Source of the DNA: Ignavibacteria bacterium
GTDB taxonomy: Bacteria > Bacteroidota > Ignavibacteria > UBA10030 > SZUA-254
DNA: 34,790 nt
Assembly: GCA_016178625.1 (NCBI GenBank)
Contig: JACOSX010000003.1
Coordinates: forward strand, 1 to 34,790
Direction: 5' to 3'
Shown: positions 1 to 34,790 of the stretch, in pieces
How the letters are laid out: each line of letters begins with the position of its first letter
Numbering within the stretch: position 1 is the first letter of the stretch
Program-made: the position numbers and the translations under genes
The notes under the pieces: generated by a model
Seen by the model: the letters and a program-made list of their open reading frames with translations, nothing else
The model's database searches: none
Told to the model about the DNA's origin: nothing

Positions 1-71
1 GAACAGCTAACAGTGCGGTCTTCCCGCCTTGCGGGATAACCCGCGAATACTAGTCTGATCATCGTCGACAT
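1..71 (-). CDS. Start of a gene running off the left edge (partial, unknown product)
   Basis: On the minus strand an ATG at 69-71 is preceded by an excellent ribosome-binding site (GAGGAG, five bases upstream of the ATG). The frame stays open to the window edge, about 23 codons, beginning MSTMIRLVFAGYPARRE. The visible part has no clear signal peptide and is too short to identify. It lies about 60 bp downstream of the T9SS-sorted protein gene on the same strand and may be co-transcribed with it. The claim rests on the ribosome-binding site and the open frame only; a chance ATG is possible. Confidence 0.45.
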   Translation of the reverse strand, partial: MSTMIRLVFAGYPARREDRTVSC

Positions 72-133
72 GCGGTCTCCTCTCGACATTTTATTTTTTA
101 AAAAATACTACTTGACTTTCAGCCGTTTCCATA

Positions 134-1567
134 CTACTTCATCAGCATGAACTTCTTTGTCGCAGTAAAATCTCCAGCCTGCAAACGGTAGAAGTAGACG
201 CCACTTGGGAGGTTCGCCGCGTTGAATTCCGCTGTATAGGCTCCCGCACTTTTCTCTTCAGCTACTAATGTCACCGCCTCTTCGCCAAGAATACTATAGA
301 CTTTCAGCGAAACCTTGGTGTCCTTTGGAAGATCGTAGCGGATCTTCGTCGTTGGGTTAAAGGGATTCGGATAGTTCTGATAGAGAGCAAATTCCTTGGG
401 AATCTCACGCTCAATGTCGTATATCAACCGAAGCTTCGCACCAAGGAAGTTTTCTTCCTTAATTGTTACGATCCCTTTTTCGCTAAGCTCGATTCTTTTC
501 GGTTTCTCCCCGTCGTAGAAGATCTCGAGAACCGCACCCTGGTTATCACCCGTACCATCCCAACTAACCGTAAGGGGGAACTCTCCACCCGTGATCGCAA
601 TAGGATAATTCTGGTTTGCCCCATCTGCATCCTTCATCACGGCTATCCGCTGCGAAGCAAATCGAACATCAAGAACCTCACCCGGAGGTGTGGGGGGAAG
701 TTCGAAGTCTTTCAGGTCGATCTCCTTAGGTTCAGTGGAATAGAATAAGCTGCGTTCCCTTCCCTCATGATCTCTGATGACAAGACGAGCAAACCTCGCT
801 GCAGCAAGAGCTTGCAACGCTCGTGGTCCCACGACCTTTTCCCTATTCCTCATGATGTTATCGGCAGAGGCTCCCGGAACCATCGTTGATGTCTTGAGAA
901 TGAGGGATCCATTCTGATTCACTTTCACCCAATAGCCAAGACCCGGTTTCAGCGTATCTTCGAAATAGAATCCTCCGATATTACTGTAACCGAAATATTG
1001 AGATCGAACGACCACAGGCGGAATGGGTGCGATGGCAGAGGTAGGCATCGGATACGACAACGCTCCGATCATATTCCATCCGGTATTCACATGGATTGTT
1101 TCGATCGGCACAGTTGATCCGGTGAATGCAACCGATTGGATCGAATTAAACTTGACCCAGTATCCTATGCCGATTTGCAACGTATCTTTTCTGACGTACC
1201 CAATGATAGGGTCAAATGTAAATGCGGAAGAGACTGCCGTTGGATACACTGATGTCTTCCGGAAGTCGCTGGTAATAAGCGGGACCGAGAGTATATTCCA
1301 TAGACCCTCGACAAACAAGCTCGCGTTTGCCGTTGTACCACCTTGCTGCCTCAATCCGGGAATGAATCCTTCTTCCAGAGTGAAACCCGGCGCGAGAGTT
1401 TTCTGCACATTGGACTGACCGATTGAGGCGGAAAGAGTGAGGCTTGCACCCGAAGATTTCCCTCCTCCGCCATCCGTGACCCACCATGGATGGGTCAGGG
1501 TCTGCCCAAGCAGTGCACAGGGCACAGCAACAAGCATGAGACTGAGTATACACGTTATCGTTTTCAT
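134..1567 (-). CDS. Secreted protein with C-terminal type IX secretion sorting domain
   Basis: A 477-residue exported protein. Residues 1-22 form a signal peptide ending at LLGQ. Residues about 27-72 carry a glycine-rich motif ending in GFTLEEGFIPG, a pattern common in surface proteins of this group. Residues 88-140 and 162-217 are two related repeats, each starting WN and ending GYWVK. The last ~80 residues are a type A T9SS sorting domain (YPNPFNPTTKIRYDLP, then GVYFYRLQAG and a basic FMLMK end), the signal for crossing the outer membrane through T9SS and surface attachment. The ATG at 1567 was chosen over 1597 because it directly precedes the signal peptide and has AGGTGA upstream; 1597 would overlap the preceding gene. 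It follows the fiber-like gene by 19 bp, suggesting an operon. Its substrate or ligand is unknown. Confidence 0.9.
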   Translation of the reverse strand: MKTITCILSLMLVAVPCALLGQTLTHPWWVTDGGGGKSSGASLTLSASIGQSNVQKTLAPGFTLEEGFIPGLRQQGGTTANASLFVEGLWNILSVPLITSDFRKTSVYPTAVSSAFTFDPIIGYVRKDTLQIGIGYWVKFNSIQSVAFTGSTVPIETIHVNTGWNMIGALSYPMPTSAIAPIPPVVVRSQYFGYSNIGGFYFEDTLKPGLGYWVKVNQNGSLILKTSTMVPGASADNIMRNREKVVGPRALQALAAARFARLVIRDHEGRERSLFYSTEPKEIDLKDFELPPTPPGEVLDVRFASQRIAVMKDADGANQNYPIAITGGEFPLTVSWDGTGDNQGAVLEIFYDGEKPKRIELSEKGIVTIKEENFLGAKLRLIYDIEREIPKEFALYQNYPNPFNPTTKIRYDLPKDTKVSLKVYSILGEEAVTLVAEEKSAGAYTAEFNAANLPSGVYFYRLQAGDFTATKKFMLMK

Positions 1568-1586
1568 TGATTCACCTGATTGGTAT

Positions 1587-3374
1587 TCATTTATCATTCG
1601 GTGACTGGTTATCTTGTTTAAGCTGTTGTAGTCGCGCGTTTAACAAATCACGCTCCGCCTTCTCCGCTTCCAAGCGTGCCTTCGATACCTTCAATTCAAG
1701 TTCACGGAGATCAACCTTGTACGCCTGCGTTTGATTCATACCAGATGCCTGTTCTCCATTAACTTCCATAGAACTCGAGTTCTGAAAATCGGACACTGTT
1801 GACGGAGATATAATGGTGCTCACCGAGCCGTAGGCTGTTGGGAAAAAGCTCGCAGTGATCACCGGGTTCCAAAACCATTTCGACCCAGCACCGGTGTTAT
1901 CGAGAGCTTCAAACCGGAAGGTGTATGTGCCTGCCGCCTTGTAATAAGTACGACGCATTGATACTGGAATCCACGTGGATCCACTCGGTGACGCAGTCCC
2001 AAAACCGACGTTGTACTCATAGTTGATGTCGTACGAACCTCCTGAAGTTTCGTCGATCTGACAAATCATAGAGTTTCCGCTGGTCGTTGAGCTGAAGCCA
2101 GCTTGAGCTGACGCCTCAACCACAATGTATCCAGCTGTTGGAATAGTTAGTGTGGTGGTGACAACATCAATCATTGTTGCCGTATTACCCGTAATGTCAA
2201 CTGTTGTGGTCTTTTGGATTCCTTGTGAAATACCGGGCTCATCGAGTATCTCGTTAGCAGAGATAGAACTGTCTGGCAGCACCACAGAGGCATTACCCGT
2301 TTGATCCATATGGAATCCAACTGAGCGGCTGTTGCCATAGATATCGACACGGGGTTCGCCTGTTCCAAAAGCATTACCGTCAACCGCAAATGCCGTCGAA
2401 CCGATGTCCTTGTAAACACCAAGATAGCCACCTCTGCCATTAACATCGGCTTCGATCTGAACCGCCATGTTGCTGCTGTCATCATAAACTCGGACTTGAC
2501 CACCAACAGAGGCAGAGTGATGCGACAATCGAACAACCGGAGAGGATGATCCATCTTGAAAGACGTGAACCGCCCCAGTCTGTGTAGAGTTACCCACTTG
2601 TACTGTGTCACCCGTGTTGATCTTGAAGTATGTGGAGAAGGCAGGCCAATAAAATACTGTGAGATTATTGTCGCCTTGTGTACCTATCGACCATTCGTCT
2701 AACCCTGCCGTCCGCAGTACGAAGTAAGCATTCTCCGCGGCATCTGACTTATCAGCCCAGAACCCTGCATACCCTCCACTCGACTTCGCCAGGACTTCGG
2801 CGAAGGAGCCCTGTACCTCAAAATTGAATCCATTGTTGGGGGGAGCCCCTACACCGAGGTATCCACTGGGCAAATAATAGTTGCCTGTCCCTGTGGGTAC
2901 TAAGGGACCCAGCGAATAGGCCGAACTCGCAAGTTCTGAACGAGGTGTAAAGGTGATCGGAACGGAAATACCCGGTCCTGCTGTCGCAGTGACTTGAACC
3001 CAGAGTGGTTGATAAAAGATTGCCGTTAGAGGTGTAACGGATCCAAGGAGGACACTGAAGGTTCCGCGTTGAATACTAACACCGGTTTGCGTCTCTGTCC
3101 AGATTGCAGAACCTCCGCTGCTTATGCTAAAAATCTCAAACTTTAAATCGTAGCTGCCATCGGTTGCCGGCGCACCCGAGGGTGAGGTGAGGAGTCCCTG
3201 ATACGACATCTTGTTCGGGATTGAAACAAATCCCCCTACTTTAGTTACTCGGTCCGGAGTACTACCACCACTCGTACTCACGCTCCGTGGCAAAGATGTC
3301 TTCGGGGCTTGGGCGAATGCCGTAATGCCGAGAAGGAAGCTGCCCGCTGCAAGCACTATCAAGAATCGTTTCAT
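1587..3374 (-). CDS. Secreted fiber-like protein with C-terminal coiled coil
   Basis: A 595-residue protein with a clean signal peptide (residues 1-22, ending AFAQA). Residues about 55-155 are the module seen in many secreted bacterial proteins, starting MSYQG and running through WTETQ, FSVLLGSVTPL and FTPRSELASSAYSLG. The middle (160-400) is low in charge and rich in Gly, Ser, Asn and Val, resembling beta-rich tail-fiber or adhesin stalks. Residues about 400-540 look like a C-terminal beta domain, and 550-590 form a charged coiled coil (ELELKVSKARLEAEKAERD) that could trimerise the protein. No peptidase S74 domain is visible. The start has AGGAGA seven bases upstream. It is first in a two-gene unit with the T9SS-sorted protein. 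Adhesin or surface fiber is an inference; no exact family name is claimed. Confidence 0.8.
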   Translation of the reverse strand: MKRFLIVLAAGSFLLGITAFAQAPKTSLPRSVSTSGGSTPDRVTKVGGFVSIPNKMSYQGLLTSPSGAPATDGSYDLKFEIFSISSGGSAIWTETQTGVSIQRGTFSVLLGSVTPLTAIFYQPLWVQVTATAGPGISVPITFTPRSELASSAYSLGPLVPTGTGNYYLPSGYLGVGAPPNNGFNFEVQGSFAEVLAKSSGGYAGFWADKSDAAENAYFVLRTAGLDEWSIGTQGDNNLTVFYWPAFSTYFKINTGDTVQVGNSTQTGAVHVFQDGSSSPVVRLSHHSASVGGQVRVYDDSSNMAVQIEADVNGRGGYLGVYKDIGSTAFAVDGNAFGTGEPRVDIYGNSRSVGFHMDQTGNASVVLPDSSISANEILDEPGISQGIQKTTTVDITGNTATMIDVVTTTLTIPTAGYIVVEASAQAGFSSTTSGNSMICQIDETSGGSYDINYEYNVGFGTASPSGSTWIPVSMRRTYYKAAGTYTFRFEALDNTGAGSKWFWNPVITASFFPTAYGSVSTIISPSTVSDFQNSSSMEVNGEQASGMNQTQAYKVDLRELELKVSKARLEAEKAERDLLNARLQQLKQDNQSPNDK

Positions 3375-3735
3375 TATCTGTCTCCTTTATGAATGATGTA
3401 GTGAATTAAATACAAAAACCCCTTCCACTCCTGATGAAATGAAAGAGGTCTTCATTGTTTGAAAATATTTTGATCCCCCCCTTACCTACCCGAACACAAC
3501 TCAAATGATTACTCCCCCTCATGTATGTTAGACTTTGTGTAGGCACAGAGTTAATTTTCCTCCGTGCAAGTTCGCACACCCTTCACCCTGCAGATACAGA
3601 GAATTACCCTGTCGTAACATCGGCAAGAAAATATGAAACTTCAATGATAATGTCAAGTGAGAATCGAAAAAGGGTGGGAAACCTTGCATTTCGTCCACCC
3701 CCTTCGTACATTAATGAGTGGAAAACGATAATTTC
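3375..3735. other. Divergent intergenic region, 361 bp
   Basis: This gap separates two divergently read genes. It contains a sigma-70-like promoter for the rightward GWxTD gene near its right end. An imperfect inverted repeat surrounds that promoter's -35 box. I found no convincing promoter for the leftward fiber-like gene. An ATG-initiated frame (3521-3793) runs across the promoter and into the next gene; its product resembles nothing, so it is not called. Confidence 0.6.
3684..3712 (+). promoter_or_regulatory. Sigma-70-like promoter for the GWxTD-pdxA-ftsE genes
   Basis: TTGCAT (3684-3689), 17-nt spacer, TACATT (3707-3712). Transcription would start near 3719. That leaves a short leader before ATG 3736 and argues against the upstream GTG at 3718. 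An inverted repeat, GGGTGG (3672-3677) and CCACCC (3695-3700), brackets the -35 box. Confidence 0.45.
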
Positions 3736-5091
3736 ATGCGATTTGATCGAACGGTACTCACCCTCCTCTTTGTGGCAATATATTCATCGATAACGTTCGG
3801 GCAACATGACGCGCCCTTTCGTTCTCAGTCGCCCGGCGTCTTGATCGAAGTCCATAACTTTCCTTCCCATGCAGAAAGCAAGAGCCGGCTCGATGTTCTC
3901 TTCAAAATACCTGAAGACTTTTTCATCTTCGTCAAAGACAATTCTGAGGTCTCACAAGATCAATTCATCGCCGAGGGAGAGGTAAACATTGAGATCCTCT
4001 CGATGAAGGGTGAGTCACAAGCGCACACACGTCTCAAAAAGAGATTAACAAGAGAACAGTCTCAAGACCCTTCTCCAAAGAACAACGTTATTGAAGGAAT
4101 GAGTACGTTTATCTTGCCCATGAGTGAATACTCCATTGCTTTCGAAGTCGATGACCTTCATTCAAGCAGAAAATATTCTAAGAAACTCTCGAACATCTCG
4201 TTGCAAGATTTTTCGAAAGAACATCTTTCACTCTCCAATCCCTTCTTCGTTCAATCACAACGTCTTGACCCGGGATACACATTGAAGGCATTCAACGACG
4301 GTGGGGATGTTCCGTTCGGTCAGAACTTCGATGTCTATCTCGAATTGGCCGGCGAGGTTCCCGTCGAATCAGTCAAAGTGAAGTATTTCCTTTACAGATT
4401 ACTTCAGGAAACGGACGAGAGATCTCTTGTAACAGGCGACTCGATTCGTCAGCTTTCAAAGACAGGCTCTGTAAGTATCAGCGTGAAGATGAACAACAAC
4501 GAATCTTCTTATGTGATCGACAGTACGCCGGTCGCGAGCAAACACCCTTTGTGGCTCCGGTTCAAGGGGGATACGCTGGAACAAGGAAACTATGAATTAG
4601 ATGTGACAGCATCTTCAGGAACAGATGTTGTCATGAAAAAGGAGAAGTTCTCCATCCGATGGTTCGATATGCCCTTCTCACTTCGTTCGCTTGACATGGC
4701 GGTCGATGCCCTTGAATACCTTGCCACGGAGGGAGAAATGAAATTCTTACATGGCGCTGACGAACACACACGCCGGCAGCTCTTCGAAGAATTTTGGAAG
4801 AAACGTGACCCGACCCCACATACGGCTTCCAACGAAGTCATGACAGAATATTATCGGCGCGTCGACCATGCGTTTCGTGCATTCAGTACGGTGAGAGATA
4901 ATAATGGTGTGAAGACAGACCGCGGTAAAGCATATATCTTGTATGGACCTCCTGCCAAGATTGATCGTGAGCTTACTCCACGCACCAACCCGCGTGAAGT
5001 ATGGTCCTACCCATCCCTGCATCAGCAACTGGTGTTTATCGACGAAAGCCGCGTTGGTGACTATAAGCTCGCAGCCGTACAAGAAAAGTAA
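3736..5091 (+). CDS. GWxTD-domain protein, exported
   Basis: A 451-residue protein. The N-terminus is a hydrophobic signal segment (TVLTLLFVAIYSSITFGQ), so export is expected. The middle (about 30-320) is beta-rich and unassigned. The last ~125 residues match the GWxTD domain: a helical stretch with MKFLHGADEHTRRQLFEEFW, then YYRRVDHAFRAFS, the conserved DRGKAYILYGPP loop, and EVWSYP before a final strand. The family is widespread in FCB bacteria and Acidobacteria; its biochemical role is not established. Start choice is between GTG 3718 and ATG 3736; the predicted promoter and the signal peptide favour 3736. pdxA follows after 33 bp on the same strand, so they are probably co-transcribed. 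Confidence 0.88.
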   Translation: MRFDRTVLTLLFVAIYSSITFGQHDAPFRSQSPGVLIEVHNFPSHAESKSRLDVLFKIPEDFFIFVKDNSEVSQDQFIAEGEVNIEILSMKGESQAHTRLKKRLTREQSQDPSPKNNVIEGMSTFILPMSEYSIAFEVDDLHSSRKYSKKLSNISLQDFSKEHLSLSNPFFVQSQRLDPGYTLKAFNDGGDVPFGQNFDVYLELAGEVPVESVKVKYFLYRLLQETDERSLVTGDSIRQLSKTGSVSISVKMNNNESSYVIDSTPVASKHPLWLRFKGDTLEQGNYELDVTASSGTDVVMKKEKFSIRWFDMPFSLRSLDMAVDALEYLATEGEMKFLHGADEHTRRQLFEEFWKKRDPTPHTASNEVMTEYYRRVDHAFRAFSTVRDNNGVKTDRGKAYILYGPPAKIDRELTPRTNPREVWSYPSLHQQLVFIDESRVGDYKLAAVQEK

Positions 5092-5124
5092 CACATCTCC
5101 TTCGGTTACGTCCAACAACACTCC

Positions 5125-6135
5125 GTGAAGCCTACCATTGGCATAACTCTCGGGGACTATAACGGGATCGGTCCTGAAGTAACGCTGAAAGCGATTTGCT
5201 CGTCTCATGTGCGACGCATGTGCTCACCCGTTCTTATAGGTTCAATTGACGTGTACGAGTATTACGCACGAGTTATGCGGTCGAGGGTTCAGCTAAAGGA
5301 GATCAATGATCTGCCCCTCGTGTGTTCAAAGGGTGAGGTCCCTGTCATTCAGGTGAAGAAGCTTCATCATCCACAGGTAGAGCCCGGGAAACATTCAAAG
5401 GATGCAGGAACCCAGGCAGGCGCGGCTATTGAGGAGGGGGCCACATTCTGTCTCAAGCATTTTATTGACGGAATAGTCACAGCACCCGTCTCAAAAGAAT
5501 CGATGCATGCAGCAGGCTTTCCTTATCCTGGCCAGACCGAGATGCTCGCTGGCATTACACACTCGAAGAGAGTGATGATGTTGTTAGTCGCCGGTACGAT
5601 GAGGGTTGGGCTCGCAACCGTCCATACCCCTCTTCACAACGTTTCCAATAGCCTTACGAAGCGAACAATCCGGGAAAAGCTCTCCATTCTCCACGAATCG
5701 TTGCAAAGAGATTTCGCGTTGAAAGCGCCGAAGATTGCGGTTCTCGGCCTCAACCCACACGCCGGCGAGAATGGATTGATCGGCCACGAAGAGCGGTCGC
5801 GTATCCAACCCTCTATTCATCAAAGTAGACAAACGGGGATCCACGTCGATGGTCCGTTCCCCGCGGATGGTTTCTTCGGATCGAAGGCGTACACACGGTA
5901 CGATGCAATCCTGGCGATGTACCATGACCAGGGATTAATCCCCCTGAAGATGAAAGGGTTTAATGTTGGCGTGAATTATTCCGCCGGGCTATCGATTGTG
6001 CGGACATCGCCCGATCACGGGACTGCATTCGATATCGCCGGCAAAGGGATTGCAGATGCAACAAGCATGATTGAAGCAATTAAGCTTGCTGCTATGATTA
6101 TCCACAATCGAAAAAAGTATTCTCTTAAGAAATGA
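5125..6135 (+). CDS. pdxA: 4-hydroxythreonine-4-phosphate dehydrogenase
   Basis: PdxA oxidises 4-phosphohydroxy-L-threonine with NAD(P) in DXP-dependent pyridoxal phosphate synthesis, and PdxJ then uses the product. The 336-residue length is normal. The three metal-binding histidines are present: H167 (VHTPL), H212 (LNPHAGENG) and H267 (MYHDQG). Other family signatures are TAPVSKESMHAAG, the GQTEMLA loop, GPFPADGFF and SPDHGTAFDIAGKG. The start is a GTG directly before the first beta strand (KPTIGITLGDYNGIGPE), with no strong ribosome-binding site, so it may depend on translation of the gene upstream. No pdxJ lies in the window. The ABC ATPase gene follows after 29 bp. Confidence 0.97.
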   Translation: MKPTIGITLGDYNGIGPEVTLKAICSSHVRRMCSPVLIGSIDVYEYYARVMRSRVQLKEINDLPLVCSKGEVPVIQVKKLHHPQVEPGKHSKDAGTQAGAAIEEGATFCLKHFIDGIVTAPVSKESMHAAGFPYPGQTEMLAGITHSKRVMMLLVAGTMRVGLATVHTPLHNVSNSLTKRTIREKLSILHESLQRDFALKAPKIAVLGLNPHAGENGLIGHEERSRIQPSIHQSRQTGIHVDGPFPADGFFGSKAYTRYDAILAMYHDQGLIPLKMKGFNVGVNYSAGLSIVRTSPDHGTAFDIAGKGIADATSMIEAIKLAAMIIHNRKKYSLKK

Positions 6136-6164
6136 TAGAAATTTGATGTTGAGATGACAACCGA

Positions 6165-6827
6165 ATGATCGATTTCAAAAATGTATCAGTGACGTTCGAT
6201 TCTCAGCCAATCCTGATTGATGTGAGCCTCCATGTTCATCGGGCAGAATTTGTCTCCCTCGTCGGTGAAACGGGCGTTGGGAAAACAACTCTCCTCCGGT
6301 TGATCTATTTCGATGTATTGCCGGATGAAGGAACCGTGACCGTTGGAGAATTCAACTCGCTTACGATTAGAAAGAAAGAAATTCCAATGCTGCGTCGCAC
6401 GATCGGCATCGTCTTCCAGGACTTCAAACTTCTGGAAGACCGGAATGTGTTCGACAATGTTGCTTTTGTGCTGGAAGTGACCTCTGCAAAACGAGGGGAG
6501 ATCGGCAAGCGCGTTCTTCGTGTGTTAGCCGATGTCGGTCTAAGCCACAAACGAAATAATATGCCTGACGAGTTATCAGGCGGTGAACTGCAGCGGGTGG
6601 TGATCGCGCGTTCTCTCGTCAATGAACCGCTGGTTCTGCTCGCCGATGAGCCTACGGGCCATCTCGACCCCTCAACATCGATGGAAATCCTTCACCTTTT
6701 AAAGTCGATCAACGCGAGAGGCACTGCGGTAATCCTCGCGACTCATAACTACGATCTCGTGCGAAAATCTGGAAGCAGGATCGTTCAGATCAAAGAAGGT
6801 CGCGTTGCTGAGGTAGAATCTCTCTGA
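6165..6827 (+). CDS. ftsE: FtsE-like ABC transporter ATP-binding protein
   Basis: A 220-residue ABC ATPase with every catalytic element: Walker A GETGVGKTT (34-42), Q-loop Q85 in FQDFKLLEDRNVFDNVAF, signature LSGGE (137-141), Walker B VLLADEP (157-163) and switch histidine H194. The QDFKLL and NVFDNVAF motifs and the short length match FtsE, which pairs with the membrane protein FtsX to control cell-wall hydrolases at division. No ftsX is adjacent: the next gene is convergent and the upstream ones are pdxA and the GWxTD gene. A related LolD/MacB-type ATPase cannot be excluded, but the motifs fit FtsE better. Confidence 0.85.
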   Translation: MIDFKNVSVTFDSQPILIDVSLHVHRAEFVSLVGETGVGKTTLLRLIYFDVLPDEGTVTVGEFNSLTIRKKEIPMLRRTIGIVFQDFKLLEDRNVFDNVAFVLEVTSAKRGEIGKRVLRVLADVGLSHKRNNMPDELSGGELQRVVIARSLVNEPLVLLADEPTGHLDPSTSMEILHLLKSINARGTAVILATHNYDLVRKSGSRIVQIKEGRVAEVESL

Positions 6828-6852
6828 TACATTGTCGATCGAACCTACCACA

Positions 6853-7110
6853 TTATGCAGAAGGTGTGATTGCCTCCACTCTTTTGATCTCTGGCGCATG
6901 CCTAAGAACTGTGCGCTCCACTCCTGCACGCAAGGTCATCCTTGACATTGGGCAGATGATGCACGTGCCCTTGAATTGCAGCTCAACAATTCCATCAGGA
7001 GTCACGTCAACCAGCTCGACGTCGCCACCATCGGCTTGAAGGTAGGGACGGCATAACGCAAGCGCCTGTTCGACACGTTCCCGAACCGAAGTCACTGCCG
7101 GAACTTGCAC
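6853..7110 (-). CDS. NifU-like C-terminal domain Fe-S scaffold/carrier protein
   Basis: An 85-residue protein made only of the NifU C-terminal (Nfu) domain. It has the opening RPYLQADGGDVELVDV, the cluster-binding pair C50 and C53 in GTCIICPMS, and the helix MTLRAGVERTVLRHAPEI. Such stand-alone domains bind a 4Fe-4S cluster, usually as a dimer, and pass it to target enzymes. The start is a GTG with TAGGTGG just upstream. It begins 8 bp after the mrp/apbC stop, so the two are co-transcribed and probably work together in Fe-S delivery. It is the last gene of the minus-strand run and converges with ftsE. Confidence 0.95.
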   Translation of the reverse strand: MQVPAVTSVRERVEQALALCRPYLQADGGDVELVDVTPDGIVELQFKGTCIICPMSRMTLRAGVERTVLRHAPEIKRVEAITPSA

Positions 7111-7118
7111 CTTACCAC

Positions 7119-8213
7119 CTACGCATCTAAACTAATCTCAATCTCCGGTTTCGCTGCACCAGAGAATTGCTGGATACTTACTTGCGCTGCCATGTTGCGC
7201 GCGATCTGTCGGATCATTTTTGATTGTTCCGCGTTTGGCTCCATGACCACGATCGGTTTCCCGATATCCCCTCCTACCCTGATCGGGGTATAGATCGGAA
7301 TAGCGCCGAGGAACGGCGAGCCTAATTCCTTTGATGCTTTTTCGCCACCGCCAGTGGAAAAAATCTCTTCGCGGTGGCCACAGTTTGCACAAATATGATA
7401 GCTCATATTCTCAATGATTCCGAGAACAGGCACATTGACCTTCTCAAACATCTTATGAGCTTTCCGTGCATCGGCGAGAGAAATGTCTTGCGGCGTTGTT
7501 ACAACAATAGCGCCGGAGAGCGGGATCGTCTGCACAAGGGTAAGATGAATGTCTCCCGTACCCGGAGGTAGATCGAAGATCAGGTAATCCAGCTCGCCCC
7601 AGTTCACATCCGACATGAATTGCTTTACTGCACCACTCACCATTGGTCCGCGCCAGATCACCGCTTGCATCGGATCAACGAGAAATCCGATTGACATGAC
7701 CTTGACACCATGGGCATCTAACGGAAGTAATTTCTGATTCACAAGCTGTGGCCGATCGTTCACTCCCATCATCAATGGAATGCTCGGACCGTAAATGTCG
7801 GCATCGAGGAGCCCGACCTTTGCACCGTCCATTGCGAGTGAGACGGCAAGGTTCACAGCAACAGTGGACTTTCCGACACCCCCCTTGCCGCTCGCAACGG
7901 CAATCGTATTCTTGACTCCGGGCAGCAAACTCGCACGCTGCTGCGTTGGGTTGGTACGCACATTCGATGTCATTTCGATCGCGACATTGTTGACACCCTC
8001 GATCTGGTCCCGGACAGCACGTTCAGCATCTGCCTTCAGCTCATCTCTTACTGGACATGAAGGTGTCGTCAATTCAATCTTAAAGCTTACGTTTCTGTCG
8101 GCGATAGATATATCTTTAACAAAGTTCAATGCAACGATATCTCGATGTAAATCCGGATCCTTCACTACGCGTAACGCATCAAGGACATTCGATTCAGTAA
8201 GTGATTTTTTCAT
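7119..8213 (-). CDS. apbC: Mrp/NBP35-type P-loop ATPase, Fe-S cluster carrier
   Basis: A 364-residue protein. Residues about 5-80 are a MIP18 (DUF59) domain (VVKDPDLHRDIVALNFVKDI). Residues from about 100 on are a deviant Walker A ATPase with GKGGVGKST (109-117), DADIYGPSIP and DLPPGTGD. The cluster-binding pair is C275 and C278 (CANCG). ApbC/Mrp proteins hold a 4Fe-4S cluster and transfer it to apoproteins. The ATG at 8213 was chosen because AAAGGA sits just upstream and the domain starts right after it; a frame extension to 8240 adds nine residues without a signal. It is followed at 8 bp by the NifU-like gene, a sensible functional pair, and may have its own promoter in the gap after kbl. 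Confidence 0.96.
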   Translation of the reverse strand: MKKSLTESNVLDALRVVKDPDLHRDIVALNFVKDISIADRNVSFKIELTTPSCPVRDELKADAERAVRDQIEGVNNVAIEMTSNVRTNPTQQRASLLPGVKNTIAVASGKGGVGKSTVAVNLAVSLAMDGAKVGLLDADIYGPSIPLMMGVNDRPQLVNQKLLPLDAHGVKVMSIGFLVDPMQAVIWRGPMVSGAVKQFMSDVNWGELDYLIFDLPPGTGDIHLTLVQTIPLSGAIVVTTPQDISLADARKAHKMFEKVNVPVLGIIENMSYHICANCGHREEIFSTGGGEKASKELGSPFLGAIPIYTPIRVGGDIGKPIVVMEPNAEQSKMIRQIARNMAAQVSIQQFSGAAKPEIEISLDA

Positions 8214-8272
8214 TGATCCTTTTCGTTGTGAGAAAAACATAGTTAGCAGTCGGTGGTTTCCTTCACTGAAAG

Positions 8273-8301
8273 AAAGTAATAAAAGTTCGATGCAATCTCA
8301 A
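8273..8301 (-). promoter_or_regulatory. Possible internal promoter for the apbC-nifU pair
   Basis: On the minus strand, TTGAGA (8296-8301), 17-nt spacer, TACTTT (8273-8278). The -35 box overlaps the kbl stop codon. Transcription would start near 8266, about 53 nt before the apbC ATG. This would let the Fe-S carriers be expressed independently of the threonine genes upstream. Confidence 0.35.
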
Positions 8302-9515
8302 ATCACCTTCATCTTTTTGCCGACTCTCTCAAATGCGCCAAGCGCTCGGTCGATATCTTTTTTTGACAACGCTGCGGAGATTTGCGCGCGCAAGCGTGCT
8401 TCGCCTCGCGGAACAACAGGAAACCACAAACCTTTGATGAACACGCCCGCCTTCAGGAGCGCCGCACTCATATCTTGCGCAACCGCCGCCTCACCGAGCA
8501 TAATCGGGACAATGGGGTGGTCGCCTTCAAGAATAGTGAAGCCAAGCTTTTTGATTTCTGTCCTGAAGTATGCCGTGTTCCCGTGGAGTCTCTTCACCAC
8601 CGACCGGTCTTTGGATAGCAGATCAAACGCCGTCATGGCACCGAAAATAATCGATGGAGGCAACGAGTTGGAAAAGGTATAGGGGCGAGATTTCTGTCGC
8701 AGGTAAGCGATCATCTCCCTTTTGCCACTGATATAACCACCTGCCGCGCCGCCGATGGCTTTTCCCAACGTACCCGTAAGCACGTCGATTTTCCCCAACG
8801 TCCCGCTCGCTTCCGGAGTGCCGCGTCCGGTCTTTCCACATACTCCGATCGCATGAGAATCATCCACAAACACAATCGCGTTGTACTTCTGAGCCAACTC
8901 GACTATGTTGCGGAGAGGGGCAAGGTCACCCTCCATGCTGAACACACCATCTGTCGCAATGATGCGAAAGCGATATTCTTTGTTCTTATCTTCCTCAAGT
9001 TGACGCTCAAGATCGACCATGTCTGCATGGTTGTAAATTTTCTTATCGACCGCCTCGGATTTGCACAGGCGCTGGCCATCGATGATGCTCGCGTGGTTTA
9101 GCTTGTCGCTATACAGAACGTCTTTGTAGTTTTCGAATCCGAGTTTTTCATTAATGAGTGAACCAAAGAAACCTTCGTTCGCTGAGAAGCAGGATGAAAA
9201 AAGAATAGTATCTTCACATCCGACAAACTTTGATATTTTCTTTTCAAGCTTGTAGTGGATCTCCTGCGTGCCGCAGAGAAACCGCACCGATGCAACACCA
9301 TAGCCATACTTCTTGATGCCTGCAATCGCGGCTTTTTTTATGGCAGGATGGTTTGAGAGACCGAGGTAATTATTGGACGCGAGCATGACAATCTCTTTAC
9401 CTCCCACCTTGACCACCCCACCTTGTGGTCCCTGCAGTGCGGTCTCGTACTTATAGGTCTTCGTCTCTTCGAGCCGGTGCAGTTCTTGTGTAATAAGTTC
9501 TAACGAATCAATCAT
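8298..9515 (-). CDS. kbl: Glycine C-acetyltransferase (2-amino-3-ketobutyrate CoA ligase)
   Basis: A PLP enzyme of the alpha-oxoamine synthase family, 405 residues (E. coli Kbl is close to 398). It splits 2-amino-3-ketobutyrate with CoA into glycine and acetyl-CoA. Visible motifs: [36 protein letters not shown] (H141), the PLP-ring aspartate and histidine in [10 protein letters not shown] (D219, H221), and the Schiff-base lysine K252 in [10 protein letters not shown]. The threonine dehydrogenase gene lies just upstream on the same strand, supplying the substrate, which favours this assignment over related AONS or HemA enzymes. GGCGGA precedes the ATG. Confidence 0.95.
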
Positions 9516-9585
9516 GTTCCGCCTTTGATAAAAGAGAGAGTTTCATTTTGTTCGAGATCGTTATTCCTTGAGACGGTTCTTCATG

Positions 9586-10815
9586 TTAGGGTCGCAGGAG
9601 AACTTTGAGTGCATCTCCGCTTGCAATCGCGTCAAAGCCTTTTTCAAAATCTTTGAGGGGGAATTGATGCGTTATGAACCCAGACTTCAAGAAACGCTTT
9701 GCCAGCCCACCCCTCAGAATTCGGATCATCATATCCCATGTAGACCAAACGCGTCTTCCAATGACGCCATGAACTGTCACTCCAGGAAAAATAATGTTCT
9801 TGGCAAAATCGATAGGCATCGTCCCATTTGTGAGTCCAAGGAGAGCAATCTCGCCACCCATGCGAAGAATTCTGAAAGCATCTTCGTATGCATGGTAACT
9901 GCCCGACATTTCGAGAACTGCATCAACACCAGCCCCATGATTCTGTCGCTTCGCGCTTTTATAGAACCGCTCTTTGTCCTTAGGGATAGATACATCAAAA
10001 CACTCGTCTGCCCCGAGAAGCCGCGCAATCGTGAACCGACGCCCTTCTAATTTCTCATGAGTATTCTCTCCGTGAGAGGCATCAGTCACAAAAATCGTTT
10101 TTGCTCCTGCAGCCTTTGCTATGGCGACCGACATCAAGCCAATCACTCCAACACCAAGCACGGCGACACTTTTCCCCCTGATGTCCGTCAGTGCCTGAAC
10201 AGTATGGGTTGCATTTCCGATCGCGTCCATGAACGCAACAATCTCTTCGGGGATTTCTCCGTTCTTAAAGATCAACACATTGCTCACCGGAAGCACCACA
10301 TACTCAGCGAATGCTCCATCGGCGTGTAGTCCGCAAATCACAGTGTTCGCGCAAACGTGATACTCTCCAAGTTTGCACTGCGCGCAGATACCGCAGGTGA
10401 TATGCATTTCCGCCGTAGAGATAAAATTGTTGTTCACAAATTCAATGAATGTCTTGTCCTTAGAAAGCTGCAGCGCACTTCGATTCTTTACGTACCGCTT
10501 GACATCAGCATAGTCCTTTGATCTCTGGATGACAAGTTGAGCCAAACGTACTTTCGCTTTCGGTCCGGCATCTGTAATCCTCCCGCAGAATTCATGACCG
10601 ATGGTGACGTCATGCGTCTTCAATGAAGACATGATATTCTTCAGTGAATCTTTTGAATTATAGATACCAACATCGGTGCCACAGATTCCTCCTGCAACTA
10701 CTTTGAGTCGGACGTCGTTGGCATGCTCGACGACAGGAATTTCCTTTTCAACCAGCGAAAGCCCCTTTGGCCATACAGTATATAGCTCAGGTTTCGGTTT
10801 AACGACTGCCTTCAT
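9586..10815 (-). CDS. tdh: L-threonine 3-dehydrogenase (zinc-dependent MDR family) with an insertion
   Basis: It oxidises L-threonine with NAD+ to 2-amino-3-ketobutyrate, which Kbl next door cleaves. Catalytic zinc ligands C45 (GGICGTD), H74 and E75 (GHEF) are present, as are the four structural-zinc cysteines C141, C144, C147 and C155. The Rossmann segment is AVLGVGVIGLMSV. The C-terminus closely parallels E. coli Tdh (ITHQFPLKDFEKGFDAIASGDALKVLL). At 409 residues it is about 70 longer than E. coli Tdh (341). About half of the excess is a charged, helix-like block at residues ~88-132, between GHEFCGRI and EMHITCG, where the usual GDRVSGEGHITCG run is replaced. Another Zn-dependent sugar/alcohol dehydrogenase is possible, but the kbl linkage argues for threonine. 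Confidence 0.9.
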   Translation of the reverse strand: MKAVVKPKPELYTVWPKGLSLVEKEIPVVEHANDVRLKVVAGGICGTDVGIYNSKDSLKNIMSSLKTHDVTIGHEFCGRITDAGPKAKVRLAQLVIQRSKDYADVKRYVKNRSALQLSKDKTFIEFVNNNFISTAEMHITCGICAQCKLGEYHVCANTVICGLHADGAFAEYVVLPVSNVLIFKNGEIPEEIVAFMDAIGNATHTVQALTDIRGKSVAVLGVGVIGLMSVAIAKAAGAKTIFVTDASHGENTHEKLEGRRFTIARLLGADECFDVSIPKDKERFYKSAKRQNHGAGVDAVLEMSGSYHAYEDAFRILRMGGEIALLGLTNGTMPIDFAKNIIFPGVTVHGVIGRRVWSTWDMMIRILRGGLAKRFLKSGFITHQFPLKDFEKGFDAIASGDALKVLLRP

Positions 10816-10832
10816 TCTCTCTCAGATTATTT

Positions 10833-12188
10833 TCAATAAGACTTAAGGAGTCTTGCAGCAAATGATCCATCGATATGGTGACGATGGGAAAAGGTTTCGA
10901 TGAATCCCTCAGCAGTGACAACGGCCTTATTGACAAAACTCCCCGCATTATCAATACGGAACTCGGGATGTGCCTCGATAAATGACCGCACGACAGACGA
11001 ATTTTCTTCAGGCTCTGTCGTACACGTACTGTACACGAGGACACCGCCGGGCTTGAGCAACCGCGCACCGTTCGCGAGGAGATTGATCTGTTGTTTGGCA
11101 AGCCGGAGGATATCTTCCGCCTCTCGCTTCCATTTGATGTCCGGTTTTTTCCGTATGACTCCCAGCCCCGAACACGGCGCGTCAACAAGTATCTTATCGG
11201 CGGGAGTTGTCTCCAGCCCCAAAGCATCCGCAACGGTCACGCAGACATTATTGATGCCCAAGCGAGCACAACTTGATTTGATAAGATTCAATTTACTTTC
11301 ATATTTATCGACTGCGAGGATCTCTCCTTGGTTCTGCATCAGTTCGCCAATGAATGTCGTCTTCCCACCGGGCGCAGCACACATATCGATCACTCGTTCT
11401 CCAGGTCGCGGATCTAACAATAAGATTGGGAGCGCAGCACTTTCATCCTGAATGGAAAAATATCCATTCTGGAAAATATTCATATGAGAGATACCAGATA
11501 AGCTTTTCACTTTGATAAAGTAGTCTATAAAACTTGAGCCCTGATACGGTATCTGTTGTCGATCGAGGAGAGAAAGGAACTCCGCCGGCTTGATTTTCAG
11601 TTTATTGATTCTGAGTGTCAACCACGGCACTTCATTGTTGGCAGAGAGAAGTTTTTCCAATTCTTCCCGATCAAAACGCTGCATCCACCGTTTGACGAGC
11701 CATTGTGGGTGTGAATAATAGACCGAAAGAAATTGAAGAGGATCCTCGTTATCTTTTGGGTAGTGTATTCCCTCGATGCTGCGGATAATATTACGCAGCA
11801 CAGCATTGACCATGTTGGCAGCTTTCTCACCGCGGATGCGCTTCACGAACTCAACCGCCTCGTTAACCGCCGCATAATGCGGCACATGGGTCAAGAACAA
11901 GATTTGGTATACGGCGACGCGCAGTGCATTCCGAACATTAATTTCTGATTTAGGGAAGTTTCCATGGGTAAACCCATTCAATACCCAATCGAGGCGTCCT
12001 TGCCAGCGAGTAACTCCATGAACCAATTCGGCGAGTAAGCTCTTATCAATATCAGCGACCTCTTTTAATCGTAACTCGGCATCAAGGAGCTTATCGAGGT
12101 ATGAATCGGTGCGCTCAATTCGGTTAAGAATTTTCACCGCTGTCCCGCGGGGTCCGCTGTAAAGTGTCGGTATTTCTGCAGTCTCCAT
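10833..12188 (-). CDS. rsmB: 16S rRNA (cytosine-5-)-methyltransferase RsmB
   Basis: A 451-residue protein with the RsmB layout. Residues about 10-140 are a NusB-like RNA-binding domain (LLAELVHGVTRWQGRLDWVL, VPHYAAVNEAVEFVK, NAVLRNI). An SAM methyltransferase follows, with motif I DMCAAPGGKTT (268-278), DAPCSG (336-341, C339) and the nucleophile-containing YSTCT (C389). Family members methylate C967 of 16S rRNA. The C-terminus ends with the usual HHIDGSFAARL. It starts 6 bp after the GlmU-family stop, and tdh follows after 17 bp, so all are likely in one transcript. The NusB fusion makes RsmF or other NOL1/NOP2 enzymes unlikely. Confidence 0.96.
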   Translation of the reverse strand: METAEIPTLYSGPRGTAVKILNRIERTDSYLDKLLDAELRLKEVADIDKSLLAELVHGVTRWQGRLDWVLNGFTHGNFPKSEINVRNALRVAVYQILFLTHVPHYAAVNEAVEFVKRIRGEKAANMVNAVLRNIIRSIEGIHYPKDNEDPLQFLSVYYSHPQWLVKRWMQRFDREELEKLLSANNEVPWLTLRINKLKIKPAEFLSLLDRQQIPYQGSSFIDYFIKVKSLSGISHMNIFQNGYFSIQDESAALPILLLDPRPGERVIDMCAAPGGKTTFIGELMQNQGEILAVDKYESKLNLIKSSCARLGINNVCVTVADALGLETTPADKILVDAPCSGLGVIRKKPDIKWKREAEDILRLAKQQINLLANGARLLKPGGVLVYSTCTTEPEENSSVVRSFIEAHPEFRIDNAGSFVNKAVVTAEGFIETFSHRHHIDGSFAARLLKSY

Positions 12189-12194
12189 AACCTC

Positions 12195-13460
12195 TTACGC
12201 AATGCCCATGTTCCGACGTTCAACTTCTGTCAATCGATACACATCGCGAAAAAGGTTTTCATATGCGGAGGTCATCTCAACGTCTCTCCGCGCCATTACA
12301 CGACGTGCCGTCTCCAGACTTTTGTCAATCTGGTACGTCGTGAACCGACTATCCCCGCCCCAAGAGAATGAAGGGAGAAACTTTGGTGACAGTCCTGCAC
12401 CGTAGATATTACACGCAACGCCGACAACTGTTCCAGTGTCAAACATAACGTTGATGCCTGATTTGGAATGATCGCCCATCGTTAATCCTACGAATTGCAT
12501 ACCGGAGTCAATCAGCAATCCGCCCACCTGCACTTTGACCGTCCCATACGTATTTTTTAGATCGCTCGTATTCGTATCGGCGCCGATGTTGACCCAACTA
12601 CCGAGATAAGAATGTCCAAGAAATCCTTCATGCTGCTTGTTCGAGTATGACTGAATGATCGAATTTTCTACCTCACCGCCTACTTTGCAGTAGGTGCCAA
12701 TCGAGGTTCCAGGATAAATTTTCGCTCCTGCCTTTATAATTGAGTGATCACCGATAAACGTCGGTCCTTCGATAACCGCATTCGGCATGACTGTCACGTT
12801 CTGTCCGAGAACGATGGGACCATGCTCTGCGTCGAGCACCGCGCCCGATTTAATCGCGCTACTCTTTCCAATGAGAACATTCTTTTTGTTAAGGAGATGA
12901 GCCCCAGGATAGACCGTACCTCTCATGGCGGCTCCTCTTGCAGTTTTCTTGAGAAGCGCGAAGTCTTTCTCAATCTGGGCAGCCGTATGATGAACCAGTT
13001 CCCACGGATACCGAACCAGTGTACCGATGTATTCTTCCTCCACACGATCACGCGCGAAAGCACTGTCATTTATCCCAATTTCAATGAGTTGTTCTGCAAA
13101 CAGTTGAACGTTTTCCTTTTTTACAAACGCCGCAGCAATCTCACTACCCTGTCGAAGAATTCTCTCCCCAGATGTGCGCTTCTTGATCGTCCTCATAATC
13201 GTATCATCGGCAAGGATGCGTCCATTAATAAACCACGTCTCTTCATCGGGTATGGCGTTGATCGCGCGACGAGGGTATTTTTCCGCATAGCGTTCGGCGA
13301 GATTCTTACGACTGTGGAAAACAACCTTCCCAGCGGGAACATTCATTTCTATTTTCTCCCTAAGGCTCATTACTCCGCAACGCAGCTCATAGACGGGGCG
13401 GAAATAGGTGAGCGGAAGAAATTTTGTAGCGTGCGTGTCTTCGAAAATACAGAATTGCAT
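12195..13460 (-). CDS. GlmU-family protein (Bacteroidota-type putative sugar nucleotidyltransferase/acetyltransferase)
   Basis: A 421-residue protein. The N-terminus (FCIFEDTHATKFLPLTYF, then RPVYELRCGVMSLREK) is typical of the alternative GlmU family of Bacteroidota/Chlorobiota, a diverged nucleotidyltransferase domain. Residues about 180-355 form a left-handed beta helix with hexapeptide repeats (VLIGKSSAIKSGAVLD, VTVMPNAVIEGPTFIGDHS) and the strongly conserved NIGADTNTSDLKNTYG. The expected role is UDP-GlcNAc or related sugar-nucleotide supply for the cell envelope, but activity in this subfamily is not well proven. ATG 13460 is preferred over a TTG at 13478, since neither has a good ribosome-binding site. 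It sits just downstream of the rpmE terminator and starts the run leading to rsmB. Confidence 0.88.
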   Translation of the reverse strand: MQFCIFEDTHATKFLPLTYFRPVYELRCGVMSLREKIEMNVPAGKVVFHSRKNLAERYAEKYPRRAINAIPDEETWFINGRILADDTIMRTIKKRTSGERILRQGSEIAAAFVKKENVQLFAEQLIEIGINDSAFARDRVEEEYIGTLVRYPWELVHHTAAQIEKDFALLKKTARGAAMRGTVYPGAHLLNKKNVLIGKSSAIKSGAVLDAEHGPIVLGQNVTVMPNAVIEGPTFIGDHSIIKAGAKIYPGTSIGTYCKVGGEVENSIIQSYSNKQHEGFLGHSYLGSWVNIGADTNTSDLKNTYGTVKVQVGGLLIDSGMQFVGLTMGDHSKSGINVMFDTGTVVGVACNIYGAGLSPKFLPSFSWGGDSRFTTYQIDKSLETARRVMARRDVEMTSAYENLFRDVYRLTEVERRNMGIA

Positions 13461-13476
13461 AGGGTCAGGTTGTAGC

Positions 13477-13506
13477 AAAAAACGGAATGTAGTTCGTACA
13501 TTCCGT
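13477..13506 (-). terminator. Intrinsic terminator of rpmE
   Basis: A perfect 10-bp stem, ACGGAATGTA (13482-13491) with TACATTCCGT (13497-13506), and a 5-nt loop. Read on the minus strand it is followed at once by TTTTT (T-run 13481-13477). It lies 33 bp after the rpmE stop and before the GlmU-family start, so it should end the rpmE transcript and limit read-through. Confidence 0.9.
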
Positions 13507-13538
13507 CTCTTGATGATAAACAGAAAAGCCTTTGTCCG

Positions 13539-13763
13539 TTACGTGGTGGTGGCTTCTTCTTTAGGTTTCTTCGCGTACTTCTTATTGAATCGCTCAACAC
13601 GTCCGGCGGAGTCGACAAGTTTTTGCTTGCCTGTGAAAAACGGGTGGCACTTCGAACAGATTTCAACTTTCAAATTACCTGCCGTAGACCGCGTTTCGAA
13701 TGTGTTTCCACAAACACATGTGACAATCGAGCGTTTATATGAGGGATGAATACCTGGTTTCAT
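13539..13763 (-). CDS. rpmE: 50S ribosomal protein L31
   Basis: A 74-residue protein beginning [20 protein letters not shown], with the L31 zinc-binding cysteines C16, C18, C36 and C39 (the last two in EICSKCHPF) and [17 protein letters not shown]. This is the zinc-binding (C+) form; the C-minus paralogue used under zinc limitation is not in the window. The start at 13763 matches the family start and has GGAG nine bases upstream; the frame open to 13856 runs through the promoter. The gene stands alone between its own promoter and terminator. Confidence 0.98.
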
Positions 13764-13799
13764 TGAACAATCTCCAAATCTAAAGGAATTTGTAGAATC

Positions 13800-13828
13800 A
13801 ATATACAAAGATTTCCGTAGAAGAGCAA
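13800..13828 (-). promoter_or_regulatory. Promoter of rpmE
   Basis: On the minus strand, TTGCTC (13823-13828), 17-nt spacer, TATATT (13800-13805). The start point near 13793 gives a leader of about 30 nt that includes the rpmE ribosome-binding site. Confidence 0.6.
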
Positions 13829-13892
13829 GGTGTTGAGGAGTGAATACGCATGACAACGAAAAATAAAATTGTATAGTTTGCCAAACGTCCAG

Positions 13893-14462
13893 CTACTGCA
13901 GCATTCCAATCCAATATCCATTCTCAAACGCGTCTTTCAACTCTTCAGCAGTCTTACGAGCTTCACTCACGCCAGAGTACTGTCCAAGTGCTACACGGAA
14001 ATGCCCCATCGCCTCGACCACAGATGCTTGGTACCCTGCTTCATTCCATCGGCCCACTTCCTCTTCAGCAGAGGCTCTGTCGGTGAGCGACGCGATAAAT
14101 ATTGTGTATCGACCGCTGCTCATTCGCTGTTGAGAAAGGTTACCACTGGAACTGTCTGACGAACTAATGGCCGATGTTCCCTTTTCCGTTTGGGAAGATA
14201 ACCCAGAAGTCTCTTGTTCAGTAACTTTCGTAGTCTCGGCCTGTTGAGCAAGCCCAGTCTTCGTCACAGGCTGATTCTCTGTTTTCAGCGATGTAAAGAC
14301 ATAGATTAGAAAGCTTGCCGAGCCGAGAACCGCGATTACAAAAAAGGCTAAGACAATTTTCCTGACAAATGATTTCCGCTCTTCCGGTGTGTGGAGAATC
14401 GGCTGCGGGGTGGAACCTTCGTCACTGGGTATTTCGTCAGTGTCTTTAAGATTTAACGGCAT
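13893..14462 (-). CDS. SPOR-domain membrane protein
   Basis: A 189-residue protein with a short acidic cytoplasmic tail. One membrane helix spans residues about 35-57 (IVLAFFVIAVLGSASFLIYV). A Ser/Thr/Gln-rich linker covers 60-115. The C-terminal SPOR domain (about 117-186) has RYTIFIASLTDRASAEEEV, a VVEAMGHFRVALGQYS core and ARKTAEELK. SPOR domains bind denuded glycan strands of septal peptidoglycan, so this is a bitopic inner-membrane protein of the FtsN-like type, probably recruited to the division site. GAGGAAC precedes the ATG. It has its own strong promoter and is followed by rpmE's separate unit. Confidence 0.9.
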   Translation of the reverse strand: MPLNLKDTDEIPSDEGSTPQPILHTPEERKSFVRKIVLAFFVIAVLGSASFLIYVFTSLKTENQPVTKTGLAQQAETTKVTEQETSGLSSQTEKGTSAISSSDSSSGNLSQQRMSSGRYTIFIASLTDRASAEEEVGRWNEAGYQASVVEAMGHFRVALGQYSGVSEARKTAEELKDAFENGYWIGMLQ

Positions 14463-14493
14463 TGTTCCTCATCTGAAATATTTTTAACATTGG

Positions 14494-14522
14494 AATGTAC
14501 AATAACGATTGGTTTATGTCAA
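14494..14522 (-). promoter_or_regulatory. Strong sigma-70-like promoter of the SPOR-domain gene
   Basis: On the minus strand, a consensus TTGACA (14517-14522), 17-nt spacer, TACATT (14494-14499). Transcription would begin near 14487, giving a 25-nt leader with GAGGAAC before the ATG at 14462. This is the best -35 match in the window. Confidence 0.7.
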
Positions 14523-14675
14523 GCGTACCTCTGTAGCGCATTGATTCATAAAAAAGATAACCCAGGATAGTTGGGAAATGGGTAGTTGCCTGATAATACA
14601 TGACCGAAAGCGGAAAGGGCCACCGTATGATGAGCAATCGAGCAAAGGATGAGCGCCTTGAAGACATCTGCAGCT

Positions 14676-15479
14676 TCAATGATCAGGCTTCTTTACTTTG
14701 GCTTTCTGTTGGAGCATCTGCACCTCTCGCTGTACACGTTGCAGGGAATCTTTCCTTAAACTGTCAGAAAGTGCTGATGAATGTTGTGATTGCACAGAAT
14801 AGTTATATGTACGTTGTTGGACGTGCTGTTTTTTCATTGGTACCGTTATGTCCTGTGCGCCAGTTTGCTGAAGCATCTGAGTGGGCGCCGCTTTCTCGAC
14901 CTGACTACCACTTACTTCCTCTCGCATCGGTGCAGCCTGTTGGGCTTCCGTTTTCATTCTCTTATCTTCAGGTCGTTCAGCTTCATCACGCTCTTCTACT
15001 GGCTGATCAATCTTTCGCTTATACTCCTGAGAGACCTTTGATTGAGTCTTGAGTGGTATAGCGAGATCGGGTTTGTACTCTAGTTCCTTGTCCTTAAAGA
15101 TAACCTGCCCAGTTGAATGCGACTCATCAATACCCTGTTGCAGTTGTGGTACCGCAGGAACAGTTGGTTTTGCCTTTTCATCCACACTCGGTATCTGGCG
15201 GATTTGATCAACGGAAGTTACATTCGTCCTGAAAAACATATAATAGGAAAATACACCGACAACGATAACTGTGAGAAGCGAGTAGGCAAAGACAGGAATA
15301 CGTCGAGGCGCTAATAGTTGTCCGAAGATGCTTGTTACCTTCTTGCCAGATCCTCCTTCATTGATCCTTCGTTGTAGCCGTTCTTCAAAATCAGGAGAAG
15401 CATTCACGGTTGGCACGTCTCTCAACACTTTTCGGAGCTTGTCGTCTCCTTCGTCGCTATGATGTGATATATCACTCAT
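14676..15479 (-). CDS. Putative membrane anti-sigma factor partner of the ECF sigma
   Basis: A 267-residue protein encoded 32 bp after the ECF sigma gene. Residues 1-60 are cytoplasmic and charged (DDKLRKVLRDVPTV, SPDFEERLQRRI). One membrane helix lies at about 63-83 (VFAYSLLTVIVVGVFSYYMF). The rest is a periplasmic tail rich in Gln, Lys, Glu and Ser with a coiled-coil-like end (LSDSLRKDSLQRVQREVQML). The gene order sigma then one-pass membrane protein, and the SPDFEERL segment common near the N-terminus of such regulators, suggest an anti-sigma factor. The HxxxCxxC zinc motif of ZAS proteins is absent. ATG 15479 was chosen over TTG 15482. The assignment is from context, not a firm family match. 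Confidence 0.65.
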   Translation of the reverse strand: MSDISHHSDEGDDKLRKVLRDVPTVNASPDFEERLQRRINEGGSGKKVTSIFGQLLAPRRIPVFAYSLLTVIVVGVFSYYMFFRTNVTSVDQIRQIPSVDEKAKPTVPAVPQLQQGIDESHSTGQVIFKDKELEYKPDLAIPLKTQSKVSQEYKRKIDQPVEERDEAERPEDKRMKTEAQQAAPMREEVSGSQVEKAAPTQMLQQTGAQDITVPMKKQHVQQRTYNYSVQSQHSSALSDSLRKDSLQRVQREVQMLQQKAKVKKPDH

Positions 15480-15511
15480 CAAGTTCTGGGATCTCTTATG
15501 TCGATGTTCAC

Positions 15512-16108
15512 CTATTCAAGAAGAAGGCTCTTCAATAGAATTTGAAGCTTTGCACGACCCCGACTCAGCCGCGATTTAATAGTCCCGATGTTTAGCCCCG
15601 TGATTTGACAGATTTCCTCATATGACAATTCCTGGATATCTGACAGTATCACAACCTCACGATATTTTGGATTGATGGAGTCAAGAGCTTTCTGGATGAT
15701 CGCCTGCTTCAGCGAACTTTCTGCTTGGCCATCAGCAGGATATCGCGTATCAGGGATTGAATAGTCGTGATTATTCTCTCCTTCCTTCCCTCGATGGAAG
15801 GAGAAAGACGCATGTCGCTTTCTTCGTCGAAGCTGTGTCTTCGCAAGGTTTGCCGCGATCGTATATATCCATGTCGAAAACTTTGCAATCGGTTTATATG
15901 CGTGCTTGTTGCGATACACCCGGATAAAGACCTCCTGTACAATATCATCCGCTTCATCATAATCACCGAGATAACGAAAGACAAAATTCATAAGCTGATC
16001 TTTATACCGTCCAACAATCTGATTGAACGCCTCGACCGTTCCCTGCTGGAACGTTGCGATCAACTCCTCATCGCTCTGCTCACGAAGCGCCGGTCGTCGT
16101 TCAGGCAT
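15512..16108 (-). CDS. ECF-family RNA polymerase sigma factor
   Basis: A 198-residue sigma factor with only regions 2 and 4. Region 2 (about 28-97) has FNQIVGRYKDQLMNFVFRYL, the core-binding DEADDIVQEVFIRVYRN, and the -10-reading FSTWIYTIAANLAKTQLRRRKR. Region 4 (about 135-190) has INPKYREVVILSDIQELSYE and the helix-turn-helix GLNIGTIKSRLSRGRAKL. It resembles RpoE/SigW-type stress sigmas. The next gene encodes a one-pass membrane protein, probably its anti-sigma factor. Upstream on the minus strand are GGAAC (16144-16148) and, 18 nt on, GTTATA. This could be an autoregulated ECF promoter, though the spacing is long for one. Confidence 0.95.
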   Translation of the reverse strand: MPERRPALREQSDEELIATFQQGTVEAFNQIVGRYKDQLMNFVFRYLGDYDEADDIVQEVFIRVYRNKHAYKPIAKFSTWIYTIAANLAKTQLRRRKRHASFSFHRGKEGENNHDYSIPDTRYPADGQAESSLKQAIIQKALDSINPKYREVVILSDIQELSYEEICQITGLNIGTIKSRLSRGRAKLQILLKSLLLE

Positions 16109-16175
16109 TCAGCTACGTGTATAACTCTCGTGATTTGTCAGATGTTCCCATCCGGATGGCTCAAATGTCTTTTCA

Positions 16176-17207
16176 TCAAGTTGGTTGTAATTGTTGTTGT
16201 GGTCTCAGTATCTGAAAAAACATAAGCGTGAGGACGAATTTCGGTCCAGCCCCAGTCGATTTCAAACTCTCATCCGCCGTCACAAGAGCCTCAAAACAAC
16301 GTTCAAGATGATCTGAAGGATAGCGCCGCGCGGCTTCAAGATATTCTCGGACAAAAAAAGGATTGACCCCGAGAAGAGCTGAAAGCTTACCATCATTGGG
16401 ATGGTCGATTCTCAATTCCTGAAGGAGCCAGAGCTTCTGGAAATAGCGGGTGAGCATCACGATCATTCCAAGCGGTGATTCTCCGGCATCCAGCATATGC
16501 TCTGCGATCTCCATCGTTCGGGCTAAGTCTCTTTCGCCAATCGATCTCTGCAATTCGAAGATGTTGTACTGCTTGGATATTCCAACGACGTTATTCACGT
16601 CGTCGATATCAATAATCTCTTTCTCACCAACGTAGATAAACAGCTTATCGATCTCGTTTTGAATCTCTCTCAGCGACCGTCCAACGTGCGCCTGGATGAG
16701 TTCACTTGCTTCGGGGATTGCTTTCTTCCCGAGTTTCTCGATCCGCTTGCTGATCCAGCGTGGTACTTCGTTATCGTAGAGTCTTTTGAATTCAGCTACA
16801 GTTCCATGCTCTTCCAGAGCTTTATAGATTTTTGTTCGGAAATCGGGTCGCGAGGCAAGGAGAATCAAGATCGTCGAAGAAACTGGATTGTCAATGACAG
16901 GGAGGAGTAAATCTTTGTTCGGCATACGATCAAAATCTCGCACAACAACAACACGACGCTCAGCAATCATTGGAAATGCAGAGACGAGAGACACGATATC
17001 TCTCGCATCGACGTCTCCACCCGAAACGACATCAAGATTGAAACTCTTGGTGGACTCGTCGAGGGCTTTCTCGACGAGGAGGTCGACGACTTGATCGCTC
17101 AGGAAATCTTCCTCACCGTACAAGAGGTAGAGTGAAGAAAACTTCTCATTGCGGAAAGAGGTTTCCAAATCTTCAACCGTCAGACCTTTCAGCTTACTCT
17201 TCGCCAT
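16176..17207 (-). CDS. holA: DNA polymerase III delta subunit
   Basis: About 343 residues. The delta subunit is the clamp-loader wrench that opens the beta sliding clamp. Visible features: the N-terminal AAA+-like fold starting SSLYLLYGEEDFLSDQ, a degenerate P-loop region, RRVVVVRDFDRMP, and the Asn-rich to helical C-terminal collar (GRSLREIQNEIDKLFIYVG, then the ISKQYNIFELQRSIGERD motif typical of HolA). Possible starts are 17231, 17225 and 17207; ATG 17207 is preferred because the protein then begins 27 residues before the conserved YLLYGEE, but no start has a clear ribosome-binding site. It lies 57 bp after the cyclophilin gene. Confidence 0.93.
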   Translation of the reverse strand: MAKSKLKGLTVEDLETSFRNEKFSSLYLLYGEEDFLSDQVVDLLVEKALDESTKSFNLDVVSGGDVDARDIVSLVSAFPMIAERRVVVVRDFDRMPNKDLLLPVIDNPVSSTILILLASRPDFRTKIYKALEEHGTVAEFKRLYDNEVPRWISKRIEKLGKKAIPEASELIQAHVGRSLREIQNEIDKLFIYVGEKEIIDIDDVNNVVGISKQYNIFELQRSIGERDLARTMEIAEHMLDAGESPLGMIVMLTRYFQKLWLLQELRIDHPNDGKLSALLGVNPFFVREYLEAARRYPSDHLERCFEALVTADESLKSTGAGPKFVLTLMFFQILRPQQQLQPT

Positions 17208-17264
17208 AGGAAAGGTGACCCTCATCGCCATTTATCGCTTTGGCGAGGACGATGATTTCACAAA

Positions 17265-17933
17265 TTATTTTTTCTCTTTATCTGATTTCTCTTGCTTGGC
17301 GCCTTTGATGTGAACCTTTTTCATGATCACAGGAGTCACAGGTTTGTCCCCCGGCTTGCTGGTTTGCACCTTGCCAATTGCTTTCAGCACATCCATTCCG
17401 GAGACAACCTCACCGAAGATAGTATGATGTCCGTTCAACCAAGGCGTCGGAACGAGGGTGATGAAAAACTGACTACCGTTAGTGCCGTGTCCATCCGGGG
17501 TCTTACCAGCGTTAGCCATCGCAAGCAGACCGGGTCGATCAAACTTTAGGTTCGAACTGATTTCGTCGTCGAACTTGCTGCCGTAGATACTCTCACCCCC
17601 CATTCCCGTGGCGGTTGGATCACCTCCCTGGATCATGAAGTTATCAATCACGCGATGGAAGGTAAGGCCATTGTAGTATCCTTTCTTCGCCAGACCGACA
17701 AAGTTCTCCACAGTTTTCGGCGCATCCGGTCGGAACATCGCTAACTCAATTGTTCCCATCGATGTTTCCATAACAACAATCTCTTTGCCCTTGCTTCCGG
17801 TTTCAGTCATCTTCGATTTCTCCGCTGTTGATTGTTCTGTTTTTTTCTTCGCTTGATCTTCCTGCGCCAGAGAAATCACGGCAACGAAGAAGACGCTCGC
17901 GACAATAAGCGATGCTATTCGATAAAAGGTCAT
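17265..17933 (-). CDS. Exported cyclophilin-type peptidyl-prolyl cis-trans isomerase
   Basis: A 222-residue protein. Residues 1-23 are a signal peptide ending SLAQ, followed by a lysine-rich linker (25-50) and a cyclophilin domain (51-212). Catalytic features: FHRVIDNFMIQGGDP (R94, F99, Q102), GSQFFITL (Q155, F156) and WLNGHHTIFGEV (W165, H170). It isomerises X-Pro bonds, probably in the periplasm, helping exported proteins fold. The C-terminus is a lysine-rich tail. The ribosome-binding site GAGGAG sits just upstream. It lies 68 bp after the flippase-like gene; the gap contains a 10-bp direct repeat. Confidence 0.95.
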   Translation of the reverse strand: MTFYRIASLIVASVFFVAVISLAQEDQAKKKTEQSTAEKSKMTETGSKGKEIVVMETSMGTIELAMFRPDAPKTVENFVGLAKKGYYNGLTFHRVIDNFMIQGGDPTATGMGGESIYGSKFDDEISSNLKFDRPGLLAMANAGKTPDGHGTNGSQFFITLVPTPWLNGHHTIFGEVVSGMDVLKAIGKVQTSKPGDKPVTPVIMKKVHIKGAKQEKSDKEKK

Positions 17934-17947
17934 ATCTACTCCTCGTA

Positions 17948-17970
17948 GTTAATTGTTACTGTTAATTGTT
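17948..17970. repeat. Tandem 10-bp direct repeat upstream of the cyclophilin gene
   Basis: GTTAATTGTT occurs at 17948-17957 and again at 17961-17970, separated by ACT (13-bp period). On the coding strand it lies 15-37 bp before the cyclophilin ATG. It could be a regulator site or simple A/T drift. Confidence 0.7.
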
Positions 17971-18001
17971 TAGAAAATGTTTGAGACAAAACGCATTGGA
18001 C

Positions 18002-19054
18002 TTATCCGAGATCGCCTGCAACTTCTTGCCGAAGGGGTTTCTCTTTTGCAACGTCTGCCAAATGAAGTTTATGTCGAATGAAGTAATAGACCCCCACTAC
18101 AGTCGTCACGATATAACCGATTGCGTGCGTAAGTGTCGCATAACTTCGTGCCAGATCATCCCCCACACCATATAACTTCGTCATGGACTGAATGACAAAG
18201 TAATGGTATGATCCGGTGGCTCCGGGCGTTGGCATCATAAATCCGATACTCGAAATAGCCTGTACTACCAACGCGGAGCCAAAATCCAACGAATACCGAT
18301 CAGGCAATCCAAGGGCGTACAGCGGCAAATACATCATCACAATATAAAAGAACCACACCAGCACACTCAAGACACCAATCGTGAAATAGCTCTTGGGTTC
18401 CTTCAGGAACAAGAAACCGTCGAGAAACGAATGAGCAATGTGTTCGACCTGTTGTGCCCGCCGCAGAGACAAATGGCGCGTGAACACATTCAGCAGCTTG
18501 ATGACGATGTCGCGACGCATCATAAGAAAAGTAAAAAGAGCAAGAAAGGCAAGTGCTACAGCAGTAAACCAGATTCCTGTTTCTTCAAGCCATGGGAATG
18601 CTTGCGTCAACGGTCCTGAGTAGACAACAGGAACCAATGCAAGCACGACAAGGAATGAAAGGACGTCAAAAATTCTCTCCACGAGCACCGTGCCAAATGC
18701 TGCGCTGCGGGAGACCCCCTCAAGTTTGCCAATAGCGTACGGCCGGGCGATTTCACCAGCACGCGGCAACACGTTGTTGAGCATGTAGCCAACCATCATC
18801 GCCGAAAAGAGATTTCGAAATTTCAGTTCGGATTTGACCGGACGCAGCAGGTATTCCCATCGCCAGGCGCGGAAGAGATGGCTGATCATCAAGGGCGGAA
18901 TCATCGCCAAAGCCCACCAATAGTTCGCTTGAGCGAGAATATTCCAAAGGCTTCTGAAGTCGGCACCCTTGAATGCGAAATAAAGAAACAACAACGTGAG
19001 TCCAACGCTGAAAAGATATTTCAGGAATGTCTTTAATCGTGAGTGCATGTACAT
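18002..19054 (-). CDS. Lysylphosphatidylglycerol synthase-like (YbhN/UPF0104) membrane protein, flippase-like
   Basis: About 350 residues with six to eight membrane helices (YLFSVGLTLLFLYFAFKGAD, FLVVLALVPVVY, FTAVALAFLALFTFLMM, IGVLSVLVWFFYIVMMYLPL). Signature stretches of the flippase-like domain are ISHLFRAWRWEYLLRP, MMVGYMLNNVLPRAGEIARP, VLVERIFDVLSF and PTPGATGSYHYF. Relatives include the membrane half of MprF and archaeal AglD-type proteins; most are thought to move lipid-linked substrates, but the substrate here is unknown. The frame opens with a TTG at 19075 overlapping the lolA stop. ATG 19054 or 19048 is more likely, and coupling to lolA translation is plausible. The soluble aminoacyl-transferase half of MprF is absent. 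Confidence 0.88.
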   Translation of the reverse strand: MYMHSRLKTFLKYLFSVGLTLLFLYFAFKGADFRSLWNILAQANYWWALAMIPPLMISHLFRAWRWEYLLRPVKSELKFRNLFSAMMVGYMLNNVLPRAGEIARPYAIGKLEGVSRSAAFGTVLVERIFDVLSFLVVLALVPVVYSGPLTQAFPWLEETGIWFTAVALAFLALFTFLMMRRDIVIKLLNVFTRHLSLRRAQQVEHIAHSFLDGFLFLKEPKSYFTIGVLSVLVWFFYIVMMYLPLYALGLPDRYSLDFGSALVVQAISSIGFMMPTPGATGSYHYFVIQSMTKLYGVGDDLARSYATLTHAIGYIVTTVVGVYYFIRHKLHLADVAKEKPLRQEVAGDLG

Positions 19055-19071
19055 CGGGGAGGGATAAACGG

Positions 19072-19719
19072 TCAACGCAAGTCGATAACTTCAACGCCAG
19101 TTGGAGGTTCGAACTGAAATTGACTGTCCGCCAGACCGGGGTTTAGTTTGATATCCGTGACAACATACGTCATGAGGTTGTCACTTGTCTCCAGCATTTG
19201 TATCTTCTTCATCAAGAGTTCGTCGGTATCAACCCACACTTTCATCCATTTCAAGCTCGATGTAGGGTTTTTGGGAATGAGTTTCAATACGGTCGCTTCT
19301 TGACTTCCAAGTCTCTCTTTTCCTATCACTGTCGAAGAATAGTTGTTGGGAACGTTCACGAGAACTTTATCGGGCGAAAACGACGCTGGGTTCTCTTTAA
19401 AATTGTCAATGAGAACTTGATTGTTTGGCTTGTTGAACGACCAGACCGATTTCCCATCCGTGACGATTGTTTGCTGATCCATTTCGATCCGATATCTGTT
19501 CCCTTTCTTCATGAGGAGCTTCCCACTGAAGGACTGCTCTGCCTTCGTTACACCGAACTGAACATCCTGTCGGAACGTAATAGAAACATCTCTGATCGAA
19601 TCGTACTTTCGTTGCAGCTTGGAAATGATGTCACCAGCATCGTCGCCAGCAAACGCGTTGGATGCACCTAGGGCACAGGCTGAGAGGAGAACCAGAACAG
19701 GCAAGAGATTCTTCTTCAT
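19072..19719 (-). CDS. lolA: Outer-membrane lipoprotein carrier protein LolA
   Basis: A 215-residue exported protein. The LolA fold is recognisable in SITFRQDVQFGVTKAEQSFSGKLLMKKGNRYRIEMD, QTIVTDGKSVWSFNKPNNQV and the C-terminal TDIKLNPGLADSQFQFEPP. LolA carries lipoproteins across the periplasm to the outer membrane. The N-terminus has two possible cleavage sites: a signal-peptidase I site after AFA (residue 24) and a lipobox-like LSAC ending at C15. If the latter is used the protein would be membrane-anchored, unlike classic LolA. It lies 8 bp after ftsK, the same ftsK-lolA order known in enterobacteria, and is probably co-transcribed. Confidence 0.93.
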   Translation of the reverse strand: MKKNLLPVLVLLSACALGASNAFAGDDAGDIISKLQRKYDSIRDVSITFRQDVQFGVTKAEQSFSGKLLMKKGNRYRIEMDQQTIVTDGKSVWSFNKPNNQVLIDNFKENPASFSPDKVLVNVPNNYSSTVIGKERLGSQEATVLKLIPKNPTSSLKWMKVWVDTDELLMKKIQMLETSDNLMTYVVTDIKLNPGLADSQFQFEPPTGVEVIDLR

Positions 19720-19727
19720 CTCTTTAG

Positions 19728-22142
19728 CTATTGTAAACTCTGTAGAACGCGATCCAATTGTTCGTCATCCTCAACAAGAACAAGCCGGGCTTTGCTTCCA
19801 TCAAATGGACCGACAATACCAGCAGCTTCAAGCTCATCAACGAGTCGAGCCGCGCGGGAATACCCGACTTTTAAGCGGCGTTGGAGAAGTGAAACAGAGC
19901 CCTGCTGATGACGAACAATGAGGCGGGCCGCTTCTTCAAAAAATTCATCACGATCATCCGACATTCCACCCATCCCCGACCGTTTCTTCTCGATCATTGA
20001 GGGCAGTTGGAATGGTTTGGCGTAACCCTGTTGCTTTTCGATGTGATCAGTTAAACGCTCAACTTCTTCTGTCGAGATGAATGCACTCTGTATTCGGACG
20101 GGTTTCGGGCTTCCGGAGGGCAAATACAACATGTCGCCGTTGCCCAATAACTGTTCAGCGCCATTCATGTCGAGGATTGTGCGCGAATCGGTTTTCGAAG
20201 CCACTTGATAGGCAATACGTGCAGGAAAGTTCGCTTTGATCACACCGGTGATGACATCGACCGAGGGTCTTTGGGTTGCAAGGACGAGATGTACCCCGAC
20301 GGCACGAGCGAGCTGTGCCAAGCGTGCAATTGGTTCCTCTACCTCCCGCGCCGCCGTGATCATCAGGTCTGCGAGCTCATCAATCACGACGATAAGGTAC
20401 GGCATCTTGCGATGAACGATTGCTTCCGTATGCTTGAGTCGACCCGCTTTGAAGCGTTCGTTATAGTCTTGGATATTGCGCACACCAGCCGCAGCGAGTC
20501 TATCATACCGTTTCTCCATCTCGATCTCAACACTCTTCAATGCGCTGACAGCATTTTCCGGAGATGTGATAATTTCCTGGTTGATGTCCGGGGAAATGGC
20601 AAGGAAATGATGTTTCAGCTTACCGTACAGCGTGAGCTCAATTTTCTTTGGATCGATGATGACAAATTTTACGTCTGACGGATGAAGACGGAAGAGCAAA
20701 CTGGCGAGCAACGTATTGATGCCAACACTTTTTCCCGAACCGGTTGCACCCGCAATGAGAAGGTGAGGCATTTTAGAAAGGTCGTCGGTAAAGATATCTC
20801 CTGCAATGGTTTTGCCGAGCGCTACGGGAAGATTAGCTTTGGACTCGCGGAATTTTGTCGAGTTCAAAACGCTGCGCAGGTGCACTGTGGAAGGATTTCT
20901 GTTCGGGATCTCGACGCCCACGGCACTCTTCCCTGGAATCGGCGCCATGATGCGGATTCCTTTCGCAGCAAGAGCAAGCGCTAAATCATCTGCAAGGCTT
21001 GTGATGCGACTGATCTTCACTCCTGTGGCAGGGACAAGTTCATACAGCGTTACAACAGGCCCCGGTGTTACACTGACACTTTCTATCTCCACGCCAAAGT
21101 TCGCAAGCTTCGATCGAACCAACTCGGCGTTAGCTTTGAGTTCGTCTTCAGGAAGAGTATCAATCTGTCGAGCTGGATCGAGCAACTCTACTGATGGAAA
21201 AACGTAGTCAATTTCAGCTTCTTCACTCTCAACCGCCTGCGCAACTTCATTTGGCTCACTCTTTTCCTGCTCGGTTCTTTTTGCTATTTGAATCTGCAAG
21301 CCATTCTCCGGTTCACCCTCAAGGAACTGGTCGACCTCTTCCTCCGACTCATCAAATATTTTCTCAGAAACGAGCTTACGGGTTGGGACTGGGATGCTTT
21401 CTTCCTTTGCTCTGTTGATCATGATCTCAGACGCCTCAACCTCGTCATTCACAACATTTGGCTGATAAACATCTGCTTCCTTGGTCGAAGACAGTTGGAG
21501 ACGTATTCTCTCCCAGATCAGCTCAACGCGATCGAGAGTCTTATGGATGTCGAGATCGATTGCAAGAATGACCGTTATGAAGAATGCTGTGAGCATCGCG
21601 ATCGATGCGCCAGCCTTACCCAGGAGCCTTGTGCTCATGTCCGCGAGGAAAGCGCCGACAATTCCGAACCATTCCTTCTCGATCCCACCGACAATGAGAT
21701 TGGCGAGACCAATAGTCGTGGAGAAGAGAAGAGCTCCGATAATTGCATAGTTTGTAAAGGTTATAGGTTTATCGATAGCTCTCCTCCGAAGGAGAACCCA
21801 GCCCCATAAGACCATGAGCACCGGCACGACAAGAGATCCATAGCCAAGCGCAGTGTTGACGAAAAAGTTCGAGATGAGTGCGCCAACAAGCCCGAGGTGG
21901 TTATGGAGAGCGCTGGCAAGGGATTTCACTGTGTCGTTGAAGGGCAGACGAACGATATCTATAACCGAGAGCTTCGCGACGATCGCTTCATCGTCAGACG
22001 AATAACTCAGGATGCTGAGCGCTGAAATGATTCCACCGACCATGAAGATGATTGCGAAGACGTGTTTACGGCGATCGGTGGAGCGCAGCGCTTGAGATTT
22101 TTTTGAGGCGGGATTTGTAGTATTTTTTGGAGATTCTGCCAT
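19728..22142 (-). CDS. ftsK: DNA translocase FtsK
   Basis: An 804-residue protein. The N-terminal region (about 25-200) has four to five membrane helices anchoring it at the septum. The linker (210-320) is short and acidic. The motor follows: an alpha domain (SVTPGPVVTLYELVPATGVK), then a RecA-like beta domain with Walker A GATGSGKSV (465-473) and Walker B VVIDELADLM. The C-terminal gamma winged helix (SLLQRRLKVGYSRAARLVDELE) recognises KOPS sites. FtsK pumps chromosome DNA through the closing septum and activates XerCD at dif. ATG 22142 was chosen over TTG 22157. The linker is far shorter than in E. coli FtsK (1329 residues), closer to the SpoIIIE/SftA size. It lies between comB and lolA. 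Confidence 0.97.
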   Translation of the reverse strand: MAESPKNTTNPASKKSQALRSTDRRKHVFAIIFMVGGIISALSILSYSSDDEAIVAKLSVIDIVRLPFNDTVKSLASALHNHLGLVGALISNFFVNTALGYGSLVVPVLMVLWGWVLLRRRAIDKPITFTNYAIIGALLFSTTIGLANLIVGGIEKEWFGIVGAFLADMSTRLLGKAGASIAMLTAFFITVILAIDLDIHKTLDRVELIWERIRLQLSSTKEADVYQPNVVNDEVEASEIMINRAKEESIPVPTRKLVSEKIFDESEEEVDQFLEGEPENGLQIQIAKRTEQEKSEPNEVAQAVESEEAEIDYVFPSVELLDPARQIDTLPEDELKANAELVRSKLANFGVEIESVSVTPGPVVTLYELVPATGVKISRITSLADDLALALAAKGIRIMAPIPGKSAVGVEIPNRNPSTVHLRSVLNSTKFRESKANLPVALGKTIAGDIFTDDLSKMPHLLIAGATGSGKSVGINTLLASLLFRLHPSDVKFVIIDPKKIELTLYGKLKHHFLAISPDINQEIITSPENAVSALKSVEIEMEKRYDRLAAAGVRNIQDYNERFKAGRLKHTEAIVHRKMPYLIVVIDELADLMITAAREVEEPIARLAQLARAVGVHLVLATQRPSVDVITGVIKANFPARIAYQVASKTDSRTILDMNGAEQLLGNGDMLYLPSGSPKPVRIQSAFISTEEVERLTDHIEKQQGYAKPFQLPSMIEKKRSGMGGMSDDRDEFFEEAARLIVRHQQGSVSLLQRRLKVGYSRAARLVDELEAAGIVGPFDGSKARLVLVEDDEQLDRVLQSLQ

Positions 22143-22157
22143 CAATCTTGAATGCAA

Positions 22158-22934
22158 TTACTTCGCATCCGTTTGCGACGGCTGCTTCGACCCTTTATGC
22201 AACCGCAGCACATTGCCTGTCATTACAGGAAGGACACTGAGGGAGTCAATCTCCGCACAGACCTTCAAATCACCTTCAAAACCCATTTCGGAAAGAAGCT
22301 TACCATGCTCAGAATTCCTCAACATTTTCAACACACCTTTGCCAATAGTTTTTTCGAGTGTCACTGTCGCAACAGCAGCATCGTTAAGGATGAGATTATC
22401 ATCGATTACTGTATCCAATTTTGAAATGATCTTCCCCGCACATACTGAATCTTCCAGACAAAAATTGCTCTCTTTTCCAGCACACACGATGATGAAATCG
22501 TTGTGCAGCTCAGCAAGAAACTCAACCACAGCCGAAAGATTCACAAAACCTGCCACGACAAGATTCTTTGCGTGACGGCCTTTGACCATCGCGGCCGAGC
22601 CATTAGTAGTCATAAAGATGATCGACTTGCCCCGTACGACCTCTTCAGTATATTCGAGGGGGGAATTCCCCAGATTGAATCCTTCGATCATCTTTGCGTT
22701 GCGTTCACCGGCACGGAGGGTCACATCACCAAACAAGCTTCCTGATATCTTCACAACACTCTCGACAGTGCTTACGGGGATAATTTCCTTCGCTCCATTG
22801 CAGAGCGCCGTGGCGATTGTTGTGCTTGCCCGAAGAACATCGACTACGACGATATTCTTGTCCTTCAACTGCATCTCGTCAAGATGGGCGGGGGTAAAAT
22901 AAACGTCGACTTTTAATTGCCTTGTTGACTTCAT
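22158..22934 (-). CDS. comB: 2-phosphosulfolactate phosphatase family protein
   Basis: A 258-residue protein with ComB family motifs: VVDVLRASTTIATAL, LRAGERNAKMIEGFNLGNSP, FMTTNGSAA and FCLEDSVCAGKII. In methanogens ComB removes phosphate from (2R)-phospho-3-sulfolactate on the way to coenzyme M. In bacteria the family is widespread and may make sulfolactate or act on another substrate; no partner (comA, comC) is seen here, so the substrate is open. It starts 6 bp after gcvT, and ftsK follows after 15 bp, so it is in the middle of a packed operon of unrelated functions. Confidence 0.93.
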   Translation of the reverse strand: MKSTRQLKVDVYFTPAHLDEMQLKDKNIVVVDVLRASTTIATALCNGAKEIIPVSTVESVVKISGSLFGDVTLRAGERNAKMIEGFNLGNSPLEYTEEVVRGKSIIFMTTNGSAAMVKGRHAKNLVVAGFVNLSAVVEFLAELHNDFIIVCAGKESNFCLEDSVCAGKIISKLDTVIDDNLILNDAAVATVTLEKTIGKGVLKMLRNSEHGKLLSEMGFEGDLKVCAEIDSLSVLPVMTGNVLRLHKGSKQPSQTDAK

Positions 22935-22940
22935 CCGGTT

Positions 22941-24029
22941 CTACTTTTTTATAAATGGTAATTTGACAATCTGTGCCTTTACTTCTTTGGTGCGAATGAT
23001 AATGTTAATCGGGCTTTGAACCTGCGCCACTTCACTCGCGACATATCCCATCCCAATCCCTTTTTCAAGAATCGGTGAAACAGTGCCGCTTGTAACGTGA
23101 CCAAGGAGATGCCCGTTACTGCGTATCTCGTATCCGTGACGCGGAAATGCTTTTGGCTCGTCGATGACAAAACCGACAAGTTTTCGCTTCACACCCGCCT
23201 GCCGTACATTGACGAGACTCTCGCGGCCAATGAATTCACCCTTGTCGAGTTTCGTGATCCAACCTAATCCTGCTTCAAGCGGGTTCGTTGTTCGATCGAT
23301 ATCATTTCCATAGAGACAGAAACCCATCTCGAGCCGAAGTGTGTCCCTCGCCCCGAGTCCGACCGGCTTGATGTGGAACTCTTTTCCCGACTCCATCACT
23401 GCATTCCAAACTTTCTCAGCGGTTGATAGAGACGAGTCAAAATAAAGCTCAAACCCGAGTTCACCCGTATACCCTGTTCGGGAAACAATCATCGGGATAC
23501 CTGCAACTGATGTTTCAATAAACGAATAGTAAGGGATCGACGAGAGAACTGAAGCGGTGACCTTCTGTAGCGTTTCAAGCGATTTAGGACCTTGAACCGC
23601 AAGAAGAGAAATCGTATCACTCTTGTCAGTCAACTCAACATCAAGGCTTCCGATATTGGATGTAACCCACTCGAAGTCTTTGGCAATGTTTGAAGCATTC
23701 ACTACCAACATGTAACGATCACCTACATCATAGACGAGCAGATCATCGATGATTCCCCCATCAGGATAGCACATTGAAGAGTACTGAGCCTTCCCACGTC
23801 CGAGTTTCGTAACGTCATTCGTTGTGATTTTTTGAACCAATGCCTGAGCGTCGCGGCCGCGGACTTCGAACTCTCCCATGTGCGACACATCGAACATGCC
23901 GACCGTTGCCCGGACGGTCTTGTGTTCATCGACAATACCTGTGTACAGGACGGGCATCTCGAAGCCACCAAACTCCACAATCTTTGCTCCAAGATGTTGA
24001 TGAATGGAATAGAACGCTGTTCTCTTCAT
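22941..24029 (-). CDS. gcvT: Aminomethyltransferase (glycine cleavage system T protein)
   Basis: A 362-residue enzyme that moves the aminomethyl carbon of glycine from lipoyl-H protein to tetrahydrofolate, releasing ammonia. Visible features: [50 protein letters not shown] (catalytic aspartate about 96), [14 protein letters not shown] and [20 protein letters not shown]. The start at 24029 matches the family start ([20 protein letters not shown]) and is 4 bp after the transaldolase stop; a longer frame to 24080 lies inside that gene. gcvH and gcvP are not in the window. The glycine made by Tdh/Kbl elsewhere in the window could feed this system. Confidence 0.96.
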
Positions 24030-24033
24030 CGGG

Positions 24034-24678
24034 TTATCGTTGTGCCTTTTTCCAATCCGCAAGGAACCGTTCGAGTCCAATATCCGTCAGCGGGTGTTTG
24101 ATCAACTGTGTGAGCACCGCGTAAGGCATTGTCCCGATGTGCGCGCCCATCATCGTGGCTTCAACCACATGCATCGGGTGACGGATGCTGGCAACAAGAA
24201 CTTGTGTGTCAAAGCCGTAGTTCCGATAGATCGTGAGGATCTGCTCGATCAGTTGCATTCCATATGAGCTGATGTCATCAAGCCGCCCAACAAACGGGCT
24301 AATAATATACGCGCCAGCCTTGGCGGCAAGGAGCGCTTGGTTCGGTGAGAAGCAGAGCGTGACATTGGTACGGATCCCCTCTGCCTTCAGGCATTTGACT
24401 GCTTTAAGCCCTTCCTTGATCAAAGGAACCTTCACAACAATCTTATCATCAATCTTCGCCAAGTCTCGACCTTCGCGCATCATACCGTCAAGCTCGGTGG
24501 AAACAACCTCAGCACTGATGTCTCCATGAACAACTGCACAGATCTCTTTCAACAATTCTTTGAAGTCGCGCCCTTCTTTGGCAACCAGACTTGGGTTGGT
24601 CGTCACTCCATCGAGGAGCCCCATGCTCGCAGCTTCTCTGATTTCTGTGATGTTTGCAGTATCAATAAATATCTTCAT
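24034..24678 (-). CDS. tal: Transaldolase of the small TalC/FSA family
   Basis: A 214-residue (beta/alpha)8 enzyme starting [16 protein letters not shown], with the [13 protein letters not shown] motif, Schiff-base lysine K83 (VVKVPL) and the [15 protein letters not shown] and SPFVGRLDD strands. Two residues that separate transaldolases from fructose-6-phosphate aldolases point to transaldolase: E57 (SAEVV; Gln in E. coli FsaA) and F129 (SPFVGR; Tyr in FsaA). It would thus link sedoheptulose-7-phosphate and glyceraldehyde-3-phosphate with erythrose-4-phosphate and fructose-6-phosphate in the pentose phosphate pathway. The start at 24678 fits the family and has AGGGA upstream; the longer frame to 24804 overlaps the RNase gene. 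Confidence 0.95.
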
Positions 24679-24697
24679 CAGCGAGTCCCTTTGCCCG

Positions 24698-26377
24698 TCA
24701 CGAATGATATTGGTTAGTGATATCTTTGTTTTGTTTTGGAGAGAAGAACCGGAACTCTGCCATAGGCAATTTCGCATCTTCTTCAAGTTTAATGCGGATA
24801 ACATACTTGAATTTCATCTTTGTCAAGCGACTGATCGTGCCTTCCTTTAGATATTCCGCTAGGCTCGGATGGACGGTAAGTGTTAGTCTGAATTCATGAG
24901 CCTCAGATTTAAAACGTCGAATCCCTCGCTCAATCTGATTGATGATGCTCGATTTCGATTGTACCATGCCGCCGCCGCCGCACACGGGGCAAGGTTCACT
25001 AAAGCTATGAAGGATGCTCTGGCGGATACGCTGCCGGGTGATCTGCGCAAGCCCGATCTCCGTCATCGGAAGAACAGTAACTTTCGCGCGATCTTTCCGA
25101 AATTCTTTCCTCAACTCATCGTAAACTTTCTTCTTGTTGCGTTCGTCTTCGAGGTCAATGAAATCGACAACGATGATGCCACCGATGTCCCTCAGACGAA
25201 GCTGACGGCATACTTCCCGGGCCGCTTCAAGATTCGTGCGGAGAGAATTTAACTCCTGCTCTCGCTTCGCAGCGTACCTACCGCTGTTGACATCGACGAC
25301 CACCATTGCTTCAGTTTGCTCGATGATGATGTACCCGCCACTCTTCAGCCACACTTTGCGACTCAGCGCCGTTGCAATTTCTTTTTCTATTCCAAAGACA
25401 TCGAAGATCGGCTCCCGTTCTTTGTACAGTTCGATCTTTTCGATCAGTTGCGGAGAGACGAGCTTTACGTAGGCACGGATCTCCTTATACAGCTTCTTCG
25501 AATCCGTGACAACGCGTTCAACAGAATCCGTGAAGAGGTCTCTGATGACGCTCGATGTTGTTGCCATATCCTTGTAGAGCACCGCGGGAGCTTGTTCGGT
25601 CTTAAGACTTTTCTCGACCTCACGCCAGGTAGCGATCAGGTTCTCCAAGTCCTGTTTTAGAGCGGCTTCATCCTGCTCTTGAGCGACTGTACGGATAATA
25701 ACTCCGAATCCTTCGGGAAGAATACTCCTGATGATTCGACGAAGACGGCGCTTTTCCTTGAAGTTCTGCATCTTCTTTGAAACACCGATCTTTCCATCGA
25801 AGGGGAGAAGGACCAGAAAACGGCCAGGTAACGATACCTCTGACGTGACGCGAACCCCTTTCTTCCCCACTGGCTCTTTCGTCACCTGAACGATGATGTC
25901 CTGACCGCGCTTGAGATCTGGAATCGGTGCTTGGGGCCTGCCATTTCCCCGGCTCTCTCTGCCGCCCCGCTGGGTTGGTAGTGATGATGTCTTGGGTGGG
26001 CTCTCGACAATCTGGGTTCCAATTGATGCTCCCTCGCGAGTTTCAACTGGGAGTTTCTCGGCTGTGCCAGCAATTTCTTCGTCTTCAGCATCTTCATCAA
26101 CATCGACATCTGAATCCTCGTCGCCGATGAGGGAAGAATACTCATGCAGGGAACTTCCGATGTCGGAAAAATGAAGGAAGGCGTCTTGTTTCAAACCGAG
26201 ATCGATGAAGGCTGCCCTGATCCCGGGCATTACTTTAGCAACTTTCCCCAGATAAATATCGCCGACCATGCGCTCCTTTTCCGGGGTCTCGACGTACAGT
26301 TCTGCTAACCGCTTATCCTCCGTAATGGCAATTCTAATCTCATTAGCAGTCGCATTGATAATGATTTCTTTTCTCAT
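24698..26377 (-). CDS. rng: Ribonuclease E/G family endoribonuclease
   Basis: A 559-residue protein. Residues about 36-185 hold an S1 RNA-binding domain ([24 protein letters not shown], then [23 protein letters not shown]). It is split by an acidic, then Pro/Gly/Arg-rich insert at about 84-157. The DNase I-like catalytic domain has both metal-binding aspartates, D362 ([10 protein letters not shown]) and D405 (IVVDFIDLE). The zinc link that joins dimers is C463 and C466 ([10 protein letters not shown]), followed by a small domain. It cuts AU-rich single-stranded RNA in mRNA decay and rRNA maturation. There is no long RNase E-type scaffold tail, so it is nearer RNase G. ATG 26377 fits the conserved [10 protein letters not shown] start. 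Transaldolase follows after 19 bp. Confidence 0.95.
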
Positions 26378-26652
26378 AATAAATTCTTCGTTCCTCCGAA
26401 CCCGGCGGCGATGGTGATACATTTGCTAGTATACATCGTGGGTTCATAATTGATTGGGTAATACTGCAACGACGCCACTGGTTCGGTGCCAGGGCGAAGT
26501 CTTGGAACGAAGTGAGCACATTTCTTCTTGCGGGGGAAAAAACTCTGAACAACATACAACTCAACATCGTTAACCAGAGACCTGTTGCGAAATGAATTAA
26601 CATAGATAAAACTGAGATATTCTTCAAATTTCGAGTAAAATTTGAGATAACT
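26378..26652 (-). promoter_or_regulatory. Long leader (5' UTR) of the RNase E/G gene
   Basis: Between the predicted start point near 26652 and the ATG lie about 275 nt without an established gene. E. coli rne has a comparably long leader through which RNase E controls its own mRNA; the same here is an inference. A 61-codon frame (26374-26559) in this leader ends with its TGA overlapping the rng ATG as ATGA. A GGAGG sits 15 nt before the rng ATG, further than usual. Confidence 0.4.
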
Positions 26653-26658
26653 GTAACT

Positions 26659-26687
26659 AAGGTAAGAAATTCTAAGGTAGATTGCAA
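26659..26687 (-). promoter_or_regulatory. Promoter of the RNase E/G operon
   Basis: On the minus strand, TTGCAA (26682-26687), 17-nt spacer, TACCTT (26659-26664). It begins only about 10 bp after the T-run that ends the SRP RNA gene, so the two units are packed back to back. Confidence 0.45.
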
Positions 26688-26701
26688 TAGCCTGGAAAAA
26701 A

Positions 26702-26805
26702 AGAGGTCAAGCTACCCCATGTCACACAAGCATCACTTCTTACCGTTGCTTCCTTCCGGACCTGGCGGAGTTTGGAAGCTACTTGTTGCACAGGACTTGA
26801 CCTCT
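26702..26805 (-). ncRNA. ffs: Signal recognition particle RNA, small bacterial (4.5S) type
   Basis: The minus strand holds the universally conserved SRP loop GGTCCGGAAGGAAGCA (RNA across 26769-26749), which binds Ffh. The ends pair: AGAGGTCAAG (26805-26796) with CTTGACCTCT (26711-26702), a perfect 10-bp terminal helix. Seven T residues follow (26702-26696), completing an intrinsic-terminator-like end. The length of about 104 nt fits the short form without an Alu domain. With Ffh it directs nascent membrane proteins to FtsY and the Sec translocon. The exact 5' end may lie a few bases upstream, near 26812, given the promoter position. Confidence 0.96.
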
Positions 26806-26818
26806 AATCTCTTTTGTT

Positions 26819-26847
26819 AAAATACTAACAACCCGATGCAAATGCAA
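26819..26847 (-). promoter_or_regulatory. Promoter of the SRP RNA gene
   Basis: On the minus strand, TTGCAT (26842-26847), 17-nt spacer, TATTTT (26819-26824). The predicted start near 26812 is just upstream of the SRP RNA terminal helix. Confidence 0.55.
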
Positions 26848-26867
26848 TTGTACTCGCAGTGAATCAC

Positions 26868-27236
26868 TCACCTCGTAGTAACCCTCCGGATACAGGTCAA
26901 CAGATTATCCAGGTCGTAGGGCTTGGTGAGGTAATCGTTGGCTCCATTCTTGATCGATTCAAGGGCGATTGAAAGATCATCGACTGCCGTCAACATAATA
27001 ACGCGAGAAGACACCTTATGCTCCTTAAGGTACTTGAGCACCTCAATCCCACTTACTCGCGGCATACGGATATCAAGCAGGATCAAATCATACTTGTTTT
27101 TCTTGATCATGACAAGCGCAGTGTCGCCGTCATCAGCAGTTTCGACATCATATCCCTCGGACTGTAATTGATCGCTGACAACCAGTCGAAGCTGATCTTC
27201 ATCATCAACGAACAGTAGCCGTAGTTTCTTGTCCAT
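26868..27236 (-). CDS. Stand-alone response-regulator receiver protein
   Basis: A 122-residue CheY-like receiver with no output domain. All key residues are present: acidic pocket D11/D12 (FVDDED), phospho-acceptor D55 (LLDIRMP), switch T83 (MLTAVDD) and K105 (YLTKPYD). A single-domain receiver signals by protein contact rather than by binding DNA. A clear ribosome-binding site (GGAGAGAT) precedes the ATG. It is encoded 63 bp after the NfrB-like glycosyltransferase on the same strand, so it may control that system. No histidine kinase gene is in the window, so its phospho-donor is unknown. Confidence 0.93.
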   Translation of the reverse strand: MDKKLRLLFVDDEDQLRLVVSDQLQSEGYDVETADDGDTALVMIKKNKYDLILLDIRMPRVSGIEVLKYLKEHKVSSRVIMLTAVDDLSIALESIKNGANDYLTKPYDLDNLLTCIRRVTTR

Positions 27237-27299
27237 ACATCTCTCCGAAAAAGAAATTATGAGTACAGTGTGGAATTAGTTTCTATCCGTATGTGAATC

Positions 27300-28709
27300 T
27301 CAGTGCGAAACGTGTTCAGAGGTCGCGGGAAAATGGTGCGCTGTTTTTTCCCATCGCAGTTCCTTCTTCCTTATCGCGGCTCTAAAATACTGGAAGAGTG
27401 CGCGACCGGTCGCACTGAAGTTGATAATATTTGAGATGGGCAATCGCACAACGCTTAACAATGCTGCCCACCCACCATACACGCGCCTGACCGTGATGAA
27501 GCGGTGCATAATTCGCCACATCATCAATACGCTGTCCATCACCACCAAATACCAAAGAGGAGTTCCTTTCACCACAATGGGCGGTAGTTGTTGGTAGGCG
27601 GCGAAGCCAAAACGGATTGATTCATATGTCATCAGGTACGCGATCACAACGTACGCAAAGAAGTTGATCGCGTTGGCGAGGATCGCCTTTCTATCACGAT
27701 ATAAAACGAACCGGAACCGTGCATCTCCCTGCCACCCAATTTTTTTCCACGACTGGAGACAAATGCCTGTGACCCACCGACTCTTTTGACGGATCGAAGC
27801 CCTCATAGAGTGTGGAAAAAAACCGCGTGTCGCACAATTAATGCCGAACGGTTTGAATGCAAACAACATATTTGCCTTCCCCAGAGCTAACCGAAGCGCA
27901 AGATCGTAATCTTCCGTCAGCGAAGTGGCGTGAAAGATATTTTTCGCATACGAAGTTCCGACAAATTCGATAATCCATCGGTTGAATGCGGTGCCAACGC
28001 CAGCCGATGGAACGAAACCGCTGAAGTGTTGTCGGACGAAAAGATCTTTTGTATGATACTCTGCAAATTCATCAGAGTATGTCCAGTGAACGAGGTTTGC
28101 GTGGCTGGTATGGAGGGGAAACACAGGAAGCTGTACCATGTCGTGATCGGGAATCAGCACGTTATGAATCTTCAACGACATTGGATGGATAACATCTTCT
28201 GAATCGTGCATGATAATGATATCGTAGCGAATCCCAGTTTTGTTTTCCCACCGAAGCATGCCTTCATGGATTTGATTGAGGTTGTCTGCCTTCGTCGTGG
28301 GTCCGGGATTATTTGAGATGACCGCGTGGACGTTAGGGAATCGCGTACTTACTTCTTCCACTTTCGTGATAGTTTGCGGATCGTTGGGATAGACACCGAC
28401 GAAAATGTCATAGTTCTTATACTGGATCGTGCGACACGCATTCGTCAGCATTTTATCGATAACATCATACTCATGCCATGCAGGAACGTAGATCGCGATC
28501 GGCTTTTCGGGAACCTGATGGATGATCTCCGGTGAGTCATACCGGTACCGATTGAATTTCTTCCGCATGAAGAGATGATGAAACCAATAATACATATCCA
28601 CGAAGATATCATCGATGCCGCTCATGAAAAGGAACGACGCTACGATAAACGTCGCAATATAGAGCGACGGATATGATGAGCGGAAAAAGGAGATTAACAA
28701 GTCAATCAT
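27300..28709 (-). CDS. NfrB-like membrane family-2 glycosyltransferase
   Basis: A 469-residue processive-type glycosyltransferase. A membrane helix (about 15-40) precedes the catalytic domain (70-330), with IAIYVPAWHEYDVI, the nucleotide/metal site HDSED (168-172), the acceptor motif TEDYD (265-269) and QKSRWVTG (308-315, the QxxRW motif). Three to four membrane helices follow (345-435). The RQKSRWVTGICLQSW segment and overall layout match E. coli NfrB, the inner-membrane synthase of the glycan used by phage N4 as receptor. E. coli NfrB carries a C-terminal c-di-GMP-binding MshEN domain; here the protein ends soon after the last helix. It starts 3 bp after the NfrA-like stop. Activity and sugar are inferred. 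Confidence 0.87.
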   Translation of the reverse strand: MIDLLISFFRSSYPSLYIATFIVASFLFMSGIDDIFVDMYYWFHHLFMRKKFNRYRYDSPEIIHQVPEKPIAIYVPAWHEYDVIDKMLTNACRTIQYKNYDIFVGVYPNDPQTITKVEEVSTRFPNVHAVISNNPGPTTKADNLNQIHEGMLRWENKTGIRYDIIIMHDSEDVIHPMSLKIHNVLIPDHDMVQLPVFPLHTSHANLVHWTYSDEFAEYHTKDLFVRQHFSGFVPSAGVGTAFNRWIIEFVGTSYAKNIFHATSLTEDYDLALRLALGKANMLFAFKPFGINCATRGFFPHSMRASIRQKSRWVTGICLQSWKKIGWQGDARFRFVLYRDRKAILANAINFFAYVVIAYLMTYESIRFGFAAYQQLPPIVVKGTPLWYLVVMDSVLMMWRIMHRFITVRRVYGGWAALLSVVRLPISNIINFSATGRALFQYFRAAIRKKELRWEKTAHHFPATSEHVSH

Positions 28710-28712
28710 AGA

Positions 28713-29906
28713 TCAAAAAGTCCGATCAAAAATGACGTAAAACCTCGCGCTGCCGTAGTAGCGATCGTACGGAAGCGGAGTTGCAGTCACAAGATTAACG
28801 TAATACCCTCGGCGAACTTCGGCAACAAGATACAATCCCCAATGGACATTCGGTGTGATGCGAGCACCGAATCCACCTTCAATAATGTTGTTATAATATT
28901 CCTTCTCAGAATCTTTCGCAAAGCCAACGAGGGCATACACATCAGCCACTGTGCTGGACACTTCGAGAGAACGAAGACCCCCTTTGACCTGGAGATATCC
29001 TATGGTGTTCTTGTAGCGAGAATAGTATCCGAGCGATGAATAAAGATCGAGCGTCGGATAGAATGGCGTTCGGACATCATCATGGAACGAATATGGTGCA
29101 TACATCCCATACCCGTAGATCGCAATCGCACGGAAATCATTCCGAACAAAATCGATATTGCTTCTGTCTATAAGATCAAACGACGCGCCTTCTTGAACAT
29201 GAACCTGCAGCCCCGTAAACGGATTCACGCGCACACCCAGAGCCATGACCAAAGCATTATCGGAGAATATTGCTGGTGAGAGTCCGCCGCTTGAGCGTGC
29301 ATCTCCCGAGAGTGAGACAAAACCATATGCGCTTACTTTCTGATCGTCGGTAAGGTGATAACCTTCATATGCAGTGAGCTGAAAGAACGAGGTACTCCAC
29401 CGCGTGTCGTAATACGAGACGCCGTAGAAACGTGTCCACCAGAGCGAAGAAGTGGCCCCATATGATACGCTCAACGCCCTTTCACGAATGTCCGGGATTG
29501 TGCTTGATTGCAGAGCATTTAATATGTGATCCGCATCCGCTTGACGATGTGAACGAATAAGGATGTAAGCAATCTGAAGCTTGGTTGAGTCCGATGGTTG
29601 CAGGCTATCGGCTGCTTGGAATTGCGCGAGCGCCAAATCATTTTTTTTCTCAGACAGATACAGATAGCCGAGCTGTTTCCTGATAAGAACATTCGATGGA
29701 TCCATTATTACCGCCTTCTCGAAATAACGCTCTGCGTCGGGTGAATTTACCCTGAGCATCGAATAGGCACGCGCCACAATACTCGCCAGTGATGTATCCT
29801 GCGAGACTTGGGTTTGAGATTGGGGTTGATTACTCCCTGCACTGATGAGAAGAAGAAGGAGGAAAGCGGAGCTCTTTCGGAGGAGGCTTATGGACCATTT
29901 CATCAT
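28713..29906 (-). CDS. NfrA-like outer-membrane TPR/beta-barrel protein
   Basis: A 397-residue exported protein. The signal peptide (residues about 1-30) has a run of leucines. Residues about 38-150 form roughly three TPR-type helical repeats (AERYFEKAVIMDPSN, LGYLYLSEKKNDLALAQFQAAD). Residues about 155-397 are aromatic-rich alternating strands ending in Phe (FYVIFDRTF), as in outer-membrane barrels. TPR plus barrel, encoded directly before an NfrB-like synthase, matches NfrA, the outer-membrane export partner of the E. coli N4 glycan system. At about 400 residues it is much shorter than E. coli NfrA (about 990). ATG 29906 or 29903 is the likely start. Assignment rests on architecture and linkage. 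Confidence 0.75.
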   Translation of the reverse strand: MMKWSISLLRKSSAFLLLLLISAGSNQPQSQTQVSQDTSLASIVARAYSMLRVNSPDAERYFEKAVIMDPSNVLIRKQLGYLYLSEKKNDLALAQFQAADSLQPSDSTKLQIAYILIRSHRQADADHILNALQSSTIPDIRERALSVSYGATSSLWWTRFYGVSYYDTRWSTSFFQLTAYEGYHLTDDQKVSAYGFVSLSGDARSSGGLSPAIFSDNALVMALGVRVNPFTGLQVHVQEGASFDLIDRSNIDFVRNDFRAIAIYGYGMYAPYSFHDDVRTPFYPTLDLYSSLGYYSRYKNTIGYLQVKGGLRSLEVSSTVADVYALVGFAKDSEKEYYNNIIEGGFGARITPNVHWGLYLVAEVRRGYYVNLVTATPLPYDRYYGSARFYVIFDRTF

Positions 29907-30049
29907 CAATATCAGGGCGTATTCCAGATGACTGATTTATTATGTCCTATTCTCGTTCAGCTTTCCAGCTTGTTTTGAAACGAATGAAAATACAAAAAAA
30001 AATTCGAGCAAACAAATATTAGCGTCTCATGAGCCCGCCATGCATCCCA

Positions 30050-30121
30050 AATTTAGGGAAACCCTGAATTCTCTTGAGTGACCCTTATCAAATGGTTTGA
30101 TGAGGTTAGAAGGGTCTAACC
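30050..30121. repeat. Cluster of overlapping inverted repeats upstream of pepT
   Basis: Arms AATTTAGGG (30050-30058) and CCCTGAATT (30062-30070) pair with one G-T wobble. ATCAAA (30087-30092) and TTTGAT (30096-30101) pair perfectly. GGTTAGA (30104-30110) and TCTAACC (30115-30121) pair perfectly. GACCCTT (30080-30086) also pairs with AAGGGTC (30110-30116), which overlaps the last repeat, so two foldings compete. All lie upstream of the predicted pepT start point, so DNA-level operator function is more likely than an mRNA switch for pepT. Confidence 0.7.
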
Positions 30122-30135
30122 CTCTTTCAACATAT

Positions 30136-30164
30136 TTGCATCTCTCCCATAAAATTCATAAACT
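30136..30164 (+). promoter_or_regulatory. Promoter of pepT
   Basis: TTGCAT (30136-30141), 17-nt spacer, TAAACT (30159-30164). With a start near 30171 the transcript would open with a small hairpin (AGAGG 30174-30178 with CCTCT 30183-30187), which could stabilise the mRNA 5' end. Confidence 0.45.
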
Positions 30165-30215
30165 CTCGCATAGAGAGGCAAACCTCTTTTTATCTCATCA
30201 TCCGGATAGATAACA

Positions 30216-31535
30216 ATGCGTTCCCGCTGTGTGGTTATTCTCTTAACGCTTTTTATTGTAGTCGTCGGTTCGGCGCAAAAGACATCGCACGATCAGACCG
30301 TTGTTGAACGACTTCTTCGCTACGTAAGAATCGATACTCAATCCAAGGAAGATGTTGACAGCATCCCAAGTGCGAAAAAGGAATTTGATCTCGCCCGAGT
30401 TCTTGCCCAAGAATTGAAAGACCTCGGATTGAGCGATGCAAGAGTAGATGAGCACTGTTATGTTTATGCGACCCTTCCAAGCAATTTGCCGGAGGCATTA
30501 CGGCAGAAAACTCCCGTCATTGGTTTGATCTCGCATATAGATACGTCGCCGGCTGTAAGTGGAACAAATGTCAATCCCATTATCCATAAGAACTACCAGG
30601 GCGGTGATATTATTCTCCTTCTTGATACAAGTGAGGTAATCACAATTAAAAAGAATCCCAGACTCAAAGACAACGTCGGGAGCGACATCATCACAGCGGA
30701 TGGTACAACACTCCTCGGTGCGGATGATAAGGCAGGATGCGCGGAAATCATGACCGCACTTCAAACGATCATTGGCGATCCCACCATCAAACACGGAACG
30801 GTGAAGATTGCATTCACACCCGATGAGGAAGTCGGAAAGGGCGCCGATAAATTCGATGTGAAAGGTTTCGGCGCACAGTATGCGTACACGATCGATGGCG
30901 GACAAACCGGCGAGATCAACAATGAAACATGGAGCGCCGATGAGGCAACGGTCACCGTCCACGGCAAGAGTACACATCCAGGCACAGCCAAGGGACTTAT
31001 GGTGAATTCGCTTTATGCTCTAGCAGATTTCGTTGCGCGCTTCCCCGATGATATGAAACCTGAAACAACAGAAAAGCGTGTCGGATTTCTTCATCCGTAC
31101 ACAGGTACACTTGAGACGGAAGAATCGAAAGTAAAAGTTCTTCTGCGTGACTTTGATACAACAGGGCTGGAGAAACAACACCAGATCCTTGTCAGGATGC
31201 GCGATGAGACGTTAAAGAAATTTCCAGATGTCAAGATCGATATTGAGATCAAAGAGAGTTACCGCAACATGCGAATTGCTCTCGACAAAGTTCCATTCGT
31301 TACTGAGTACGCGATTGAAGCGTGCAAGCGCGCCGGCCTCAAACCGGAGCTCAATCCCGTCCGCGGTGGAACCGATGGTTCGCAGTTAACATACATGGGA
31401 CTTCCTTGTCCGAACATCTTCACCGGTGGTGAGAATTACCACGGCAAGCTCGAATGGATCCCTGTCCGCGGCATGGAAAAGGCTGTCAAGACAATTATCA
31501 ATTTAATTCAGATCTGGACAGAGAAGAATTCCTGA
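30216..31535 (+). CDS. pepT: Exported peptidase T (tripeptide aminopeptidase, M20B)
   Basis: A 439-residue zinc aminopeptidase that removes the N-terminal residue from tripeptides. Residues 1-21 are a signal peptide (CVVILLTLFIVVVGSAQ) absent from the cytoplasmic E. coli enzyme (408 residues). The zinc ligands and catalytic residues are visible: H107 and D109 (ISHIDTSP), D170 (LGADDKAG), the E204/E205 pair (TPDEEVGKG), D227 (TIDGG) and H409 (GGENYHGK). The dimerisation lid lies at about 235-350. It would act in the periplasm or at the cell surface, perhaps trimming peptides before uptake. It follows its own promoter; the lamin-tail protein gene starts 63 bp after its stop. Confidence 0.95.
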   Translation: MRSRCVVILLTLFIVVVGSAQKTSHDQTVVERLLRYVRIDTQSKEDVDSIPSAKKEFDLARVLAQELKDLGLSDARVDEHCYVYATLPSNLPEALRQKTPVIGLISHIDTSPAVSGTNVNPIIHKNYQGGDIILLLDTSEVITIKKNPRLKDNVGSDIITADGTTLLGADDKAGCAEIMTALQTIIGDPTIKHGTVKIAFTPDEEVGKGADKFDVKGFGAQYAYTIDGGQTGEINNETWSADEATVTVHGKSTHPGTAKGLMVNSLYALADFVARFPDDMKPETTEKRVGFLHPYTGTLETEESKVKVLLRDFDTTGLEKQHQILVRMRDETLKKFPDVKIDIEIKESYRNMRIALDKVPFVTEYAIEACKRAGLKPELNPVRGGTDGSQLTYMGLPCPNIFTGGENYHGKLEWIPVRGMEKAVKTIINLIQIWTEKNS

Positions 31536-31545
31536 TCTCTGTTTC

Positions 31546-31597
31546 CGCCTCCCAAACACTTAACATGATCGTATGCACTTTACGATCGAGGGAGGCG
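31546..31597 (+). promoter_or_regulatory. Hairpin that buries the ribosome-binding site of the next gene
   Basis: CGCCTCCC (31546-31553) is perfectly complementary to GGGAGGCG (31590-31597), which contains the ribosome-binding site of the ATG at 31599. Inside, GATCGTA (31567-31573) pairs with TACGATC (31581-31587) around a 7-nt loop. In mRNA this would hide the site. There is no T-run after it, so it is not a typical terminator of pepT. Confidence 0.6.
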
Positions 31598-31598
31598 T

Positions 31599-34154
31599 AT
31601 GCACATTCCAACAATTGTATTGCTCATTTTCTGTGCCTGGACTGTCCGGGCACAAGTTCAACAATTCCCCTTCACCGAAAATTTTGATAGCGTTACTGTC
31701 CCCTCCCTTCCCCCGGGGTGGTCGACAACTACGAACCGATCACCCTCGGGAGATTTTGCAACAACCAAGTCAACACCGCACTCTGATTCCACCGCGGTCA
31801 TCAGCACGAATGCTACAATCACACAGAACCTCATATCCCCACGGCTGGATTTCTCTACCAAGGAAGCAGACAGCCTGAAGTTTTATGAACGACGATCAAG
31901 TAGCCATAACTCCGGCGTCATCATTGAAGCCTCAGTTGACGCTGGCGCAACATTTCCGATCGTTATCAGTGATACATTGAAAAACCCTGGCGTGACATCA
32001 TACATCCTCCGAGTCCTGAGACTTCCTCCCACGCTGAGCAACCAAACACGCTGCCGGATCCGTTGGCGAGTTATTGGCAATGGAACAGGTACAAGCGGAA
32101 CGCTCCGGTTCGATGACATTATCATCACTGCACTTGCCCACATCGACGCAGAAGTGATAGCCGTGAGGTTCTCCCCCAATCTGCCAGTCACAGGAGACTC
32201 CGTGTTCGTGCAAGCCACTGTAAGAAATGCCGGCACTCAAACAATCCAAAATATTCCTGTCGAGTTTTATGACGATATCAATAATAACAATCTGCCAGAG
32301 CCGAGTGAGCTGATTTTTTCGATGACAATGACTGTTAGCCTCCAACCCGGCGATACCGCGATCGCGGAGACGAAGCTTTCCAATCTTACTTTCGGGAAGA
32401 AACATCTCATCGTCAGAACTGCGCTCGCTCAAGATCAGAATCCCCTCAACAACCAAAGGAGCGCGACGCTCTCGGTGGGAGTACCGCGATTTACGATCGT
32501 CGTGAACGAGATCATGTACAGCCCGGAAAACCCCGAACCGGAATGGATCGAGTTAACGAGCAACACGACGGATTCCATCAATGTAAGCCAATGGGGCATC
32601 TCCGACCGTAACAGCGGAACGCAATACAAGATCGATTCAGTCGATCAATGGATGAAGCGCGGCGACTACATCGTCATCACGAAAGACTCCGCTCGGTTCA
32701 CCGATCGTCATCCCGATGTTCGGCGAATTATTTTCATTCCCTCGATGCCATCGAGCCTGTTCAACAACGACAGCGATGCGGTTGTGTTATTCGACGAGCG
32801 CCGCGCGATCATTGATAGCATACACTACACTTCAATCTGGGGCGGAACGGGTGGTCGTTCTCTGGAGCGTATTGAATCCTCACACAGCTCGAACGATTCA
32901 TTGAATTGGGGATTGTCCGCCGATTCATCTGGCAGCACACCCGGAAAGCAAAACTATTTGACACCGCTTGAGCACGATCTTCGTGCTGTGCGCCTCTCAG
33001 CGGTGAATTCAACACCAACCTCAACTTTTATTTCCGTAGTCGTTCGTAATATGGGACGTCAGAGTGCAAATAGTTTTTCTGTTCTCCTCTACTATGATGC
33101 AAATGGTGATCACGTCGCACAGCCAATGGAGCTCCTGGAATCTCAAGCCGCTCTCTCTCCCCTCCCACCGCGAGACTCTACATCATTCACCTTCAACTGG
33201 AACAACCCAAGCTCAGGCAAGAAATCCTTCATCACCACCATCGACTTTCCACAAGATATGCGGCCATCGGATAATATCGTGATCGACTCGATCAATATTT
33301 CCTTCACGTCTAATTCTCTTATCATCAATGAGATCATGTACGAACCGCGTACCGGACAAGCGGAGTATGTCGAGCTGTTTAACCGAAGCACCGCACCCAT
33401 TGATGTAAGGGAGTGGAGGCTTTCTGACGTTCGAGATACGAACGAACGATCGACAACACATATCGTAAGTCAATCGTCAATGATTATTGAAGCGGGAGAA
33501 TATGTGGTCGTTGCGTCCGACTCGTCCATTCTTCAAAGCTATCCGTACCTCACGGATTCTGGATCCCATCTGGTCATCAGAAGAAGTGGAATTAGTCTGA
33601 ATAACCAAGGGGACAACATTCTGCTCACCGACCTGACCGGACGAACAATCGATAGCGTGCATTACTTGCCGACATGGCACAACGCGGGGGTTGAAGATGT
33701 CTTGGGAAGGTCGCTTGAACGGATCAATCCCAATCTTCCCGGCAACGACCGTCGTAATTGGAGCACAAGCGCTTCTCCTACTGGCGGGACACCCGGCAAG
33801 CAGAACACACTCTACACGACCGCAGTGCCTGCTGCAACTGCGCTATCGTTCTCCCCTAATCCCTTCTCACCCGATGGCGATGGATTCGAAGATGTCACGC
33901 TCGTGAGCTACGAGCTTCCTGCAACAACGGCGATCGTGCGTGTGAGGATTTATGATGCGAAAGGACGATTGATCCGCACTCTTGCCGATGGTGAGCCGAG
34001 TGGTTCTCGCGGTCAACTCGTCTGGGATGGATTCACAGACAATCACGATCGCGCACGAATGGGAATATACATTGTCTTGCTCGAAGCCCTCGACGCATAT
34101 GGCGGGAATGTGCAGAACGTAAAAGGTGTGGTTGTGGTTGCTGCAAAAATGTAA
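31599..34154 (+). CDS. Large secreted lamin-tail/CARDB surface protein with C-terminal FlgD-like domain
   Basis: An 851-residue protein. It has a signal peptide (1-18, ending VRA), an N-terminal beta domain beginning FTENFDSVTVPSLPPGW (about 22-180), then a duplicated unit. Unit 1 is a CARDB-like Ig domain (182-293) plus a lamin-tail domain (299-452; IVVNEIMYSPENPEPEWIEL). Unit 2 is CARDB-like (458-570) plus lamin-tail (573-736; LIINEIMYEPRTGQAEYVEL). Both lamin-tail domains end in STPGKQN/GTPGKQN. Residues 748-851 form a FlgD-like/CHU_C-like Ig domain (FSPNPFSPDGDGFEDV, then RVRIYDAKGRLIRTL and MGIYIVLLEA), common at the ends of T9SS cargo. Ligand and role are unknown; cell-surface adhesion or scaffold is an inference. 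GGGAGG lies just before the ATG, inside a hairpin. Confidence 0.9.
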   Translation: MHIPTIVLLIFCAWTVRAQVQQFPFTENFDSVTVPSLPPGWSTTTNRSPSGDFATTKSTPHSDSTAVISTNATITQNLISPRLDFSTKEADSLKFYERRSSSHNSGVIIEASVDAGATFPIVISDTLKNPGVTSYILRVLRLPPTLSNQTRCRIRWRVIGNGTGTSGTLRFDDIIITALAHIDAEVIAVRFSPNLPVTGDSVFVQATVRNAGTQTIQNIPVEFYDDINNNNLPEPSELIFSMTMTVSLQPGDTAIAETKLSNLTFGKKHLIVRTALAQDQNPLNNQRSATLSVGVPRFTIVVNEIMYSPENPEPEWIELTSNTTDSINVSQWGISDRNSGTQYKIDSVDQWMKRGDYIVITKDSARFTDRHPDVRRIIFIPSMPSSLFNNDSDAVVLFDERRAIIDSIHYTSIWGGTGGRSLERIESSHSSNDSLNWGLSADSSGSTPGKQNYLTPLEHDLRAVRLSAVNSTPTSTFISVVVRNMGRQSANSFSVLLYYDANGDHVAQPMELLESQAALSPLPPRDSTSFTFNWNNPSSGKKSFITTIDFPQDMRPSDNIVIDSINISFTSNSLIINEIMYEPRTGQAEYVELFNRSTAPIDVREWRLSDVRDTNERSTTHIVSQSSMIIEAGEYVVVASDSSILQSYPYLTDSGSHLVIRRSGISLNNQGDNILLTDLTGRTIDSVHYLPTWHNAGVEDVLGRSLERINPNLPGNDRRNWSTSASPTGGTPGKQNTLYTTAVPAATALSFSPNPFSPDGDGFEDVTLVSYELPATTAIVRVRIYDAKGRLIRTLADGEPSGSRGQLVWDGFTDNHDRARMGIYIVLLEALDAYGGNVQNVKGVVVVAAKM

Positions 34155-34163
34155 TACTCCCTT

Positions 34164-34197
34164 AGAACTCCGACTTCTTTTGAGAAGTCGGAGTTCT
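34164..34197. repeat. Perfect 15-bp palindrome next to the RAYT-like gene
   Basis: AGAACTCCGACTTCT (34164-34178) and its exact complement (34183-34197) flank a TTTG loop. No T-run follows on either strand, so it is not a standard intrinsic terminator. It lies between the surface-protein stop and the transposase-like gene, where a REP-type hairpin or element end would be expected. Confidence 0.85.
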
Positions 34198-34219
34198 GAT
34201 CCTTACAAGGAAAAAACAG

Positions 34220-34726
34220 ATGGCATATCGTCAAATCCAATTCCTGCCGGCGAATTATTATCATATCTATAACCGCGGCAACAATCGGCAAGATATATTC
34301 CTCGAACATGAGAACTATCGGTTCTTTCTCAGGCGACTGCATCATTATTTTCATCAGGCAGGTATTGATGTAATCGCATATTGCCTCATGCCAAATCACT
34401 TCCATCTGCTTGTCTACTTCCAGCGAGAAGTCAGCTTCTCAAATGTCATGCGATCCTTCTCCGTCTCGTACACCAAGTCATTTAACAAATGGAGCAAGAG
34501 AGTTGGACACCTTTTCCAAAGCGATTATCGGGCGCGGGAAATAAATGTTGAAAAATATCTCTTTCATATTTGTCGTTACATTCACCTCAATCCGGTTCAA
34601 GGAGGCTTAGTGTCCATCCCTGAGGACTGGGCTTACTCAGACTACAGGGAATGGGTCAAGTCCTTTTTTCTGTGTAAAACGTTTCAGAGGCTACGCTGCC
34701 AGTTGGTACGATATGAATTTTGTTAA
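34220..34726 (+). CDS. REP-associated tyrosine transposase-like (Y1/HUH) protein
   Basis: A 168-residue Y1 transposase-domain protein. The HUH metal-binding motif is H60-F61-H62 in YCLMPNHFHLLV, and the helix RYIHLNPVQGGL (from R119) carries the likely nucleophilic tyrosine Y120. The opening (NYYHIYNRGNNRQDIF) and GHLFQSDYRAREI are typical of the RAYT branch of IS200/IS605-type enzymes, which cut single-stranded DNA at REP hairpins. The C-terminus after WAYSDYREWV is not family-like and may be altered; one base less in a six-T run near residue 149 would open a different frame to the window edge. AAGGA precedes the ATG. A 15-bp palindrome lies 22 bp upstream. Neither end of an element could be fixed. 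Confidence 0.9.
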   Translation: MAYRQIQFLPANYYHIYNRGNNRQDIFLEHENYRFFLRRLHHYFHQAGIDVIAYCLMPNHFHLLVYFQREVSFSNVMRSFSVSYTKSFNKWSKRVGHLFQSDYRAREINVEKYLFHICRYIHLNPVQGGLVSIPEDWAYSDYREWVKSFFLCKTFQRLRCQLVRYEFC

Positions 34727-34790
34727 TTCATCATTGGGACACAAGAGCGCCCGGATATTCCTCAGCTGCGCGAGTTCCAGTAACGACATC

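Follow-up and report, generated by a model that had tools for sequence, protein, structure and literature searches.

The question raised by this locus is how a processive glycosyltransferase (GT) of the NfrB type may be controlled where the c-di-GMP-binding domain of its E. coli relative is missing and a gene for a stand-alone receiver is found instead. The nature of NfrB as a c-di-GMP-controlled synthase was explained only recently: c-di-GMP bound at the C-terminal MshEN domain of the E. coli protein is proposed to be an allosteric activator of the GT, and 1,705 of 1,841 NfrB homologues, surveyed among proteobacteria and a few Gram-positives, carry an MshEN domain (PMC8669469). The window analyzed here, a stretch of 34,790 nucleotides, is contig 5 of a draft genome (3.36 Mb, 97% complete). 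A preliminary description of it had proposed a compact NfrA/NfrB-type glycan system in an FCB bacterium, perhaps controlled through a receiver instead of c-di-GMP. The FCB reading was correct, since the named relatives that carry the GT are metagenome-assembled Ignavibacteriae and Bacteroidetes.

Organization of the locus

The three genes lie on the minus strand. The first encodes an outer-membrane (OM) TPR/beta-barrel exporter of 397 amino acids (28713-29906, with its ATG at 29906), and a spacer of 3 bp (28710-28712) separates its stop codon from the start of the 469-residue GT (27300-28709). After a gap of 63 bp follows the receiver, a single-domain response regulator of 122 amino acids (26868-27236). 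Downstream of the module are a bacterial small SRP RNA, which lies outside it (26702-26802, minus strand; Rfam RF00169, 68.5 bits), and then an RNase E/G-like gene (rng), a transaldolase gene and gcvT; upstream, on the opposite strand, is an M20 peptidase gene.

In relatives, the OM and GT genes are mostly 3 bp apart in family f1 and overlap shortly in family f2, which makes their translational coupling likely. The promoter and terminator scan found nothing like a terminator on the minus strand of the 63 bp GT-receiver gap, and the one promoter-like match there is of a kind that, when single, constitutes no evidence. Elsewhere in the window we observed a protein with a Por secretion tail (134-1597, minus strand), a large exported protein in which two lamin-tail domains were matched and whose C-terminus is FlgD-like (31599-34154, plus strand) and, close to the contig edge, an IS200-like (Y1) transposase gene (34220-34726, plus strand).

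The glycosyltransferase is an NfrB-type synthase by sequence

The GT matches the Pfam GT2 families and scores 431.3 bits against the wider-family NfrB-type model NCBIfam NF011305, above its curated cut-off of 409; against the equivalog for c-di-GMP-activated NfrB (NF008411) it scores 412.6 bits, below the cut-off of 1170. Its GT part shares 37% identity with E. coli NfrB, and the motifs HDxED, TED and QxxRW show no variation in the alignment. In the window's GT they read HDSED (residues 168-172; 28194-28208), TED (residues 265-267; 27909-27917) and QKSRW, the signature of processive GTs (residues 308-312; 27774-27788), all on the minus strand. Its D169 and D267 align with E. coli active-site residues, and counterparts of D169, D267 and W330, which are needed for the function of E. 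coli NfrB (PMC8669469), are all present.

No MshEN domain was matched in the GT, whereas the E. coli NfrB control showed one. The protein stops at residue 469, about 15 residues past the conserved W-x-K-T-x-H motif, at a place where E. coli NfrB runs on into MshEN; nor was a PilZ domain matched. As the sequence profile of the GT found no solved structure, we used a fold comparison. The AlphaFold model employed (mean pLDDT 82; the remaining four models reached only 55-67) gave cellulose synthase BcsA as the top Foldseek match, along with a mannosyltransferase and hyaluronan synthases. By these comparisons the GT is an NfrB-type synthase that lacks MshEN, as had been proposed. Among 395 sampled genomes of the phylum, strong matches to it were restricted to the window's class. 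The absence of MshEN alone is not new, since relatives of NfrB without it are known elsewhere, for example in Sphingomonas (456 amino acids).

The outer-membrane partner is predicted to combine a TPR domain and a barrel

The OM protein has an N-terminal signal peptide and ends in VIFDRTF, its last residue being phenylalanine. Its only sequence-level domain matches were weak ones to Pfam TPR families. A structure model built from its family (A3, 17 orthologues) reached a mean pLDDT of 85 and comprises the signal helix, seven helices in a TPR-like region (residues 40-150; 29457-29789, minus strand) and, besides one short strand, 12 long strands predicted to form a barrel (residues 156-396; 28719-29441, minus strand). 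BcsC was the top solved-structure match of the whole model (Foldseek), and the helical part matched TPR proteins with VIA Z values of 15-17. The model thus bears out the exported, compact TPR/barrel protein that had been described upstream of the GT.

Its relationship to NfrA is another matter. NfrA_C (PF13283) had no match in the OM protein or in 18 genomes, while the E. coli control was positive. A whole-protein hhalign comparison with NfrA gave a probability of 91.5%, carried by the TPR part; the barrel-only profile comparison gave a weak 12% (E 0.0025). With the barrel at 12% and PF13283 absent, we do not claim that the OM partner is an NfrA homologue or a member of the NfrA family; its model suggests that it works like NfrA or BcsC. 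The earlier label of an NfrA/NfrB-type pair is supported for the GT, with its 431.3 bits and 37% identity, and unsupported for the OM protein.

The receiver accompanies the synthase throughout the order

The receiver consists of a receiver domain only (Pfam Response_reg, E 1.5e-31). In the alignment, D12, the phospho-acceptor D55, T83 and K105 are invariant in all 16 orthologues, and the protein carries the residue set of EpsW-type regulators (phospho-acceptor Asp, acidic residue, Thr/Ser, Lys).

Sampled genomes of the window's order contain 18 GT loci, in families f1, f2, f4, f5 and f6. The receiver gene lies directly downstream of the GT at all 17 readable loci, although at one of them the contig ends within the receiver; the remaining locus (G048), where the contig end falls inside the GT itself, is excluded from this count. 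The order OM-GT-receiver, on one strand, holds at every testable GT locus, so that the presence of the receiver beside the pair, as described for the window, extends to its relatives. This recurrence exceeds chance, and as the genes outside the trio vary between families, general synteny fails to explain the adjacency. In genome G003, from the window's own family, the rng-transaldolase-gcvT synteny is kept while all three module genes are absent as a block.

Against a profile built from them, the GT-adjacent receivers score 174-205 bits, while the best other receiver in the 34 genomes reaches at most 159 and none in the 13 members of the order that lack the GT exceeds about 151. The adjacent receivers are, on these scores, a distinct subfamily, with the proviso that the gap is partly circular because the profile derives from GT-adjacent copies. 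The receiver tree (2 changes, AU p 0.148) fits one origin without demonstrating or rejecting it, as 122 columns are too few to decide.

These data bear on the strongest competing explanation, namely that the receiver is co-transcribed and acts elsewhere (on a motor, a phosphorelay or a transcription factor), its link to the GT being co-expression in a surface-lifestyle programme. Single-domain receivers commonly act at a distance, the window's genome holds 75 Response_reg matches, no histidine kinase gene was found within the window, and the GT and receiver genes are separated by 63 bp rather than overlapping. That the two genes adjoin at each of the 17 testable loci amid varying outer neighbours argues against this explanation, as do the joint absence of GT and receiver from G003 and, with the circularity just mentioned, the finding that the subfamily never occurs away from the GT in 34 genomes. 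We regard action elsewhere as unlikely, if far from negligible.

The same conservation weighs on a second alternative, that the system is an orthodox NfrBA-like one without MshEN, constitutive or controlled only through expression, in which the receiver is a hitchhiker. Proteobacterial NfrB relatives without MshEN (Sphingomonas, and those beyond the 1,705 of 1,841 with the domain, PMC8669469) offer a precedent for it. A hitchhiker would not, however, be expected to keep its position and its phosphorylation residues over five families, and the OM protein has no NfrA_C match; we consider this alternative very improbable.

c-di-GMP signalling in the host genomes

A GGDEF protein occurs in all 14 trio genomes searched (at least one each, mostly a conserved protein of about 680 amino acids), the window's genome encoding one. 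This could be taken to favour a c-di-GMP control of the module that persists by way of a separate adaptor or a local diguanylate cyclase, with the receiver feeding that route. GGDEF proteins are, however, equally common in those members of the order that lack the GT (12 of 13) and so do not track the module; being order-wide, their presence was rejected as a test of c-di-GMP control. The GT lacks MshEN, and no GGDEF gene was found within the window, all of which leaves this route with little probability. The single MshEN match in the window's genome is in a different ORF, on contig 30. The proposal that a receiver stands in for c-di-GMP consequently holds at the level of the protein, which has no MshEN, and does not extend to the cell, which encodes a GGDEF protein.

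Sister families and the candidate substrate

In two families of the same class outside the window's order (f10 and f17), the OM-GT pair is present without this receiver, which is therefore no universal requirement. At several of these loci, a WecB-type UDP-GlcNAc 2-epimerase gene comes next after the pair, in the receiver's place (L079 7802-8932, L080 8794-9942, L081 6476-7627, L089 4042-5223, L091 6480-7661 and L092 6833-8017), which supports UDP-ManNAc as a candidate substrate; linkage to WecB has also been reported for NfrB (PMC8669469). In the window's genome, a canonical WecB gene lies unlinked to the module (G000:C122, 408 bits). As most GT-less relatives carry WecB as well, its presence does not single out the substrate, and we rejected it as a substrate test because it does not discriminate. 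YbcH (DUF4434) was found in none of the 18 genomes, the window's included, with a positive E. coli control.

Family f10 showed a peculiarity of its own: in 14 of the 16 genomes with matches, two adjacent genes share the NfrB-like GT between them (L079 4855-7741, L080 5272-8629 and L083 5716-8862; further loci are L084, L085, L086, L087, L088 and L093). At all nine loci read, the motifs are partitioned, HDxED lying in gene A (the N-terminal half) and TED and QxxRW in gene B (the C-terminal half). Gene A often continues with a hydrophobic stretch and then a SPOR-like domain, several of whose matches are below Pfam's cut-off, and gene B has roughly 115-720 extra N-terminal residues, with a DUF772 (transposase-domain) match at four loci. 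In the two genomes whose GT is intact, about 36 residues are inserted at the split site. Judged by its motifs, the f10 enzyme looks like one GT put together from two polypeptides; no paper with the term 'split glycosyltransferase' was found in the literature collection searched. Near the split GT is encoded a secreted hydrolase of the alpha/beta type that carries a Por-type sorting tail (L080 10102-12186, L083 3637-5682, with similar ORFs at other f10 loci), possibly a glycan-modifying enzyme.

A proposed mechanism

The computational analysis establishes the genes, their families, their predicted folds and order, the block absence in one relative and the intact phosphorylation site of the receiver. 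On this basis we propose, with a probability of about 60%, that the three genes belong together as a synthase-dependent glycan module in which the phosphorylated receiver would bind the GT and switch its activity. In this scheme, (i) the GT would polymerize a UDP-sugar at the cytoplasmic face, most likely UDP-ManNAc or UDP-GlcNAc, and move the growing chain through the inner membrane; (ii) in the periplasm, the OM protein would take up the chain by its TPR domain and release it through the 12-strand barrel; (iii) an unlinked histidine kinase would phosphorylate the receiver at D55; and (iv) the phosphorylated receiver would bind the cytoplasmic domain of the GT and switch its activity, thereby taking over, for this GT, what the regulatory C-terminal MshEN/c-di-GMP domain does for E. 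coli NfrB. We infer the nature of the sugar and of the kinase, the sign of the control and the direct contact of GT and receiver; activation appears more likely than inhibition.

We favour phosphorylation-dependent binding because MshEN is missing, a receiver gene is found instead, and there is a precedent in Myxococcus, where EpsZ, a phosphoglycosyl transferase, is activated through its interaction with the phosphorylated single-domain regulator EpsW (PMC12802240; 2025). The conservation of the trio across five families likewise suggests switching of the GT by phosphorylation rather than through a c-di-GMP domain. The more demanding form of the proposal, that in all five families a phosphorylated stand-alone receiver replaces MshEN and directly gates a processive polysaccharide synthase, we put forward only tentatively, as somewhat short of an even chance. 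If true, it would place enzymes of a family noted for control by c-di-GMP under a two-component system, and two-component signals would reach a synthase-dependent pathway with no second messenger in between. The known range of the NfrB family itself now takes in Ignavibacteria-type Bacteroidota, where another regulator is kept alongside. As the module is small (three genes, about 3 kb), it should be easily testable in a laboratory host.

Comparison with known systems

Cellulose synthesis by BcsA/BcsC resembles the proposed module in combining a processive inner-membrane GT2 with a TPR-barrel exporter, BcsA and BcsC being the top structural matches here, and PNAG synthesis by PgaC/PgaA combines the same two elements. 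Unlike these systems, the present locus shows no PilZ match and no adjoining BcsB-like gene, and in its exporter the TPR domain is short and the predicted barrel has 12 strands.

With the E. coli NfrB/NfrA(/YbcH) N4-glycan receptor system, the module shares the GT family, the catalytic motifs and a TPR and outer-membrane barrel partner within the gene cluster. It differs in that the GT lacks MshEN and is followed by a receiver gene, in its gene order (OM-GT, as opposed to GT-OM in E. coli), in the length of the OM protein (397 amino acids and no NfrA_C match, against 990 for NfrA) and in that no YbcH is encoded in the genome, unlike in the NfrBA-YbcH operon. NfrB relatives from Sphingomonas and Variovorax similarly end soon after the GT domain or have a partial C-terminal region, but they have no adjoining receiver; the MshEN-less Sphingomonas protein has no annotated exporter next to it, and the Variovorax gene has wecB and BcsB-like neighbours.

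The closest regulatory parallel is EpsW-EpsZ of M. xanthus (PMC12802240), in which, as suggested here, a stand-alone receiver is the proposed post-translational controller of a polysaccharide transferase. EpsZ is a monotopic phosphoglycosyl transferase that starts a Wzx/Wzy pathway, whereas the enzyme described here is a predicted processive GT2 synthase of a synthase-dependent pathway; direct gating, if true, would thus be the counterpart in the latter of what EpsW does in the former.
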